Both the position numbers and the translations under genes were made by a program. Source: Propionivibrio soli (GTDB lineage: Bacteria > Pseudomonadota > Gammaproteobacteria > Burkholderiales > Rhodocyclaceae). From it: DNA of 64,000 nt. Every line of letters begins with the position of its first letter. Position 1 is the stretch's first letter. Location: NCBI RefSeq assembly GCF_025770765.1, contig NZ_JANZKY010000022.1:1-64000 (forward strand), written 5' to 3'. Shown one piece after another: positions 1 to 64,000 of the stretch. The notes under the pieces are model-generated. The model made no database searches. It saw only the letters and a program-made list of their open reading frames with translations, and was not told the origin of the DNA.

Positions 1-87
1 CTGCTCGGGCATCTGCGAAGCCTGCAAAAACAGCCTGAACGGATTCGGTCGTACTTCAAACACGAAAAAATTCGCTATGCCGCCTGA
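1..87 (+). CDS. C-terminal end of a probable transposase (partial)
   Basis: The first 28 codons read in frame 1 to a TGA at 85-87, giving a basic peptide that ends in RYAA. The 5' part lies outside the window. The basic, His/Arg-rich tail and the lack of any following gene suggest the end of an insertion-sequence transposase; an IS1380-type DDE transposase is my best guess, from general resemblance only. It could also be the end of an unrelated gene. The next 227 bases hold no gene I can support. Confidence 0.4.
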   Translation: MLGHLRSLQKQPERIRSYFKHEKIRYAA

Positions 88-314
88 GCTGTTTGGTAAT
101 TTGTTGCCGGGTTAATAGTAAGCGAAACGCTGGCTTGCTGCCTCGGCATACTGCTGCTGCCAACTAGGGACTGACGAGAATAGAGAGCAGTTCGGGGAAT
201 GCCAACGTTGAGAAAAGACCTCGATTGCCGATCCCGATAGAGCCGCACGGGGGCCAAGTCGTTTCGGCGCCAACATGTTTGATTTACTGAACCGAACAGT
301 CATGAATTCTCCCT
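88..314. other. Intergenic stretch with no supported gene
   Basis: Short frames here have no ribosome binding site and no recognisable content. The segment probably contains the right end of the mobile element whose reading frame ends at 87, but I could not identify a terminal inverted repeat because the left end is outside the window. Confidence 0.4.
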
Positions 315-935
315 CTATGGTGATTTCATGTTTGGCTCGTCAGCCACGCACCTGTAGTAACAACGGTCCCAGTTAAATGCCTCGCCTCGTTTCTGTGCGA
401 TGCCCTGTGTCATTCTGCAGGTGTCGGTACAGGAGCGAAGCCACCACTCGTGCTTGTCCTTTTGTTCTTGCTCGCGTGCCATGTTGTCGCGTTCTGAAGA
501 GGCTTCCCCCGAGCCGATAACCATAGAAGTTTTGTACTCGACGACCTTGCCGCCAAACGAATTCTTCTTCACCAAAGGGCCTTCCAGCTTTGCGCCATCG
601 TTACCGATTACTGGCCAAGTATTGGGAGGCTGCACGGCTGCAATAGGCATGGACATCTCAATTGTGTACTTGCCTGGATTTAGTGCATTTCCCTTCTGCG
701 AAAACTCAGCAGAGCGAAACGTGCCTGCTTTGACCTTTACTTTGTCTTGAGCCATATACTGACTTTCCTTTCGAGAGATAGTGATCATGAGATCAATCCC
801 GTCCGGAAGGTTTGTCACCCCCGTAATGGTGGGCTTGCTTCCGCGGTCGGCTTTGGCTACTAGCGTGACATTGAGGGCCAGTGCGGACCCGGAAAAGAAA
901 CACAGGGACAAAAGGAGGCAAGTTGTTATTTTCAT
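315..935 (-). CDS. Secreted Cys-containing hypothetical protein
   Basis: This 206-residue protein starts with a clear signal peptide (MKITTCLLLSLCFFSGSALA), so I chose the ATG at 935 over a start 16 codons upstream. The mature part looks beta-rich in its first 120 residues. A C-terminal segment after a charged linker carries four cysteines: a CTDTC pair, then one in DRCYYRC and its partner, plausibly disulfide-bonded in the periplasm. The family is unknown to me. Base composition is more AT-rich than the neighbouring ars genes and a probable transposase tail lies just upstream, so it may be recently acquired. No operon partner is visible. Confidence 0.6.
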   Translation of the reverse strand: MKITTCLLLSLCFFSGSALALNVTLVAKADRGSKPTITGVTNLPDGIDLMITISRKESQYMAQDKVKVKAGTFRSAEFSQKGNALNPGKYTIEMSMPIAAVQPPNTWPVIGNDGAKLEGPLVKKNSFGGKVVEYKTSMVIGSGEASSERDNMAREQEQKDKHEWWLRSCTDTCRMTQGIAQKRGEAFNWDRCYYRCVADEPNMKSP

Positions 936-1142
936 TCCGTATCTGCCGTGCGCAAATGAAGTGAGTCGGAATGATAGTGCCATGTCACTTCGTTGGCATC
1001 AATTGCTGTATTTTGGCCCCTTCTGACTAGATGGGGCAACGTCGGCTTCGGGCGAACTAGAGTCGTAGGCATCGTGGAAAGAGCCTGCTGACACAAAGTT
1101 CATAAATCGAATTCGAAGCACAATGAAGGTCGGCATTTCAAG
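936..1142. other. Intergenic region between secreted protein and ars operon
   Basis: This spacer runs on to the arsR start at 1241. It must hold the promoter of the minus-strand secreted protein, but I see no convincing -35/-10 pair. No coding capacity is supported. Confidence 0.4.
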
Positions 1143-1182
1143 AGTCTCAACTTAAGCTGCGAAAGTCTCAACTTAAGCTGCG
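1143..1182. repeat. Tandem 19-bp direct repeat with 21-bp period
   Basis: AGTCTCAACTTAAGCTGCG occurs at 1143-1161 and again at 1164-1182, separated by two bases. Each copy contains the palindrome CTTAAG. The pair lies 60-100 bp upstream of arsR, so it may be an upstream regulator site or simply a small tandem duplication. Confidence 0.7.
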
Positions 1183-1204
1183 GACGATAATATGAGTTTC
1201 CCTC

Positions 1205-1247
1205 TTGCCAACATCCCGTCATTTCCATATTATTGGAATAATGGAAA
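1205..1247 (+). promoter_or_regulatory. ars promoter and overlapping ArsR operator
   Basis: A sigma-70-like pair TTGCCA (1205-1210) and TATTAT (1228-1233) with a 17-bp spacer is overlapped by an inverted repeat. TTTCCAT at 1222-1228 faces ATGGAAA at 1241-1247, and the right arm includes the arsR start codon. ArsR-family repressors bind such palindromes over the -10 region and leave on As(III) or Sb(III) binding. The expected transcript start would fall at about 1240, so arsR may be leaderless. Confidence 0.6.
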
Positions 1248-1558
1248 CGAAAGACGCTGTTCTTGCTTTGGCCGCGTTGGCCCAGGAAAGCCGCCTGGCG
1301 GTATTCCGGCTGCTTGTTCGTAATGCTCCCGAGGGATTGACCGCGGGGTTGATCGGCGAGCAGCTGGAGATGCCGGCGCCGACGCTGTCGTTTCATCTCA
1401 AAACGCTGGCGCAGGCGGGGCTCGTAAGCATGGTGCAGGAAGGGCGGTATGTTCGTTATCGCGCGGTGCTTGCCGGGGTCGATGCCCTGGTAGCCTTCCT
1501 TAAAGAGGACTGCTGCCGAGGAAATCCAAAACGTTGTTCTACGAAAGGCAGCTCATGA
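1241..1558 (+). CDS. arsR: ArsR-family arsenite-responsive repressor
   Basis: This 105-residue winged-helix protein has an ArsR/SmtB fold, with the recognition helix around residues 45-60 (APTLSFHLKTL). It lacks the classical ELCVCDL metal motif in that helix. Instead Cys91, Cys92 and Cys99 sit near the C-terminus (DCCRGNPKRC), the arrangement of the Acidithiobacillus-type ArsR that binds As(III) through C-terminal cysteines. The ATG at 1241 was preferred over an upstream TTG because that TTG lies inside the probable -35 element. No good Shine-Dalgarno precedes the ATG. It overlaps arsC by 4 bases (ATGA) and leads the operon it probably represses. Confidence 0.9.
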   Translation: METKDAVLALAALAQESRLAVFRLLVRNAPEGLTAGLIGEQLEMPAPTLSFHLKTLAQAGLVSMVQEGRYVRYRAVLAGVDALVAFLKEDCCRGNPKRCSTKGSS

Positions 1559-2067
1559 GTTCCCGTCCGTTCATCAACGTGCTGGTGTTGTGCACCGGCA
1601 ACTCCGCCCGCTCTATTCTGGCCGAGGCGCTCTTCAATCATCTCGGTGCGGGTCGCGTGCGGGCTTACTCGGCCGGCAGCCACCCGGCGGGAATCGTTAA
1701 CCCCATGGCGCTGGAAACGCTGGCGCGTCATAGCATTCAAGCTCCCGCTGATGTACGCAGCAAATCGTGGGATGAATTCGCTGCGCTAGGAGCGCCGCAT
1801 TTCGATTACATCTTCACGGTGTGTGCGAGCGCAGCGGGCGAGGCCTGTCCGGTCTGGCCGGGGCATCCCGCGACGATCCACTGGAGTATTGCAGACCCGG
1901 CGCATATTGAACCGGAGGAGGCGCGGCGCGAGGCATTCGAGAGGGCTTTCCGCTCGTTGGAGAAGCGTATCCGGGCCTTCCTCGCGCTCGATCTCAGCGT
2001 GTTGTCCTGCAAGGATGTCGTCATGGCGGCGCGGATGATCCACGAAGCCGCATCGGAGGTCGAATGA
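1555..2067 (+). CDS. arsC: Arsenate reductase, low-molecular-weight phosphatase type
   Basis: The protein has 170 residues. The phosphatase P-loop CTGNSARS (Cys13) near the N-terminus binds arsenate and forms the thiol adduct. A second pair of cysteines in the segment VCASAAGEACPVWPG fits the thioredoxin- or mycothiol-linked relay used by this class. It reduces As(V) to As(III), the substrate of the efflux pump encoded next. I chose the ATG at 1555, which overlaps the arsR stop, because the P-loop then sits at its usual distance from the N-terminus. The last four bases overlap acr3. The C-terminal 30 residues extend past the usual fold end. Confidence 0.9.
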   Translation: MSSRPFINVLVLCTGNSARSILAEALFNHLGAGRVRAYSAGSHPAGIVNPMALETLARHSIQAPADVRSKSWDEFAALGAPHFDYIFTVCASAAGEACPVWPGHPATIHWSIADPAHIEPEEARREAFERAFRSLEKRIRAFLALDLSVLSCKDVVMAARMIHEAASEVE

Positions 2068-3137
2068 GCGCGCAATGTGAAATCACCGCGAAGGCGGCGG
2101 CCGGAGCGCCGATGAGTGTCTTCGAGCGTTATCTCAGCGTCTGGGTCTTTCTCTGCATTGTTGCCGGTATCGTGCTGGGACAAATGCTGCCCGTGTTGTT
2201 TCAGTCGATTGGGCGCATGGAGGTCGCGCAGGTCAATCTGCCCGTCGGGCTCCTGATCTGGGTGATGATCATCCCAATGCTGGTCAAGGTGGATTTCGGC
2301 GCCTTGCACGAGGTGCGTCAACACGTGCGCGGGATCGGCGTTACGTTGTTCGTCAATTGGCTGGTCAAGCCGTTCTCGATGGCCTTTCTCGGGTGGCTTT
2401 TCGTGCGCCAGGTCTTTGCGCCGCATCTTCCCGCGGGGCAGATCGACAGCTACATCGCGGGACTCATCCTGCTCGCCGCCGCACCGTGCACGGCGATGGT
2501 CTTTGTGTGGAGCCGGTTGTCGAATGGCGACCCGCTTTTTACGCTGTCGCAGGTGGCGCTCAACGATACGATCATGATCTTCGCCTTCGCGCCCCTGGTC
2601 GGCTTCCTGCTCGGTATTTCGGCGATCACTGTGCCTTGGGATACCTTGTTTACGTCGGTCGTCCTGTACATCGTGATTCCGTTGATCCTCGCGCAGTTCT
2701 GGCGCAAGTCGTTGCTCTCGCGCGGGCAGGCGGCGTTCGATGCGGCGATGGAGAAGATCGGCCCCTGGTCGATCACGGCGCTTCTCGCCACGCTCGTGCT
2801 GCTGTTCGCCTTTCAGGGCAAGGCCATCATCGACCAGCCGCTCGTCATCGCGCTGCTCGCCGTGCCGATCCTGATCCAGGTCTTCTTCAATTCGGCGCTT
2901 GCTTACGGGCTCAATCGCGCGCTCGGCGAAAAGCACAACGTCGCCTGTCCGTCAGCGCTGATCGGCGCGTCGAACTTCTTCGAACTCGCCGTCGCGGCAG
3001 CGATCAGCCTGTTCGGTTTCGAGTCCGGTGCCGCGCTGGCGACGGTGGTGGGCGTGCTGATTGAAGTGCCGGTGATGCTCGGAGTGGTGAAGGTCGTTAA
3101 TGCCAGCAAGGATTGGTATGAAAGAAGAAACGCTTGA
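2064..3137 (+). CDS. acr3: Arsenite efflux permease, Acr3 family
   Basis: This 357-residue membrane protein has about ten hydrophobic helices and typical Acr3 features: GIVLGQMLP near the N-terminus, an LIWVMIIPMLVKVDF segment, and AAPCTAMVFVWS containing the conserved membrane cysteine. It exports As(III) as an antiporter in the cytoplasmic membrane. The length matches the family. It overlaps arsC by 4 bases and arsN2 by 20 bases, so the genes are translationally coupled. It is not the 12-helix ArsB type. Confidence 0.95.
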   Translation: MSAQCEITAKAAAGAPMSVFERYLSVWVFLCIVAGIVLGQMLPVLFQSIGRMEVAQVNLPVGLLIWVMIIPMLVKVDFGALHEVRQHVRGIGVTLFVNWLVKPFSMAFLGWLFVRQVFAPHLPAGQIDSYIAGLILLAAAPCTAMVFVWSRLSNGDPLFTLSQVALNDTIMIFAFAPLVGFLLGISAITVPWDTLFTSVVLYIVIPLILAQFWRKSLLSRGQAAFDAAMEKIGPWSITALLATLVLLFAFQGKAIIDQPLVIALLAVPILIQVFFNSALAYGLNRALGEKHNVACPSALIGASNFFELAVAAAISLFGFESGAALATVVGVLIEVPVMLGVVKVVNASKDWYERRNA

Positions 3138-3567
3138 GTTGCGCCGCGCCCAGGAAGCGGATCTACCTGCCATCAGGGCGTTGCTCGAAAGCTGCAGTTT
3201 GCCGACCGGCGACCTCGCTGAATCGCTTCCCGGTTCGTTCTGCATCGGCGAGGTCGATGGCGAGATCGTCGGCGTCTCCGGCGTGGAGATGTTCGGATCA
3301 AACGGCTTGCTGCGCTCCCTCGCTGTCGCCCCGCCAAGGCGCGGCCGCGGCTTGGCGGCGCGGTTGGTCGACTGGTGCGAAGACCAGGCGCGACGGGACC
3401 GCGTGACGGCGCTCTATTTGCTGACGACGACCGCGGCGGACTATTTCCGCAGGCGCGGATACGACGACGTACCGCGAGAGTCAGCGCCGGCTTCCATTTC
3501 CGGCCATCCTCAATTTCGGGGACTCTGCCCGGCAAGCGCCAAGTGCCTGCGTAAGCAACTGACATGA
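3118..3567 (+). CDS. arsN2: GNAT acetyltransferase of the ArsN2 type
   Basis: This 149-residue GNAT-fold protein carries the acetyl-CoA loop in the region LRSLAVAPPRRGRGLAARL (about residues 62-80). Its end, FRGLCPASAKCLRK, is the C-terminal signature I associate with ArsN2 proteins of arsenic operons. ArsN homologues acetylate organoarsenicals or arsenic-conjugate analogues; the actual substrate here is not shown by the sequence. I chose the ATG at 3118, preceded by CAAGGAT, over one 18 bases upstream. It overlaps both acr3 and the following sigma factor gene (ATGA at 3564). Confidence 0.85.
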   Translation: MKEETLELRRAQEADLPAIRALLESCSLPTGDLAESLPGSFCIGEVDGEIVGVSGVEMFGSNGLLRSLAVAPPRRGRGLAARLVDWCEDQARRDRVTALYLLTTTAADYFRRRGYDDVPRESAPASISGHPQFRGLCPASAKCLRKQLT

Positions 3568-4136
3568 CGCAGGACGATCTGCTGCGCCTGTATCCCGCTT
3601 GTCGCAAGCAATTGGTCGCCAGCCTCTCGCGTCTGGTCGGCCCCACCGAAGCCGAAGATGTAGCCGACGAGACGTTGGTGCGCGCTACAAAAGCGATTGG
3701 CGATTTCCGAGAGGACGCAGCGCTATCCACGTGGCTGCATCGGATCGGGATGAATCTTGCCTACGATCTCCTGCGCAAGCAGCAGCGGCAACCTTGCGTT
3801 TCGGTTGAGGATAGCGCCCACGATGGCGCGGGCGCCGACATTCCTATCGAGGCTGACGATACGGAAGACATCGAACGTCGCCAGATGAGCCAATGCGTCC
3901 AGGAACTCATGGGGCGGCTGCTGCCCGAACAACGATACGTTCTCGCCCAGGCGGACATGCACGACCGCAAAGTTGCGGAAATTGCCAAAGATGAAGGGAT
4001 AACGACCGGCAACGCGAAGATACGTTTGCATCGTGCGCGGCGGGCGATGAAATCGGTGCTGGAAAAACACTGCGAGGTGCTTCAGGAAGCCGATGGCGTA
4101 TGTCGGTGCGTTCCAAAAAACAGAATTCCGAGCTAA
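3564..4136 (+). CDS. ECF sigma factor with Cys-containing tail, ars-operon member
   Basis: This 190-residue protein has sigma region 2 at about residues 8-75 (DETLVRA, FREDAALSTWLHRIGMNLAYDLLR) and region 4 at about 115-165 (LPEQRYVLA, ITTGNAKIRLHRARRAM). The tail after region 4 holds Cys170, Cys180 and Cys182 (VCRCVPK), and the second ECF factor at 8356 has a matching tail (VCCFVPR). CorE-like ECF factors sense metal directly through a C-terminal Cys-rich extension; by analogy this one may sense arsenite or another thiophilic ion, which is inference. No anti-sigma gene is adjacent. It overlaps arsN2 by 4 bases and closes the operon. Confidence 0.85.
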   Translation: MTQDDLLRLYPACRKQLVASLSRLVGPTEAEDVADETLVRATKAIGDFREDAALSTWLHRIGMNLAYDLLRKQQRQPCVSVEDSAHDGAGADIPIEADDTEDIERRQMSQCVQELMGRLLPEQRYVLAQADMHDRKVAEIAKDEGITTGNAKIRLHRARRAMKSVLEKHCEVLQEADGVCRCVPKNRIPS

Positions 4137-4180
4137 ACCCTGTTATTTTTTTCGAGGCGGACCAGCCTAGCGTAGCGCTG

Positions 4181-4918
4181 TCAGCAGATGTCGATCTGAT
4201 AACGGAAGGTATCGGCGGCGCCGTGCGAACGGCGCCATTCGATGGGCTTACGGTCGAATCCCAAGGCAAGCCGCTCGATGACGACGACGGGTTTGCCTTC
4301 CTTGATCCCGAGCGCCTTGGCAACGGCGGCATTGGCCGAGTCGACCGTCAGCGTTTCTTTCGCCGAGGCGATGACCTGTCCGCAACGTGACTCGTAGAAC
4401 GGGTAGAGCAGATTTTCGAAGTCGGCGAGTTCGATGTTCAACAACGAGGCGAAGCGTGCCTTCGGAAGCCAAATCTCCTCGACGAGGACGACCAGACCGT
4501 CGATCAGGCGCAACCGGTCGAGACGGATTGCCTTGGACTTTGCTGTCAGACCCAACTCCGCCGCGACGTGCTCGGGGGGGGGCTCGACGGTACGCGAGAG
4601 AACTCTCCCCTCGGGCACCGTGCGTCCGCCTTCGCTAGTTAGGTGACGGAAAAAGCGGAAGAGCGATCCGTCGAAACTTGGCCGCCGCACGAAGGTGCCG
4701 CGACCTTGCGCGCGTTCCAGTAGACCTTCTGCGACGAGCACGTCTACGGCTTTCCTGATCGTTCCCACGGCGACGCCGTAGATTTTCGTGAGCTCGGCCT
4801 CGGTGGGAATTGCCTGATCCGGGCGCCACTCCCCGGCGGTAATTTTTTCCGCCATTTCGTCGCGTAACCGTTGGTAGAGGGGGAGGCGTTCATCTTGCGC
4901 CAGCATGCCTGAATTCAT
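4181..4918 (-). CDS. GntR/HutC-family repressor with UTRA domain
   Basis: The 245-residue protein has an N-terminal GntR winged helix at about residues 12-78 (LYQRLRDEMAEKI, IPTEAELTKIYGVAVGTIRKAVDVLVAEGLLERAQGRGTFV in part) and a C-terminal UTRA ligand-binding domain from about 95 to 240, ending with the HutC-type EWRRSHGAADTFRYQIDI. It is divergent from the permease gene at 5199. A perfect palindrome and promoter in the 280-bp spacer suggest it represses that operon, and the ligand is probably the permease substrate. It converges on the ars sigma factor gene with 44 bp between them. Confidence 0.88.
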   Translation of the reverse strand: MNSGMLAQDERLPLYQRLRDEMAEKITAGEWRPDQAIPTEAELTKIYGVAVGTIRKAVDVLVAEGLLERAQGRGTFVRRPSFDGSLFRFFRHLTSEGGRTVPEGRVLSRTVEPPPEHVAAELGLTAKSKAIRLDRLRLIDGLVVLVEEIWLPKARFASLLNIELADFENLLYPFYESRCGQVIASAKETLTVDSANAAVAKALGIKEGKPVVVIERLALGFDRKPIEWRRSHGAADTFRYQIDIC

Positions 4919-5001
4919 ACAGCCGTCCGGATGTCCAGAAGGCTGACAACTCTATCTGCATGGGGGCAATAAGTCCAATCGCGGCGTTGCTTCGGAGTCA
5001 C

Positions 5002-5054
5002 TTGACATCCCGATTCCGTGCGCCTAGCATGCGCTTCAATTCATATATATGAAT
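5002..5054 (+). promoter_or_regulatory. Promoter and palindromic GntR-type operator
   Basis: TTGACA (5002-5007) and TAGCAT (5025-5030), 17 bp apart, form a strong sigma-70 promoter reading towards the permease. Just after the expected start lies the perfect 16-bp palindrome ATTCATATATATGAAT (5039-5054). An operator at this position would block transcription. The leader that follows is about 160 nucleotides long and I see no riboswitch in it. The divergent GntR gene at 4918 is the obvious candidate repressor. Confidence 0.65.
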
Positions 5055-5198
5055 AGATGAATCGGTCGTCGGTGTCGGGGATGTCGAAAACGAGAAAGAT
5101 AGTCTCAGTTCCCGAAACAAACCGGTCGTTGTCGTTGTGGGGCTCGCCGGACGACGATCGTACGTACATATAGCTAGAAGATAACAGGGGGAAGAGTC

Positions 5199-6500
5199 AT
5201 GATGAGTTTGGTCGTCGTAGTTGCGATCGTGATCTCGATCGCGCTGGGTTATAGAACAAAGATAAACACAGGTTTCTTCGCCATTGCGTTCGCTTACCTG
5301 ATCGGATGTTTCGCGATGGACGTGAAGGCTCCAGACATCGTGAAGATGTGGCCGATCAGCATCTTCTTCGTCATCTTCGCAGTGTCGATCTTCTACAACT
5401 TTGCCCTGGTGAATGGCACGCTGGAGAAGCTCGCCGGGCACCTGATGTACGGTTGCCGAAAGTTCCCGCACATGCTGCCATTCGCCGTGTTCCTGGCGGC
5501 GACGCTGATCGCCGGCATGGGTGCCGGTTTCTACACGGTGCTCGCGTTCATGGCGCCGATCACGCTATTGCTGTGTGAGAAGACCGGCATGGGCAAGATG
5601 ATTGGCGCGATGGCGGTCAACTATGGTGCGCTGGCGGGTGCGAATTTCATGGCCAGCCAGAGCGGTCTGATCTTCCGCGGTCTTATGCAAACGGCCGGCC
5701 TATCGGCTGACGCGGCGTTTGTCGATTCGATCGGGATTTTCGTAAGCACGATGGTGATTCCGGTCCTCGTTCTCGGTTTCCTCGTGTTCTTCACCGACCA
5801 CCGGAAGACGATGAGCAACGGCGTCGCGCTTTCCGAACGTCCCGCGCCCTTTGACCGCCACCAGAAGACGACGCTGTTTCTGATCGCGCTGATGATGGGA
5901 ATCGTACTCGCCGCTCCGCTCCTGCACTTGGCGCTGCCTGCCAACAAGACGATCACTTTCGTCAATTCGAAGATGGACATCGGCCTCGTCGCCAGCGTGT
6001 TCGTGGTCATCGCCTTGCTGTTGAAGCTAGGCGACGAGAAGAAGGTCATCGCCATGGTGCCGTGGAGTACGCTGATCATGATCTGCGGCGTCGGTATGTT
6101 GATCTCGGTGGCTATCAAAGCTGGAACAATCAACCAACTGGCGGCATGGATCGGAACCAGCCTGCCGAAGATTCTCGTGCCGCTCGCGATGTGCGTGGTG
6201 GCGGCAATCATGTCGCTGTTTTCGAGCACGCTCGGTGTGGTCACGCCCGCGCTGTTCCCGCTCGTACCGTCGTTGTCCTCGTCACTGGGGATCGAGCCGA
6301 TGCTCCTGTTCATCGCCATCGTCGTAGGCGCCCAAGCGTCAGCGATTTCACCGTTCTCCTCTGGCGGTAGCCTCGTGCTTGGGGCGTGCGTGACGGAAGA
6401 AGGGCGTAGTGAATTGTTCCCGCAGCTGTTGTTCCGAGCCGTGCCGATCGGATTCGTGGCTGCGCTGTTGCTTTCCATCGGGCTCCTCTTCGTCTTCTAG
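5199..6500 (+). CDS. SLC13/MatC-like carboxylate permease
   Basis: The 433-residue integral membrane protein has about eleven or twelve hydrophobic segments. Its N-terminus (an ISIALGYRTKINTGFFAIAFAYLIG-like start) resembles MatC-type dicarboxylate carriers, and paired re-entrant-like motifs (GAGFYTVLAFMAP; AISPFSSGG near residue 385) fit the ion-transporter superfamily containing SLC13 and Dcu permeases. Likely role: uptake of an organic acid across the inner membrane. AGGGGGA lies 7-13 bases upstream of the ATG at 5199; a second ATG follows immediately. The hydrolase-like gene 9 bp downstream and the divergent GntR regulator suggest one small catabolic locus. The substrate is unknown. Confidence 0.8.
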   Translation: MMSLVVVVAIVISIALGYRTKINTGFFAIAFAYLIGCFAMDVKAPDIVKMWPISIFFVIFAVSIFYNFALVNGTLEKLAGHLMYGCRKFPHMLPFAVFLAATLIAGMGAGFYTVLAFMAPITLLLCEKTGMGKMIGAMAVNYGALAGANFMASQSGLIFRGLMQTAGLSADAAFVDSIGIFVSTMVIPVLVLGFLVFFTDHRKTMSNGVALSERPAPFDRHQKTTLFLIALMMGIVLAAPLLHLALPANKTITFVNSKMDIGLVASVFVVIALLLKLGDEKKVIAMVPWSTLIMICGVGMLISVAIKAGTINQLAAWIGTSLPKILVPLAMCVVAAIMSLFSSTLGVVTPALFPLVPSLSSSLGIEPMLLFIAIVVGAQASAISPFSSGGSLVLGACVTEEGRSELFPQLLFRAVPIGFVAALLLSIGLLFVF

Positions 6501-6509
6501 ATAATTGTC

Positions 6510-7343
6510 ATGAGCACATCGGAAACCTTGTTGCAAGGCGTCGTCGACATCCACATCCACACCAATCCGGACATACGCCTCCGGCGCCTCTCCGACTTGC
6601 AGCTCGCCGCCGAAGCACGGCGGGTCGGGGCTCGGGCCATCGTCATCAAGTCCCATCTGGTAACGACCATGGACCGGGCGACGATTGCCCGCGAAGCTGT
6701 ACCGGGCATCGACGTGTTCGGAGGCATCGTCCTCAATCCGCATGTCGGCGGCCTTAATGCCGTCGCAGTCGATACGGCGATCAAGCTGGGTGCAAAGATC
6801 GTCTGGCTGCCGACATCGTTTTCTGCCAACGAACGAAAACGGCAGGGCAAGAGCGACGGGATCGAGACGGTGATGGGCGGCAAGGCCGCCCCAGCGCTGA
6901 TTCCGATCCTGAAAATGGTGGCCGAGGCCGATATCGCGCTCGGCACCGGGCACGGGACGCCAGCGGAAATACTGGTTGTCGTCGAGGAGGCCAGGAAACA
7001 GGGAGTGGGAAAAATCATCGTCAATCATCCCGAATGGACAACGATTGATATGTCGATTGACGACCAGAAGCGGCTCGCGCAATTCGACGTGTTCTTCGAG
7101 CGTTGTTACGCGCGTAACGTCGGCGGTGCGTACGAGAAGAACTTCCACCGCAATCTGAAAGCGATGGAGGCCATCGGTTTCGAATCGACGATCGTTGCGA
7201 CCGATGGTGGCCAGGTTGAAAATCCGATGTGGAGTGAAGCGCTGGCTGAATACATACGTTTCCTGAGACAGGCCGGCGTACCGTCGGCAGCCCTGGACCG
7301 GATGACGAAGGCCAATCCAGCGCGCGTTCTGGGATTGAGCTAA
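6510..7343 (+). CDS. Amidohydrolase-like protein (DUF6282 type)
   Basis: This 277-residue protein has metal-hydrolase features in TIM-barrel order: VDIHIHTNPD near residue 12, IKSHLV near 47, GTGHGTPAE near 150, NHPEW near 173 and ATDGGQVENP near 230. These are typical metal ligands of the amidohydrolase superfamily and match what I know of the DUF6282 group. It starts 9 bp after the permease stop and is probably co-transcribed. Likely it hydrolyses a lactone or amide brought in by the permease; that is inference and the substrate is not visible. Confidence 0.75.
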   Translation: MSTSETLLQGVVDIHIHTNPDIRLRRLSDLQLAAEARRVGARAIVIKSHLVTTMDRATIAREAVPGIDVFGGIVLNPHVGGLNAVAVDTAIKLGAKIVWLPTSFSANERKRQGKSDGIETVMGGKAAPALIPILKMVAEADIALGTGHGTPAEILVVVEEARKQGVGKIIVNHPEWTTIDMSIDDQKRLAQFDVFFERCYARNVGGAYEKNFHRNLKAMEAIGFESTIVATDGGQVENPMWSEALAEYIRFLRQAGVPSAALDRMTKANPARVLGLS

Positions 7344-7411
7344 CACGGTACTTGCCATTGCCCTGAGGGTGGCCTAGTCACGGGCGAGCCGCGCACGTTT
7401 TCTCCACCGAC

Positions 7412-7438
7412 GTATCCTTTTTGTAGGCTGATTCGTCC
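7412..7438 (+). promoter_or_regulatory. Candidate ECF-type promoter
   Basis: GTATCC, then TTTTTGT, then CGTCC after a 16-base spacer, lies about 80 bp upstream of the DGC-protein operon that encodes an ECF sigma factor. A near copy (GCATCC, TTTTTGT, CGTCT, spacer 15) lies upstream of the permease operon at 11203-11228. A shared two-block element before a sigma-factor operon and another redox/metal operon fits an autoregulated ECF regulon, but two sites are thin evidence. Confidence 0.4.
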
Positions 7439-7442
7439 AACC

Positions 7443-7463
7443 GGTGTGCCAACAGTGCACACC
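7443..7463. promoter_or_regulatory. Inverted repeat GGTGTGC/GCACACC
   Basis: Perfect 7-bp arms (7443-7449 and 7457-7463) flank a 7-base centre, immediately downstream of the candidate ECF promoter. It may be an operator at the transcript start or a 5' hairpin. There is no T-tract, so a terminator for the upstream operon is less likely. Confidence 0.4.
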
Positions 7464-7516
7464 TCGCGGAAGGGGCCGCATGCCTTCCGCTAGCCCACCA
7501 AAGAAAGGACGAAACA

Positions 7517-8062
7517 ATGAAGGATGCGAACGACCGGTTCTCGCTCGATGTCGATGCGGTGGCCGGATACTGTCCCTCGGGCGAAGCCTGGGCGGAAGAC
7601 AAGATCGCCCGCGGTGCCGTTCCGGTGCTCTCGTGCGAAGGCCCGTGCATTCGGGGCGAGATTGCGCGCCTTTCGGCCAATCTCGTGGCCAGACAGCCGC
7701 CGTACGCGCGAGCGTGTTATGCGGAAACGATCCTCGTGCCGCACTCCGCGATGGCCCGTTGGGTCAAGCAAGCCGAAGAAGTGGTTGTCATCGATGGTTG
7801 TTTCCTCAAATGCATCGGGCGCGTGGTGAACAACCTCGTGGATCGCGAGCGAGTTGTGCACATCGATGCGCTCCCCTTGCACAAGCGGTTCTCGAAGGTC
7901 TTCCACATGGATGACGTCGCCGAAGCCGAGCGGCGCGACACGGCACAAAGCGTCGCCGAGAAGATTCTCGGTCTCTTGAAGGATCGCGGTACCTCGTCGA
8001 AACCGGATGTTACGCACCGCGATTGCGCTTCCGTTTGCGCCGCCGTAGAAAAAACCCGCTGA
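7517..8062 (+). CDS. DGC-domain putative zinc-binding protein
   Basis: The 181-residue cytoplasmic protein has the defining IDGCFLKC segment (about residues 93-100), as well as GYCPSG near residue 19 and SCEGPCIRGEIA near 42. Together these give the paired cysteines of the DGC family annotated as putative zinc-binding. Function in this family is not settled. A late DCASVC adds two more cysteines. AAAGGAC is a good ribosome site for the ATG at 7517. It heads an apparent operon with the AhpD-like protein and the second ECF sigma factor, which suggests a metal or thiol role. Confidence 0.78.
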   Translation: MKDANDRFSLDVDAVAGYCPSGEAWAEDKIARGAVPVLSCEGPCIRGEIARLSANLVARQPPYARACYAETILVPHSAMARWVKQAEEVVVIDGCFLKCIGRVVNNLVDRERVVHIDALPLHKRFSKVFHMDDVAEAERRDTAQSVAEKILGLLKDRGTSSKPDVTHRDCASVCAAVEKTR

Positions 8063-8075
8063 GAGGAGAATCAAA

Positions 8076-8324
8076 ATGCTCGACGAAAGAACGAACGATC
8101 TGGTTGCCATCGGTGCGTCGGTAACGGCCAACTGCCAGCCGTGCCTCGATCATCACGTGGCGAGTGCGAGAAATCACGGTGTCAGTGACGAAGACATCAG
8201 CGCAGCGGTCGAGGTCGGCAAGCAGGTTCGCCGTGGCGCAGGTGCGGCGATGGACAAGAAAGTCGTCGATGTCCTCGCGAAAGCCGCATCCGCCTGCGCT
8301 CCAAGCGGATGCGGCTGCGGCTGA
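8076..8324 (+). CDS. Small AhpD/carboxymuconolactone decarboxylase-like protein
   Basis: This 82-residue protein matches the short core of the AhpD/CMD fold: NCQPCLDHHV (residues 19-28) gives the CxxC-x2-H redox signature, followed by a helix with GVSDEDISAAVEVG. A CGCG tail adds two cysteines at the end. AhpD-like proteins act as thiol-disulfide reductants for peroxidases; the single short repeat here would need to oligomerise. GAGAGGAG precedes the ATG. It lies 13 bp after the DGC gene and 31 bp before the sigma factor gene. Confidence 0.75.
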   Translation: MLDERTNDLVAIGASVTANCQPCLDHHVASARNHGVSDEDISAAVEVGKQVRRGAGAAMDKKVVDVLAKAASACAPSGCGCG

Positions 8325-8355
8325 CCGAAGGGCTGGCGTTGTGCAAGAATGAGCC

Positions 8356-8949
8356 ATGGACGGCAAGACCGACTATCAATGCCTCAACAAGGCCTGGCGA
8401 GCGCACAAGAAAGAGATTCGCAGCTTTCTTGTGCACCGCATGGGCGATGCGGCGGCGGCTGACGATCTCCTGCAGGAGCTTTTTCTCAAGGCGCTCATGC
8501 TAGGAAGGGGCTTCTGCGACATCGACAACCGGCGGGCATGGCTCTTTCAGGTGGCGCGCAATCTGCTCGTCGATCGCTTGCGGCTCGAAAAGGATCATGC
8601 GCCGCTGCCTGACGACGTGGCCGCCGAGCCGCTCGGGGAGGTCGCCCCCGTCGATCTGCTGAGCCACTGTCTGCCGCGCGTACTGTCGGAGCTTTCGCCC
8701 GAAGATCGCGAAGCCATCGTGCTCTGCGACATTCAAGGCGTGACCCAGAAAGACTTCGCCGATCGCCACGGAATATCGCTGCCCGGAGCGAAGTCGCGCG
8801 TGCAGCGGGCTCGGCAGCGCTTGCAGGCTCAATTGGTCAGCGCGTGCAAGGTCACGTTCGACGAAGCGGGGAAAGTCTGCTGCTTCGTTCCACGTCCGCC
8901 GCTGCAGGCGCCTCTCGACTCGTCTCTCGAACCTTCCCAGAAATCGTAG
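8356..8949 (+). CDS. ECF sigma factor with Cys-containing tail
   Basis: The 197-residue protein has sigma region 2 at about residues 14-80 (DDLLQELFLKAL, RRAWLFQVARNLLVDRLR) and region 4 at about 108-158 (LSPEDREAIVLCDIQGVTQKDFA in part, GAKSRVQRARQRL). The tail has Cys164, Cys175 and Cys176 within VCCFVPR, closely like the tail of the ars-operon ECF factor (VCRCVPK). No anti-sigma gene is adjacent, so signal sensing through the tail is an attractive inference. The ribosome site before the ATG is weak, which suggests coupling to the upstream gene. Targets may include its own operon and the permease operon. Confidence 0.85.
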   Translation: MDGKTDYQCLNKAWRAHKKEIRSFLVHRMGDAAAADDLLQELFLKALMLGRGFCDIDNRRAWLFQVARNLLVDRLRLEKDHAPLPDDVAAEPLGEVAPVDLLSHCLPRVLSELSPEDREAIVLCDIQGVTQKDFADRHGISLPGAKSRVQRARQRLQAQLVSACKVTFDEAGKVCCFVPRPPLQAPLDSSLEPSQKS

Positions 8950-9003
8950 TTGCCGGTTGGGGCCGTCGCGCATGGCCTGCCCGATCTCCCAGCCGCCTCC
9001 ATT

Positions 9004-9097
9004 TGTAACGCTGTGTAACGCATCGCCGTTCTGCAACCGAGCGATGCAAAACGGCGTGCTCAAGCAACATGCCGCTTACACGTCGCGCCTCTAATGT
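9004..9097 (+). promoter_or_regulatory. Activator-type promoter with TGTAAC direct repeats (copy 1)
   Basis: TGTAAC repeats at 9004-9009 and 9014-9019 (10-bp period, typical for OmpR-family dimers). CCGCTTACA at 9072-9080 contains an inverted half-site, and a -10-like TAATGT sits at 9092-9097. Each of these elements recurs at exactly the same spacing upstream of the paralogous gene at 16039, with patchy matches between, such as GCGATGCAAA. No good -35 is visible, which fits activator dependence. The OmpR-type regulator encoded at 15052-15795 is the natural candidate. Confidence 0.65.
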
Positions 9098-9161
9098 CGC
9101 CATGGAAACGGAGTTCGTCGAATTCCGTTTCGGTTCAGACACTGGCAACGAGGAGACCGCC

Positions 9162-9668
9162 ATGAAAACGCAATCGATCGTCAAACGTATCTTCCAAGTG
9201 ACTCTGCTCGGCGCCGCCTTGGCAACGCCGGCAATGGCGCAAATGGGCCCGGGAATGGGCGGTGGATGGGGCATGGGGCCTGGCGGCGGCCCACGCATGC
9301 AGGGGTGCGTCGCAGCGCAAGGCGGCGCGGGCGCTGGCTGCATGCGCGGCATGGGCGCTGGCCGTGTAGCGGGCATGGGCCAAGGTATGGGTCGGGGGAT
9401 GGGCCGCGGTATGGCCGCCGGCATGGGCCCGGGCCGGGGAACGATGGGCGGTGCCGCTGGTACCCCGGGTCGGGCGTTGATGACGCCTGAAGAACAGACC
9501 GCTCAGCAGGCGAAGATGCGCGCCGTCAAGAGCTACGACGAGTGCAAGCTCGTGCGGACGGAACACCGCACCCTGATGGAAAAGCGTGCGAAGGAGAAAG
9601 GCGTCGCGTTGTTCGCGCCGCGCGGCAATCCCTGCGACAACCTCAAAGCGCGCGGATTGATCCAGTAA
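9162..9668 (+). CDS. Secreted Gly/Met-rich protein, paralogue 1
   Basis: The 168-residue precursor has a signal peptide (cleavage likely after ATPAMA, residue 25). A low-complexity Gly/Met region of about 80 residues follows, with repeated GMG units and over ten methionines. The compact C-terminal domain begins at LMTPEEQ; its AKMRAVKSYDECK, RAKEKGV and ARGLIQ segments are shared with the protein at 16039. Two cysteines there (DECK and NPCD) are conserved in both. Two further cysteines lie in the Gly/Met region. Met clusters in secreted proteins commonly bind Cu(I) or Ag(I); that role is inference. GAGGAGA precedes the ATG. The next gene starts 37 bp downstream. Confidence 0.82.
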   Translation: MKTQSIVKRIFQVTLLGAALATPAMAQMGPGMGGGWGMGPGGGPRMQGCVAAQGGAGAGCMRGMGAGRVAGMGQGMGRGMGRGMAAGMGPGRGTMGGAAGTPGRALMTPEEQTAQQAKMRAVKSYDECKLVRTEHRTLMEKRAKEKGVALFAPRGNPCDNLKARGLIQ

Positions 9669-9705
9669 GCCGCGTAACGAGACACCTTGCATGCGGAGCA
9701 CGACC

Positions 9706-10413
9706 ATGTTCAAGCCCCTGCTGATTTCTCTGTCGCTTTTTGCGCTCGCCGGATCGGCGGCTGCCGCTGACCCTATCACCGAGGCAATGCAGCGTGCCTA
9801 TGCGCCGTATCGCGTGGCACTGTTCAAGACCAACGGCAAGTCGCAAGCCGAAGCGGCGCAGGCCGTCGCCGAGGCGTGGCAGGGCTGGTCACGTGTTGCG
9901 GCCGATTACGGCGCCGCACCCTCCGTGCCGTATGCGGGCGACGATCGGTTCTCCCGGACCCTCTCGGACGTGGAACGCGTATACGCGCGGGCAAGCGAAC
10001 AGGTTGCCGCCAATCAACTCGCCGCCGCACACGATACGTTGGAAGAAGTGCGCGATCTGGTCGCCGACCTGCGCCGCCGCAATCAGGTGGTGACCTTCAG
10101 CGACCACATGAACGCCTATCACGCGCAAATGGAACGGTTGCTCGACGACGGTCCGAGTCTGCTTGCTGGCGCCGAGGGGCAAACGGACTTCGCGTTGCAG
10201 GCAGGGGCTTTGGACTATCTCGCGAGTCGCCTGAAGGCCGAAGCGCCGGTTGAATACCTGAAGAACGACGAGTTTCTCGCGCTGCTGGCAAACGTTGAGA
10301 AATCGATGGCCGATCTCAAGGCGGCGCTGCGCGCTCACGATGCCGCCGCAATGAAGGACGCGCTCGGCAAGGTGAAAGCGCCGTACTCGAAACTGTTCGT
10401 GAAGTTCGGGTAA
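9706..10413 (+). CDS. Periplasmic helical protein of unknown function
   Basis: This 235-residue precursor has a signal peptide ending at SAAAAD (about residue 21). The mature protein looks all-helical, with heptad-like Ala/Leu patterns, an early APYRVALFKTN segment and a central FSDHMNAYHAQMERLL that could offer His and Met ligands. It has no cysteine or CxxCH motif, so it is not a haem protein of the cytochrome c' type despite a similar helical look. I chose the ATG at 9706 because GGAG lies 8 bases upstream. It is probably co-transcribed with the Gly/Met-rich gene and may share its metal-handling role. Confidence 0.65.
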   Translation: MFKPLLISLSLFALAGSAAAADPITEAMQRAYAPYRVALFKTNGKSQAEAAQAVAEAWQGWSRVAADYGAAPSVPYAGDDRFSRTLSDVERVYARASEQVAANQLAAAHDTLEEVRDLVADLRRRNQVVTFSDHMNAYHAQMERLLDDGPSLLAGAEGQTDFALQAGALDYLASRLKAEAPVEYLKNDEFLALLANVEKSMADLKAALRAHDAAAMKDALGKVKAPYSKLFVKFG

Positions 10414-10548
10414 GCGCTTGGCACCGTCCGAGGTACTGAAGCAGGTGCGCCACAGTCCTGGATCGTGCTGACCGACAATGCGCGAGCGAATAATGAGAGC
10501 GGCGCGCTCCCTGCCCACGCAGGGTACGGGCGGACCTCCAACCGTCCA

Positions 10549-10576
10549 TTGAAATACCGTCGGTCGGCCATACATT
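10549..10576 (+). promoter_or_regulatory. Candidate sigma-70 promoter of trxC
   Basis: TTGAAA (10549-10554) and TACATT (10571-10576) with a 16-bp spacer end 28 bp before the trxC start. This suggests trxC can be transcribed separately from the Gly/Met-rich operon. Confidence 0.45.
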
Positions 10577-10604
10577 AGTTATTTCTTATGGAATGGAGCG
10601 CACA

Positions 10605-11048
10605 ATGTCCGATACCCTGCAACTCGTTTGCCCCGGTTGCGATGCCGCCAACCGGGTGGCGCGCGAGCGTATGGACGACAACCCGGTCTGCGGCCGTTGC
10701 AAGGCACCGCTGCTGACCGGCGAACCGTTCGAACTCACCGCCGCGAACTTCGATCGCCACGTCGGCAATTCGGACCTGCCGGTACTGGTCGACTTCTGGG
10801 CCCCGTGGTGCGGGCCGTGCCGTTCGATGACGCCGGTGATTGCCGCCGCCGCCAAGGCGCTCGACGGGCGGGTGCGGGTCGCCAAGCTCAACACCGAGGC
10901 CGAAGGGGCAATCGCCGCGCGGTTCGCGATTCGCTCCATCCCGACGCTCGCGATTTTTCACCACGGCAAGGTGGTCGCTCAGCGCGTCGGCGCCAGTGAT
11001 CTGACGAGCCTTACCGAGTGGGTGCGCGGGGCCACCACCGGGCTGTAA
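10605..11048 (+). CDS. trxC: Thioredoxin 2 with N-terminal zinc ribbon
   Basis: The 147-residue protein has a zinc-ribbon-like N-terminus with two Cys pairs (CPGC near residue 8 and CGRC near 29), then a thioredoxin fold with the active site WCGPC (about residues 66-70) and the cis-Pro loop SIPTLA. This is the TrxC layout. It reduces cytoplasmic disulfides and can serve thioredoxin-linked arsenate reductases such as the ArsC encoded 9 kb upstream. The ATG at 10605 has GGAG 8 bases before it; an ATG 12 bases upstream is less well placed. Confidence 0.92.
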   Translation: MSDTLQLVCPGCDAANRVARERMDDNPVCGRCKAPLLTGEPFELTAANFDRHVGNSDLPVLVDFWAPWCGPCRSMTPVIAAAAKALDGRVRVAKLNTEAEGAIAARFAIRSIPTLAIFHHGKVVAQRVGASDLTSLTEWVRGATTGL

Positions 11049-11202
11049 GTTTTAACCTTCGGCGATCGGCGGTCTCTCGTCGACCGCACGTTCTGCCTTG
11101 AGCGCGGTGTAGTTGCTTACGGCGCCGTCGGGCCTAAGCTGCCTCCGGCGCTGGCATGTGCGTATAGGCGGTACCGGCTCCGAAAACTCCGGCCCGGACC
11201 CT

Positions 11203-11228
11203 GCATCCTTTTTGTCCCTCGTTCGTCT
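11203..11228 (+). promoter_or_regulatory. Candidate ECF-type promoter (second copy)
   Basis: GCATCC, TTTTTGT and CGTCT, with 15 bases between the outer blocks, repeat the element at 7412-7438. It sits 34 bp before the permease start, a natural distance for a promoter. One-base spacer difference and only two examples limit confidence. Confidence 0.4.
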
Positions 11229-11262
11229 CCCCCTCTGAGACCAACACAACTCGGGGGATTTC

Positions 11263-12330
11263 GTGACAGATTCATCCATCACCTTGCCGGCCACGGCGCA
11301 GAAGCGCTGGTTGGCCGGCCTTGCCGGCGCGGCGCTGCTCTGGTTCTTCGCGTATAGCCGGCTTGACGTATTTGCCGACAGTGTCGTAACGGCCTTCGGG
11401 CTCGACCGGAACACACATTTCGGCGAGGCGGTTCACTTTTTCGTCTTCGATACGCCGAAAGTGCTCCTGCTGCTCGTCGCCGTCGTTTTCGTGATGGGCG
11501 TAGTGCAGACCTTCTTTGCCCCGGAGCGCACGCGCACCTTGCTTGCCGGGCGCCGCCTCGGAATCGGCAACGTTCTGGCGGCGACGCTCGGCATCGTGAC
11601 GCCGTTCTGTTCGTGCTCGGCCGTGCCTTTGTTCATCGGCTTTCTCTCGGCCGGCGTGCCGCTCGGCGTGACGTTCTCGTTCCTGATCTCGGCGCCGATG
11701 GTGAACGAAGTGGCTCTCGTGCTCCTCTTCGGCCTGTTCGGCTGGAAGGTGGCCGCGCTTTACCTGGCGATGGGCTTGCTGGTGGCGATCGTTGCGGGGT
11801 TGGTGATCGGCCGCCTGGGAATGGAAAAGCATCTCGAAGACTGGGTGCGGAAGATCCAGGCCTCGCCCGCGATTGCTTCCGACGCGGAGTCGCTGCATTG
11901 GGTGGAACGTTTTGAGTCCGGCACCCGGCATGTGCGTCAGATCGTCGGCAAGGTGTGGGTGTACGTGCTCATGGGCATCGCCCTTGGCGCTGGAATCCAT
12001 GGTTACGTGCCGGAATCGTTCATGGCCTCATTCATGGGGCGCGACGTATGGTGGGCGGTGCCGGCCGCCGTGCTCCTTGGTGTGCCGATGTATTCGAATG
12101 CCGCGGGAATCATCCCGATCGTCCAGGCGCTGCTCGGCAAGGGGGCCGCGCTCGGTACCGTGCTCGCGTTCATGATGGCCGTGATCGCACTCTCCGCCCC
12201 CGAACTCATCATCCTGCGCAAGGCTCTGCGTCCGGCGCTGATCGCGACCTTTGTCGGTGTTGTTGCATCAGGAATCATGTTGGTGGGGTATGTCTTCAAC
12301 GCGGTATTCCAGTCGGTGATCCTCGGATAA
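11263..12330 (+). CDS. Permease of the UPF0718/ArsP-like family
   Basis: The 355-residue membrane protein has about eight to ten helices. Its family signature is TPFCSCSAVPLFIGF (about residues 106-120), with the paired cysteines, and a second PMYSNAAGIIPI repeat-like motif near residue 268 matching the inverted-repeat architecture. Relatives export trivalent organoarsenicals (ArsP) or are proposed Cu/Zn exporters; the substrate cannot be read here. Translation starts at GTG 11263 with a CGGGGGA ribosome site. It leads an operon with a reductase-like protein and a mini-thioredoxin, a common partner of this permease family. Confidence 0.85.
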   Translation: MTDSSITLPATAQKRWLAGLAGAALLWFFAYSRLDVFADSVVTAFGLDRNTHFGEAVHFFVFDTPKVLLLLVAVVFVMGVVQTFFAPERTRTLLAGRRLGIGNVLAATLGIVTPFCSCSAVPLFIGFLSAGVPLGVTFSFLISAPMVNEVALVLLFGLFGWKVAALYLAMGLLVAIVAGLVIGRLGMEKHLEDWVRKIQASPAIASDAESLHWVERFESGTRHVRQIVGKVWVYVLMGIALGAGIHGYVPESFMASFMGRDVWWAVPAAVLLGVPMYSNAAGIIPIVQALLGKGAALGTVLAFMMAVIALSAPELIILRKALRPALIATFVGVVASGIMLVGYVFNAVFQSVILG

Positions 12331-12381
12331 CCGCTTTCCAAAACTCCAGATCGCTCGATCCAAACAAACAAGGAGGAAGAA

Positions 12382-13161
12382 ATGGCTCAATCGAATCAAA
12401 CCGTGAGTTTCATCGGATCCGGAAGGGTCGCCCATATCATGCTCGGTGGCTGGGCGCGTGCGAAAAAGATGCCGGCGAACGTCGTCGCGTACGACGCCAA
12501 CTCGGTCGCCATCGCGGCCCTGCAGGCGGCTTTCCCGGCGGTAAAGGCCGCTGCGCTGGAGGAGGCCGCGGCGGCTGACGTCGTCTTTGCGGCTGTCCAT
12601 CCGCCGGTCATGGGCGAGACACTGGACCGTATCGCCGGGCAGTTACGCACGGACACCATCGTCTGTTCGCTGGCGCCCAAGGTGAAACTGGCTGCCCTGA
12701 AGGAGCGGCTCGGCGGATTCTCACGCGTGGTACGCATGAACCCGAATGCCCCGAGCATTATCGGCCACGGCTACAATCCGGTCGCCTTCGGGGAGGGGCT
12801 GCCGGCCGCGGCGCGCCATGCGTTTTTCGAACTTCTCCAGCCCCTCGGTCAGATGCCCGAAGTTCCTGAAGACCGACTGGAAACCTATGCGGTGATCAGC
12901 GCCATGGGACCGACGTATTTCGGCTTCCAGTTCGCGACCGTCGATGCGCTCGCGCAATCGTTCGGGCTCGACCCCGATGCCTCGCGTGCGGCGATGCACG
13001 CCATGTTGCAGGGTACGGTCGATCTGCTGTTCGCCAGCGATGTGCCGCGGCAGCGCGCACTCGACCTCGTCCCCGTGCGTCCGCTGGCGGAAAGCGAGGC
13101 CGAAATCGTCGGTATGCTGCAAAGCAGGATCGGCGCGATGCACGCCAAGCTGACGAGCTGA
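12382..13161 (+). CDS. NAD(P)-binding protein, pyrroline-5-carboxylate reductase-like
   Basis: This 259-residue protein begins with a Rossmann fold (VSFIGSGRVAHIMLGGW, residues 8-24). A central VVRMNPNAPSIIGHGYNP segment is like the P5C reductase RxxPNxP motif, and a helical dimerisation domain follows. True ProC works in proline synthesis, but the setting between a permease and a mini-thioredoxin argues for a different redox job. AAGGAGGAAG gives a strong ribosome site. It lies 51 bp after the permease and 99 bp before the thioredoxin-like gene. The substrate is unknown. Confidence 0.75.
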   Translation: MAQSNQTVSFIGSGRVAHIMLGGWARAKKMPANVVAYDANSVAIAALQAAFPAVKAAALEEAAAADVVFAAVHPPVMGETLDRIAGQLRTDTIVCSLAPKVKLAALKERLGGFSRVVRMNPNAPSIIGHGYNPVAFGEGLPAAARHAFFELLQPLGQMPEVPEDRLETYAVISAMGPTYFGFQFATVDALAQSFGLDPDASRAAMHAMLQGTVDLLFASDVPRQRALDLVPVRPLAESEAEIVGMLQSRIGAMHAKLTS

Positions 13162-13260
13162 CGAGGCCAGGTCCGCACGGGGATGAACTGCGTACGGACT
13201 CTCCGCCAGCCGCGGAGAAAAATATCGACTTTACGACACACAAAAAAAGGGGAAATACGA

Positions 13261-13491
13261 ATGAAAGAAGTCAAAGTACTGGGCACCGGGTGCGCCAACT
13301 GCCGCAATACGGTGGCCCTCGTCGAACAGGTGGCGCGCGAGAAAGGCGCCGCGATCAAGCTCGATAAGGTCGAGGATCTGCCGTCGATCATGAGCTATGG
13401 CGTGATGTCGACACCCGGTGTGGTCATCGACGGCAAGGTCGTGCATGCCGGCGGGGTGCCGTCGCGCGACAAGGTCGAAAGCTGGTTCTAA
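13261..13491 (+). CDS. Mini-thioredoxin (redox-active disulfide protein)
   Basis: The 76-residue protein has a minimal thioredoxin fold with the active-site-like LGTGCANCRNT near residues 7-17 and the cis-Pro region SYGVMSTPGVVIDG. Such short thioredoxin-like proteins often accompany UPF0718 permeases and have been linked to metal and arsenic handling. The ATG at 13261 has AAAGGGGAA upstream. It probably passes electrons or a metal to the permease; that is inference. Confidence 0.82.
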   Translation: MKEVKVLGTGCANCRNTVALVEQVAREKGAAIKLDKVEDLPSIMSYGVMSTPGVVIDGKVVHAGGVPSRDKVESWF

Positions 13492-13609
13492 GTCTCGGCT
13501 CTGGTTTTCACGCGGCGAGGCCTTGATTTCCTCGGGGCTCCGCGCGAGGCGTTCTTGTCAAAGCAGAGCGTCCACGACGTCATCCACGCGGCGTAGCGCT
13601 CACATCATC

Positions 13610-15055
13610 TCAGGCGGCGTGCGAGCCGCGGGGTAGGACGAGTGCCGCGCGCAGGCCGCCCTCGCGGCGGTTTTCGAGTTTGAGATCGCCGCCGTGCAGC
13701 AAGGCGATGTCCTTGACGATCGAGAGGCCCAGGCCAACACCGCCCGTATCCCTGTTGCGCGAGGCGTCAGGACGATAGTAGGGTTCGGTCACCTTCTCAA
13801 GTTCTTCGGGGGCGATACCTTCACCCTCGTCGTCGACGGCGATAAGCAGCGTCTGGCCGTCATCTTCGACATGCAGGCGGGCGCACCGTCCGTATTTGAT
13901 CGCGTTGTCGACGAGGTTCTGCAGCGCGCGGCGCAGGGCCGAGAGGCGGCCGGTGTATGGCTTTTGCGCGGCGCCTTCGACGCTGACCGGGCGACCGAGG
14001 ACCGCCGCATCTTCGGCCAGGCTTTGCAGCAGGGCGTTGACGTCGATGGGGCGTGTCGGTTCGCTTTCCTGCAATCCGCGCAAGTAGTCGAGCGTACCGT
14101 CGATCATCGTCGCCATCGCCTCGAGGTCGGCGCCCATCTGTTCGCGTAGGGTGTCGTCGTCGACGAGTTCGGCTCGCAGGCGCAAGCGGGTGAGTGGCGT
14201 ACGCAGGTCGTGCGAAACGGCGGCGAGGGCGCGCGCCCGTTCGTCGATCAGGCGCTTGATTCGCGTTTGCATGCGATTGAACGCCTGGGCGGCCAGCGCC
14301 GTTTCGGCCGGCCCGTCTTCAGGGAGTGGAGGAGCGTCGAGGTCGCTGCCCAGCGCGTCGGCCGCGTGGGCCAGCCGCTGCAGCGGCTTCGTGGCCAGTC
14401 GTACGGCGATCGTCACGCCGGCAAGCGTGGCCAACAGCGTCAACGCCAGTTGGAGCAGCAAATCGTTCGGTAACGCCGGTGCCGCTTCGGCATCGCGCAA
14501 CGCGGAAACGCGTACCCACTGGCCGTCGTTGAGGCGCACGTCGAAGGTACGCCAGCCCATCGGGCCAGCACCCATGCCACCCATGCCGCGTCCCAGTCCT
14601 TGGCCTGGCCCCGGCGTTTGTCCGGTTGATGAGCCGGCGCCCATTCGGCCCATCCCGGCGCCCATGCCGCCGCCCATTCCTCTTCCCTGACCGGCGCCGA
14701 ACGAGCGAATCTCGCGTTCGCTGCCCAGGCGCGCCGAGACGGCGTTCTGGATCGTGCCGTGAGGAACCGTCGGCGATACCTGGTTCTCGCCGATCAGCAT
14801 GAGCTTCATGTCCGCCCCCTGCAGGGCGGGCAGAGCGCCCTCGCGGCGCGTCGGCTCGGTGGCTTCGAGAACACGTACGGCCTCGGCAATGCGGTCGGCC
14901 ACATGGAGCCCGCGCGCCTGAGAGACGACGGCGGCGCGCTCGTCCCATTGCAGCCAGAGGCTTGTCAGCTGGGCGGCGAGCAGGCCGCCCAGCAGGATCA
15001 GCGCCATGCGCGCGAAGAGGCTCGACGGCATGAGCGAAAAGCGAGCGGTCTTCAC
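13610..15055 (-). CDS. Sensor histidine kinase with Gly/Met-rich periplasmic insert
   Basis: The 481-residue kinase has TM1 at about 17-36, a periplasmic loop, TM2 at about 199-220, a HAMP linker, HisKA with His282 (AVSHDLRTPLTRLRLR) and a HATPase domain near the C-terminus (NLVDNAIKYG; GGVGLGLSIVKDI). Its layout is that of EnvZ/RstB-type kinases. The odd part is residues 120-168 of the loop: repeated GMG units with seven methionines, like the secreted proteins encoded at 9162 and 16039. It may bind the same ligand or interact with them. It overlaps the upstream response regulator gene by 4 bases. Confidence 0.9.
   Translation of the reverse strand: MKTARFSLMPSSLFARMALILLGGLLAAQLTSLWLQWDERAAVVSQARGLHVADRIAEAVRVLEATEPTRREGALPALQGADMKLMLIGENQVSPTVPHGTIQNAVSARLGSEREIRSFGAGQGRGMGGGMGAGMGRMGAGSSTGQTPGPGQGLGRGMGGMGAGPMGWRTFDVRLNDGQWVRVSALRDAEAAPALPNDLLLQLALTLLATLAGVTIAVRLATKPLQRLAHAADALGSDLDAPPLPEDGPAETALAAQAFNRMQTRIKRLIDERARALAAVSHDLRTPLTRLRLRAELVDDDTLREQMGADLEAMATMIDGTLDYLRGLQESEPTRPIDVNALLQSLAEDAAVLGRPVSVEGAAQKPYTGRLSALRRALQNLVDNAIKYGRCARLHVEDDGQTLLIAVDDEGEGIAPEELEKVTEPYYRPDASRNRDTGGVGLGLSIVKDIALLHGGDLKLENRREGGLRAALVLPRGSHAA
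14552..14698 (-). other. Gly/Met-rich insert within the sensor loop
   Basis: This segment encodes kinase residues 120-168: a low-complexity Gly/Met stretch between the two membrane helices, interrupted by a short SSTGQTPGPG linker. After it the loop returns to ordinary sequence (WRTFDVRLNDGQWVRV). Seven methionines in 49 residues is unusual for a sensor loop. Confidence 0.85.
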
Positions 15056-15795
15056 GGGCAGGTGCTGCGAGACTCGACGGCCGAGGCGAGTACGTAACCC
15101 TCGCCGCGCACGGTCTTGATCAGTTGGGGCTCCCGGCTGTCGTCGCGCAGGCGTTGCCGCAGCCGGCTCACCTGCACGTCGATGGAGCGGTCAAAGGGTT
15201 CCGCTTCGCGTCCGTGGATGAGTTCCATCAGTTGGTCGCGATTGAGCACGCGGTTCGGGTGGTCGAGCAGGGTACGCAGCAGGCGGTACTCGCCGCCGGA
15301 GAGCGGGGTCGCGACGCCATCGGGCGCGGTGAGCAGGCGTTCGGCGGTATCCAGGCACCACCCGGCGAAACACAGGCAGCGGGCGGGTTCGGGACGAAGA
15401 TTGGGCGGCAGTGCCCGCGTGCGGCGCAGGATCGTCTTGATGCGGGCCAGAAGCTCGCGCGGGTTGAACGGTTTGACAAGGTAGTCGTCGGCGCCCATCT
15501 CGATACCGATGATGCGGTCGGTCTCCTCACCACGCGCGGTGAGCATCAGGACGGGAATGTTCGCGAGATTTTGCCGAGCACGCAGGTCGCGGCAGAGCGT
15601 CAGACCGTCGGTTCCCGGCAGCATCAGGTCGAGCACGATCAGATCCACGACGCGGCGTTCGAGCGTCTGCCACATCTCGCGGCCGTCGCGCGCGGCGATC
15701 GCTTCGAAACCGTTGCGCGCGAGGTAATCCACGAGCAACCGGCGGATCTCCAGGTCGTCGTCTACGATAAGTATGCAATCGGGGTTGTCCATCAC
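15052..15795 (-). CDS. OmpR-family response regulator
   Basis: The 247-residue protein has a receiver domain (acidic pocket VDDD at 11-14, phosphorylation site Asp56 in VLDLMLPG, conserved Lys in VKPFNPREL) and an OmpR-type winged helix from about residue 135, ending RTVRGEGYVLA. It pairs with the Gly/Met-loop kinase downstream. Start is ATG at 15795 or the next codon. It is divergent from the secreted protein at 16039, and the spacer holds TGTAAC repeats, so it probably controls that gene, the paralogue at 9162 and perhaps itself. Confidence 0.92.
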   Translation of the reverse strand: MMDNPDCILIVDDDLEIRRLLVDYLARNGFEAIAARDGREMWQTLERRVVDLIVLDLMLPGTDGLTLCRDLRARQNLANIPVLMLTARGEETDRIIGIEMGADDYLVKPFNPRELLARIKTILRRTRALPPNLRPEPARCLCFAGWCLDTAERLLTAPDGVATPLSGGEYRLLRTLLDHPNRVLNRDQLMELIHGREAEPFDRSIDVQVSRLRQRLRDDSREPQLIKTVRGEGYVLASAVESRSTCP

Positions 15796-15883
15796 TCGGC
15801 CTACGTTGGGTCTACGTTCTTTTGCCTGCGCCTAGCGCGACAGGATGATTAAACCGCTTTTTTCCGTTTCCCGGCGCCGGGTT

Positions 15884-15977
15884 TGTAACCCAGTGTAACG
15901 CTCCCCGGGCACGCAACGCGGCGATGCAAATCGGTGGCTCCCGGCAACACCCCGCTTACATCTGACGTCTTTAATTG
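15884..15977 (+). promoter_or_regulatory. Activator-type promoter with TGTAAC direct repeats (copy 2)
   Basis: TGTAAC at 15884-15889 and 15894-15899, CCGCTTACA at 15952-15960 and a -10-like TAATTG at 15972-15977. From the first TGTAAC to CCGCTTACA is 68 bases and from there to the -10 is 20 bases, exactly as in copy 1. It lies between the divergent response regulator and secreted-protein genes. Confidence 0.65.
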
Positions 15978-16038
15978 TAGCCAAGGACGAGCGGTGACCG
16001 GCGTCCTTGACCATCACCATCAACGTACAGGAGATGCT

Positions 16039-16470
16039 ATGAAAACGATTCAATTGAAAGCAATGACGGCCGTCGTGCTGCTTGGTGCGGCGCTTGCTGC
16101 CCCGGTATTGGCTCAAGGTTCCGCGGGTTCAGCCGCGGGCAGCGATCCCGCCGTGCAGACGCCGACGCCCCGAGGCCAAGGTATGGGTCCGGGAGCGGGT
16201 GGCCGTGGCATGCGTGGCGGCCAGGCCGGGCAGGGGCGAGGGATGATGTTCAACCAGAACAATACGCGCGGCTGGGGCTTGATGACACCGCAGGAGCGAA
16301 CCGAACACCAGGCGAAGATGCGCGGTGTCAAAACCTACGACGAATGCAAGACCGTACAGGCTGAACAGCACGCCGCGATGGAAGCGCGTGCCAAGGAGAA
16401 AGGCGTTACCTTGCCGATCGCTCGGCAGAATGCCTGCGATCGGATGAAGGCGCGCGGGATCATCCAGTAA
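16039..16470 (+). CDS. Secreted Gly/Met-rich protein, paralogue 2
   Basis: The 143-residue precursor has a signal peptide ending near APVLAQ (residue 25) and a shorter Gly-rich region with RGQGMGPGAGGRGMRGG and MMFNQN. Its C-terminal domain is clearly homologous to the protein at 9162: LMTPQER, QAKMRGVKTYDECK, RAKEKGVTL, NACD and KARGIIQ. Both conserved cysteines are kept; the additional cysteines of paralogue 1 are absent. CAGGAG precedes the ATG. It is divergent from the response regulator and followed by a strong hairpin, so it is probably a single-gene unit. Soft-metal binding in the periplasm is the likely role. Confidence 0.82.
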   Translation: MKTIQLKAMTAVVLLGAALAAPVLAQGSAGSAAGSDPAVQTPTPRGQGMGPGAGGRGMRGGQAGQGRGMMFNQNNTRGWGLMTPQERTEHQAKMRGVKTYDECKTVQAEQHAAMEARAKEKGVTLPIARQNACDRMKARGIIQ

Positions 16471-17043
16471 GGCAACGAATTGACGGTTCGCGAGACCGCC
16501 GGCTGGTGTAAGGTGGCGGAGGAATCTTCATTTCCTCCGTCACCCGGCCTGGCGATTCACATTTCCGATTTGGCCCAAGTGTCATGGAAGTCCGGAGAAG
16601 GAGAGCGGATGGAGCGAACGCTTTACATTTCGCCCGGTCGAATAATCAGATTCGCATGCGGGCCAGCAGATTCGCACGCCGGCTTTAGCCGCAGGGCATG
16701 ACGACCGCTGTTCAGCAAGATATTCGTGCCTGTCGGCAGCAATGTTGTTAACGCGCCGTTTGTCGCGCGCGAGCTTTCAGGAATGTTGGATCAGCTACCG
16801 GAGTTTTGGTGGCCGCTCCTTTTGGTATGGCCGGGAAGAGGGGTGAGCGCTTGCTCGCTTTCCCTGTGGTTTCAGCGATACCCGCGAACGATTCCTGTTC
16901 CGAGTCGTTGCGCAAGGTCAAAAACTCATCGTTCTGGCGCGAGAAGGTGACGTGAATTCATATTGTTGCAACGACAATCTCGAACTTGTATCATCTTTTT
17001 CGGCCGTTATCCTCCCGACCAACCTCTGTTGCCCGGCATATAT
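16471..17043. other. Intergenic region with terminator, no supported gene
   Basis: These 573 bases contain the hairpin at 16512-16544 and, near the right end, the small palindrome GTTGCAAC (16964-16971) upstream of the FixJ-type gene. Open frames here have neither ribosome sites nor recognisable protein features. Confidence 0.5.
16512..16544 (+). terminator. Hairpin after the second Gly/Met-rich gene
   Basis: GGTGGCGGAGGAA (16512-16524) pairs with TTCCTCCGTCACC (16532-16544) around a 7-base loop, a 13-bp stem with one G-U pair, 41 bases after the stop codon. It lacks a following T-tract, so it may be a weak terminator or an mRNA-stabilising end. Confidence 0.55.
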
Positions 17044-17703
17044 ATGAATCAAAAACAGTCCGAGCGAGCAGTGCCAAAGGTCTATCTGATCGACGACGAT
17101 CCGGTAGTCACGTTTCTTCTGGTCGACCTGGCCGAATCCGTCAATCTGCCTTACGAGGTTTACGAAAGCGCCGTGAAGTTTCTCGATCACGGCGTTGAGG
17201 GACTCGAAGGCTGCATCGTCACCGACCTGCGCATGCCGGGAATGAGCGGCCTGGAACTGCAGGACGAGTTACACAAGCGCGGCGTGAACCTGCCGATCAT
17301 CTTTGTTTCCGCTTACGCGGAAGTGCAGTCCGTCGTACGGGCGATGCGCGGTGGCGCGCTCGATTTCTTCCAGAAACCGTTTTCGTCGCAACAACTCATC
17401 GAACGCATCCAGGACGGGCTGCGTATCGACCGCGAACGTGCCGAACTATTGGCGCGCAACCGTCGCATGGGCGAACGCATCGCTCAGCTTACCCCGCGCG
17501 AAAAAGAAGTCCTGCAGGGCATCTTCGAAGGCAAACTGACCAAGGTGATCGCCGAGGAACTCGGCATCGGTGTACGGACGGCCGAAACCTATCGGCAACT
17601 CATCATGCAGAAACTGCAGGCGGGTTCCGTGGCCGAACTCGTCCGTTTCGTGATCGAAGCGATGCCCGAGCACCGTTCGTTCAGCGCTGACGTCCGCGAA
17701 TAA
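17044..17703 (+). CDS. FixJ/NarL-family response regulator
   Basis: The 219-residue protein has a receiver domain with Asp61 (IVTDLRMPGMSG) and a LuxR-type helix-turn-helix near residues 150-210 (LTPREKEVLQGIFEGKLTKVIAEEL in part, VRTAETYRQLIMQKL). FixJ-type regulators usually pair with PAS-containing kinases, and the very large PAS hybrid kinase that converges on this gene is a good candidate partner. I chose ATG 17044 (MNQKQSERAV), although no strong ribosome site precedes it; an upstream start at 16963 would add an unlikely basic leader. Confidence 0.85.
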   Translation: MNQKQSERAVPKVYLIDDDPVVTFLLVDLAESVNLPYEVYESAVKFLDHGVEGLEGCIVTDLRMPGMSGLELQDELHKRGVNLPIIFVSAYAEVQSVVRAMRGGALDFFQKPFSSQQLIERIQDGLRIDRERAELLARNRRMGERIAQLTPREKEVLQGIFEGKLTKVIAEELGIGVRTAETYRQLIMQKLQAGSVAELVRFVIEAMPEHRSFSADVRE

Positions 17704-17820
17704 CGGCGCGAGCAGCCGCCTTCTCGTCCCGGCAAGCACATTCTCAATAAGCCGTTCCGAAACCCCCCTTGGCGGAGCCGATCGACGCACCCAGCTACTC
17801 CATTCAACGCTCGCGCCGGT

Positions 17821-20800
17821 TCACGACGCGAGCATGGTGGGCAGTCGCGTCTCGCGCGCCGTATGCAGCAGCATCAAAGCCCCCTGAAAATCGAAGACCT
17901 GAATCGCCGCCAGCATTTGTTGCCCGGTAATGCCGAGAGCCGCGCAGAGCAGCGACTTTTCGGCGCGGGCCAGCGTGCTTGCCGCGATGTCGCCGTTTTC
18001 GAGCATGTACTCAAGCCGGGACAGAATGTCCTCGCAACGATTGCGGTCGATGGTGGCCTCCGAAGCTCCGTTCCGCGGCGCTTCCTGGGCGCGTTTGAGC
18101 CCGTCGATGAGGCTGCGCAGGGCGGGGCTCAGCGCGGCAGCGGTGGACTCGATCTTCTCCGCCGGCAGTTTCTCGCGGATCGCGTCAAGCAGCGCCGCCG
18201 AACGCTCGGCCACGACGCCGGCGCCAATCAGCCCGGCGGAACCTTTCAAAGCGTGTGCCAACTGCTCGGCGACGATGAACTCGCCGGCCTTGACCGCCTC
18301 GGCAATTTTCTCGGCGTCGTGCTCGTGGCCGGTCAGGAAGAGGCCGATCACTTGATTGTATTTGTCCTCGTTGCCGCGCACCCGAGCCAGACCATTTTCG
18401 ACGTCGAGTCCGGTCACGTCGGCGAGTTTCTCGCGTAGCGTGTGCTTCAGCGCGGGGGGCTGAGGCCGTGCGGTTTCCGGTTTTCCAGGCGTCGGCGATT
18501 GTGGTTTTCCCGTGGGCGGTAGCCACTTGAGCAGCACCGAGTAGAGGGTGTCCGGATCCACCGGCTTGGTGACGAAATCGTTCATTCCGGCTTCTAGGCA
18601 GCTGCGTCTGTCCTCGTCGAAGGCGTTGGCCGTCATGGCGAGGATCGGGATGTCGGAACGGCCGGAGAGCTGGCGGATCGCCCGCGTCGCTTCGAGTCCG
18701 TTCAGCTCCGGCATCTGAATGTCCATGAGGATCAGGTCGTAGCGGGTGATGCGTGCCTTGTCCACGGCCTCGCGCCCGTTTCTCGCCGAGTCGACCTGCA
18801 AGCCGGCACCGTGCAACAGCAGTTGTGCGACCTCCAGGTTTACCTCGACGTCGTCGGCGATCAGGATGCGGGCATCGGCATAGTGCAGGCGCAACTCGTC
18901 TTCGTGATGCTCAATCACCGCTTCTACGACGTTCGGCATGATGCCCACGCCGCGCTTCAGGCGTGCGGTGAGCCAGAACGTGCTGCCGTGGTGGCGTTCG
19001 CTTGCGACGCCGACCTCGCCGCCCATGAGTTGTGCCAGCCGGCGCGTAATTGCGAGGCCGAGCCCGGTGCCGCCGTACTTGCGCGTAATCGAGGTGTCGG
19101 CCTGTTCGAAGGCCTTGAAGAGTCCGGGCAGTTTTTCGGGCGCGATGCCGATCCCCGTATCCTCGACTTCGAAGCGAATCAGCAGGCCTTGCTCGTTCTC
19201 TTCGATCAGGATGGCGCGTAGCGTAATGCGGCCTTCTTGCGTGAACTTGACCGCGTTGGCGGCGTAATTGAGCAGTGCTTGGCGCAGCCGCGTCGGATCG
19301 CCGCGTAGCCAGACGGGAACGCCGCTGACGTCGAAAATGATCGGCAGCCGTTTCTCGCGCGCCTGGTTCATGATCATCGAGCGAACGTTGTCGAGAATCG
19401 CCGTCAAGGAGAAGTCCGTCTCCTCGAGTTCCATCTTGCCCGATTCGATCTTGGTGAGATCGAGAATGTTGTTGATCAGCGACAGGAGATGCGCCGCGGC
19501 CTTGTCGATCTTGTCGAGCCGATCAAGCTGGCGCGGCGTCGGACCGCTGTTGCGCAGCAGGTGCGTGAGGCCGACGATGGCATTCATCGGCGTGCGGATC
19601 TCATGGCTCATGTTGGCGAGGAAGGAACTCTTGGCGACGTTCGCCGCCTCGGCCTGAATGCGTGCGTCGGCAAGCTGCGCCGTGCGCTGTTCGACCACCT
19701 CTTCGAGATGATAGCGATAGTTCTCGAGTTCCTCGGCGAGCCGTTTCTTCTCGGTGACTTCTTCTTTAATGGCGACGTAGTGCGTGATCGTGCCGTCGAC
19801 CTGGCGGATCGGGGCAATGACAGCGAACTCGATGAACAGGCTGCCATCCTTGCGCCTGTTGTAGAACTCGCCTCGCCACGAATCGCCGCGGGTCAGTGCC
19901 GCCCACATGGTCCGATAGGTCTCGGGCGGCGTCCGGCCGGAGTTGAGCAGGCGGGGGTTCTGCCCGATCGCTTCCTCGCGGCTGTAGCCAGTATGCGCGA
20001 CGAAGGCTTCGTTTACATACTCGATGCACGCGTTCGTATCGGTGATGACCACCGCTTCCGGACTCTGCCCAACGGCTTCGGACAGGATGCGCAGCGTCTG
20101 TTCGGTCTTCTTGCGCTGGGTGATGTCGCGCACGGTTCCCGTCAAGTAAACGCCGTCGGCGACCTTCCAGCGCGTGATTGACACATCCATGTCGAATTCG
20201 GTGCCGTCCTTGCGCAAGCCATTGGTCTCGACGCCGTGGTCGGCGTCATGGCCTTCACTGCTGGCGAGCACCTTGTCGAGCCAGAAGCGGAAGCGCGCGT
20301 GGTGGCGATTGGGCACCAGCAGGCGGGCGGATCGCCCGGTGATTTCAACCGTGGTGTAGCCGAAGATCCGCTCGGCGGCCGGGTTCCAGGCGATGATCGA
20401 GCCACCACTGTTCACCGTGATGATCGCATCGTTCGACGATTGCGTCACCGCCTCGTAGCGTTCGATGCTGGCCCGCAATGCCATCTCGGCTTGGCGGCGG
20501 CCGGTGATGTCGGTCAACGCCAGGCGGATGACGGGTTCTTCGTCGGCGTGGGCCTGCAGCGAGCTTTCCGCATTAACGAAGAACAGGGTGTCATCGCTAT
20601 GCACCAAGGCGAATTCATCACGTTGGCGATCGCCGCCTTGCATCGACAACGCCAGGAAGCGGCGCCAGCGATCTACCCCATCGGGGGCGACGAAAGATTC
20701 AAATTTGCGGTCGGCGATGAGATCGAGGCGCAAGCCGAGCAGCGAGGCGCCGGTGTTGTTGATGCGCTGGATCTCGCCTTGCGGAGAAAGCGTCAGATAA

Positions 20801-22596
20801 GCCACCGGCGCAAACTCGTACAAGTTGACGTACTGACTGCGCGACTCCTCGAGTTCGGTCTTGGTTTCGCGCAGGCTTTCGTTCTGCGCTCGCAATTCGG
20901 CCTGGTTCGTCTTCAGCTGCGCGTTGGCGATGTTGAGCGCCATTTCGTGCATCTTGCGCTCGGTGATGTCTTGCGCGGTGCAGAAGAGGTAGTCGAGTCG
21001 GCCATCGGTCTTGCGCACGCCTTTGACGTCGATGCCGATAAAGACGATGGACGCGTCTTTGCGCACGACGCGTTGCTCGAACGCCGCCGAATCGTGCTCG
21101 CCATCGCAGATGCGACGGATCTCGGCCGAGACGTGCTCGAAATCGTCGGCGTGGGTAATGTCGCGCAGCGTTTTTTCCAGCAGTTCTTCGCGTAGATAAC
21201 CGGTGAGCGCGCAAACATGGTCGTTGACGCGCAGGAAATGGCGCGTCTCGGCTTCCATGACGAACATGCTGACGAACGGCAGGTTGAAAAAGTTATGCAG
21301 CAGTTCGTCAGCCTTCGATTGTTCGGCAAGCAACGAGAGTTGCTGCGCGTGTTCGCGATGCCGCCAGAGGAGGAACAGAGCGCCCATGATGGCGATGACG
21401 GCGGCCAAGCCGATGGCGCCGATCCACTGCCCTGTACGCCACATCGGCGCCAGCACGTCATCCCGGTCGATCTTCGCGATCAATTGCCACGGTGTGCCCT
21501 CGATCGGACGGTAGGCGGCGTACACTGGGATGCCTCGGTAGTCGAGACCACTCATCGTGCCGGGCTGGTTGTCGAGGATCGCGCGCACAGCGGGTCGGCC
21601 GGTTTGCGCCAAGGGCACACGAACCGAACCGAAAGCCCCTATTTCCTTGAGCGGGCCGAGATAGACTGCCTCATCTCCTTGGCTGTGGACAATCATCGTT
21701 TCGCCGCTTCGGCTCGGCGTGGGCCAATGGCCGAGGCGCGAGAGGACTCCGGCACCGAAGTCCACGCTCGTCACGAGGTAGCCGACGGGGGCGGCGGCCG
21801 CTCCGGGCACAGCACCGCCCTTGAGGATGGGGGCCACGAAGTGCATGACCGGCTGACCACCCTCCGTCAACGACAGCTCGCTTTGCTGTGCCCAGCGCGG
21901 CGATGTGCCCTTGTCGAAGATGGCTTTCACGTCGTCCGGTAGGCGAGGTATCTCCCCCTCGTTGAGCAGCAACTCACCGTGCGGCGAAAACAGCGATACC
22001 GATCCGTAACCCTGCGTCAGTCTCAATCCGCGCAGGTGTTTGACAAGAGAATCGCGTGCCGCGTGGTCTTTGTCGTTTTTCTGCAGGCGTTCGACCTCGT
22101 CGGTGATCACCGCCCGGGTCGAATACAGGTCGATGTCGGCCTTGCGTTCCTTCAACCACAGTTCCACTTGCTGCGCGCGCAGGCGGACGATGGCCTCCAG
22201 GCTGTTGTAGGTGTCCCGCTCGATCTGCGGCACTTGCAGCTTGACGTAAACCCAACCGAGCAGCGGGACAAACAGCGACAGCGCAAGAAAGATTAGCGCG
22301 AGGTAACGCGTGCGGTACGGGGGAGGCGTCACGGCCGCGGACGACGTTGTACTGCGTTGGGCATCTCTGGCGTGGTAAAGCAGGAGCAAATAGAGCAGAA
22401 CACCGGAAACGAATACGAACAGGGCGTGCAACGACAATTCCGCCCATTGGTCCGGCGCTCCGGCGTGCTGTCCGAAAAAGATGTGCGAACCGATGATCCA
22501 CGGCACCGCGACGAACGCGTAGGCGAGCGTGATTCCGACGGGCCCCAGGTTACGCATGAAACCGGACGTTTTGTTCGATTCGGGCAGTGGTGGCAT
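17821..22596 (-). CDS. Giant multi-PAS hybrid histidine kinase with receiver and Hpt domains
   Basis: The protein is about 1591 residues. Order: a short N-terminal membrane part, a large periplasmic sensor region bounded by a second membrane helix near residue 395 ([18 protein letters not shown]), about four PAS domains to residue 960, HisKA with the H-box [13 protein letters not shown] near residue 998, HATPase, a receiver with its Asp in [10 protein letters not shown] near 1287, and a C-terminal Hpt with [10 protein letters not shown] near 1445. It is an internal phosphorelay of the BarA/ArcB style. The ATG at 22596 has AAGGGAG upstream; a GTG at 22668, just after the upstream stop, is an alternative. 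The output may be the convergent FixJ-type regulator. Confidence 0.88.
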
Positions 22597-22668
22597 GTGA
22601 CGTCCAAACTCCCTTGCTAGCCTATTCTCTCGCGGCTCGCGCCTGACTCCAGCGAGCGCCGCCGGCAC

Positions 22669-23901
22669 TCAGCGTTCGATTCCGTAGTGAAGGGCGATCG
22701 CCTCGAACTCCTTGCGACCGGCAAGAAAACTATCCGTGATGTCCGGGTCGAATTGCTTGCCGCGCCCGTCGGCGATAATCTCCCACACCTGAGAGAACGG
22801 CATCGCTTCCTTGTAAACGCGTTTCGAGATCAGCGCGTCAAACACGTCGGCCAACGCCATCAAACGTGCGGAGAGAGGAATCGCGTCACCGGCGAGTCCG
22901 TCCGGGTAACCGGCACCGTTCCAGTGTTCGTGGTGCCAGCGCACGACTTCCTTTGCCTGCGCGAGAAATTCCACCGACGCATCCACGTCGCGCTCGGCGA
23001 GCGTGATCGCTTCGCTGCCAAGCAGCGTATGCGTTTTCATGATCTCCCACTCATCCGGCGAGAGCTTGCCGGGTTTGAGCAGGATGTGGTCGGGGATGCC
23101 CACTTTGCCGATATCGTGCAGCGGCGCCGAGCGTACCAGCGTCTCGATGTACTTTGCGCTCAGCGTGTCGATGAAACGCGGGTGATCGACCAGCCGCGTC
23201 GCCAGTAGGTGCACATAACCTTGCGTCCGCTGGATGTGGTTGCCCGTCTCGTTGTCGCGCGTCTCGGCCAGGTGCGCCAGCGCACGCATGCTTACGGCCT
23301 GGATCTGTTCGTTCTCGCGCATGCGCCGGGCGACTTCGGCCTCCAGCGCATGGTTCTGGTCGACGAGCCACAGACGCGCGTTGCGCACCAGCAACTGATT
23401 GCGTACCCGCGCCAGCACGACGAGCGGCTTGAAGGGTTTGATGATGTAGTCGGACACGCCCTCGCTGAATGCCCGCTCTTCGTCTTCGTCGTTATCTTTT
23501 GCCGTGAGGAAGATCACCGGAATATCGCGCGCGACGCCGTTGTTGCGCAGGTCGCGCAGAACCTCGTAACCGCTCATGTCGGGCATCACGATGTCGAGCA
23601 TGATCAGTGAAGGGCGCGGTTCCTGCATGGCGAGGTGCAGCGCGGTACGCCCGCAATTGGCGACCTTGACGCGGTAGCCGGCGTTTTGCAGAAGCTCGCC
23701 GAGAACGCTGAGATTCTCGGGCGAGTCATCGACGAGCAGGATGACCTCATTGTCGGTGGCCCTTCGGCGCAGCGGCGCGGGCGGCTGAAGGTCGGCGAGC
23801 AGTGAGGATCCCGAGCCGAGAGCGCGTGATGACATCGACACGGTGGCCGAGCTTTCGGCTCGTTGATATCCCCGGATTCTTCGGGCGTGTTCGTCTGTCA
23901 T
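22669..23901 (-). CDS. Response regulator with HD-GYP phosphodiesterase domain
   Basis: This protein of about 410 residues has a receiver domain (LLVDDSPENLSVLGEL; Asp in IMLDIVMPDMSG) followed by a complete HD-GYP domain: RDNETGNHIQR, PLHDIGKVGIPDHIL and HHEHWNGAGYPDGLAG. HD-GYP domains hydrolyse c-di-GMP. GGAGAA lies just before two adjacent ATGs at 23904 and 23901; spacing favours 23901. The hybrid kinase gene follows at once, so the two are probably co-transcribed and functionally paired. Confidence 0.9.
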   Translation of the reverse strand: MTDEHARRIRGYQRAESSATVSMSSRALGSGSSLLADLQPPAPLRRRATDNEVILLVDDSPENLSVLGELLQNAGYRVKVANCGRTALHLAMQEPRPSLIMLDIVMPDMSGYEVLRDLRNNGVARDIPVIFLTAKDNDEDEERAFSEGVSDYIIKPFKPLVVLARVRNQLLVRNARLWLVDQNHALEAEVARRMRENEQIQAVSMRALAHLAETRDNETGNHIQRTQGYVHLLATRLVDHPRFIDTLSAKYIETLVRSAPLHDIGKVGIPDHILLKPGKLSPDEWEIMKTHTLLGSEAITLAERDVDASVEFLAQAKEVVRWHHEHWNGAGYPDGLAGDAIPLSARLMALADVFDALISKRVYKEAMPFSQVWEIIADGRGKQFDPDITDSFLAGRKEFEAIALHYGIER

Positions 23902-23982
23902 CATTTCTCCAATGGTCCGCTCGACAAAAAGCACATCGGCCGGCAAGTTACAAATTTCGTCGGCCGTCACCGGGCCGAATCC

Positions 23983-24911
23983 TCAATACCGTTCGAAGTC
24001 GCCCTCGTTGATTTGAAGGGAGGAGGTTGGGGCGCGGGTCACGGGTTTGCGTGCGGCCGGCGAGGCGGGGGCCGCCGACGCCGAACGGCGTCCCTCGTTG
24101 CCGAGGCGGAAGAAGGTCATCGTCTGCTGCAACTGCTCCGCCTGCGCCCCGAGTTCCTCCGCCGTGGCCGCCAGCTCCTCCGAAGCCGACGCATTCTGCT
24201 GCGTCGCCTGATTGAGCTGGCCCATGGCGCTGTTGATCTGCGCCACTCCGGTCGTCTGCTGCTGGCTCGCCGACGCGATCTCCTGCACGAGTTCCGACGT
24301 GCGGCGAATCGACGGCACCATCTCGGTGAGCAGATGGCCGGCGCGTTCCGCCTGCTTCACCGAAGAATCGGCCAAGCTGCCGATTTCTTGAGCCGCGATC
24401 TGCGAACGTTCCGCGAGTTTGCGCACCTCCGCGGCGACGACGGCAAAGCCCTTGCCGTGGTCGCCGGCGCGGGCCGCCTCGATGGCGGCATTCAAGGCCA
24501 AGAGATTGGTCTGATACGCGATGTCGTCGATGATGCCGATCTTGCCGGCGATGCTCTTCATGTCCTCGACGGTCTGGTTGACCGCCTGGCCACCCTCGGC
24601 CGCTTCGTTGGCGGCCTTGGCCGCCATGCCATCGGTGGCCTTGGCGTTGTCGGTGTTGCTGGCGATGGACGCCGTCATCTCCTCCATCGACGCGGTGGTT
24701 TCCTCGACCGAAGCGGCCTGTTCGGAGGACGATTGCGAGAGGGCCTGGGCGGTCGACGAGACTTGGCCGGCGGCGTTGGTGAGATTGTCGGCGGCATCGC
24801 GCACTTCGCCGATGATCTGCGTCAGACGGCCGATCATGTTCTGCATCGCCGTCATCAGTGTGCCCACTTCGTCGCGGCTCGTCGTCTCCAGTTGCACCGA
24901 AAGATCACCTT
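23983..24911 (-). repeat. 929-bp near-identical segment, copy A
   Basis: This segment matches 26184-27112 base for base at a constant offset of 2201 with no gaps and, by eye, about 17-20 substitutions (around 98% identity). It covers the HAMP C-terminal part and the entire signalling domain of receptor 1. Homology stops abruptly upstream of it. Confidence 0.9.
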
Positions 24912-26022
24912 CCGAGAGGCGCGTCGCCGCCGCGAGCGCGAGCTGTATCGGGCGCGCGACCCAATAGCGCAGACCGAAGAACGCCAGGGCCATGAGAACG
25001 GCGATGGTCAGCGCCACCGAAACCACGAGCCCGTTGCGGACGCTGCGACTGAGCGCGGTGAACTCATCGAGGTAACTTCCGGCAACGACGACCCAATTCC
25101 ACTCCGGGTAATGCTCGAAGACGGCGATCTTTTCGCGCGGCGTCGACTCGCCCGGATTCTTCCAACGGTATTCGGAAACGCCGGATTTGCGCGTCGTCAT
25201 GTCGCGGATGAACTCGCGGCCGTCGGCGTCCCGCGCGCCGACCAGGTTCTGGCCCTCGTTCTCGGGGTGGATGACGAGCGTGCCGAGGTTCTTGCCCTCG
25301 GCCGCGTCGAGGACGTAAAGATAGCCTGTGGTGCCGATCTTGGTCGGCCGGATCTTGTCCTTCAGATGTTTGAGTTCGTCGGTGAAATCCATGCCGACGA
25401 AGAGCGCCCCGATGACTTTGCCGGCCGTGTCGCGAATCGGCAGGTACTTGGTCATGTACTCCCGGCCGAACAGATTAGCCTTGCCGACGTAGGTTTCGCC
25501 GGCCAAGGTCTTGGCGTACGCGGGGTGACCATGATCGAGAACGGTCCCAAGGGCGCGTTCGCCGCGCTCGTTCATCAATGACGTAGTGATTCGTACGAGA
25601 TCCTCGCCGTCCCGGACGAACACGGTGGCGATGGCGCCGCTGGCGGCACGGAATCGATCAACGGCCGCGAAGTCCTGATTCAACACGGTCTTGCCATTGC
25701 GCAGCGCGGGCGTCGAGCGGCCGTTGATGGTGATACGCGTCTTGTCGTCAAGGGTGAACGGTTCGGTAAAGTCCGCCGCGAAGACCTGGCTGAGGCTGTT
25801 GATATTCGCCTTGAGACTCAACCCGTACGCGTCGATCATATCGATGTTGAGCCGCGCGATCTTTTGCAGGCTGGCGAGGCTGTCTTCCTTGAGCATGCGC
25901 GCCACGTAGCCGCTGAGGAAGTACGTCATGCCGGCGAAAAGAACGATGGCCGCCGCAAATAGCACGAGATTCAGCTTGTGGGCTATCGGCCAGTCGCGGA
26001 AGGAAAGCGTGCGCGTCTTCAT
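23983..26022 (-). CDS. Methyl-accepting chemotaxis protein with Cache sensor (receptor 1)
   Basis: The 679-residue receptor has TM1 near 14-36, a long periplasmic Cache-type sensor (about 40-330, including [14 protein letters not shown] and [14 protein letters not shown]), TM2 near 335-355, HAMP, and a signalling domain with the hairpin tip [20 protein letters not shown]. It ends in INEGDFERY, a tail shared with two other receptors here and similar in pattern to the CheR-binding NWETF pentapeptide. The last 309 codons are almost identical in DNA to receptor 2. A small organic ligand is expected for this Cache type. Confidence 0.92.
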
Positions 26023-26183
26023 CTGGATTTCCCTGCTTTTCTAATAATTGTTGAGTTGGCTGGTCGCCACCGACGACCGTAGAGCTATGCAGCGAGCGAC
26101 GCGCTCCATAGACCGTCGGTACGTCATCGTGAACGTGAAAACCGGCGGGTGCGCCGGAAAGGATGGCCGGAACATGATGTCGT

Positions 26184-27112
26184 TCAATACCGTTCGAAGT
26201 CGCCCTCGTTGATTTGAAGGGAGGAGGTTGGGGAGCGGGTCACGGGTTTGCGTGCGGCTGGCGAGGCGGGGGCCGCCGACGCCGAACGGCGTCCCTCGTT
26301 GCCGAGGCGGAAGAAGGTCATCGTCTGCTGCAATTGCTCCGCCTGCGCCCCGAGTTCCTCCGCCGTGGCCGCCAGCTCCTCCGAAGCCGACGCATTCTGC
26401 TGCGTCGCCTGATTGAGCTGCCCCATGGCGCTGTTGATCTGCGCCACCCCGGTCGTCTGCTGCTGGCTCGCCGACGCGATCTCCTGCACGAGTTCCGACG
26501 TGCGGCGAATCGACGGCACCATCTCGGTGAGCAGATGGCCGGCGCGTTCCGCCTGCTTCACCGAAGAATCGGCCAGGCTGCCGATTTCTTGAGCCGCGAT
26601 CTGCGAACGTTCCGCGAGCTTGCGCACCTCCGCGGCGACGACGGCGAAGCCCTTGCCGTGGTCGCCGGCGCGGGCCGCCTCGATGGCAGCATTCAAGGCC
26701 AAGAGATTGGTCTGATACGCGATGTCGTCGATGATGCCGATCTTGCCGGCGATGCTCTTCATGTCCTCGACGGTCTGGTTGACCGCCTGGCCACCCTCGG
26801 CCGCTTCGTTGGCGGCCTTGGCCGCCATGCCATCGGTGGCCTTGGCGTTGTCGGTGTTGCTGGCAATGGACGCCGTCATCTCCTCCATCGACGCAGTGGT
26901 TTCCTCGACCGAAGCGGCCTGTTCGGAGGACGATTGCGAGAGGGCCTGGGCGGTCGACGAGACCTGGCCGGCGGCGTTGGTGAGGTTGTCGGCAGCGTCG
27001 CGCACTTCGCCGATGATCTGCGTCAGACGGCCGATCATGTTCTGCATCGCCGTCATCAGTGTGCCCACTTCGTCGCGACTCGTCGTCTCCAGTTGCACCG
27101 AAAGATCGCCTT
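26184..27112 (-). repeat. 929-bp near-identical segment, copy B
   Basis: Partner of 23983-24911. Almost all differences are silent: across roughly 309 codons I see one amino-acid change near the end (A to S before PTSSLQINE). Confidence 0.9.
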
Positions 27113-27800
27113 CGGCAAGCCGGCCGGCGGCTGCGACGGCTTCGGTGAGCGGTCGTGTGACCGAGCGTGTGATGAGCACGGCGAGCGCAATCAACAAGGC
27201 GAGGGCGACGCCGATGACGCCGGCCATGATCGACGCAAGCCGGTTGAATTCGGTTTGCACATCGTCGAGATAGACGCCGGCCGTGAATACCCAGCCCCAG
27301 GGGGCGTACAGCTTGCTCGCGGCGACTTTCTCCACCGGCGCGGAATGGCCTGGCTTCGGCCACAGGTATTCGGTGGTCTCGTTGCGGCCGCGTTTCGCCG
27401 CGGCGACGATTTCGGTAAAGAGATGAACGCCGTTCTCGTCTTTGAAATCCGAGAAATTCTTGCCGTTCATTTCCGGCTTGATCGGATGCTCGACCACCAC
27501 CGCGTCGGTGTCCATGATGGTGATGTAATTGTCGCCTTCGAAGCGCATGTGCCTTATGGCGAGCCGCGCGCGCTCCTGCGCGTCTGCAAGGCTGAGCTTG
27601 CCGGCACTTGCCTGGCTGCCGTAGTAGGCGACGACGGTGTCGGCGATCTCAACGACGCTGCGCGTTTTCTCCTGGCGATCACGCAGCATCTGATTCCGTT
27701 CCATGATCAGCGCAAAGCCGGCCACGGCGGCGAGCAGAATCACGGCGAGTGCGACGAGCCCGATCAGGCGGTTGCGAATCGATACGGAGCGAAAATTCAT
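26184..27800 (-). CDS. Methyl-accepting chemotaxis protein with sCache_2-like sensor (receptor 2)
   Basis: The 538-residue receptor has TM1 near residues 10-30, an sCache_2-type periplasmic domain (about 35-185: [20 protein letters not shown] in part, [31 protein letters not shown]), TM2, HAMP, and a signalling domain that is a near copy of receptor 1's, ending [15 protein letters not shown] lies 7 bases before the ATG at 27800. It lies 161 bp upstream of receptor 1 on the same strand. Confidence 0.92.
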
Positions 27801-28106
27801 TCTCATTCTCCTTGTGCCGCCGCGGCTACCGGGTTCCGGTTTGGCCTTCCGCCAATGCCGGCAAGAAGGCGGTGCCACGTCGGGTCGTTATCAGCGTGAT
27901 TCCGTTATTTCTTGTTCAGAATTCGCTACCTACTCCATCTTTCCCGGTTTCCCGCCTGCTCCGGCGTTGCCGCCGGAGCAGGATGCGGAAGCCACCCTTC
28001 CTACCCCATCGAATAGTTACTGCGAGTCATACGGTTTCGGCTTCCCGTAACCCAGGGAGTCCGCACATCCTCTGCGCCTGTTGTTGCCAATGTCTTGTCA
28101 CTGTCG
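27801..28106. other. Intergenic spacer between cheW and receptor 2
   Basis: This 306-bp spacer contains the strong hairpin at 27955-27982 and must carry the promoter of receptor 2 if that is separate from the cheW unit. No coding content is supported. Confidence 0.5.
27955..27982 (-). terminator. Hairpin downstream of cheW
   Basis: CCTGCTCCGGC (27955-27965) and GCCGGAGCAGG (27972-27982) form a perfect 11-bp stem with a 6-base loop, about 125 bases past the cheW stop. No T-tract follows on either strand. It probably marks the end of the cheA-cheW transcript. Confidence 0.45.
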
Positions 28107-28688
28107 TCACACCGCGGCGGCGGACTCCGCCATCGTCCCCGTTTCGGTGAGCAGGGCGATTTCCTCGACCGAGAGCACCTTGCCGATGTTGAGCAGGATG
28201 ACGAACTTGCCGGCCACCTTACCCATGCCGGAAATGAAATCAGCGCGGATTCTTGCCCCGAACGAGGGGGGCGGCTCGATTTCGCTGGCCGGGATGTCGA
28301 GTACCTCGGATACGGAGTCGACGAGGACGCCGACGTCGTGGTGTACGTCGTCCTCGCTCTCCGTGTCCGCCACTTCAAGAATGACGATGCATGTGCGGCG
28401 CGCGACCTCGGTCGGTTTGCCGCCGAAACGGGCAGACAGATCGATGACCGGAACGACGCTGCCACGCAAGTTGATCACGCCGCGGATGAAACTCGGCATC
28501 ATCGGTATCGTGGTGAGATTGCCGTACTCGATGATCTCCTTGACGTTCAATATGCCGACGGCAAACATCTCCCCGCCGAGCGTGAACGTCAGATATTGAG
28601 GCGGAGGTTCCGAACGCACCGCTACGGCGCCCTTCGGCGTCGCAGCGGCGCGCTGGGTTCTGCCTGTTGCCTGAACGAGCTCTCCCAT
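28107..28688 (-). CDS. cheW: Chemotaxis coupling protein CheW
   Basis: The 193-residue protein has the CheW fold from about residue 28 (QYLTFTLGGEMFAVGILNVKEII in part, GVINLRGSVVPVIDLSARFG, the dorsal region ending KVLSVEEIALL). The 25-residue N-terminal extension is longer than usual. It couples receptors to CheA. GGAG precedes the ATG and the gene begins 8 bp after the receptor 3 stop. Confidence 0.95.
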   Translation of the reverse strand: MGELVQATGRTQRAAATPKGAVAVRSEPPPQYLTFTLGGEMFAVGILNVKEIIEYGNLTTIPMMPSFIRGVINLRGSVVPVIDLSARFGGKPTEVARRTCIVILEVADTESEDDVHHDVGVLVDSVSEVLDIPASEIEPPPSFGARIRADFISGMGKVAGKFVILLNIGKVLSVEEIALLTETGTMAESAAAV

Positions 28689-28696
28689 AGTCGCTC

Positions 28697-30325
28697 CTAG
28701 TAGCGTTCGAAGTCGCTTTCGTTGATCTGCACCGTGGATGCGCGCGTTCCCATGACCGAGCGCGCCGGTGTTCTCGCGTGGGCGCTGGCGGCATGGCTAC
28801 GCCGGGTTTCATCCATGCGGAAGAAGGTCATCGTCTGCTGCAGTTGCTCGGCCTGGGACCCAAGCTCTTCAGCCGTTGCAGCCAATTCCTCGGAAGCCGA
28901 CGCGTTCTGCTGCGTCGCCTGATTGAGCTGCCCCATGGCGCTGTTGATCTGCGCCACCCCGGTCGTTTGCTCCTCGCTGGCAAGCGTGATTTCTTGAACG
29001 AGTTCGGAGGTACGGCGGATTGTCGGAACCATCTCGACCAGCAACGAACCGGCCCGTTCGGCTTGTTCGACGGAGGAGCTGGCGAGACTGCCGATCTCCT
29101 GCGCCGCAATCTGCGAACGTTCCGCGAGCTTGCGCACCTCGGCGGCGACGACGGCAAAGCCCTTGCCGTGGTCGCCCGCGCGGGCCGCCTCGATGGCGGC
29201 ATTGAGGGCGAGCAGGTTGGTCTGATACGCGATGTCGTCGATGATGCCGATCTTGCCGGCGATGCTCTTCATGTCATCGACCGTGCGGGTCACGGCATCG
29301 CCGCCCTCAGCGGCTTCGCGGGCGGCTTTGGTCGCCATGGTGTCAGTGACCTTCGAGTTTTCGGTATTGCGGCCGATCGACGCCGTCATTTCCTCGATCG
29401 ACGCGGTCGTTTCCTCGACGGAAGCGGCCTGTTCGGAGGAGGACTGCGAAAGCGTCTGCGCGGTGGCCGAAACCTGGTTCGCCGCATTGGTCAGGTTGTC
29501 GGCCGCACTGCGCACTTCGCCGATGATCTGCGTCAGTTTGCCGATCATGGCTTTGATGGCGGCCAGCATGCTGCTGTTGTCGTTGCCCTTGAGTTCGATC
29601 TGCACCGTGAGATCGCCATCGGCCACTTGTTGCACGACTTCGGTGACGTAGGCCGGCTCGCCGCCGAGCTGTTTCTCGACGCGCCGGGTCAGAAAGTAAC
29701 CGAGAAGAACGCCGATCAGCAAGCTGCCGACGGAAAGGCCGATCATCAGAACCCGGCTGCTGAGGTAGATCTCCATGCTTTCTTCCGAAGCCTTCTTGGC
29801 GACGTTTTCCTTGATCTTGGTGAGCTCGGTCAGCAAGTCGTCGGCTGCGTTGCCCGTACTGAGCATTTCGCTGTTCACACGCGACATTTCCTCAGAGCGC
29901 GATGCCATTGGGGTTTTTTCGATCAATGCAAGCATTCTCTCGGTGCTTTGCACATAGGCTGGAAATACCGCGTCTACCTTCTTTAGGCCGGCGAGGCCTT
30001 CCTCGCTGTAGAACAAGGTGCGCGATTTATCAATGTAATCGCGCACGGCGCGTGCGTGGTCGTTGAAGGCCTTCGTCGCTTTCGCGCGCTCTTCAGGCGT
30101 CGTGGCCAACGCGACCGTCCGCCAATCGCGGCCCATGTAAACGAGGTTGATGTTGGCTTCCTTGACGTATGAGAGGCCGAGCAACTCCTTCTCGTACAGG
30201 CGGTCAGCCATGTCGTTGATGGTGCCCATGTTGCGCACGCCGATCAGGCCGACAATCAGTGAGAACGCGGCGATGATGATGAAGCCGCCGAGGAGCATGG
30301 TGCGGAGTTTCAGATGATTCAGCAT
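28697..30325 (-). CDS. Methyl-accepting chemotaxis protein with four-helix sensor (receptor 3)
   Basis: The 542-residue receptor has TM1 near residues 10-30 and a short helical periplasmic domain of the 4HB/Tar type (about 35-190; [19 protein letters not shown] region). TM2 is near 192-212, followed by HAMP and a signalling domain homologous to receptors 1 and 2, with a conserved hairpin tip but clearly more diverged DNA. It ends INESDFERY, the same aromatic tail with one change. It lies directly upstream of cheW and downstream of cheA in the main chemotaxis block. Confidence 0.93.
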
Positions 30326-30412
30326 TGAGGCAATTCCAAAAAGCGGTGGATCGAACAGCAGCTTCAGGCGCCGCGTGGCGCATTCATGTCTCTACGTCAG
30401 AGGTTGGCGATG

Positions 30413-32680
30413 TCAGTGCTCATTCCCCCTTATGACGGTGTTGCTGCCAGACAGTGCAAACGGCGACGCAACGCGGTGTCCGTAAAGCAACGTTTCCTCG
30501 CTGCGCGAGACCATGTTCACGAGCGCGGCGACGTCCAGGATCAACGCCACTTCCCCGCTGCCGAGGATCGTCGAGCCGCCGATGCCGCGCAGCTTCGCGA
30601 ACAGGCGGCCGAGTGGTTTGATGACTGTCTGGAACTCGCCCATCAACTGATCTACGACAATGCCCGCGCGTTGGCCGCCAAATTGCACGACAACGATGCT
30701 TTCGCGGGCCGGTGCCTGGCCGCCCACCTCGAACAGTTCGCGCAAACGGATGAACGGCAGGGGCTCGCCGCGCAGATTCAGGAAATTGCGTCCGCCCGAG
30801 ATGTCCTTGTGTTCGATGCACTCGACCACCGAATCGAGCGGGATGACGTAGGCGGCCTTGTCGACACCGACGAGGAAGCCGTCGATGATCGCTAGCGTCA
30901 GCGGCAGCCGGATCGTGAAAGTCGCGCCTTCACCGGCAACCGAGGCGACATCGACCGTGCCACGCAGGGCAGTTATGTTGCGCCGCACGACATCCATGCC
31001 GACGCCGCGGCCGGAAAGCTTGGAGACGGTTTCGACGGTCGAGAAGCCCGGCTCGAAGATGAGATTCTGGATGTCGCTTTCGCTGAGCGTGTCGCCCGGC
31101 TGGATCAACTCGCGCTCGATGGCCTTGGCGCGAATTCTTTCCAGATTGAGGCCGCCGCCGTCGTCGGAGACTTCGATCACGATGCTCCCGGAATCATGAT
31201 AGGCGTTGAGCGAAACGCGCCCACAAGCCGGCTTGCCGCGTTCGAGTCGGACGGCGACCGGTTCGATGCCGTGGTCGAGCGAATTGCGCACGAGATGCAT
31301 GAGCGGGTCGCCGATTTTCTCAACGACCGTCTTGTCGAGTTCGGTTTCGGCACCGCTGATCGACAATTCGATTTCCTTGCCGAGATCTTTCGACACGTCG
31401 CGTACGACGCGATGGAAGCGGTTGAAGGTATCGCCGATCTGCACCATGCGCAGTTGCAATGCCGAGTCGCGAATGTCCTCGACGAGGCGCGACAGAACGG
31501 AAGTCGCTTCGACGAGATCGGTTTGCCGGCTCTTCAGAGCCAGCAGGTTGGCGGATGCGCCGGCGATGACGAGTTCGCCGACGAGGTCGATCAACTTGTC
31601 AAGCTTGTCGGCATGCACGCGCACCAGCTGCGCTTCGCGCGCTCGTTTGTCCACCACCTGGTTTTGCTTGGCGATCGCCGCCTCGACGGTCTCTTTGTGC
31701 ACGACCTTGCTGTCGACGAGGATGGCCCCGAGCGGTGCCGGCGACGCGGCGGTTGTGTCCGCGCCGCCGGAGCTTTCTCCCTGAGCAAGCAGTACTTCGT
31801 GTTGCGCCTGCAGTCCGTGGTCAACCTCGGCCTGGGTCAGCGCGCCGCAACGGACGAGGATCTCGCCGATTCGCATGTCGTCTTCAGGCAATTCTTGTAT
31901 GAGACGAATGTAGTCGGCGACATTGCTGTGCGGCGGCAGGATGCGCAGGTCGCACTCGTCGCTCACAAAAGTGAAGACACGCTCGATGTCCGCTTTCGAA
32001 GCCTTTGTCTGCAGGCGGACTTCGAAGCCGAGGTAGCATGATTCGGGGTCCATGTCGGCCGCTGGTGGCAGACCGTCCGAGACGGTTTCGATGCCGATGA
32101 TCTCGCCCAGGCCACCAAGGTAGCGAAGCAGCGACAGGGGATCGACGCCGCCGCGCATGACGTTGGGTCCGAAGCGGACCGAGATGTGCCAGCTATCGGT
32201 GTTGACGACACCGCCGCCTGAACTTTCCACTTCGCCGTCATCGTCCTGCGCGGCGAGATTGGTGCGCGCGGCTGGTTCCTGCGTCGGAACGATGGCTGAG
32301 AGGAACTGTTCCAGATGCTCGCTCAGAGCCTCGCCGCGGGCGGCGACATCGGCGCTTGGTTCGCTGGCCTGCGCGGCCAGGACATCGAGCAGCGAGCCCA
32401 GGTGATCGCAACATTCAAGCAGGAGCGTCGTCAGCGCGGCGGAAATGTCGGCCTCGCCGTTGCGCAGCGCGTCGAGGATGTTTTCGACGCGATGCATGAA
32501 GGTCTCGATGAACTGGCATTCGATGACGCCGGAAGCGCCTTTGATCGTGTGCGCGGCACGAAAGATGGTATCAATTCCGCTGGCGTCGTCCGGCGTTTGC
32601 TCGAGGCGCAGCAGGCCGGCTTCCATTTCCGCCAGTTGCTCGCGGCTTTCCTGAATGAATACGCTGGTCAGTTCGTCCAT
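30413..32680 (-). CDS. cheA: Chemotaxis histidine kinase CheA
   Basis: The 755-residue kinase has P1/Hpt at the N-terminus (RAAHTIKGASGVIE, His near 48), a long middle part (about 150-360) containing a HISVRFGPNVMRGG segment, then P3 dimerisation (DKLDKLIDLVGELVIA), P4 ATPase (HLVRNSLDHGIE, GRGVGMDVVRR) and a P5 CheW-like end. The ATG at 32680 has GGAG 7 bases upstream; longer upstream reading has no support. It phosphorylates CheY and possibly the other receivers in this cluster. Confidence 0.95.
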   Translation of the reverse strand: MDELTSVFIQESREQLAEMEAGLLRLEQTPDDASGIDTIFRAAHTIKGASGVIECQFIETFMHRVENILDALRNGEADISAALTTLLLECCDHLGSLLDVLAAQASEPSADVAARGEALSEHLEQFLSAIVPTQEPAARTNLAAQDDDGEVESSGGGVVNTDSWHISVRFGPNVMRGGVDPLSLLRYLGGLGEIIGIETVSDGLPPAADMDPESCYLGFEVRLQTKASKADIERVFTFVSDECDLRILPPHSNVADYIRLIQELPEDDMRIGEILVRCGALTQAEVDHGLQAQHEVLLAQGESSGGADTTAASPAPLGAILVDSKVVHKETVEAAIAKQNQVVDKRAREAQLVRVHADKLDKLIDLVGELVIAGASANLLALKSRQTDLVEATSVLSRLVEDIRDSALQLRMVQIGDTFNRFHRVVRDVSKDLGKEIELSISGAETELDKTVVEKIGDPLMHLVRNSLDHGIEPVAVRLERGKPACGRVSLNAYHDSGSIVIEVSDDGGGLNLERIRAKAIERELIQPGDTLSESDIQNLIFEPGFSTVETVSKLSGRGVGMDVVRRNITALRGTVDVASVAGEGATFTIRLPLTLAIIDGFLVGVDKAAYVIPLDSVVECIEHKDISGGRNFLNLRGEPLPFIRLRELFEVGGQAPARESIVVVQFGGQRAGIVVDQLMGEFQTVIKPLGRLFAKLRGIGGSTILGSGEVALILDVAALVNMVSRSEETLLYGHRVASPFALSGSNTVIRGNEH

Positions 32681-32714
32681 ACTGGTTCTCCGTGCGATGC
32701 GTAGTCTTGGTGTC

Positions 32715-33020
32715 CTACGACGCTTCGCAGGCGGGTATGACAAGCGGGTCGCCGAGTTCGGCGGCAAGATTGCAGAAATCGATCACGGCGCGCACGGCCT
32801 GGCTATGCGCAACGATGGAAACGCGTTTGCCGGCATGCTGCGCTTCCTTCTTGAGCAGGATCAGCAGTTGTAGACCGGCGGCGTCGATCTCGGCCACCTG
32901 GGCGAGATCGAGTTCGAGTTCGTCGGCGTCGGCAAGGGCGTCGAGCAGTTCGTGCTTCTGCTCCAGCGCCTGGTAGATGGTGAGGTTCTGGCTCAGGGCA
33001 AGGCGGCGGCTCTCTGTCAT
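32715..33020 (-). CDS. STAS-domain protein
   Basis: This 101-residue single STAS domain has the beta-alpha pattern ELELDLAQVAEIDAAGLQLLILL, where the serine usually phosphorylated in anti-sigma antagonists is replaced (IDAAG instead of xDSSG). It therefore cannot be switched by serine phosphorylation in the usual way. STAS proteins of this kind are often found beside cheA and cheY in environmental proteobacteria; the role is not established. GGAG lies 8 bases before the ATG. It sits between cheY and cheA. Confidence 0.82.
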   Translation of the reverse strand: MTESRRLALSQNLTIYQALEQKHELLDALADADELELDLAQVAEIDAAGLQLLILLKKEAQHAGKRVSIVAHSQAVRAVIDFCNLAAELGDPLVIPACEAS

Positions 33021-33117
33021 CTCAGATGCTCCGTGGCGTGGCCCGGGTCGGAATACAGGGAAGCGGGGTGTGCTGGGTGCCGTAACGACGGCACGGAACC
33101 GAAGACGCCTAACATGC

Positions 33118-33483
33118 CTACCTCAACACCAGTTTGATCGTATTGAGGAGCTCGTCGGCCGTCGCCGGCTTGACGATCCAGCCCGAGGCCCCCGCCGCTT
33201 TTGCCTCCTGGCGTTTAGCCTGCTGGGACTCCGTGGTCAGGAAAAGGATCGGCATGAATTTATAAGGCGGCAGCTGGCGCACCTCGCGAATCAACTCGAT
33301 GCCGTTCATTCCCGGCATGTTGAGGTCGGTGATCAGCAGGTCGACCTTGACGTTGGCGTTGAACTTCTGCAGCGCGGCTTCCGAATTGGAGGCTTTTTCA
33401 ACGGAATAGCCGGCCTTCGTAAGAATGCTTGATATGCTTAACAGGATGGTGGCCGAGTCGTCCACCAACATGATCGTGCTCAT
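33118..33483 (-). CDS. cheY: CheY-type single-domain response regulator
   Basis: The 121-residue receiver has the acidic pair in LVDDS, phosphorylation site Asp53 (ITDLNMPGMNG), Thr in FLTTES and Lys in VKPAT. Placement directly before the STAS gene and cheA makes it the probable flagellar motor regulator. GGGAGG lies just upstream of the ATG. A 44-bp element shared with the other chemotaxis block lies 90 bp upstream. Confidence 0.9.
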   Translation of the reverse strand: MSTIMLVDDSATILLSISSILTKAGYSVEKASNSEAALQKFNANVKVDLLITDLNMPGMNGIELIREVRQLPPYKFMPILFLTTESQQAKRQEAKAAGASGWIVKPATADELLNTIKLVLR

Positions 33484-33572
33484 TTTTCCTCCCGGTTTCC
33501 GGCTCCCGCCGGAGTCGCGTTCCGGTGTCGTTCGTTACGAAACAGCAATGCATGCTCTCAAAGAAGCGGCGC

Positions 33573-33616
33573 CTTGTGCATCCGTGAAATCCGCAGAAAA
33601 CTGCGGAAACTACGTA
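33573..33616 (-). promoter_or_regulatory. Conserved 44-bp element upstream of cheY
   Basis: On the plus strand CTTGTGCATCCGT (33573-33585) and TGCGGAAACTACGTA (33602-33616) are separated by a partly palindromic centre (CCGCAG-AAAA-CTGCGG). The same two blocks with identical total length occur at 38935-38978. The element begins 90 bp before the cheY start, so it probably carries the promoter or operator of this block. Confidence 0.6.
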
Positions 33617-33681
33617 CCCCGGCGCCGACCGTCTGTCGCACCCCTGATGGATTGGGCGGAAAGCCGCGGCCCAGAGGGCGG

Positions 33682-34518
33682 TCATGCCTTGAGCGCCGCA
33701 TCCAGCGACGCGACCTCGTCGGCCGATTCGGCGAGGATTTCGCTCAGTTCTTCATCGTCGACGAGCATCTGCAGCTCAACGTTCATGCCTTTGCGGCTCA
33801 TGCCGGCGAGGGCATCGAGCGGGGATTCGGTCGGCGTGAGCTGGTCGGCGAGGAGCAGCGTATCGCCGAGCGACGCCGGCGGCATGGCGAGGTAGCCCGT
33901 CCACATGATGTGCAAGGCTTCGAGGATGGCCGGGGGCGTATCCAGCGCACTGAGTACGGCGTGCCCGATGCGCGCCTCTCCGTCGCCGTGCCACGCCTCG
34001 AGATCGCCTTCGATCAGGCCGGGATAAGAAGCGGCCCGGGCGATCAGGTAGAAGCCGCCCATCTCGTGCACGATGCCGCCGAAGAAGGCGGCGTCGGGGT
34101 TTTGATGCGTGACTTTGCGCGCCAGCGTACGTGCAAGCGCCGCTACATGCGCCGTGTGTTCCCAGAGCGCGCCGGCGAGCGCGCGGTGTTCCGGAAGCCG
34201 CGGCAGTTCTTTCATCTGCCGTACCACGACTGCCGCGGCGAGCGCACGCAAGGTGCCAAACCCCAGACGCGAGATGGCGGCGCCGATCTCGGTGATCGCC
34301 CGGCCACCGGGGTTGTAGGCGATCGAATTGGCCACAGACAGCACGCGCGCATGCAGCACCGGTTCGGCGGCGACGACCTTGCCAAGCGCCGATAGCGAGC
34401 AATCGGGGTCGTCGAGCAGGCGTTGCACGCGCAGCGCGATCTCGGCGTGGGTTGGAAAAACGATGTTGCCGCGCTCGACGTCGGCCGCAATCGTATTCAG
34501 TGTCGCGTTTACGTCCAT
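33682..34518 (-). CDS. HDOD-domain protein
   Basis: The 278-residue protein is an HDOD domain: IVFPTHAEIALRVQRLLDD, VVAAEPVLHARVLSVANS, FGGIVHEMGGFYLI and an LHIMWTGYL end region. HDOD proteins are HD-like domains without full catalytic ligands, often linked to signalling and motility control. I chose the ATG at 34518, which overlaps the cheB stop (TGATG). It is the last gene of the upstream chemotaxis block, followed by 198 bases carrying the 44-bp element. Confidence 0.85.
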   Translation of the reverse strand: MDVNATLNTIAADVERGNIVFPTHAEIALRVQRLLDDPDCSLSALGKVVAAEPVLHARVLSVANSIAYNPGGRAITEIGAAISRLGFGTLRALAAAVVVRQMKELPRLPEHRALAGALWEHTAHVAALARTLARKVTHQNPDAAFFGGIVHEMGGFYLIARAASYPGLIEGDLEAWHGDGEARIGHAVLSALDTPPAILEALHIMWTGYLAMPPASLGDTLLLADQLTPTESPLDALAGMSRKGMNVELQMLVDDEELSEILAESADEVASLDAALKA

Positions 34519-35264
34519 CAAGCTTCTCCAGTACCTGAAAAAGAACTCTTGCCGAAGGCGACGATCGCCGGCGCAATCTGGTCGAGCGGCAGGGTCAGGT
34601 CGACCGCGCCGCGCAGGATGGCTTCCTTCGGCATGCCGAAAACGACGCAACTCGCCTCGTTCTGGGCGATCGTCCGCGCGCCGGCGTCGTGCATTTCCTT
34701 GAGGCCGCGGGCGCCGTCGTCACCCATGCCGGTCATGATGATGCCGAGCGCCTTCGCGCTGCCAAGAACGGCGATTGAGCGGAAGAGCACGTCGACGGAC
34801 GGACGGTGGCGGTTAACGGGCGGATCGTCGGTGATGGCCGCGCTCAACTCGCCGCCAAACCGTTTCACCAGCATCTGCTTCCCACCCGGAGCAACGAGGG
34901 CCAGGCCGGGGCGCAAGCGATCACCCTGGCGCGCTTCGCGCACCTCGATGCGGCAGAGATTGTTCAGGCGGTCGGCAAACATGGCGGTGAATACAGGCGG
35001 CATGTGCTGCACGATGACGATGGCCGGGGAATTCTCGGGCAGCCGGGTGAGGATCGACTCGAGGGCTTGCGTACCGCCGGTCGATGTGCCAAGGGCCACA
35101 ATGGGCTGGCCCGAGGCGGCCATTCCCGGGCGTAAGGCGCGGCCGAACAACGGCTCCACGCCCTGGCCGGGCGGCAAAGGGCGGTTGGTGACGGTCAAAG
35201 CCCGATGCTCGCGATCCTCACGATCCTCACGCTTCGGCCACCGCGAACGCCGCCTGTCATCCAT
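34518..35264 (-). CDS. cheB: CheB-type methylesterase lacking a receiver domain
   Basis: The 248-residue protein contains only the methylesterase domain, with catalytic Ser61 (GTSTGG), His87 (VQHMPP) and Asp183 (GMGDDGA), preceded by a charged 50-residue leader instead of the usual 120-residue receiver. The receiver cannot be hidden upstream: that DNA encodes cheD in another frame. It removes methyl groups from receptors and may deamidate glutamines. Without a receiver, CheA cannot activate it in the usual way. The ATG at 35264 overlaps cheD by 8 bases. Confidence 0.9.
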
Positions 35265-35778
35265 TGGGATTCCTGATCCGTGCGTTTTCGCCGTCGGGAA
35301 AGGCCAGCCACACCTCGCCGCTCCAAACGTCGAAATGCAGCTTGCGTCGCCCGCTGCCCGCGACGTGCTCCGCCATGAGCGTGATGTGGTTGGCGGCCAG
35401 CATGCGATGCGCGTATTCGATGTTGCGCGCGCCGATGTCGGAACCGTCGCCCTGGTTCCAGTTGAACATATTGGCGCCGCCGAAGAGCTTGGCCTGGTAT
35501 TCGCAGGGTCGCGTACTTGCGGCGGCCACATTCTGCAGGAACAAAGCAAAGGCCTCCGCGGCATACCGGCCATCGAGCGGAACGCCGGAGGGCCGGTCGC
35601 GCTCGGTGAGCATGTAGTGGCACATGCCGCCGATGTGCTTTTTCGGGTGCCAAAGCGTGACCGAAACGCAAGACCCGAGCAGCGTCGAGATGCGCGTCCT
35701 GCCGCCCCCGAAATGAAAGTCGCCGGGCTTGAGGACGACCTGGATGATGTCGTCGGTGTTGGCGGTGCGCCCGGTCAT
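35257..35778 (-). CDS. cheD: Chemoreceptor glutamine deamidase CheD (copy 1)
   Basis: The 173-residue protein has the catalytic Cys37 in TLLGSCVSV and His54 in GMCHYML, with KLFGGANMF and IGARNIEYA family motifs. CheD deamidates receptor glutamines. It starts within the cheR stop (4-base overlap) and runs into cheB, so the three are translationally coupled. A second CheD lies on the other side of cheR. Confidence 0.93.
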
Positions 35779-36584
35779 GGTTTGCGATAAACCGTCGGAC
35801 GTACGGTGGCGACCCGGTCGGTGATGCCGTTGAGCGTTTCCGAATGACCGACGATGAGGTGCCCGCCGCGTTTGAGCCGGGGCAGGATGTTGTGCACGAC
35901 GCGGGTCTTGGTTTCCGGGTCAAAGTAGATCATCACGTTGCGCAGGAAAACGACGTCGAACTCGCCGAGATCGGCGGGGGCCGGCTGCATCAGGTTAACC
36001 TGGTGGAAGGCAACCCGGCGGCGCAACTCGGGCGCAATCAGGAAGCTCCCGGCATGCGAGCGCACGCCTTTCAGGCAGTATTTGCGCATGTAGCCCGGCG
36101 GAATCCCCTCGACGCGGGCCATCGTGTAGTGGCCGGAACGCGCGCGGGCGAGCACCCGCGTGCTGATGTCGGTGCCCAGCACGTCCCAGGGCGTTTCCGG
36201 CAGCGTTTCGGCGAGCGTCATGGCGATCGAATAGGCTTCCTCGCCACTGGAACTTGCCGCGCTCCAGACGCGGAAAGCCGTCGAACGTGCGCGAGCTCCG
36301 GCGGCCTCGGTACGCAGGAACTCGAAGTGCTGAGGCTCCCGGAAGAAATAGGTTTCGTTGGTCGTCAGCAGGTCGACCATCGTTTGCAGTTCGTCGGGAT
36401 GATCGCCGCGCGCCAGCATTCGGTAGTAGTCGCCGAAACTCGCAAGATCGTAGGCGCGCAGGCGCTTCGTCAGCCGCCCCACGAGCAGCACTTTCTTCGC
36501 TTCGGAAAGGCTGATACCAGCTATCCGATAGATGAGGCGCTGGAAGAGCGCATATTCTCCGTCGCTGATTCCGGCGTCGATCAT
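35775..36584 (-). CDS. cheR: Chemotaxis methyltransferase CheR
   Basis: The 269-residue protein has the helical N-terminal domain (ALFQRLIYRIAGISLSEAKK in part) and the SAM-binding domain (FRVWSAASSSGEEAYSIAM, VFLRNVMIYFD). It methylates receptor glutamates with S-adenosylmethionine. The beta-subdomain that binds the receptor pentapeptide in tethering CheRs should lie about residues 160-195 (VEGIPPGYMRKY region). It is flanked by two cheD genes, with overlapping junctions on both sides. Confidence 0.95.
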   Translation of the reverse strand: MIDAGISDGEYALFQRLIYRIAGISLSEAKKVLLVGRLTKRLRAYDLASFGDYYRMLARGDHPDELQTMVDLLTTNETYFFREPQHFEFLRTEAAGARARSTAFRVWSAASSSGEEAYSIAMTLAETLPETPWDVLGTDISTRVLARARSGHYTMARVEGIPPGYMRKYCLKGVRSHAGSFLIAPELRRRVAFHQVNLMQPAPADLGEFDVVFLRNVMIYFDPETKTRVVHNILPRLKRGGHLIVGHSETLNGITDRVATVRPTVYRKP

Positions 36585-37177
36585 CAGAACAACTCAATTT
36601 TCTTGTCGGTCGATTTCGGCTGCTGCGCCAACGTCGCCGCGTAGGCTTTTTCTTCGCGGTCGATGACCGTAGCGGTCGCCATGCTGGTGACCAGCCGCTT
36701 GCAAAAAGCTTCGCCGTTGAAGGGAAGAAAGAGCACCTTGCGCGACCAGGGCCCGAGGAAGTCGGACGAGAGCAGCGGGATTCCTTCGCGGGCCAACCAT
36801 TCCTTGGTGAAGCTGGCGTTGCGCATGCCGATCGTCAACGAGCCGGCGTCCGCATCGATGATCGTGCCGCCCCCGAACGCCTTGGCCTGCAATCGGGGCT
36901 TCTTGGCGCCGCGGGTGAGCAGCGCGTTGAGCAGCGCCTCCATGGCGAAGTTGCCGGACAACAATGAATCCACATCGCCGTGCTTGCTGCGCCCGATATT
37001 GGGCAGCATGAAGTGGTTGATGCCGCCAATCTTCAGTTGCGGGTCGAAAAGGCAAACGGCGACGCAGGAACCGAGCAGCGTCGACAGCGGCTGCCGATCA
37101 TCCACGCTCCATGCGCCGGGCTGGACGTTCCGCGCGTGGCGCTCGATGTCCCTGGCCGGAAGACTGGCATAGTCCAA
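36584..37177 (-). CDS. CheD-like deamidase (copy 2)
   Basis: This 197-residue CheD homologue has the catalytic Cys38 (TLLGSCVAV) and His55 (GGINHFML) and the AKAFGGGTII and IGMRNASF motifs. It diverges strongly from copy 1 and carries a 30-residue C-terminal extension ending STDKKIELF. Translation appears to start at TTG 37177, with GAGAGGA upstream. Two catalytic CheDs in one operon suggest different receptor targets or a regulatory partner role. Its stop overlaps the cheR start (TGATG). Confidence 0.9.
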   Translation of the reverse strand: MDYASLPARDIERHARNVQPGAWSVDDRQPLSTLLGSCVAVCLFDPQLKIGGINHFMLPNIGRSKHGDVDSLLSGNFAMEALLNALLTRGAKKPRLQAKAFGGGTIIDADAGSLTIGMRNASFTKEWLAREGIPLLSSDFLGPWSRKVLFLPFNGEAFCKRLVTSMATATVIDREEKAYAATLAQQPKSTDKKIELF

Positions 37178-37199
37178 CGGGTCCTCTCCGCGCCGGTCG

Positions 37200-38327
37200 C
37201 TAGACGTTGCGCAACTGGCTCAGCTTGCCGTTGAGCCGCTGCAGCGTCTCCTGCGTCTGCGCGCCGCGATTGAGCATTTCCACCATGCGGGTCATGAAAT
37301 CGCCGACCATGTCCTGGAGGAACTTTTCCTGGTTCTCGGTGAGCCCGAGTTTGAAGAACGAGTTGAGCAAGGTTTCCTGCAGGTCGACGATCAGCTTGGA
37401 ACTCACCGTTGTGGTTTCCTGGTGCGCGTCGCGCAGTTCCATGATCGTATTGCCGACGCTTTCCAGCGCGGCGAGAATGCCTTGTTGCGCTCTACGGTGT
37501 GCCTGCTCGGTATGGATGGCTTTCAGCCGCGAATCGACGCCCTGCGCGGCGACCGACAGATGGTCGCGGAGGCGGCCGCAATACTCGGGATCGTCGATCG
37601 GCAGATTGTTGATCATCAGCGTGATGCGCTCGAAGTTGTGTACGCTGCGGCGCCGGAATTCGAAGATCCGGCCCTGCGAGCGTACGTGCTCGATGACCGA
37701 CGTTTCCAGCGGCAAATTGTTGCCGGCCGCGCTCCGGGTTTGCGTGTCACCGCCGATGCGCGTCTGCACCACGCCGTCGAGGCGGTAGCGCTTGAGCAAA
37801 TCAAGCAGCTCGGAGGCAATTTCCTCGGCGCTCTCCATGGCGATCAGCTTGCTCATGAATTGCAACAGGATGCCGGTCTCGTCCATGTTGGCCATGACCA
37901 GCGACGAAAGCATTTCCGCTTCTTCGATCTGCACGGCCAGCGAGCGCTGGCTGATGACCATCGTCTGCGCCACCAGCAGCTTGCGCAGAAGTTCCTCCGG
38001 ATCGAACGGCTTGACGATGAAGTCCTGGCCTCCAGCGTCATAACCGCGGACCCGTTCCTCGATCGTGTCGCGCCCCGAGACGAAGGTCACCGGGGTGCCG
38101 TGCAGACTCGGGTCGTTCTTGATGTGCTCGCAAAGCGAGTAGCCGTCCATCCCCGGAAGACTCACGTCGAGGAGGAAGAAATCCGGCTTCTCGGTTTCCA
38201 GCCGCGCTAGACACTCCTCGGCACTCATGAACGTATGGATCTGGCAATCCGGTTCGAGCGTGGCGTGGATGATATCCAGTACGACGGGGTCGTCGTCGAC
38301 GACGAACACCTTGAATGACGAAGTCAT
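37200..38327 (-). CDS. Response regulator with helical C-terminal output
   Basis: The 375-residue protein has a receiver at residues 7-125 (VVDDDPVV; Asp54 in LLDVSLPGMDG; Lys in VKPFDPEEL) and then a mainly helical region. That region has a possible GAF-like segment around 150-250 (VVQTRIGGDTQTRS, ERITLMINNLPIDDPEY) and a coiled-coil end (LGLTENQEKFLQDMVGDF region). No DNA-binding or enzyme motif is visible. It may act through protein contacts in the chemotaxis pathway. The ATG at 38327 has GAGGAA upstream. Confidence 0.8.
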   Translation of the reverse strand: MTSSFKVFVVDDDPVVLDIIHATLEPDCQIHTFMSAEECLARLETEKPDFFLLDVSLPGMDGYSLCEHIKNDPSLHGTPVTFVSGRDTIEERVRGYDAGGQDFIVKPFDPEELLRKLLVAQTMVISQRSLAVQIEEAEMLSSLVMANMDETGILLQFMSKLIAMESAEEIASELLDLLKRYRLDGVVQTRIGGDTQTRSAAGNNLPLETSVIEHVRSQGRIFEFRRRSVHNFERITLMINNLPIDDPEYCGRLRDHLSVAAQGVDSRLKAIHTEQAHRRAQQGILAALESVGNTIMELRDAHQETTTVSSKLIVDLQETLLNSFFKLGLTENQEKFLQDMVGDFMTRMVEMLNRGAQTQETLQRLNGKLSQLRNV

Positions 38328-38429
38328 GCTGTTCCTCAATGCCTGTGTTTTTCGGTGCGCACGCCGATCTGTCTGCCTTTGGAGGAGCCGTCCGGATCTG
38401 TCGTCGAATAGCGAGCTATGCCAAGCTTT

Positions 38430-38843
38430 CTACGTGTCGTCTTTTCCCAGGACGGAGAGAATTTCACGGCTCATCTCGCCGGCCGTGCGCTCGAGTTCAT
38501 CGAGCCAGAAGACGGCCGGTTCGCCATTCTTGAGCGTCATCTCGAGCGAGAGTGCGATCGAGTGCAACTCGGTCATTCCCAGCATGCCCGTACGGCCCTT
38601 GAGCGCGTGCGTCAGGTTGACGGCTGCTTCGTGCGATCCGTTGGCGATGGCCTGCCGGATTTGCGATGCCGCGGCCGGGCCGTGCGTCGTGAAATCGAAC
38701 AGCCAGTGCGCGTAGCGCTCGCGGTCTCCGGCGAAGCGGGCGAGCGCTTCCTGCGCGCGTACGTTACGGATGGCGAACACGCCCTCAGGCTGTTCAGTAC
38801 GGCTTTCAGGATTGGTCATACGCGCATTCTCGACTGCATTCAT
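38430..38843 (-). CDS. Hpt phosphotransfer protein
   Basis: This 137-residue single Hpt domain has the phosphorylatable His79 in LTHALKGRTGMLGM. It can relay phosphoryl groups between receivers, for instance from the hybrid kinase or to the response regulator encoded directly after it. GAGGAAACCAGGGA precedes the ATG at 38843; a second ATG at 38819 is possible. It heads the upstream chemotaxis block and has the conserved 44-bp element 92 bp upstream. Confidence 0.85.
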   Translation of the reverse strand: MNAVENARMTNPESRTEQPEGVFAIRNVRAQEALARFAGDRERYAHWLFDFTTHGPAAASQIRQAIANGSHEAAVNLTHALKGRTGMLGMTELHSIALSLEMTLKNGEPAVFWLDELERTAGEMSREILSVLGKDDT

Positions 38844-38934
38844 TCCCTGGTTTCCTCATACGTCGATGAGCCGGCGGTTTTGACGAAACGCCCGTACCGC
38901 CTTGATCGCGAACATGTTCCCAAAGTCACGGACG

Positions 38935-38978
38935 CTTGTGCATCCGTACTTTGTGCAAGAAATTGCGGGAACTACGTA
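38935..38978 (-). promoter_or_regulatory. Conserved 44-bp element upstream of the Hpt gene
   Basis: CTTGTGCATCCGT (38935-38947) and TGCGGGAACTACGTA (38964-38978) on the plus strand repeat the element at 33573-33616 with the same 44-bp extent and almost the same distance to the downstream start (92 versus 90 bp). The centre differs, so selection seems to act on the two outer blocks. Confidence 0.6.
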
Positions 38979-39086
38979 GTCATTGCCGGGCAGGAGTCAC
39001 GCGACTCGAAAAAACGGAATGTTGTTCCTGAGAAGGCCTTACGCCGGCAGCCGCACATGACTTTGGCGGCAAGAGGAAATAGCGGA

Positions 39087-40004
39087 TTAAGGGAGCGAGG
39101 GAGGAAGCGCTTCCCCGTGAACCGTATCCTGACGCGCATCGTCGAGATGCGCCCGCATCAACGAGGCCGCGAGCAGGAGATCGTGTTTGGCAATCGCGTC
39201 GAGAATGCCGATGTGTTCCTGCGCCTGCCGACGCCGCGCGCTGCGTTTCGCCGGTTGCTTGTATTCCACGAGACGGCGCAGTCGATTGACGCGGCGTACC
39301 GAGTGCAGAATGAAGCGGTTGTTCGACCACTCCGCGACCATCTCGTGGAAACGGCTGTTGGATTCGAACAGCTCGATGACGGTCATCGTCTCGTAGCCGC
39401 CGTCGACGATCGCCTGCTGTTCGCGCCGCAGCGCGACGAGTTGCGCCGGATCGTAGCGGAACGAAGAACCGAGAAAGCAGATTGGCTCGATTGCCTGCCG
39501 GAACAGGAAGCTCTCTTCGTAGGCTTCCGGCGAATCGATCATCGATTGAAAGGTCCAGCGGTGCCCTACGCGCTGACGAATCCAGCCTTCCTCGCTGATG
39601 CGCGCGAGAATCTTGCGCAGCGTGCTGCGCGCCACCTTGAAGTGGCGCATGAGTTCCGCTTCGCTTACTTCGTCCGGGAGGCGGCCGGCGTGTCGCTCTT
39701 CGGCAATGGCTAGATAGAGCGGATCGTCCGGCTGTGACGAGTACATCGCCGCGACTTGATCCCAATCACGGGCGTCCTTGGCGAGGAAAAAGCCTCGGTT
39801 GGCGTCCTGCTGCACGACGCCGAGGCTCAGAAGGTGGCGCAATGCCGCCTGGATCGGCGACCGCGATGTGCCAATCTGTTCCGAGAGCACGGCTTCGGGC
39901 AAGTGTTCGCCGGCGCGCCGGTTTTCCCGGCGAACCATTGCGACGATCTCCCTGGCCACTCTTGTTTGTAAAGGGGTCAATTTCTGTTGCGACTCGGCAC
40001 CCAT
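39087..40004 (-). CDS. GntR/FCD-type regulator with an additional helix-turn-helix
   Basis: The 305-residue protein starts with a GntR winged helix (about 10-68: LPEAVLSEQIGTSRSPIQAAL). A second HTH-like segment follows at about 112-150 (EAELMRHFKVARSTLRKIL, then GWIRQRVGHRWTF), before a helical FCD-like ligand domain (about 165-290). Two DNA-binding-like modules in tandem are unusual for this family. The gene lies alone between the Hpt gene and the ergothioneine genes, and its targets are not evident. The ATG at 40004 lacks a clear ribosome site. Confidence 0.8.
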   Translation of the reverse strand: MGAESQQKLTPLQTRVAREIVAMVRRENRRAGEHLPEAVLSEQIGTSRSPIQAALRHLLSLGVVQQDANRGFFLAKDARDWDQVAAMYSSQPDDPLYLAIAEERHAGRLPDEVSEAELMRHFKVARSTLRKILARISEEGWIRQRVGHRWTFQSMIDSPEAYEESFLFRQAIEPICFLGSSFRYDPAQLVALRREQQAIVDGGYETMTVIELFESNSRFHEMVAEWSNNRFILHSVRRVNRLRRLVEYKQPAKRSARRRQAQEHIGILDAIAKHDLLLAASLMRAHLDDARQDTVHGEALPPSLP

Positions 40005-40247
40005 GCGGGCGAGTTTACCATGGCGAACGTGACCACATTGTGCCGTCCGTGAGCAATTCGCCGCCGTACGCGCCGCCGGGGGAAAAAGCGCAACACCGGG
40101 AGCGGAATCCGGTCTTTATTTAGAAGGGGCAGTGCGCCATCGATCTGAAAGCGACCTTGGCGCACGGCGCCGTGGATGGTGCGGATCGTGGGGATGGTGC
40201 GCCGTTTCGGCTTGTCGCTCAGGCAGCGTCCTTGCGGTGCGAGTCGG

Positions 40248-41495
40248 CTAATCGCGGGCCAGGCGGATTCCCGAGAATTGCCAACATGCCGAAGCGGGGA
40301 AAAAGTTCCGGTAGGTCACCCGGGCGTGTCCGGGAGGCGTTACGCAAGAGCTGCCCCGCAGCACGTACTGGTTCACCATGAACTTCCCGTTGTATTCGCC
40401 GACCGCGCCCGCGCTGGCGCGGAAGCCGGGGTAGGGAGCGTAGCTCGACTGCGTCCATTGCCAGGCGTCGCCGAAAAACTGCCTCATGCCGGAATCGGAA
40501 GCCGCGCGCGGGTGAAAGACCCCGTCCGCGCCGAAATGCTCTTCCACAGGCTGCGTCGTGGCAGCGAGTTCCCATTCCGCTTCGGACGGAAGCCGAGCCT
40601 CGGCCCAGCGGGCGAAGGCGTCGGCCTCATAGTAGGAGACGTGAACGACCGGCCGCTCCAGATCGAGCGGTGACAAGCCGCCGAGCGTGATTTCTTGCCA
40701 CCGTTCGCCCGGATGCCAATAAAGCGGGTGATGGCGATTCTCCGCTACGCGCCAATCCCAGCCTTCCGATAGCCAAAAACGGGGATCGGCGTAGCCGCCG
40801 GCATCGACGAATTCCAGATACTCGCGATTCGTCACCAGCCGCGAGGCGAGCTGGAACGGCTCGATGAAGACGCGATGCCTCGGCGTTTCGTTGTCGAAAC
40901 AAAAGTCGTCTCCGCGATGGCCGATTTCGGCGACGCCCCCCGGGCATTCCAGCCAGGAGAGCTCGGGCGCGCGCTCGGAAATTTGCGGCGGTTTGCTGTA
41001 GGCAGGAGCCAACGGGTTGCGCGAGAACAGGTGTTTGAGATCGGTGAGGATGAGTTCCTGGTGCTGCTGCTCGTGATGCAGACCCAGCGTGAGCAGGTCG
41101 GACAACGCTGCGTCGTCCCTGCGTTTCCCCCCGCCTTCGGCGGCGTCGAGCACGGCGAGGATTCGCCTATCGACGTCATTGCGGTACTCGCGCACGGCGG
41201 TCAGCGGGGGGCGGGTCAGAAGGCCCCGTTGCGGGCGCGGATGTTTGTCGCCGACGGCGTTGTAGTAGGAATTGAAGAGGACGCGAAAGGCGGGGTGAAA
41301 CGGCCGGAAATCCGGCTGCCAGCGTTCGAGGATGAAGGTTTCGAAGAACCAGGTGGTGTGGGCGAGGTGCCACTTGACCGGGCTGGCGTCGGCCATCGAT
41401 TGCGCACAACAGTCTTCGGCGGAGAGCGGTGCGGCGAGCGCCAGCGTCTGCTCGCGCACGGCGAGATAGCGTTGAGCAAGCGTACGGGTGTCCAT
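40248..41495 (-). CDS. egtB: Ergothioneine sulfoxide synthase EgtB
   Basis: The 415-residue protein has an N-terminal DinB-like domain with iron-ligand histidines (KWHLAHTTWF near 43 and LHHEQQHQE near 137-145) and a C-terminal formylglycine-generating-enzyme-type domain with GDAWQWTQSSYAPYPGF and the end TYRNFFPASACWQFSGIRLA. EgtB joins hercynine to a thiol donor using oxygen. The ATG at 41495 was preferred to an upstream start because the family begins with the TLAQRYLAVREQT helix. It lies 14 bp after egtD. No egtA, egtC or egtE is adjacent. Confidence 0.93.
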   Translation of the reverse strand: MDTRTLAQRYLAVREQTLALAAPLSAEDCCAQSMADASPVKWHLAHTTWFFETFILERWQPDFRPFHPAFRVLFNSYYNAVGDKHPRPQRGLLTRPPLTAVREYRNDVDRRILAVLDAAEGGGKRRDDAALSDLLTLGLHHEQQHQELILTDLKHLFSRNPLAPAYSKPPQISERAPELSWLECPGGVAEIGHRGDDFCFDNETPRHRVFIEPFQLASRLVTNREYLEFVDAGGYADPRFWLSEGWDWRVAENRHHPLYWHPGERWQEITLGGLSPLDLERPVVHVSYYEADAFARWAEARLPSEAEWELAATTQPVEEHFGADGVFHPRAASDSGMRQFFGDAWQWTQSSYAPYPGFRASAGAVGEYNGKFMVNQYVLRGSSCVTPPGHARVTYRNFFPASACWQFSGIRLARD

Positions 41496-41509
41496 GTCGT
41501 TCTTTCGAG

Positions 41510-42445
41510 TCAGGCGTGGGCGAGGAAAACCGCGAACCAGCGGCGGGGGTCCGTCCAGCACACGATGCTGGAGAAGCCGGCCCGATCAAGCAGGCCGGCG
41601 AAGTCTTCAATGCCGTACTTGTAGCTGTTTTCGGTGTGTATGCGCTCTCCGCGACGAAAACGGCGCTCGCCACCCATCCAGGCCACGGTGGTGTCTACGA
41701 GCGCTTCGAGGTGCATCTCGATCCTCGAACGCGCGTGATTGAAGAACGCGTGATGCCGCCATTCGCGGAGATCGAAATTGCTGCCGATGAGCCGATTGAG
41801 ATGGGCGAGCGCATTCAGGTTGAAGGCCGCCGTGACGTTTTCGGCGTCGTTGTACGCCGCGTGGAGTACCGATTCCTCCTTGACGAGGTCGACGCCCACC
41901 AGCATGGCCCCGTCGCCGTCGAGCAGGCGGCGGGAACGGGAGAGAAGGCCGGCCGCGTCGTCGGGTTCGAAGTTACCGATCGACGAACCCGGATAGAAGA
42001 CGAGGCGGCGTTCGGCCGGCACCTCGCCGTCGAGATCGATGTCGGCGGCGAGGTCGGCGACCACCGGGCGCACGTCGAGCGTCGGATGTGCGTCGCGCAA
42101 GGCCTGTGCAGCGTCATGCAGGAAGTCGGCCGAGATGTCGATCGGCACATAGCAGGCCGGCCGGATCAGCGAACAGAGCTCGTGCGCTTTCTCGCAGTTG
42201 CCGGCTCCGAGCTCGATCACCGTCGACTCGGCCGGGATGCGCTGCGCCATGTCGCGGCCGTGCGTGCCCATGATCGAACGTTCAGTGCGGGTGGGGTAAT
42301 ACTCGGGAAGGCGCGTAATGCGCTCGAAAAGCATCGATCCGTGGGAATCGTAGAAGTATTTGGGCGGAATCATGGGCGGTTCCCGGCTCAGGCCGGACAC
42401 GATCTCTTCTTGCGCAGGATGAACAACGGGGCTGTCGGTCGGCAA
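41510..42445 (-). CDS. egtD: L-histidine N-alpha-methyltransferase EgtD
   Basis: The 311-residue SAM-dependent enzyme has LPEYYPTRTERSIM near residue 45, VIELGAGNCEKAHEL for SAM binding near 75, and FYPGSSIGNF near 150. It makes hercynine, the substrate of the next gene's product. Translation appears to begin at TTG 42445, with GGAG 7 bases upstream, and no better ATG gives the full N-terminus. Ergothioneine is a redox buffer, which fits the stress genes elsewhere in the window. Confidence 0.93.
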   Translation of the reverse strand: MPTDSPVVHPAQEEIVSGLSREPPMIPPKYFYDSHGSMLFERITRLPEYYPTRTERSIMGTHGRDMAQRIPAESTVIELGAGNCEKAHELCSLIRPACYVPIDISADFLHDAAQALRDAHPTLDVRPVVADLAADIDLDGEVPAERRLVFYPGSSIGNFEPDDAAGLLSRSRRLLDGDGAMLVGVDLVKEESVLHAAYNDAENVTAAFNLNALAHLNRLIGSNFDLREWRHHAFFNHARSRIEMHLEALVDTTVAWMGGERRFRRGERIHTENSYKYGIEDFAGLLDRAGFSSIVCWTDPRRWFAVFLAHA

Positions 42446-42786
42446 TTGGAGTCTCCATTCAAGTCGGGTTGACGTTGCCGATGCGGAACACCACAGAGGT
42501 GGTACCGGCAGAGAATCCGGCGGAGGCCGGAAAAGTGATTGGGATTTGTCGCTATGAGGGCAAGAAAGGTTCCGATGAAGGTGACGCGCCGGGTGTGGCG
42601 GCCCGGCTCACGAATTGCTCCCTTCTTGCCTGGCGCTCCTCAGTGGCTGCAGAACCTGTGGAACCTGCCTGCCTTCGTCCCGGTCTAGATCATCAGTTCA
42701 TGGCGTCCCGTGCCGCCGGCAGGGCGTCCACGCGAGTGGCCCGCGCGAGTTGCCGCTCAGGCGCTTTATGCCCAAATCGAGACCTC
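42446..42786. other. Intergenic region upstream of egtD and the DUF2784 gene
   Basis: A 341-bp divergent spacer. An open frame runs through it in phase with the following gene but its first part lacks a ribosome site and looks non-coding. No clear promoter could be assigned. Confidence 0.45.
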
Positions 42787-43161
42787 ATGTTGTTCAGCTT
42801 GCTCGCCGACGTCGTCGTACTTATCCACCTTGCGTTCATCCTCTTTGCGGCGTGCGGCGTAATCCTCGTCTGGCGGTCGTTACGCTTGATCTGGCTGCAT
42901 CTCCCCGCTGTGCTGTGGGCTGCGGCTATCGAGCTTTCCGGAGGCATATGTCCGCTCACACCGCTTGAGAATCGCTTACGTAGGCTCGGCGGCGAAAGCG
43001 GCTACACCGGCGGCTTCGTCGAGCACTGGGTTGTTCCTCTGATCTATCCCGGCGGCTTGACCCGCGAGATGCAGACGGGGTTGGGCCTGGTCGTCCTCGC
43101 CGTCAATGCCACAGCCTATCTGGTGCTTGCACGCCGGCTGATTCGGCGGCGAGGCGCATAA
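42787..43161 (+). CDS. DUF2784 membrane protein
   Basis: This 124-residue protein has about four hydrophobic segments. Family-like motifs are LLADVVVLIHLAFILFA at the start, a central CPLTPLENRLRRLGGESGY, then FVEHWVVPLIYP. The function of the DUF2784 family is unknown. I chose the ATG at 42787 because the conserved region begins there. It lies 42 bp before the hydrolase gene on the same strand and may be co-transcribed with it. Confidence 0.82.
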   Translation: MLFSLLADVVVLIHLAFILFAACGVILVWRSLRLIWLHLPAVLWAAAIELSGGICPLTPLENRLRRLGGESGYTGGFVEHWVVPLIYPGGLTREMQTGLGLVVLAVNATAYLVLARRLIRRRGA

Positions 43162-43203
43162 GCGAGTTGCCGCGGCATCCACCGCATGACTTAAGGATGT
43201 GCC

Positions 43204-44310
43204 ATGAATAGGCGATTGGAAATCGACGAGAAGAACGAAAGGCCTGGAGGCGTCGAGCCTGGCACAGCGTCCGCACCCGCGGGGAAAGGGAAAGGGAAAG
43301 GGAAAGGGTACGAGAAACGTACGGCCGGCGCCTTGCTGCTCTCGCTGGCGATCGTGCTGGTCGTTCTCGCAGGAGGTGTGGTGATGTTTCAGGATCGGCA
43401 GATTTACTTTCCGGAAAACCCGTCGCGCAAGGAGATCGTTAACGCCGCGCGCGAAAACGGTTTGCGGCCATGGCCGAGCGAGCACGATTACCGGGGCCTG
43501 GTTCGCGAACCGAGCGAAGCGGCTCGCGCGACACTGGTGCTCTTTCACGGCAATGCCGGCCACGCGGGACAGCGCGCGGTCTACGCGGAAATCCTCTCGC
43601 GCTTTGGCGTGCGGGTGATTCTCGCCGAATACCCGGCCTACGGCTCGCGCAAAGGCAAGCTCGGCGAAGAGGCCCTGGTGGCGGACGCGCTGCAGACTTT
43701 TGAGCGGGCTCGCCAGGCGTTTCCGGGGCCGATCATGCTCGCCGGCGAGTCGTTGGGCGCCGGTGTGGCGGCGGCCATCGCGCGCCCCGCCGACGTGAGC
43801 GAGTTGCTCCTGATCACGCCCTGGGATCGGATCGAGAACGTGGCCAAGCACCATTTCCCGTGGCTTCCCGTCGGGCTCTTCCTGCAGGACCGGTACGACA
43901 ACGTGGACAATCTCGACGGCTACGAAGGACGCGTCGCGGTGATCGTCGCAGAGCGCGACAGCATCGTTCCGGCGTCGCTCGGCAAGGAACTCATGGCACG
44001 GCTTAGCGGAAGCAAGCGCCTGTTCGTCATTCCGTCGGCGGACCACAACGACTGGATGGCAAGAGTCGATGCTGACTGGTGGGAAACAGTAATGGGTTTC
44101 CTGCTTGAGGACATCGGGCGTGTCTCGGCGGTCGCTGCCTCTGGTGCGCCAGGTGCGGTGTCGGTGTTACAGCGCGAGCAGGCGTCGTGGCAGGACGAGG
44201 ATCAGTCCCGAAACGCCGATGATCGCCATGCCGAGCACCGACCAGGCATCGGGAAGGTGGCCGAAGACGGCCCAGCCGAGCGCCGTCGACCAGATCAGCT
44301 GAATGTATAG
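43204..44310 (+). CDS. Membrane-anchored alpha/beta hydrolase
   Basis: The 368-residue protein has a hydrophilic N-terminus with a KGKGKGKGKG run, one membrane helix (about 43-65), and an alpha/beta hydrolase domain: LVLFHGNAGHAGQRA near 112 (oxyanion loop), nucleophile motif AGESLGAG near 180, acid in AERDS near 249 and His in PSADHNDW near 278. Related proteins (ABHD13/BEM46-like) have unknown substrates. The fold ends near residue 305. The last 50 or so residues lie antisense to the 3' end of the EamA gene and look non-native. AAGGAT precedes the ATG. Confidence 0.8.
   Translation: MNRRLEIDEKNERPGGVEPGTASAPAGKGKGKGKGYEKRTAGALLLSLAIVLVVLAGGVVMFQDRQIYFPENPSRKEIVNAARENGLRPWPSEHDYRGLVREPSEAARATLVLFHGNAGHAGQRAVYAEILSRFGVRVILAEYPAYGSRKGKLGEEALVADALQTFERARQAFPGPIMLAGESLGAGVAAAIARPADVSELLLITPWDRIENVAKHHFPWLPVGLFLQDRYDNVDNLDGYEGRVAVIVAERDSIVPASLGKELMARLSGSKRLFVIPSADHNDWMARVDADWWETVMGFLLEDIGRVSAVAASGAPGAVSVLQREQASWQDEDQSRNADDRHAEHRPGIGKVAEDGPAERRRPDQLNV
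43282..43308 (+). repeat. GGGAAA hexanucleotide repeat
   Basis: Four GGGAAA units plus GGG encode alternating Lys-Gly in the hydrolase N-terminus. Because units are six bases, length changes would alter the peptide without shifting the frame. Confidence 0.85.
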
Positions 44311-45042
44311 CAACGGCGACAAGCTGGACGCCGGCGCATGGTGCATTGCGCGGATGAGCAAGGAGTGGCCAACACCCCCGCAGAATCCGAGCGAGAGAAT
44401 CATGAGGCCTTGACCGAGCGAAGGCACCGTTCCGGTCCAGAACGTCGGCAGGAAGAGCGACATCGTCACTGCGCCGATCAGAGCGATGTAAAACAATTGC
44501 CGCGCCGGCGGCTCGGTCGCCGTCAGCTTGCGCGTCAGGATGTTGTAGATCGCGTAGCACAGCGCGGAACAGAGTGCGAGCGCCACTCCGATGCCCTCCA
44601 TGACCCCGCCGGGGCGGGCGATGAACAGCACGCCGGCAAAACCACCGAGCGTCGCCAGCCACGTGCTGCGCCGCAGTTTTTCTCCGAGGATGGGGCTGGC
44701 CATCAGCGCCACCAGCAGGGGCGTGATGAACACGATTGCCGTCGTCTCGGCGAGCGGCAATGTGCGAAACGCGAAGAGGACGAAGACAGTCGTCAGCACC
44801 TGACTCAAGCCACGGGCAATCATCAGCAGCGGGTGCTCGGTACGGACGATACTCCAGCCTTCGCGGCGAGCCGTCGTGGTCAACATGAAGACGAGTTGCG
44901 AGGCATAACGCGCCCAGGCTAGAAGAGGGACGGCGAAGTAGACCGAAAGGTACTTAGCCGTCGCGTCGGAGACGGAAAAAATGAGCAGCGCGCCGATGAA
45001 GAGCAGCGAGCCGCGAAGGCGGTTTGGCGTAGGAGAAGTCAT
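44167..45042 (-). CDS. EamA/DMT-family permease
   Basis: The 291-residue protein has about ten membrane helices in two EamA repeats, with typical segments such as LLFIGALLIFSVSDATAKYL, the loop FRTLPLAETTAIVFITPLLVAL and PLLYIQLIWSTALGWAVFGHLPD. DMT permeases export amino acids, nucleosides or other metabolites; the substrate is unknown. The 3' end overlaps 144 bases of the hydrolase reading frame on the other strand. No strong ribosome site precedes the ATG at 45042. Confidence 0.88.
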   Translation of the reverse strand: MTSPTPNRLRGSLLFIGALLIFSVSDATAKYLSVYFAVPLLAWARYASQLVFMLTTTARREGWSIVRTEHPLLMIARGLSQVLTTVFVLFAFRTLPLAETTAIVFITPLLVALMASPILGEKLRRSTWLATLGGFAGVLFIARPGGVMEGIGVALALCSALCYAIYNILTRKLTATEPPARQLFYIALIGAVTMSLFLPTFWTGTVPSLGQGLMILSLGFCGGVGHSLLIRAMHHAPASSLSPLLYIQLIWSTALGWAVFGHLPDAWSVLGMAIIGVSGLILVLPRRLLAL

Positions 45043-45146
45043 TCGGGAAAGGCGCCGGCTCGCCGCTGATCGGCAGGTGGGCGGTCGTGCAACGGAGGCA
45101 TCCGCTCGATGTTGGACACTGTGCGCGTGATGTTTTCAGTTGGCCG

Positions 45147-45162
45147 GGGTTGCTTGCAACCC
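45147..45162. promoter_or_regulatory. Inverted repeat GGGTTGC-TT-GCAACCC
   Basis: Perfect 7-bp arms around two bases, about 105 bp upstream of the EamA gene on the minus strand. The short centre suits a protein operator better than a hairpin. Confidence 0.4.
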
Positions 45163-45340
45163 GCAAGAAAAGAACGATGGCCGAAGAAAACGCGCACAGA
45201 AAAACCGGGAAGTAATTGAACTAAACGGAGCAGCCAGGGTGCAGTAAGCGCGGCGGAAATTCGGCGCGCGCTTGTTCTTTGAACCAAGACCAAGGCTTAG
45301 CGAGCGTATCACACGCGGTGCCGACCACAAAGGCAGGGTG

Positions 45341-45357
45341 GCGGATTGTCGATCCGC
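45341..45357. promoter_or_regulatory. Inverted repeat GCGGAT-TGTCG-ATCCGC
   Basis: Six-bp arms with a 5-base centre in the region before the nor operon. A nearby perfect palindrome TGACCGGTCA lies at 45387-45396. Function is unknown; either could be a regulator site. Confidence 0.35.
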
Positions 45358-45649
45358 AGAAGGAAAAGGTGCTGTGCGGCTCAAGTTGACCGGTCACCGG
45401 TGCGGGTATTGGATTGCACCCAGGTGTCGGGAGCCGCCCGCCAGGGAACCTCGCCGGCGCATCATCACCCCAGCTTTTTGCCGTTTTCTTCTGCAATATT
45501 TGCCGAACACCTTGCATTGGGGTAGCAGGTAAGACGACATCGTGCGCAGATTCGCCTCTTTGTGCAGACCGGGGCAGGTGATCGGCGGCATAGCCGGGCA
45601 TGGGGGTTGCCGCCGCTGCCGCAACAACAACGGCAAAGCGGAGGTGGCG

Positions 45650-45775
45650 ATGGAGGCAGAGTCGCTTTACGGACTTCTCAGAATCGTCAGTATCGCGGTT
45701 CTGCTCATCATGATCGTCGCCGCGTGCTACTCCGGGTATATGGCGATCATGCACTGGACCGGCATCGGCGTCTGA
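45650..45775 (+). CDS. 41-residue single-helix membrane peptide upstream of norC
   Basis: The ATG at 45650 follows a near-perfect GGAGG with 5-base spacing. The 41-residue product has one hydrophobic helix (VSIAVLLIMIVAACYSGYMAIM) with a short charged N-terminus and a GIGV end. It stops 13 bp before norC, so it is almost certainly in the nor operon. It may be an accessory subunit or assembly peptide of nitric oxide reductase, like small subunits known for other haem-copper oxidases. I do not recognise a named family. Confidence 0.65.
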   Translation: MEAESLYGLLRIVSIAVLLIMIVAACYSGYMAIMHWTGIGV

Positions 45776-45788
45776 GTCGGGGGCGAAA

Positions 45789-46652
45789 ATGAACAAACGC
45801 CAAAGTCGCCTCTTCGCGGTCGTCTCCACCGCATTGGCCGCCGTCGCCTTTCTCGGAATGACGGTTGACAGCCACCGGCAGTTCGACGCTCTCACCAACG
45901 CCAAGAACATTACCCCGGCCGTCGCCCACGGCAAGGACGTCTGGCACAAATACAACTGCGTCAATTGCCATACGCTGTTCGGCGAGGGCGCTTATTACGC
46001 GCCCGATTTGACCAAGATCGCGCAGCATCGAGGCGAAGCCTATCTTCACGCCTACATGCAGGACCCGTCGAAGTTCTACGACGAGACGCGTCACCGCCGT
46101 TTGATGCCCAAGCAGAATCTGGCGGAAAACGAGATCACCGACCTCATCGCCTTCCTCGACTGGGTTTCCAAAGTGGATAACCAGGGATGGCCGCCCCGGC
46201 CGATTCTGGTGACAGGCGCGTCGATCCCCGGCACCGATCTCACCACCGAACAGCAGGCGACCAAGGCCGAGCAGGGCGGCAGCCAACCTCCCGGCGCTCG
46301 GCCGGTCGGCAGCGGCCAGGACCCCATCGCCCTCGGCCAGTCGCTGTTCCGTTCGGTGGCGCCGGCGTGCGCGGCCTGCCATTCGGTGGCGCCGGGCGTG
46401 AACATGGCCGGGCCCTCGCTCGCCGGCGTCGCGACGCGGGCGCAACAGCACATCGGAACGCCGGACTACAAGGGCCAAGCGAAAGACGCCGCGGGCTATA
46501 TCCGCGAGTCCATCGAACATCCCAGCGCGTACGTGGTCCCGGGCGCGATGTACTCGGCCAACGGGCAATCGTTCATGCCCGCGACGTACGCCAAGGAGCT
46601 CAATTCGGAGCAGATCGACCAGCTTGTGGCTTATCTGGCGACCTTGAAGTAG
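45789..46652 (+). CDS. norC: Nitric oxide reductase NorC fused to a second cytochrome c domain
   Basis: The 287-residue protein has an N-terminal membrane helix (about 7-25) and a NorC domain with haem site C57-V-N-C60-H61, TLFGEGAYYAPDL and axial Met106 (RLMPKQ). After a Gly/Pro linker it has a second class I cytochrome c domain with C194-A-A-C197-H198 and probable Met263 (SFMPATY). Ordinary NorC is about 150 residues with one haem. The second haem would extend the electron path into NorB. It sits 13 bp after the small membrane peptide and 53 bp before norB. Confidence 0.92.
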   Translation: MNKRQSRLFAVVSTALAAVAFLGMTVDSHRQFDALTNAKNITPAVAHGKDVWHKYNCVNCHTLFGEGAYYAPDLTKIAQHRGEAYLHAYMQDPSKFYDETRHRRLMPKQNLAENEITDLIAFLDWVSKVDNQGWPPRPILVTGASIPGTDLTTEQQATKAEQGGSQPPGARPVGSGQDPIALGQSLFRSVAPACAACHSVAPGVNMAGPSLAGVATRAQQHIGTPDYKGQAKDAAGYIRESIEHPSAYVVPGAMYSANGQSFMPATYAKELNSEQIDQLVAYLATLK

Positions 46653-46705
46653 GCGGATGACGTTCCCGTACGAACCAACATGAAAGCAAAGGGAGGAGGG
46701 CATCC

Positions 46706-48103
46706 ATGAGATACCGATCGCAGCAAGTCGCTTACTGGTACTTTGCCGTCGCTATGCTGCTCTTCGGCCTGCAGATCGTCTTCGGCCTGCTCTCGGCCAC
46801 CAAGTACCTCGGGCCGGACCCCTTGCTGTACGTGCTGCCCTTCGATGTTACCAAGGTCATCCACACGAATTTGCTCGTCGTCTGGGTGCTCACCGGCTTC
46901 ATGGGCGCCACCTACTGGATGGTGCCCGACGAATCACGCACCGAGTTGTATAGCGTGCGCCTTGCGTACTGGCAGCTTGCCCTGTGGGCCGTGATGGGCG
47001 TGGCGACGATCATCGGCTACTTATTCCGGTACGGCACCGGCAACAAGCTGCTCGAGCAGCCGCTGCCGTCGAAGCTCACCGTCGTTGTCGTGATGTTGAT
47101 GTTCCTCTACAACGTCGGCATGACGATCCGTAAGGCCGGTCGCTTTACCACCAGCGAAGGCGTGTTGCTGATCGGGCTCGGCATGGCGGCAGTGCTTTAC
47201 CTGCCGGCGCTGCTGGAGTTCGAAAACTATACGGTGGCGATCTTCTATCGCTGGTGGACGATTCACCTGTGGGTTGAGGGCGTGTGGGAAATGATTCAGG
47301 GCGGCTTCCTCGCCTACCTGCTGATCCGCCTCTCAGGCGCGGATCGGGAAGTGATGGAGAAGTGGCTGTACGTGATCGTCGGCCTCGTCTTCATCGCCGG
47401 CATCCTGGGCACCGCGCACCATTATTACTGGGTAGGCGTGCCGCACTATTGGCTGCCTATCGGCGGCTTCTTCAGCGCGCTCGAACCCGTGGCGCTGATC
47501 GGCATGGCGATGTATGCGTACGGCGCGATCCGCCGCACGGGGCTGGCGCACCCGAACACGCTGGCGTTGCACTGGACGATCGGCAGTGCCGTGTTCACGC
47601 TTTTCGGGGCTGGCGTACTTGGCCTCGCGCACACCTGGCCGTCGGTGAACAAATGGACGCACGGCACGCTCATCACCGCGATGCACGGCCATGCGGCGTT
47701 CTTCGGCGCCTACGCGATGATCGTCATGGCGATGATCACTTACGCCTTGCCCGCGATGACGCCCGACCGCCGCGAAGAAGGTTCCAGCCTGGGTTATTGG
47801 GCGTTCTGGCTACAGATCGGCGGCATGTTCGGGATGACGCTATCGTTCGCCACGGCGGGCATCGGGCAGGTTTACCTTGAACGTATTCTTGGGCTCGGCT
47901 ATCTCGATACGCAGCTCAAGATCCAGGTGCACTTTCTGATGCTGCTCGCCACCGGCGGGATCTTTGCGTTGGGCGTCGGCGCTTTCATCTGGGATTTCTT
48001 CCGTTATCGGCCACGCTTTGAGGTGATCGAGGAGTCCGCCGTGCGTGCCGGGGCTCCGGCGGGCGCCGCGCTCACCGGCGCCTCGCGCATACGGGCCGTG
48101 TAA
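46706..48103 (+). CDS. norB: Nitric oxide reductase catalytic subunit NorB
   Basis: The 465-residue protein has about twelve membrane helices with haem and Fe-B ligands visible: His53 (VIHTNLLVVW), the HLWVEGVWE motif near 206, the AHHYYW pair near 258 and HTWPSVNKWTHGTL to MHGHAAF near 310-330. It reduces NO to N2O in the inner membrane with electrons from NorC. Absence of an N-terminal quinol-oxidising extension fits the cytochrome c-dependent (cNor) type. GGGAGG lies upstream of the ATG. Confidence 0.96.
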   Translation: MRYRSQQVAYWYFAVAMLLFGLQIVFGLLSATKYLGPDPLLYVLPFDVTKVIHTNLLVVWVLTGFMGATYWMVPDESRTELYSVRLAYWQLALWAVMGVATIIGYLFRYGTGNKLLEQPLPSKLTVVVVMLMFLYNVGMTIRKAGRFTTSEGVLLIGLGMAAVLYLPALLEFENYTVAIFYRWWTIHLWVEGVWEMIQGGFLAYLLIRLSGADREVMEKWLYVIVGLVFIAGILGTAHHYYWVGVPHYWLPIGGFFSALEPVALIGMAMYAYGAIRRTGLAHPNTLALHWTIGSAVFTLFGAGVLGLAHTWPSVNKWTHGTLITAMHGHAAFFGAYAMIVMAMITYALPAMTPDRREEGSSLGYWAFWLQIGGMFGMTLSFATAGIGQVYLERILGLGYLDTQLKIQVHFLMLLATGGIFALGVGAFIWDFFRYRPRFEVIEESAVRAGAPAGAALTGASRIRAV

Positions 48104-48106
48104 CGC

Positions 48107-48916
48107 GTGGATCGGATCGGAAACGAAGAGCTTGGCGACGGCAGCCCGCCGTTCTATCTCGCGGTCGGCAATGAGGTCGAGTTGTTCGAGCAATGCGCGG
48201 CGCGCCAACTCGCCGTCATGCTCAAGGGGCCGACCGGTTGCGGCAAGACGCGTTTCGTCGAATACATGGCGTGGCGGCTCGGGCGTCCGCTAATCAGCAT
48301 CGCCTGCCACGACGATCTGTCGGCCAGCGACCTCGTCGGCCGCTACCTGATCCATCATGACAGCACGATGTGGCACGACGGGCCGCTCACGCGCGCCGTG
48401 CGCGAAGGCGCCATCTGCTACCTCGACGAAGTGGTCGAGGCCCGCTCGGACACGATCGTCGTCCTGCACGCGCTCACCGATCACCGCCGTCTGCTGCCGA
48501 TCGACAAAACGGGCGAGACGCTGCATGCCGCGCCGTCGTTCATGCTCGTCATCTCCTACAACCCCGGCTACCAGCACATGCTCAAGGATCTCAAGCCAAG
48601 TACCCGGCAACGGTTCGTCGCCTTCGAATTCGATCTTCCGGCCCCCGGCATCGAGACGCGCATCGTGCAGCGCGAAGGCGGCGTGTCGGAAGCCGACGCC
48701 GTGGCGCTGGTGACGCTCGCCCAGCGCCTGCGCGCGCTGCACGAAAAGGGCTTGGCCGAAGTGCCGAGTACGCGGCTGCTCGTCGCCGCCGCACGCTTAG
48801 CGGCGGCCGGGATCGATTTGCGAACGGCATGCATGGCGGCGATCGTGGCACCGCTCTCTGACGACGCCACGCTCGTTGACGCGATGCGCGATCTCGTCGA
48901 CGCAACGTTCGTTTGA
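48107..48916 (+). CDS. norQ: MoxR-type AAA+ ATPase NorQ
   Basis: The 269-residue AAA+ protein has Walker [11 protein letters not shown] near residue 43, Walker B-like [10 protein letters not shown] near 106 and sensor [11 protein letters not shown] near 146. CbbQ/NirQ/NorQ ATPases work with a VWA partner to activate or insert metal into their oxidoreductase. It starts at GTG 48107, 3 bases after the norB stop, and is followed 4 bases later by norD, so the two act together on NorCB. Confidence 0.93.
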
Positions 48917-48920
48917 CGGC

Positions 48921-50897
48921 ATGGCGGAAGGCGAAGACCTCATCGTCGACGCCGCACGGCACGTCACGGCGTACGGGCAAGCCCTCTGGCAACGGCACCG
49001 CAAGGCGCCGCGCGACGGTGCACCGCGCCTCGCCGATCTCGCCGCTCGGCTCGCGTTTCTGCTGACCGCCGTGCATGGCGGCCATTGGTCGTTGCGCGCG
49101 GCACCTCCTGCTCTTCCCCCGACCCTGCTGACACGGGTTTTCCGTGGCAAGGAACGCCCCTGGCCAGACCTCGCGCTGCCATCTTGTGCAGGGAGAACCG
49201 TTTGGCTGCCGAGCGAGCTGAAGGGTGTGGCGGTTGATCGTGCGCCGGCGCTGTTTCGCGCCATGGCGTTGCAGCAAGGCCTGCGCGCCGTGCGGCGGGA
49301 AGAGATGGGGCGGCAAGGGCCACTCGATCCGCTGGCCTGCGAATTTCTGCTTGTCCTCGAGGCTGAGGCGGCGGATGCGGCGCTGGGACGTGCCCTGCCG
49401 GGTTTGGCCGACGACCTGCGCCGGCTGCGCGAAGAAGCGCGGCGCCGGCGCCCGCCGCTGGAGCGCTTCCCGCCGCACCGGCGGGCGCTCGAACAGTGGT
49501 ATCTCGCACGCAGCGAGGCGTGGACCGGCATGCTCGACGCCGCTTCGCTGGAAGCCGCAGCACAGGAGCTGGCGGCCGCATGGCCACATCCCGCTAGCAC
49601 GTTGTTCAAGGATTGGTGGACGGGTGATTGGCCGCGCGAGGAAGGAACGTCGGCGGCCATGGGTGGCGGGGAAACGCCGCTCGACGATGTTCCCGTCCGC
49701 AGCGCGCGCCTGGACCGGCGACCGCGTGTGCGGCAGCGCCGAGAGGGCGAAGACGACGATGCCGCCCCCGGCGCGTTCATGGTGCAAACTGCGCAGCCGC
49801 ATGAACATGCCGAAGACCCGATGGGTGTTCAGCGGCCCGCGGACCGTGACGCCGATAGCGCGGCGGAAGCGTATGCCGATTCCGTCTCCGAGCTGAACGA
49901 AGCGCGCCTCGTGCGTACGTCGCAGCGCGCGCATGAGGTGCTGCTTTCCGACGACCCTCCGCAAACGAAAACCGTGTTGGAGACGGTAAAGGTGTCGGCC
50001 AGCGGAGGCGGCGTGCGCTATCCGGAGTGGGACTACCGCCGACAATCGTATAGCGAGCCCGGCACCACGGTGTTTGAAACCACTGCCATGCCGGGGGCGC
50101 GGTCGTGGGTCGAGCGCACGCTTGCCGAACAGCGGTCGATGCTTGGCCAGATCCGGCGGCAGTTCGAACGCTTGCGTGTGCGGCGCGTCGCCCGTTACCG
50201 CCAGTACGAGGGTGACGAGATCGACATCGATGCGTGCATCGAAGCACGTGCCGACCTGCGCGGCGGCGCCGCTCTTTCGCAACGCTTGTATCGGCAGAGT
50301 CGTCCGGCTCGGCGCGATACCGCGATCGTCGTTCTCGTGGACGTCAGTGGCTCGACCGACGGCTGGGTATCCGGGCAGCGGCGCATCATCGACGTGGAGC
50401 GCGAAGCGCTATTGCCGCTGTCGATCGCCCTCGACAGTCTTGGCGAGCCGCACGCGATCCTCGCGTTTTCCGGAGAGGGCGCGCATGGCGTTTCTGTTCG
50501 GCGCGTCAAAGGCTTCGACGAACATCATGGTGATGAGGTTGCCTTGCGTATCGCCGGCCTCGAGCCAGAGCGCTACACGCGTGCGGGCGCCGCACTGCGT
50601 CACGCCTGCGCTCTGCTTGCCGAGCGCCGGGCGCGGCATCGCTTGCTGCTCCTGCTTTCCGACGGCAAACCGAACGACAACGATCAATACGAAGGGCGCT
50701 ATGGACTGGAAGACACGCGGCAGGCGGTGCTGGAAGGCCGGCAGCGCGGGCTGTCGATTTTCTGCCTGACGGTCGATCGGCAGGCGGCCGCTTACGTGCC
50801 GTACGTCTTCGGCAAAGGCCATCACGCTTTGCTGTCGCATCCGGAGCGATTGCCGACCGTGTTGCCGGAGTGGTTGAAGCGTTTGCTGGCCACCTGA
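48921..50897 (+). CDS. norD: NorD, VWA-domain activation protein
   Basis: The 658-residue protein has a poorly conserved Arg- and Ala-rich N-terminal part and a C-terminal VWA domain (from about 465) with the MIDAS motif VDVSGSTDG, plus LLLSDGKPND and LSIFCLTVD further on. It is the partner of NorQ in maturing nitric oxide reductase. I chose the ATG at 48921, 4 bases after the norQ stop. It closes the nor operon; no norE or norF follows. Confidence 0.92.
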   Translation: MAEGEDLIVDAARHVTAYGQALWQRHRKAPRDGAPRLADLAARLAFLLTAVHGGHWSLRAAPPALPPTLLTRVFRGKERPWPDLALPSCAGRTVWLPSELKGVAVDRAPALFRAMALQQGLRAVRREEMGRQGPLDPLACEFLLVLEAEAADAALGRALPGLADDLRRLREEARRRRPPLERFPPHRRALEQWYLARSEAWTGMLDAASLEAAAQELAAAWPHPASTLFKDWWTGDWPREEGTSAAMGGGETPLDDVPVRSARLDRRPRVRQRREGEDDDAAPGAFMVQTAQPHEHAEDPMGVQRPADRDADSAAEAYADSVSELNEARLVRTSQRAHEVLLSDDPPQTKTVLETVKVSASGGGVRYPEWDYRRQSYSEPGTTVFETTAMPGARSWVERTLAEQRSMLGQIRRQFERLRVRRVARYRQYEGDEIDIDACIEARADLRGGAALSQRLYRQSRPARRDTAIVVLVDVSGSTDGWVSGQRRIIDVEREALLPLSIALDSLGEPHAILAFSGEGAHGVSVRRVKGFDEHHGDEVALRIAGLEPERYTRAGAALRHACALLAERRARHRLLLLLSDGKPNDNDQYEGRYGLEDTRQAVLEGRQRGLSIFCLTVDRQAAAYVPYVFGKGHHALLSHPERLPTVLPEWLKRLLAT

Positions 50898-50940
50898 CCA
50901 ATTCCAATCGCTCGTCTCAAAGCAAGGCGCCACGGGGTTT

Positions 50941-50955
50941 GTGTCGGAGTGACAC
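50941..50955. repeat. Short inverted repeat after norD
   Basis: GTGTC-GGAGT-GACAC, 43 bases after the norD stop, with a run of six T residues starting 13 bases later. It may be part of a weak terminator. Confidence 0.3.
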
Positions 50956-50975
50956 CGTTCTGAATTAGTTTTTTG

Positions 50976-50995
50976 CCCATACGAAAACGTATGGG
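50976..50995 (+). promoter_or_regulatory. 20-bp palindrome before receptor 4
   Basis: CCCATACG and CGTATGGG with an AAAA centre, 62 bp upstream of the receptor 4 start. TTGCCC (50973-50978) and GATGAT (50995-51000), 16 bp apart, could be weak -35 and -10 boxes, which would place the palindrome within the promoter as an operator. A hairpin role is also possible. Confidence 0.45.
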
Positions 50996-51056
50996 ATGAT
51001 CCTGCGGCCGAAGGCGCTTGGCGCCACAAACAAAAAACAGTGCGAGGGAAGACGTT

Positions 51057-52676
51057 ATGAGAAGAACGATCACGGCCCGCCTGTCGGCGATGGTCATTGT
51101 CAGCATCGTGGCATTGCTCGGTGTCGGCGCGATCGGCAGCTGGACGACGCGAACGGCGCAAGGTACGGCGTCTTCGCTGATCGAGGAAACGATGCCGCGC
51201 AACGCGATGCTCGGCGAAATCCAATCCACCTTTCTCGTGCTCGAGGTCGAAGCGTCGGGCCATATTGCAACCAAGGAACCGACGATCAAGGATTCCGCGC
51301 AACAGAACGTCGACGCGGCCTACAAGAAGCTCGAGGTGCAATTCACGGAGTTCGCCAAGCTGGTCGACGATGAGGAAGGCAAGAAGATGCTGGCCACCGA
51401 GCAGTCGCTGCTCAAGTCGTATATGCCGGTAGCGCAGCAGATGATGGAAGCCTCGCGCGCTTATGACGTTGACGCGGCGACGCTGCTCATGTTCGGCAAA
51501 CTGCGGCCGATCAGCCAGCAACTCAAGAAAGTGATGCTCGACCACACGGAGCACAACCGGCGGCAGGCCGACGCGGTGCGCGCGCAATCCGAGCGGCAGG
51601 CGAGCGTCGGCAATCTCGTCTCGTGGATCGGGATGGCCATCGCCGGGACGGTAGTCGTTTTCATCGGGCTGTTTACTGTCCGTGGCATTGGGGGCGCGGT
51701 TCGCGGCATGCAGGAAACCGTGGCGCGCATCGGCCGCGATCTCGACTTCACGGCGCGTGTGCCGGTCCTTTCGCACGACGAGCTGGGCGACATGGCCGAT
51801 TCGCTCAATCGGCTGCTCGAACAATTGCAGAACAACCTGACGCAACTACGCAACGTCGCGGTGGCCGTTGCCACGGCGTCTACCGAGATGGCCGACGGTG
51901 CCACGCGCAGTGCCGCGAACTCGCAGAACCAAAGCGAAGCCGCGACAGGAATGGCGGCGGCGATGCAGGAGCTTTCGGTGAGCATCGCCCACGTCGGCGA
52001 CCAGGCGACCCAGTCGCACGCCTCGACGTCGGAGGCGAGTGCGCTCGCCACGTCCGGGTCGGCCGTGATTACGCAGGCGGTTGAGGACATCAACGAAATC
52101 GCCGGCGTTGTGACCAATGCGACGGAACTCGTTAACGAGCTGCAGATGCAAAGCACGACGATACGCTCGGTTGTGCAGACGATCCGCGAGATCGCCGACC
52201 AGACCAATCTGCTGGCGCTCAACGCGGCCATCGAGGCGGCGCGAGCGGGTGAACAGGGACGCGGCTTTGCGGTGGTTGCCGACGAAGTGCGCAAGCTCGC
52301 GGAACGCGCCGCTCGGTCGACCGAGGAGATCGCGGCGACGGTGGCCAAGATCCAGGGCAGCGCTCAGACCGTGGCAAGCAACATGGAGACGACCGTGAGC
52401 TGCGTCAAGAAAACCGTGAGCCACGCCGAGGGGGCGGGCGAAGCCATCGTCAGAATCGGCGAGAGCAGCCGGCGCACCGTCAGCTCCGTCGCCGAAATCA
52501 CCGACGCGATCAAGTCGCAAGGCGGCGCCAGCCAGAACGTGGCGCGGCTTATCGAGCAGATGGCGCAGATGGCCGACGCCGGGGCCGCGAGCGCGGCACG
52601 CGACGCGCAGACGGCACGCGAGCTCGATACGATGGCCAAGGACATTCACAAGGTGTTGGCCTCGTATCGGTTGTAG
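51057..52676 (+). CDS. Methyl-accepting chemotaxis protein with four-helix sensor (receptor 4)
   Basis: The 539-residue receptor has TM1 near 10-30, a helical periplasmic domain to about 190, TM2 near 200-220, HAMP, and a signalling domain with the tip [23 protein letters not shown]. It differs from receptors 1-3: the C-terminus stops at KVLASYRL without the aromatic tail and the sequence is of a different subfamily. GAGGGA lies upstream of the ATG at 51057. It stands alone behind the palindrome. Confidence 0.92.
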
Positions 52677-52969
52677 GCGGGTGTACGTGCCCGGGTCTGG
52701 GTGAGCCTGGGTTCGGGTGAATGGCGGGCCGCTCCGATGAATGCTTCGCCCGCGCGTTGCGGCACCTTCGGCACATTCGAGGCCAAGGTCCCGAATCCAT
52801 GAACGCCCGTCGCTTCGTCGCCGTTGCTCGCACCGAGACTCCGTTCGCTCTAACAATCGCAGCCCTTCCGGCGGCTTTCCGGGGAATCTCCGCGGGTGAT
52901 CTATAGTAGCGTCATACGCCTATGTTACATGGGACCGGCGAACACCCTCTGGGCAGAACACCTACGGCC
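52677..52969. other. Intergenic region before the binding-protein operon
   Basis: These 293 bases show no supported gene and no promoter I can assign. Confidence 0.4.
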
Positions 52970-53779
52970 ATGCGTTTTCACCAACTCGCGCTTGTCACGT
53001 TGTCGGTCCTTATCGCTAGCCCATCATCGTTGCGGGCAGAAACGTTGCGTATCACCAACGGCGAGTGGCCGCCGTTTACCTCGCAGAGCCTGCCTCAAGG
53101 CGGGCCGCTCTCGCGCGTCGTCGCGGATGCTTTCAAGCAGGTCGGAGTCACAGTCGAGTACGGGTATTTCCCATGGAAGCGCGCTTACGAATACGCCCGC
53201 AACGGCACTTGGGATGGCTCGGTGGGGTGGGCGAGGGATTCGGTACGCGTCGTTGAGTTCGTCATGAGCGACCCGGTGATCTATGCGGACAAAGTGCTTT
53301 TCTACCGCAAGGCCGTACCGATTGAGTGGTCCCGTGTTGAGGATCTGAAACGCTGGCGCCTGGGAGCGGCGGCCGGCTACTCGTACGGCGAAGAGTGGGA
53401 CACCGCCGTGCGCAGTGGCGTTTTGCAGGTGGAATCGGTGGCGCTCGACGAGCAGAACCTCCGCAAGTTGCTCGACAACCGCCTCGACGCGATTGCCATT
53501 GATCTGGAGGTTGGGCTCTATTTGCTACGCACCGCCTTCACACCGAGCCAGGCGGAGCAAATCACCTTCCATCCGCGCAGACTCAGCCGGTCGCTGATTT
53601 GTCTCACCCTGTCGCGGAAAAATCCGGCCAGCCAGACGCTCGTCGAGCGTTTCAACCAGGGCCTTGCTGCACTGCACGCAAGCGGTAGATTCGACCACTA
53701 CTTCACCGAATACCATTTGACGACCCCGGTCGTCGATCAGGCCATAGACACTGGCAAACGAGGAGGCCGAGTTCCGTAA
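52970..53779 (+). CDS. Periplasmic solute-binding protein, family 3
   Basis: The 269-residue precursor has a signal peptide ending near SLRAET (about residue 23), then a bilobal SBP family 3 fold: LRITNGEWPPFTSQSLPQGG at the start of the mature protein, GYFPWKRAYEYARNGTWDG and a C-terminal RFNQGLAALHASGRFDHYF. No ABC permease genes follow. Its stop overlaps the start of a sensor kinase gene, so it probably presents a ligand to that kinase instead of feeding a transporter. Confidence 0.85.
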   Translation: MRFHQLALVTLSVLIASPSSLRAETLRITNGEWPPFTSQSLPQGGPLSRVVADAFKQVGVTVEYGYFPWKRAYEYARNGTWDGSVGWARDSVRVVEFVMSDPVIYADKVLFYRKAVPIEWSRVEDLKRWRLGAAAGYSYGEEWDTAVRSGVLQVESVALDEQNLRKLLDNRLDAIAIDLEVGLYLLRTAFTPSQAEQITFHPRRLSRSLICLTLSRKNPASQTLVERFNQGLAALHASGRFDHYFTEYHLTTPVVDQAIDTGKRGGRVP

Positions 53780-55398
53780 TGCTTCCCGAATCCGCTATTC
53801 GGCCATCGAAGGTGCTGGGGCAGGGACAGCCCAAGAAGCAACGGGGGTTGCGACGCGCGCTCGTATTCGCCGTCATGGTTTCGCTGATCGTGCCTGGCAT
53901 CGTCGCCGGGCTGACGATGATCTATTTGAATCGGCAGGAAATCATCGAAAGCGACGTACGCAAACGCAGCGACAAGCTTGTTGACCTGCTCCAAGCCGGG
54001 CTGGAACGGCCGCTCTGGGACATGACTCCGGAGAGCGCACAACCGCTGATCGGCGCTATCACCGCCGATCCGTCGGTTGTCGCGATCGATGTCATCGATC
54101 CGGAGCAAAAAACCATCTTCAGCTACCGCAACGGAGCCTCTTCGGAGAGCCAGACGGTCGTTGCTTCCCGGATGGTCCGCCATGATGGAGAGCGGCTGGC
54201 CGAAGTGACTCTCAGCTATTCTACTCAGGCAGCTACGGATTTTGCCTGGGAGGCGTCCGGGCGCCTGCTCGTCATAATTGCCACCCAGGTTCTAGCGTCG
54301 TTAGCCATCCTTGGTCTCTGGTTGTCCCGGCGAGTGTTGATTCCGCTGCGCAAGCTTGAGGAAAGCGCGGAGGGCATCGCTGCCGGCGATTTGCAGACAC
54401 CTGTGGTCAAGCTCGCTCCCGATGAGTTTGGCGAGTTGGCTGGCCGCCTCGACAGCATGCGCCAGACATTGTCTGCATCGGTGAATCACCTCGAGGAACA
54501 GGTGGACGAACGTACCCACACGCTCAAGGCAGTCAACACCCGCTTGCAGTCGACGCTGGACGAGTTGCAGCGTATGCAGACCCATCTCGTTCAATCGGAA
54601 AAACTTGCGTCGCTCGGCTCCTTGGTCGCCGGCGTGTCACACGAACTCAACACCCCGATCGGGACGTGCGTTACCGTCGTCAGCACCATCAGCGACAAAT
54701 GCCTTGAACTACGCCATCAGATTGATGCGGGAATCCGCCGTTCTCAGCTCGATACCATGCTTGACGATATTGCACAGGCCGCCGCACTGGCGCAGAGCAG
54801 CCTGCAGCGGGCGGCTCGGCTCGTTCATGATTTCAAGCAGGTTGCCGTTGACCAGACCAGCGCACGGCGACGCGAATTCGAACTCCGGGAGACGATGAAC
54901 GAAATGATGGCGGCCGTGAGCCTCCGCCACAAACATGCACCCGTGACCTTCGAGATGAATATTCCCCCAGACATCGTCCTCGACAGCTACCCGGGCGCGT
55001 TGGAGCAGGTGGTCGGCAATCTGATCGACAATGCGGTTATTCATGGGGGCGAAAGCCGCCCGTCTTGCGCCGTCGTCGTTGCCGCAGAAAGAGAAGCAGG
55101 ATTTGTGCGTATCACCGTCGAGGACAACGGCAAAGGCATCGAAACGCGACATCTCGCCCGCATCTTTGATCCTTTCTTTACTACCCGCCTGGGCAGCGGG
55201 GGCTCCGGCTTGGGCTTGAGCATCGCTTACAACCTCGTCACCGGCGTACTTGGCGGCGAGATCCGTGCCGAATCGGCGGTCGGCGCAGGGACTCGATTCA
55301 CCATTGAACTGCCGCTTGCCGCACCGGCGGTGCGTAGCGACTCGTGTAACGAAGGATCGAATTACTTGCCGGAAAGCGACGGTCTTTCATCGCGCTAA
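53779..55398 (+). CDS. Membrane sensor histidine kinase
   Basis: The 539-residue kinase has TM1 near 28-50, a periplasmic domain to about 155, TM2 near 160-180, HAMP, a coiled coil, HisKA with SHELNTPIGT near 290 and a HATPase domain (NLIDNAVIHGG, GSGGSGLGLSIAYNL). The H-box has HELNTP in place of the common HELRTP. It is the middle gene of a binding protein, kinase and EAL regulator operon and probably phosphorylates the next protein. Confidence 0.9.
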   Translation: MLPESAIRPSKVLGQGQPKKQRGLRRALVFAVMVSLIVPGIVAGLTMIYLNRQEIIESDVRKRSDKLVDLLQAGLERPLWDMTPESAQPLIGAITADPSVVAIDVIDPEQKTIFSYRNGASSESQTVVASRMVRHDGERLAEVTLSYSTQAATDFAWEASGRLLVIIATQVLASLAILGLWLSRRVLIPLRKLEESAEGIAAGDLQTPVVKLAPDEFGELAGRLDSMRQTLSASVNHLEEQVDERTHTLKAVNTRLQSTLDELQRMQTHLVQSEKLASLGSLVAGVSHELNTPIGTCVTVVSTISDKCLELRHQIDAGIRRSQLDTMLDDIAQAAALAQSSLQRAARLVHDFKQVAVDQTSARRREFELRETMNEMMAAVSLRHKHAPVTFEMNIPPDIVLDSYPGALEQVVGNLIDNAVIHGGESRPSCAVVVAAEREAGFVRITVEDNGKGIETRHLARIFDPFFTTRLGSGGSGLGLSIAYNLVTGVLGGEIRAESAVGAGTRFTIELPLAAPAVRSDSCNEGSNYLPESDGLSSR

Positions 55399-55422
55399 AA
55401 AAAGCCCAGGGAGGCGTCACTA

Positions 55423-57636
55423 ATGATTACCTCAGAAACAGACGAAGAGTTGATGTCGTTCCTTGGCGAACGTGATGCCGCTCCGGCCGTTGAAAAGCCT
55501 CGATGGCGCGTGCTCATCGTCGATGATGAGCCGGACGTCCACAAGGCGACCGAGATTGCGTTGAGCGGCGTAGTTATCGAGGGCCGCACCGTCGAATTCC
55601 TCCACGCCTATTCCGCGCAACAGGCTCGTCTTTGTGTCGAGCAACACGATGACCTGGCTGTCGTGTTGCTCGACGTGGTGATGGAAACGCCGGATGCCGG
55701 TCTGCAATTCGTCCGTTATGTGCGGGAAGAACTAGGCAATCACGCATTGCGTGTCATTCTGCGCACGGGTCAGCCTGGCTATGCGCCGGAAATCGACACC
55801 ATCCGAGCTTTCGATATCAACGATTACAAGACGAAATCGGAGTTAACTCGCGTCCGCTTGTTTACGAGCCTGACCGTGGCCGTCCGCTCCTATTGGCAGA
55901 TTCACCAGCTCGAGGCCAATCGTCGCGGTCTGGAAATGATCGTCGCCGCGAGCACCGATCTGAGCCAGCCTAAGGGACTGCAGCGTTTCGCCGAGGGCAT
56001 CGTCACGCAATTGTGCGCACTGCTCTCCGTTCCCGAAGAGGGCGTCGTTTGCGCAGCCGCCAATTCCAGCGATGGCCATTCTGGGGAATCTCCCTATATC
56101 CTTGCCGCTGCCGGCCGTTACTCGCAATGGATAGGCATGTCGCTGGCAAGCGTTCCTGATCAACGGGTACGGGTCGAACTCGAAAGATCGCTGACTGACC
56201 GCCGACATCATTTTGGTCAAACGACACGCCTGTTTTTCAGTGCCTCCGACGGTGGATCTATTGCGGCCTTTGTCGATGTCGACCACCAATTGAGCAACGT
56301 CGATCTGGAATTGCTTGGGCTTTTCTGCAGCAATATCGCGGTCGCTTTCGACAACACGGTGCTGCTCAAGCGCATATCCGATCTCGCCTATGAAGACTCG
56401 TTATTGAAGCTGCCGAACCGAAACAGCTTTGTCGCCCGCATAAACCAGCGGGGGCCTGAGGCCGACGTGCTGGCCTTGATCGATATTGACGGCTTTGCCG
56501 ACATCAATAGCGTGCTCGATCAGGAATTTGGCGACGCGGTACTCAAGGCGGTAGCTCAGCGCCTGCGCGAGAGTTTCTCCACCGCAGTGGAAATAGCGCG
56601 TATTGGCAACGATGTGTTCGGCATTCTCGGCGCACACGACGAGGTGAACACCGGCGCCATTGAGGCCGTTTTCTTGTCGCCGTACGAGATTGTCGGCGAA
56701 AAACTGCGCCTGTCCGCCACGACCGGACTATTGCGGTTGGACGAGGATCGGGAAAAGGCCGTGGAGCTTCTGAAAAACGCCAGCATTGCATTGAAACAGG
56801 CGAAGTCATTCAACCGCGGCAAGGCTCTTTATTTTGAAGCGGCGCATGCCGCCGCGGCGCGGGCACGAATGCAAATGTTGAACCGGCTGCGTCTGAGCTT
56901 TTCGGCGGAGCGGCTGTTCCTCGTCTACCAGCCGGTCGTTGAGTTGACCAGTGGGCGAATCGTTGGTGCCGAAGCCTTGCTTCGTTGGCGTACCGAGCAG
57001 GGCGAATTTATCCCGCCGGACACATTTATTCCCATCGCAGAACAATCCGGTCTGATGGTGCCGATCGGCGAATGGGTCGTGCGCACGGCCCTGCAGTTCC
57101 AGCGGCAACTCGCCCTTTCCGGATACCCCGGTCTGCGCATGGCGATCAATGTCTCTCATGTGCAATTCCGTGAACCTGATTTCGTCGAGAAGCTCGTGTC
57201 AATCGCCCGGGAATTCGGCACGCTTCCAGGGATGCTTGAGATCGAACTGACGGAATCGGTGGCTATCGACAACATCAAGTTGATCGTGAAAAAGCTCACT
57301 GCCGTGCGTGGCGCCGGTATCGCGGTTTCGATCGACGATTTCGGCACGGGTTATTCCTCGCTCAATATTGTTCGGCAGCTCAATGTTGACCGTCTGAAGA
57401 TCGACCGCTCATTCATCAGCGGGGCGGAAAGCCGTGACGGCAACTTCAGCATTGCGGGGATCGTGCTGCAACTCGCCGCGCAACTTGGCTTGAAGACGGT
57501 TGCCGAAGGCATCGAAACCGAAGAGCAGCGGCAACGTGTGCGGGCGATGGGATGCACGGACGGGCAGGGCTACCTTTTTGCGAAACCGATGACGAGTGAT
57601 GACTTCATCGGCCACTTGCGGAACAGCGTGCGTTGA
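55423..57636 (+). CDS. Receiver-DUF3369-GGDEF-EAL response regulator
   Basis: The 737-residue protein has a receiver at 27-150 (VDDEPDVH; Asp in VLLDVVMETPD), a DUF3369-like domain to about 320, a degenerate GGDEF domain (ARIGNDVFGIL in place of GGDEF) and an EAL domain from about 475 with GAEALLRW, ELTESVAID, and IDDFGTGYSSL. The EAL catalytic acids look complete, so it should hydrolyse c-di-GMP while the GGDEF part is probably inactive or regulatory. Phosphorylation by the kinase 24 bp upstream probably sets its activity. Confidence 0.92.
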   Translation: MITSETDEELMSFLGERDAAPAVEKPRWRVLIVDDEPDVHKATEIALSGVVIEGRTVEFLHAYSAQQARLCVEQHDDLAVVLLDVVMETPDAGLQFVRYVREELGNHALRVILRTGQPGYAPEIDTIRAFDINDYKTKSELTRVRLFTSLTVAVRSYWQIHQLEANRRGLEMIVAASTDLSQPKGLQRFAEGIVTQLCALLSVPEEGVVCAAANSSDGHSGESPYILAAAGRYSQWIGMSLASVPDQRVRVELERSLTDRRHHFGQTTRLFFSASDGGSIAAFVDVDHQLSNVDLELLGLFCSNIAVAFDNTVLLKRISDLAYEDSLLKLPNRNSFVARINQRGPEADVLALIDIDGFADINSVLDQEFGDAVLKAVAQRLRESFSTAVEIARIGNDVFGILGAHDEVNTGAIEAVFLSPYEIVGEKLRLSATTGLLRLDEDREKAVELLKNASIALKQAKSFNRGKALYFEAAHAAAARARMQMLNRLRLSFSAERLFLVYQPVVELTSGRIVGAEALLRWRTEQGEFIPPDTFIPIAEQSGLMVPIGEWVVRTALQFQRQLALSGYPGLRMAINVSHVQFREPDFVEKLVSIAREFGTLPGMLEIELTESVAIDNIKLIVKKLTAVRGAGIAVSIDDFGTGYSSLNIVRQLNVDRLKIDRSFISGAESRDGNFSIAGIVLQLAAQLGLKTVAEGIETEEQRQRVRAMGCTDGQGYLFAKPMTSDDFIGHLRNSVR

Positions 57637-58150
57637 GGCTGACGGCACGGCGGCTCGTTTGTGGGCGACTGCCTACAGATGGTCAGGACCGACGGGCGCG
57701 GCGTGCTCACTTGAGTACCGTGACTTCGGTTCGTTGCCTAAAGGTAAGGGCCAACGGAGGTTCTCCGAGAAAATCTGGGCGGAGGTTCTGCAACCCGCCC
57801 GGCGGGGCGAAATCGATCCGGCCCGCGTTGGGGCGAGACTGACGCCGATATAGTCGCAGGTACTCCACCGCCCGCCAGGCGCACCATCTGGTACATGCGC
57901 GTCCAAGGCGCTCGCGCCGTAGCCTAGCCGGCGCTTGGTTACAGATACTCTCGTTTATGCCCGCGTCGGCGCTAATCTTCTCGTCGCTTTCTGCCACGTA
58001 TCGCAGCGGCGAGGTGGCTTGCTTGCGCAAGTTTCCATGTTGTCACCATTCCGTGTGTACTAGAGTGTGTGTACGGTCAGGGTTACTCGCACTCGCGGGA
58101 CGAGCGGCGTTTCGGGGCCGCTCCCGCGAACAATCGAGAAGAAGAGCGCG
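57637..58150. other. Intergenic region between two c-di-GMP genes
   Basis: These 514 bases have no supported gene. A GC-rich imperfect hairpin at about 57777-57801 (GGGCGGAGGTT against AACCCGCCC) could end the upstream operon, but it has no T-tract. Confidence 0.4.
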
Positions 58151-61100
58151 ATGGAAAGTCAGACTACCCCACATGATCCGAGCGGTCCGGCGGACAGCGT
58201 TCGCGATGGCGGCGCCGCGGCGAGCGAGGAAAACCCCGCCCTTGCCCGGCCGGGAGTTCAGCGGCTGCAGGCTCGTTGGGTAGTGATCGCGCTGCTGGCG
58301 CTCAACCTCGTCGCTATCGCTGGTGTCCTCTCCGGTGTCAACTTTCTCTACGACCGCAATATCCGGGAAGCCGAGATCCGCAGCCAGAACGTGTCGTTGG
58401 CGATCGACCTGGCGCTGACCAATGAGATCGCGAAGATCGACGTGGCGCTTGTGGCGACCATCGATGATCTTGGTCACCATCATCTCGGCGAAGGCGAAGA
58501 CCGGGCCTCCAACATCTACGGCCTCGTCACTCCACACCAGGCACAATTCAAGGAGACGGAAGGGTGGGGAATCGCGGATGCCAGCGGGACAATGGTTTTC
58601 CATGAAGAGAACGGGAACACCACGTATTCGGCCGCCAATCGGGAGTATTTCAAAGACCTCAAGAGCGGGAAACGGACGGGATTTGTAGTTACCGAACCGC
58701 TGGTAAGCCGTGTCACCGGAAATCTCGTTATCGTTCTCGCACGGGCTTACACCGACCAGTCAGGTGCCTTCGCCGGCGTCGTTGCCGTTCCGCTACCTGT
58801 TTCGTATCTCGACGCGATGCTTTCGCGTTTCGATGTCGGGCCGCGCGGTGTGATCTCGTTGCGCGATAGTCAGCTAGGACTGATCGCTCGTGCGCCCTCC
58901 AGCTATCGTGGCATACCAGTCACCGTGGGCGATGCCCGCATGAGCCCGGAGGCCACCGAGCTGCTAGCGGCGGGAAAAACGTCTGGGACATATCATGCGC
59001 GCACCGTCATCGACGACATAGAGCGAATTTACAGTTTCCGCGCCATCAGCAACGCGTCTTTCTACACCTTCGTCGGCGTCTCGAAACATGATTATCTGGC
59101 AGACTGGAGGCGATTGACTTCAGCTCTCTTGGGGTTCCTCGGCGTTTTCTTGCTCGTCACCGATGCTTCGGCCGCGTTCGCCTTTCGCCACTGGCGGCGG
59201 GAGCGTTCCTATGCCGTTTCGCTGCAGGAAACCAATGCGCGCCTGCAAGGGTCGGTACGCGAAATCGAGGAACGCGATAAGGCGCTCATCGCCGCGCAAG
59301 ACGCCGGCGGCCTTGGTACCTACACGCTTGACCTGGCGAGCGGCGTCTGGAGGAATTCGGACAAGATCAGGGAAATTTTCGGCATAGACACCGCGTATCC
59401 GCCAACCGTCGAGGGGTGGCGAAAACTCGTGCACCCAGACGATCTCGCGCCGATGCAAGCGTACTTCCGCGATGAAGTGATCGGCAAACACGGCATCTTC
59501 GATTACGAATACCGCGTGGTGCGCCCGAGCGACGGTAAGGTCGTGTGGCTACACGGGTTGGGCAAACTCGAGTTCGACGCGGAAGGTAAGCCGGTCCGTC
59601 TGGTGGGCACGTCTCAGGATATCAGCGAGCGCAAATTTGCCGAGGAGCGACTGCAATTAGCGAGGGCCGTCTTCCAGAACTCTTCGAACGGCATCCTGAT
59701 TACCGATGCTGAGGGCATCGCGATCGAGTCGAACCCCGCCTTCACCAAGATCACGGGCTATACACAGGAGGACCTTGCCCAGTTGGATCTTTACCGTCTG
59801 GTGTCGCCATCCGAAGACGAGGCGATACGCGCCGAGGTGCGCGAGTCGCTGCGTGAGAAAGGGTATTGGGAAGGGGAAGTAGCCAGCCGCCGCAAGAGTG
59901 GCGAACCCTACACGCAACAATCCCGCGTGTCGGCGTTGCGCGACCCGAGCGGACATATGTCCAGCCTGGCCGCCGTGATTGCGGATGTGACGGAGCTAAA
60001 GGAAAGCCAGCGCCAACTCGAACGCATGGCTTACTACGACCGATTGACGGGGCTTGCGAACCGAGGGCTGCTCGCCGACCGGATGGCGCACGCCATGTCT
60101 CAATGCCGCCGAAAAGGCAACGAGTTGCTTGGGGTTTGTGCGCTTGACCTCGACGGATTCAAGGAGGTCAACGACCGTTTGGGCCACGAGGCGGGCGACC
60201 AGCTTTTGATCGAAGTGGCCCAGCGCTTGCAGGGCTGCACTCGCGACAGCGATACCGTCGCCCGCCTGGGCGGCGACGAATTCGTCGTCCTCTTCTGCGG
60301 GCTGACGCAGCTTGCCGAGGTTGAAAGCGCGGTCTCGCGCATGATCCGGGCAGCCGCGGAGCCCTACCACATCGGCGGCGTCAGTTCGTACGTGACCATC
60401 AGCGTGGGCGTCACGCTCTATCCGTACGATGCGGTCGATGATCCCGATGCCTTGCTGCGACATGCCGACCAGGCCATGTACGACGCCAAGCGTGCGGGCA
60501 AGAATCGCATGCACTTCTTCGATACGGAGAGCGACCGCCGCTTGCGGCATCACCAACAGCAATACGTACGACTGGTGGAGGCGATTGCCAGCGACGAACT
60601 GCGGCTCGTCTACCAGCCCAAAGTCGAGTTGCGAACGGGCAAGGTCGTCGGTGTGGAGGCGCTGCTGCGCTGGCAGCACCCGGAACTCGGGCTCCTGGCG
60701 CCATCGCACTTCCTGCCGTCGATCGAAGCCACCGAACTCGTTCTCCCGGTCGGCGAATGGGTGCTGGAGGAAGCCCTGGCCCAGAGGCAGCGCTGGCTGG
60801 CCGAAGGCATCGATCTTGAGGTGAGCGTCAACGTATTCGGCCTGCACCTGCAGCGCGCCGATTTCGCGGATCGCCTGGCCGGCATTCTCAAAGCCTACCC
60901 GCAACTCGACCCCACGGGTCTCGAACTCGAAATACTCGAAACCACGGCGCTTGAAGACCTCAGCGAAATTACCGAGCGGATCAAGGAATGCGCGCCCCTC
61001 GGCGTGCGTTTCTCGCTCGACGACTTCGGTACCGGGTACTCGTCGCTGACCTACCTGCGGCAATTGCCGGTGTTCTGCGTGAAGATCGACCGCACCTTCG

Positions 61101-61432
61101 TGCGCGACATGCTCGACAACAACGAGGACAAGGCGCTCGTCCAAGGCATCGTAGGCATGGCGCACACGCTGAAGCGAACCGTCGTTGCCGAAGGCGTCGA
61201 GACGCTCGAACATGCCGTCCCGCTGCTGCATTGCGGCTGTGATCGCGCCCAGGGGTACGGCATTGCGCGGCCGATGGAGGCAACATCGATACCGGCATGG
61301 CTGGCGCGCTGGCACATGCCGAAGCAGTGGGAGGAGGCTCTGGCCATCGATGTCATTTCGTTCAACCGGCGCAACGCGCAACGTTCTTCCGTAGGCGCTT
61401 ACGAAAACGATCAGGTCGAAGTCTCGGAGTAG
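58151..61432 (+). CDS. Membrane PAS-GGDEF-EAL protein
   Basis: The 1093-residue protein has TM1 near 45-65, a PDC/dCache-like periplasmic sensor (about 70-320, containing GWGIADASGTMVFHEENG), TM2 near 340, a coiled coil, two PAS domains (about 375-620), a GGDEF domain with the intact motif RLGGDEFVVLF and an EAL domain with GVEALLRW, DDFGTGYSSLTYL and AEGVETLE. Both catalytic sites look intact, so it could make or break c-di-GMP. I chose the ATG at 58151, preceded by a GAAGAAGAG region, because upstream reading lacks support. Confidence 0.9.
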   Translation: MESQTTPHDPSGPADSVRDGGAAASEENPALARPGVQRLQARWVVIALLALNLVAIAGVLSGVNFLYDRNIREAEIRSQNVSLAIDLALTNEIAKIDVALVATIDDLGHHHLGEGEDRASNIYGLVTPHQAQFKETEGWGIADASGTMVFHEENGNTTYSAANREYFKDLKSGKRTGFVVTEPLVSRVTGNLVIVLARAYTDQSGAFAGVVAVPLPVSYLDAMLSRFDVGPRGVISLRDSQLGLIARAPSSYRGIPVTVGDARMSPEATELLAAGKTSGTYHARTVIDDIERIYSFRAISNASFYTFVGVSKHDYLADWRRLTSALLGFLGVFLLVTDASAAFAFRHWRRERSYAVSLQETNARLQGSVREIEERDKALIAAQDAGGLGTYTLDLASGVWRNSDKIREIFGIDTAYPPTVEGWRKLVHPDDLAPMQAYFRDEVIGKHGIFDYEYRVVRPSDGKVVWLHGLGKLEFDAEGKPVRLVGTSQDISERKFAEERLQLARAVFQNSSNGILITDAEGIAIESNPAFTKITGYTQEDLAQLDLYRLVSPSEDEAIRAEVRESLREKGYWEGEVASRRKSGEPYTQQSRVSALRDPSGHMSSLAAVIADVTELKESQRQLERMAYYDRLTGLANRGLLADRMAHAMSQCRRKGNELLGVCALDLDGFKEVNDRLGHEAGDQLLIEVAQRLQGCTRDSDTVARLGGDEFVVLFCGLTQLAEVESAVSRMIRAAAEPYHIGGVSSYVTISVGVTLYPYDAVDDPDALLRHADQAMYDAKRAGKNRMHFFDTESDRRLRHHQQQYVRLVEAIASDELRLVYQPKVELRTGKVVGVEALLRWQHPELGLLAPSHFLPSIEATELVLPVGEWVLEEALAQRQRWLAEGIDLEVSVNVFGLHLQRADFADRLAGILKAYPQLDPTGLELEILETTALEDLSEITERIKECAPLGVRFSLDDFGTGYSSLTYLRQLPVFCVKIDRTFVRDMLDNNEDKALVQGIVGMAHTLKRTVVAEGVETLEHAVPLLHCGCDRAQGYGIARPMEATSIPAWLARWHMPKQWEEALAIDVISFNRRNAQRSSVGAYENDQVEVSE

Positions 61433-62124
61433 CTGAGTTTCGGGTACCAGTCGCTGCCGCGGCCCTCCGGCGTGCAATCGAGCACCGTCCACAAAGGCAT
61501 GAGGTCGGGGGCGCCGCGCGGATCTTGCCCCGGGTCGGCGGTCACCGACCCCATTTCGCCACTCCAGAAATGGCGGATCTTGCCGTCGCGCCGGCTGAAC
61601 ACGTTGAACGCCGGCATGTCGGCGTCTTCCGCGCTTACATAGTCGCGCGTGTAATCGCCGCGGGTGTCGGAATAGAGGCGCAGATTGCGCCAACCGCGTT
61701 GCTCCTTGAACGCCAAAAGGCGCTCGATCGGCGAGCGGGCAACGACGACTAGCGCAATGTGCTGACCAATGTCGAGCGCTTCACCATCCCACGCCGAAAG
61801 CAACGAGGTGCACATCGGACAAGGCTGCGCCCGGGCGGGACCATACATCCAGCTGTAGATGGCCAGGGTCGTTTTGTCGCCGAACAGACTCTCGAAGTCC
61901 GCAGGCCCGTCGGGTCCATCGAAAGTGTAGCGGCGAGGCAGCTCGCCACCGGGTGGCAAGGCGCGGCGCTGCTCGGCAACGCGCTCGATATGGCGCCTCA
62001 ACTCGATCTCCTCGGCCAGCAGCGCGTCCCGGGCGGCGCGGTACTCGCCGCTCTCGTTCGGGAAACGCACGCCGTTTTTCCTTGCCAATTCGGTTGCGGG
62101 CGCGAGAGTGGATTGACTCGGCAT
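61411..62124 (-). CDS. DUF899 thioredoxin-like protein
   Basis: The 237-residue protein matches DUF899: an N-terminal helix with ELARKNGVRFPNESGEYRAAR in part, YTFDGPDG, WMYGPARAQPCPMCTSLLSAWDG (a thioredoxin-like CxxC) and FNVFSRRDGKIRHFWSGEM. Function is unknown, though the fold suggests redox activity. AAGGAAC precedes the ATG. Its 3' end overlaps the end of the GGDEF-EAL gene by 22 bases on the opposite strand. Confidence 0.88.
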   Translation of the reverse strand: MPSQSTLAPATELARKNGVRFPNESGEYRAARDALLAEEIELRRHIERVAEQRRALPPGGELPRRYTFDGPDGPADFESLFGDKTTLAIYSWMYGPARAQPCPMCTSLLSAWDGEALDIGQHIALVVVARSPIERLLAFKEQRGWRNLRLYSDTRGDYTRDYVSAEDADMPAFNVFSRRDGKIRHFWSGEMGSVTADPGQDPRGAPDLMPLWTVLDCTPEGRGSDWYPKLSYSETST

Positions 62125-62202
62125 GGCTGTTCCTTTCGTCTTTCATTGTTACGGTTCGTGGCGCACGTCCCCGTGTAGGGGATGCGCCGTTCTTGCATGG
62201 CC

Positions 62203-62556
62203 CTAGGCGTTGACGATCATTTCAAATCCGCCATAGATCAGGCGTTTGCCATCGAAGGGCATCGAGTTCATTGCCGCCTGCGAGCGAGTGTCGTCCATCA
62301 CCCGTTTCATGCCTGCATCGCGCGCCTCCCGTGATGGCCAGGTTATCCAGGCAAAAACCACACTCTCATCGTCGTTCTTCTTCACGGCCATCGGGAACGA
62401 AGTCACCTTCCCCTCCGGAACGTCGTCACCCCAACACTCGACGACGCTCAGGGCGCCGTGCTCCTTGAAGGTCGAAGCCACCGTTTCGGCGTATTGCCGG
62501 TATTGCTCACGGTTGACCGTCGGAACGGCGAGTACGAATCCATCGACGTAGGTCAT
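62203..62556 (-). CDS. DUF1428 protein
   Basis: This 117-residue protein of the DUF1428 type has MTYVDGFVLAVP at the start, EHGALSVVECWGDDVPEGK and FAWITWPSREARDAGMKRVM. The family has a ferredoxin-like dimeric barrel fold and unknown function. GGAGGAC precedes the ATG at 62556. It lies 78 bp upstream of the DUF899 gene on the same strand, and the two families are often neighbours. Confidence 0.88.
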   Translation of the reverse strand: MTYVDGFVLAVPTVNREQYRQYAETVASTFKEHGALSVVECWGDDVPEGKVTSFPMAVKKNDDESVVFAWITWPSREARDAGMKRVMDDTRSQAAMNSMPFDGKRLIYGGFEMIVNA

Positions 62557-62764
62557 AGCGGTGTCCTCCACGGAAAGAATCGGCACGCGGCGCATGCCTT
62601 CACGAGTACGACGCGCGAGGCGCGATCAAATCGACAACGTGGCAAAGAAAACCAGCGCGGGTATCTGCGCCCGGAGACGTTGGGCGATGGGGGGCATTCG
62701 GGAAGCCGCCCCGAAGGGCCGACTTTGGGAGTCGCTGGACCGCCCCGGGGGGGTGCCCAGACGC

Positions 62765-63368
62765 TTACCGCCTCAGCGTTTCTCCTGCTGGCGCGCGGTG
62801 TGGATGCCACCCGCGATCACGGCGATCCCAGTCAGGGTACCCGCATCGCGCGCCTCGCCGAGTGCGGGTCCCACGGAAGGACCGCCCACACGAGATGCGT
62901 GTAGGAAAAGGCGCGGCTACGGTGGGGGCTATGTGCAGGAAGGCTTCGATCAGCAGGTAGTGGCCGAGACCCGTCGAGATGCCGAGGCAGCCCATCAGCA
63001 AGGAGTCGCCCGGCGTCGTCATGAACCAGCTGGGCTGCCGTGCCAGAGTCGCCACAACCGGCCCCTCGAGCCCGGTGGCTGGCCGGCCGGTCTGAACGGG
63101 CCACCCCCATGTGTCGGCCAAATAGGGCAACTATCAAGACCACGTGCGTCAGATAACGTACCCAGGGCAGTTCGGAAGCCGGGTAGTACCGCGCCAGATG
63201 CTTGGACAAAGCGTCATGGGCGGCGAAAAGCAGCATAGTGATCAAGACGAGAGCGATGCCCTGCCTGCGTTCGGAGTGGAGGACGCGAGTCGCGGCCCCG
63301 CGGATCGTTGCGATTTGTGTACTCGGCGCGAGAGAATCGGCACGGAGTGTCTTCTTAGTGGCCGCCAT
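62765..63368 (-). pseudogene. Broken EamA/DMT-family permease
   Basis: From ATG 63368 the frame reads MAATKKTLRADS and a typical EamA first helix (ALVLITMLLFAAHDALSKHL, then LPWVRYLTHVVLIVAL). It then loses homology; downstream parts of the same family appear in other frames (SLLMGCLGISTGLGHYLLIEAFL, then SYTHLVWAVLPW), with the last helices missing and the end near 62765 in a third frame. At least two frameshifts and an internal deletion make it nonfunctional. The adjacent IS3 element suggests local rearrangement. The intact EamA gene at 44167 is only a family relative. Confidence 0.75.
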
Positions 63369-63600
63369 TATGCGGTATGCCGCGTCGACAAGGCTTTGCG
63401 ATACCGGGTGGACAACCATTGCGCTAGGAGCTAGAAGGGTAGCTTGCCAGCAGGTTTGTGAAATGACATTTGAGTGAATCTTTCCCTTGCGGCACTGCAG
63501 ATTGCTGTTGAGCGGGAGGGGTGAGGCTACCCCGTAATTTCGTACCGAATTGAGCTGGAATTTTCGGCACACTTTCCAAGTAGCAGAAGGAGATTGTGCG

Positions 63601-63867
63601 ATGAAACGATCGAAGTTTACGGAAGAGCAGATCACCTTTGCATTGAAGCAGGCGGAGGTCGGGACACCGGTCGAAGAGGTGTGCCGCAAGATGGGGATTT
63701 CGAACGCGACGTTCTATAGCTGGCGCAAGAAATACGGCGGGCTCGGCCCGTCGGAGCTCCGCCGCCTGAAACAACTCGAAGAAGAGAACCGCAAACTAAA
63801 GCGCCTGGTGGCGGATCTCTCTCTCGACAAGGTGATGCTGCAGGACGTGCTCTCAAAAAAGCTTTGA
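63601..63867 (+). CDS. IS3-family transposase OrfA
   Basis: The 88-residue protein has an N-terminal helix-turn-helix (FTEEQITFALKQAEVGTPVEEVCRKMGIS in part, TFYSWRKKYGGL) and a C-terminal leucine-zipper-like segment (LKQLEEENRKLKRLVADL). This is typical of IS3-family OrfA, closest in style to the IS407 group. GAAGGAG lies upstream of the ATG at 63601. It binds the element's ends and, by frameshifting, forms the OrfAB transposase. Confidence 0.93.
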   Translation: MKRSKFTEEQITFALKQAEVGTPVEEVCRKMGISNATFYSWRKKYGGLGPSELRRLKQLEEENRKLKRLVADLSLDKVMLQDVLSKKL

Positions 63868-64000
63868 AGCCTTTCCGCCGCAGGGAACTCGTCGACCACC
63901 TGATCGACCGGCACGGTGCCAGTCAGTGCCAGGCATGCAGCGTCATGAAGATCTCGCGCTCGGTGTATGGCTATCGGTCGCGGGCTCGCGATGCGCGGCC
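63854..64000 (+). CDS. IS3-family transposase OrfB (partial)
   Basis: In the -1 frame the sequence reads KKALKPFRRRELVDHLI and continues through CSVMKISRSVYGYRSRARDAR to the window edge without a stop. This is the start of a rve/DDE integrase OrfB; the catalytic domain lies outside the window. Confidence 0.85.
63855..63861 (+). promoter_or_regulatory. Programmed -1 frameshift site
   Basis: AAAAAAG near the end of orfA matches the canonical slippery heptamer A_AAA_AAG of IS3-family elements. The orfB frame is open across it and continues past the window end. Confidence 0.75.

Follow-up and report, generated by a model that had tools for sequence, protein, structure and literature searches.

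Arsenic resistance is normally described as repression by ArsR or ArsD. The 64,000 nt stretch of Propionivibrio soli DNA analysed here (the window) carries two ECF sigma factor genes, SIG1 and SIG2, in an arsenic-resistance island, and this raises the question of what two sigma factors, each ending in a cysteine-bearing tail and neither with a recognised adjacent anti-sigma gene, do in such a place. The features are listed in Table 1. The gene order is arsR-arsC-acr3-arsN2-SIG1, and the SIG1 start overlaps the arsN2 stop. ArsN2 gives 144.6 bits with NF040501 (NCBIfam cut-off 125), and the orthologues of ArsR, ArsC and Acr3 match annotated ars proteins. SIG2 is the last gene of a second block, DGC-CMD-SIG2; in relatives the CMD gene adjoins SIG1 or SIG2 as well. 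The arsP gene is followed by a gene that we take to be ProC-like and by a thioredoxin gene. These two genes are likely on one transcript with arsP, and the order of arsP, a gene of this type and thioredoxin is repeated in the locus of a relative (L048).

Table 1. Positions of genes, cysteine codons and predicted promoters in the window.
Feature	Position	Strand	Basis or remark
arsR-arsC-acr3-arsN2 operon, closed by SIG1	1205..3567	+	ORF calls
SIG1, ECF sigma factor, 190 aa	3564..4136	+	ORF, NCBIfam/Pfam, tree
SIG1 Cys111 codon, start of sigma-4	3894..3896	+	invariant
SIG1 Cys170, Cys180, Cys182 codons (tail)	4071..4109	+	C170 invariant
Predicted SIG1-type promoter GTATCCTTT-N13-CGTCCAA before DGC-CMD-SIG2	7411..7440	+	CGTC at 7434-7437
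DGC-domain protein	7517..8062	+	PF08859 46.9 bits
CMD/AhpD-core protein with CxxC	8076..8324	+	PF02627 48.0 bits, TIGR00778 41.2 bits
SIG2, SigZ-family ECF sigma factor, 197 aa	8356..8949	+	TIGR02959
SIG2 Cys105 codon, start of sigma-4	8668..8670	+	invariant
SIG2 Cys164, Cys175, Cys176 codons	8845..8883	+	predicted beta hairpin
Predicted SIG2/SigZ promoter CTGCATCCTTTT-N9-TTCGTCTCCC before arsP	11201..11231	+	score 37.3
ArsP-family permease, predicted SIG2 target	11263..12330	+	PF03773 238.1 bits
Gene 12382-13161 and Thioredoxin_3 protein 13183-13491	12382..13491	+	ORFs; Pfam for thioredoxin only

The lengths of the two open reading frames and the cysteines named in the initial annotation are exactly as given there, and the tails do follow region 4 directly; the Pfam region 4 match ends at residue 162 in SIG1 and 156 in SIG2. 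SIG2 passes the TIGR02959 (SigZ) cut-off of 168.65 bits with 174.8 bits, and SIG1 falls below it with 66.2 bits. In the tree, the 37-row clade of SIG2 is nested in a 60-row SigZ clade (support 100/100). SIG1 is situated outside the SigZ clade in a six-row clade of its own (support 100/99) and belongs to a distant ECF family, not to SigZ. To our knowledge no role has been assigned to the SigZ family. The identity between SIG1 and SIG2 is 26%, which together with the separate clades rules out a recent duplication of one sigma gene.

A SIG1 profile search of 349 genomes of the phylum gave 116.4 bits for the best listed match beyond the window, compared with 286.8 for SIG1, and several of the matches are already known RpoE or SigZ genes. 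Among the genomes searched, SIG1 proper is confined to the genus, apart from a single further occurrence in the family (L083). One distant ECF factor (L173) is all that the viral contigs showed, and Foldseek returned ordinary ECF folds only. The single-sequence structure model of SIG1 is unusable (pLDDT 48.7). The AlphaFold2 model of SIG2 displays a predicted beta hairpin at positions 164–168 and 174–179, with modest confidence (block pLDDT 68 and 58).

No recognised anti-sigma gene is adjacent to either factor, in agreement with the initial annotation: 11 neighbouring open reading frames of the window, searched with NCBIfam, Pfam or both, show no match to an anti-sigma family. The adjacent HxxxCxxC frame that goes with a canonical ECF factor with a zinc anti-sigma (ZAS) does not characterise SIG1 or SIG2. 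In relatives, a same-strand HxxxCxxC frame no more than 700 nt from the sigma gene is present for 0/5 SIG1, 4/36 SIG2 and 2/23 canonical SigZ genes, and the frames found are unlike in length. An antagonist of Bacillus sigZ is named in the part of PMC4138018 covered, which counts against the whole SigZ family being free of anti-sigma factors.

Three sequences were excluded before counting: L153 (another ECF factor), L065 (an Azotobacter ECF factor with zf-HC2) and L147 (whose sigma gene is interrupted by a stop codon). L087, from the same plasmid stretch as L066, is one of the 38 SIG2 rows but contributes neither to the neighbourhood and promoter counts nor to the 68 sequences. A cysteine pair flanking sigma-4 (C105/C164 in SIG2, C111/C170 in SIG1) is present in 68/68 family sequences and in 0/22 RpoE controls. 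The 68-protein alignment has only five invariant columns, two of which are Cys105 and Cys164. The tail cysteines had been presented as the key feature. There are indeed three per factor, but they are less conserved than the flanking pair: in the SIG2-clade rows C164 is found in 38/38, C175 in 33/38 and C176 in 32/38, and both C175 and C176 are lost in four SIG2 relatives (L084, L086, L089 and L091). SIG1 sequences carry at least two tail cysteines beyond C170 in 6/6, at shifting positions. RpoE-type controls show no cysteine beyond the C164 equivalent (0/22). The tails are richer in cysteine than chance would give: among nine ECF-like frames inspected, of 21 matches in the genome, only SIG1 and SIG2 hold three cysteines within their final 40 residues, against 0 to 2 in the remaining seven. 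The sequence VC[RC][CF]VP, suggested as a shared signature, is rejected because endings vary among SIG1 orthologues (VLCCVP, VLCCEP, VCRCTP or ILCCSR).

SIG2 and SigZ as defined by TIGR02959/NF007215 have the invariant C105 and C164 in common. A short tail with VCC is usual in the SIG2 clade, where C9, C54 and C124 are also nearly always present; canonical SigZ instead displays C163 plus C164 (23/23) and a tail with further cysteines.

The initial annotation likened the tails to a minimal version of the CorE metal-sensing domain. CorE and CorE2 of Myxococcus xanthus (ECF44/ECF238) are ECF factors without an anti-sigma, and resemble SIG1 and SIG2, which have no recognised one beside them, in their C-terminal cysteines and in metal-resistance targets, predicted for SIG1 and SIG2; the parts of PMC3107203 and PMC8999054 covered describe a 38-residue domain with six cysteines, of which C181, C184, C192 and C194 are conserved. 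However, the pattern C-x2-C-x7-C-x-C, taken from the conserved positions in that part of PMC3107203, does not occur after sigma-4 in SIG1 (C170-x9-C-x-C) or SIG2 (C164-x10-CC), and SIG1 shares only the final C-x-C. The linker CXC of the CorE proteins, which according to the covered part of PMC8999054 holds for ECF44 but not for most of ECF238, is found neither in SIG1 76–110 nor in SIG2 78–104. With the full cysteine pattern and the linker CXC absent, and with the two factors so divergent and in separate clades, the minimal CorE reading is rejected on cysteine pattern. What survives of the proposed on-board sensor is a set of conserved cysteines that could serve as one. OrbS of Burkholderia cenocepacia (ECF243) likewise has a short cysteine tail directly behind region 4.2, which in OrbS is an on-board metal sensor replacing an anti-sigma, a role that is putative for SIG1 and SIG2. 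It differs in its Cys196/199/203/209, its inhibition by Fe(II) and its siderophore context; the part of PMC9023288 covered mentions no cysteine where sigma-4 begins.

The VC[RC][CF]VP ending had also been proposed for collecting homologues and their neighbourhoods. Arsenic genes are found beside both factors. An arsenic marker is present no further than 5 kb away for 5/5 SIG1 genes, 30/36 SIG2-type genes (23/36 without ArsP counted), 10/23 canonical SigZ genes and 0/22 RpoE controls; the marker thresholds and the 15-bit promoter line used below were fixed after the neighbourhoods had been seen. Of the proteins encoded near canonical SigZ, four ArsM and four ArsI were tested, and all score over the NCBI cut-offs (8/8). 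A tie to arsenic genes is supported for SIG1 and SIG2 alike. Six of the 36 SIG2 genes have no arsenic marker: one each is near cation-efflux, VIT1 plus DUF1415, and RND plus outer-membrane efflux genes, one is near OsmC and TauE matches, and two are on short contigs. For canonical SigZ, 13/23 genes show no arsenic marker within 5 kb.

A promoter-like consensus, TGC[AG]TCC-N15-CGTCT, was found; in 20/22 SIG2 loci with arsP, the arsP frame starts close to such a site (distances are from stop-to-stop frames, the true starts being uncertain). A de novo search showed exact TGCATC-N16-CGTC in 13/36 loci; the best pair of any kind reached 3 in two rounds of shuffling, which preserved single-base composition only, and 5 in 22 RpoE loci. 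Training of the promoter matrix used 17 SIG2-locus sites, thus counts for SIG2 loci are not independent; the window, the canonical SigZ loci, 12 further short loci and the plasmid loci are outside the training. In the window the arsP site scores 37.3 and the next separate site in the 64 kb scores 18.3. Sites of at least 15 bits are present in 12/22 canonical SigZ loci, against 1/22 RpoE loci and 1/22 in the reversed-sequence control. The further short SigZ loci show a site in 6/12 (0/12 reversed), and where arsP is seen the site is at arsP in 4/4, with a spacer of 9 each. The SIG2 clade and canonical SigZ share this promoter type, the spacer being 9 in 12/13 canonical loci with a site. The SigZ match list (n=35) provided 20 full loci and 12 short loci, two being already in the set and G774 left out. 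Three plasmid loci, untrained, yet including a Comamonas gene close to L094, show 27.5, 19.0 and 14.1 bits directly behind the sigma gene, the last below the 15-bit line.

The gene behind a site is arsP, arsM, arsI or a GST gene, or, in L061 and L062, that of the sigma factor itself; the sites before arsM, arsI or the GST gene are near some canonical SigZ genes. No site of at least 15 bits is found in 9/35 SIG2, 10/22 canonical SigZ and 6/12 further short loci. L084 and L086, both of which have lost C175 and C176, show no site, their best scores being 9.9 and 10.1 bits. Two SIG2 relatives with the tail VEGH or VESH keep the full-form predicted promoter before arsP, both sites being in the training set, and thus the arsenic link does not depend on C175/C176. 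Genomes without a SigZ match at 1e-30 contain the strict pattern in 7/315 cases, and one of six SigZ genomes has it far from sigZ.

The sequence GTATCCTTT-N13-CGTCNAA is found once each in the 5/28 genus genomes with SIG1, upstream of the SIG2 gene block, and is absent from the other 23/28, those without SIG1. The SIG1 gene and the site are linked, thus their co-occurrence is partly common descent.

The genes, the cysteine conservation, the arsenic neighbourhoods, the promoter-like sites and the co-occurrence of these sites with the factors are directly seen. On this basis SIG1 and SIG2 are probably two tiers of an arsenic-stress response, ECF factors without an anti-sigma that combine a cascade with a thiol switch. 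SIG1 would be made from the ArsR-type ars operon upon arsenic entry, would read GTATCC-N16-CGTC[CA]AA and would turn on the block holding SIG2; SIG2 would read TGC[AG]TCC-N15-CGTCT and turn on arsP and its thioredoxin. Sigma-4, bracketed in both factors by the invariant cysteine pair and followed by the short cysteine-bearing tail, may change between an inactive and a promoter-competent state when a trivalent arsenical or other thiol-binding signal is bound by these thiols. We infer the pairing of factor and promoter, the cascade, the binding of a ligand and the direction in which the switch works. A wider reading, which we hold as tentative, makes the SigZ family direct sensors of trivalent arsenicals: C105-C164 with a third, replaceable ligand from the tail would bind As(III) or methylarsenite, making each sigma factor its own receptor, and in this genus a sigma-to-sigma cascade would place inorganic before organic defence. 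Export of trivalent organoarsenicals is reported for the ArsP family, and the part of PMC12607644 covered describes ArsP as an exporter of methylarsenite.

The factors could instead be amplifiers only, with ArsR controlling sigma synthesis and the cysteines structural (e.g. binding Zn(II)) and no sensing on the protein. The position of SIG1 as last gene of the arsR operon, overlapping arsN2, fits this, as do the many SIG2 genes behind arsR in ars gene blocks and the four relatives that dispense with C175/C176. Such a role is nevertheless unlikely. In 9/9 canonical SigZ loci that carry an ArsM or ArsI marker, the ArsR references used find no match, and the invariant pair with clade-specific tail thiols exceeds the needs of the fold, given 0/22 in RpoE. 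In addition, the sigma-like gene of pBIC1a is transcribed without arsenic while the arsD behind it is nearly silent: the part of PMC6286996 covered gives RNA-seq RPKM values without arsenic of 47 for the gene fitting the sigma position, 9 for the following arsD and 4 for arsA, as expected of a promoter that stays silent while the sigma mRNA is present.

A signal consisting of oxidation or electrophilic thiol stress, with arsenic acting via thiol depletion, would suit the CMD/AhpD, thioredoxin and OsmC proteins among the neighbours, and the GST gene that one group has behind canonical SigZ in 6/8 loci, the two being separated by a predicted site in L136 and L144. But the genes found repeatedly behind the sites are specific to arsenicals, i.e. 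arsP, arsM, arsI and, on two plasmids, arsD, and this signal appears quite improbable. To the idea that a partner protein, e.g. CMD/AhpD, regulates the sigma factor as a soluble protein not recognised as such we give very little credence. The window, 5/5 SIG1 loci, L049 and L030 (a Desulfobacula MAG) all have CMD adjoining SIG1 or SIG2, and the antagonist listed for Bacillus sigZ (PMC4138018, part covered) points the same way; however, the CMD reference used finds no match in the remaining SIG2 loci or in the canonical ones, and the predicted SIG1 promoter of the relatives is directly followed by CMD, a target-like position.

In the open-access full-text literature, as far as covered, no link of SigZ with arsenic and no ECF factor linked with arsP or an ars operon was found; the ECF reclassification (10.1093/nar/gkaa1229) is outside this scope and may note part of it. 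A plasmid gene, apparently this sigma factor, is filed under recombination and modulation in the part of PMC12504007 covered. If the two-tier explanation is true, a sigma factor with a dedicated arsP/arsM/arsI promoter would be a second layer of arsenic control. It would account for the sigma gene that enterobacterial plasmids carry between arsH and arsD, and the SigZ family would gain a testable regulon, promoter and sensor site.

The best supported conclusion is that the window carries a predicted arsenic regulon under two ECF sigma factors apparently free of anti-sigma factors; how they sense is less certain. Both open reading frames described in the initial annotation, with three cysteines each, are confirmed in the sequence. 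SIG2 scores 174.8 bits, above the NCBI SigZ cut-off of 168.65. SIG1 exceeds only the general ECF superfamily cut-off among the 25 of 79 matches listed.

Features of the window (forward strand, 5' to 3')
Feature	Position	Context
SIG1, ECF sigma factor, 190 aa	3564-4136 (+)	last gene of arsR-arsC-acr3-arsN2-SIG1
GntR regulator and two genes without NCBIfam match, one resembling a membrane transporter	4181-7343	between SIG1 and its predicted target
GTATCCTTT-N13-CGTCNAA site	7412-7440	ahead of DGC-CMD-SIG2
GGTGTG...CACACC (by eye)	7443-7463	same position as the repeat of relatives
SIG2, SigZ-family ECF sigma factor, 197 aa	8356-8949 (+)	last gene of DGC-CMD-SIG2
Met/Gly-rich small protein with GMG repeat	9069-9668	flanks the arsP block; first gene downstream of SIG2
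Another protein, TrxC-like thioredoxin, ArsP, a presumably ProC-like gene, Thioredoxin_3 protein		follow the Met/Gly-rich protein, in this order
Promoter-like site	11201-11231	31 nt upstream of the listed arsP start
Histidine-kinase-like protein, same repeat kind in its N-terminal half	13610-15055	other flank of the arsP block

Relatives were gathered by whole-genome searches, with the window's own genome included in the counts. SIG2 gave matches at 1e-15 in 20 of 274 genomes of the class and at 1e-20 in 15 of 250 of the order, SIG1 at 1e-20 in 5 of 28 of the genus, and TIGR02959 at 1e-30 in 34 of 349 of the phylum. In a tree of 76 rows, based on few columns with the tail columns left out, the SIG2 clade (37 rows, support 100/99) is nested within a larger SigZ clade (60 rows, 100/100). 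SIG1 forms a separate clade (6 rows, 100/99), to which two relatives, one of them L030 from a Desulfobacula MAG, are loosely joined (90/76). Beyond the window, each of the other five SIG1 loci also has a SIG2-type gene, and L045 has two; in this genus member one ars island holds three such sigma genes (L045:6232-16309). Another ars locus has a SigZ gene of the canonical type (from outside the SIG2 clade) right next to a SIG2-type gene (L051:5577-7357).

Arsenic markers, defined by a single reference set (the window and three annotated plasmid ars loci), are found within 5 kb of 30/36 SIG2, 5/5 SIG1, 1/2 SIG1-like, 10/23 canonical SigZ and 0/22 RpoE control genes, contig ends cutting some stretches. 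Without ArsP, 23/36 SIG2 genes retain a marker. All eight canonical SigZ neighbours tested, four ArsM and four ArsI, are above NCBI cut-offs. In one group of loci, a glutathione S-transferase (GST) gene lies behind the canonical gene in six of eight compared (L136, L137, L138, L140, L144 and L148), and some loci of this group show an ArsR-type regulator upstream of the sigma gene.

By tblastn at 1e-10, SIG2 matches 1363 of 72,556 plasmid records, counted on the match alone and mostly from Klebsiella (1050). Two plasmid sigma genes examined (Klebsiella and Salmonella) have arsH on one side and arsD on the other, and both retain the VCC tail along with C105 and C164. Enterobacterial plasmid loci L240 and L241 show this arrangement and a weaker promoter-like site ahead of arsD. 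Published RNA-seq of a plasmid resembling these, recorded in the absence of arsenic (PMC6286996, Table 1), gives RPKM values of 21 (arsR), 39 (arsH), 47 (the next gene), 9 (arsD) and 4 and 4 (arsA). That next gene, annotated as hypothetical in that work, is identified as the sigma factor from gene order alone.

Screened blindly for spaced word pairs, the intergenic DNA of 36 loci gave TGCATC-N16-CGTC in 13 of them; the best pair reached 3 in two shuffles and 5 in 22 RpoE loci. The full form is [CT]TGC[AG]TCCTTTT-N9-TTCGTCT, and CGTC is typical of ECF -10 elements. The window site scores 37.3, the next separate site in the 64 kb 18.3; a looser pattern gives three sites across this genome, the full form at 11202 only. 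At a threshold of 15 bits, sites are present in 26/35 SIG2 loci, which supplied the training sites, in 12/22 canonical loci, which lay outside training, and in 1/22 RpoE loci; reversed sequences give 2/35, 1/22 and 0/22. The site is close to the arsP frame start in 20 of the 22 SIG2 loci with arsP. It lies upstream of trx-arsP in L083 and of the gene block behind the sigma gene in L066. Canonical sites stand upstream of arsM, arsI or a GST gene, and in L061 and L062 upstream of the sigma gene itself. Of twelve previously unused short SigZ loci from the TIGR02959 search, six have a site (reversed, 0/12): all four showing arsP have it there, and one showing arsI has it upstream of arsI. Across 349 genomes the strict pattern occurs in 6/34 with SigZ versus 7/315 without (p = 0.0006), or 6/34 versus 3/315 with exact spacing, picked post hoc. 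In five of the six SigZ genomes it is no more than 2.5 kb away from the sigma gene, and in G332 it is far off. The arsP promoter behind the middle sigma gene of L045 has diverged to CTGCATCCGATT-N9-TGCGTCAACA, which looks like joint drift of the promoter and its factor.

A different site, GTATCCTTT-N13-CGTCNAA, is found directly behind SIG1 and ahead of CMD in L045-L048 and L083. Among the 28 genus genomes it has one copy in each of the five with SIG1 and none in the other 23. The more distant L030 shows a TGTAACC...CGTC site directly ahead of the CMD ribosome site, the SIG1-like sigma gene following CMD, and L049 has a weaker version. On a plain reading, SIG1-type factors read this promoter, which in the window feeds SIG2. 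The block between SIG1 and the site looks inserted, because CMD is directly behind SIG1 in five relatives. An inverted repeat, GTACC-N5-GGTAC, is seen by eye just after the predicted -10 element in L046, L047, L048 and L083; it is possibly an operator.

Beyond C164, the tail cysteines emphasized in the initial annotation vary among relatives; C105 and C164 (SIG2 numbering; C111 and C170 in SIG1) are invariant. In the alignment this pair is found in 38/38 SIG2-clade, 23/23 canonical SigZ, 6/6 SIG1 and 2/2 SIG1-like rows and in 0/22 RpoE controls. Only W62, D73, C105, R153 and C164 are invariant in all 68 sequences (the family alignment minus one duplicate row). C175 is kept in 33/38 and C176 in 32/38 SIG2 rows, SIG1 rows carry CxC or a shifted CC (6/6), and canonical SigZ has C163 in 23/23, with at least two further cysteines beyond in 19/23. 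Thus the last strand in SIG1 and SIG2 usually has cysteine at two of three adjacent positions, the pair varying. Where VCC is replaced, L089 (VEGH) and L091 (VESH) have a 36.5-bit site ahead of arsP, both being in the training set, and L084 (VETF) and L086 (VEGF) keep acr3 with no promoter site seen; L122 and L128 (VCS) retain the site ahead of arsP. These tail cysteines are therefore dispensable for the arsenic link and in some cases for the promoter too.

As to sensing, a short cysteine tail can act as an on-board anti-sigma according to the account of OrbS in PMC9023288, and such cysteines can activate with metal according to that of CorE in PMC3107203. An antagonist of Bacillus sigZ is named in PMC4138018, and therefore freedom from anti-sigma factors may not extend to the whole family. 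An AlphaFold2 model of SIG2 from a four-row alignment (mean pLDDT 72.2; tail 58-68) shows a hairpin of residues 164-168 and 174-179, which should put C164 close to C175/C176. The invariant cysteine pair brackets sigma-4.
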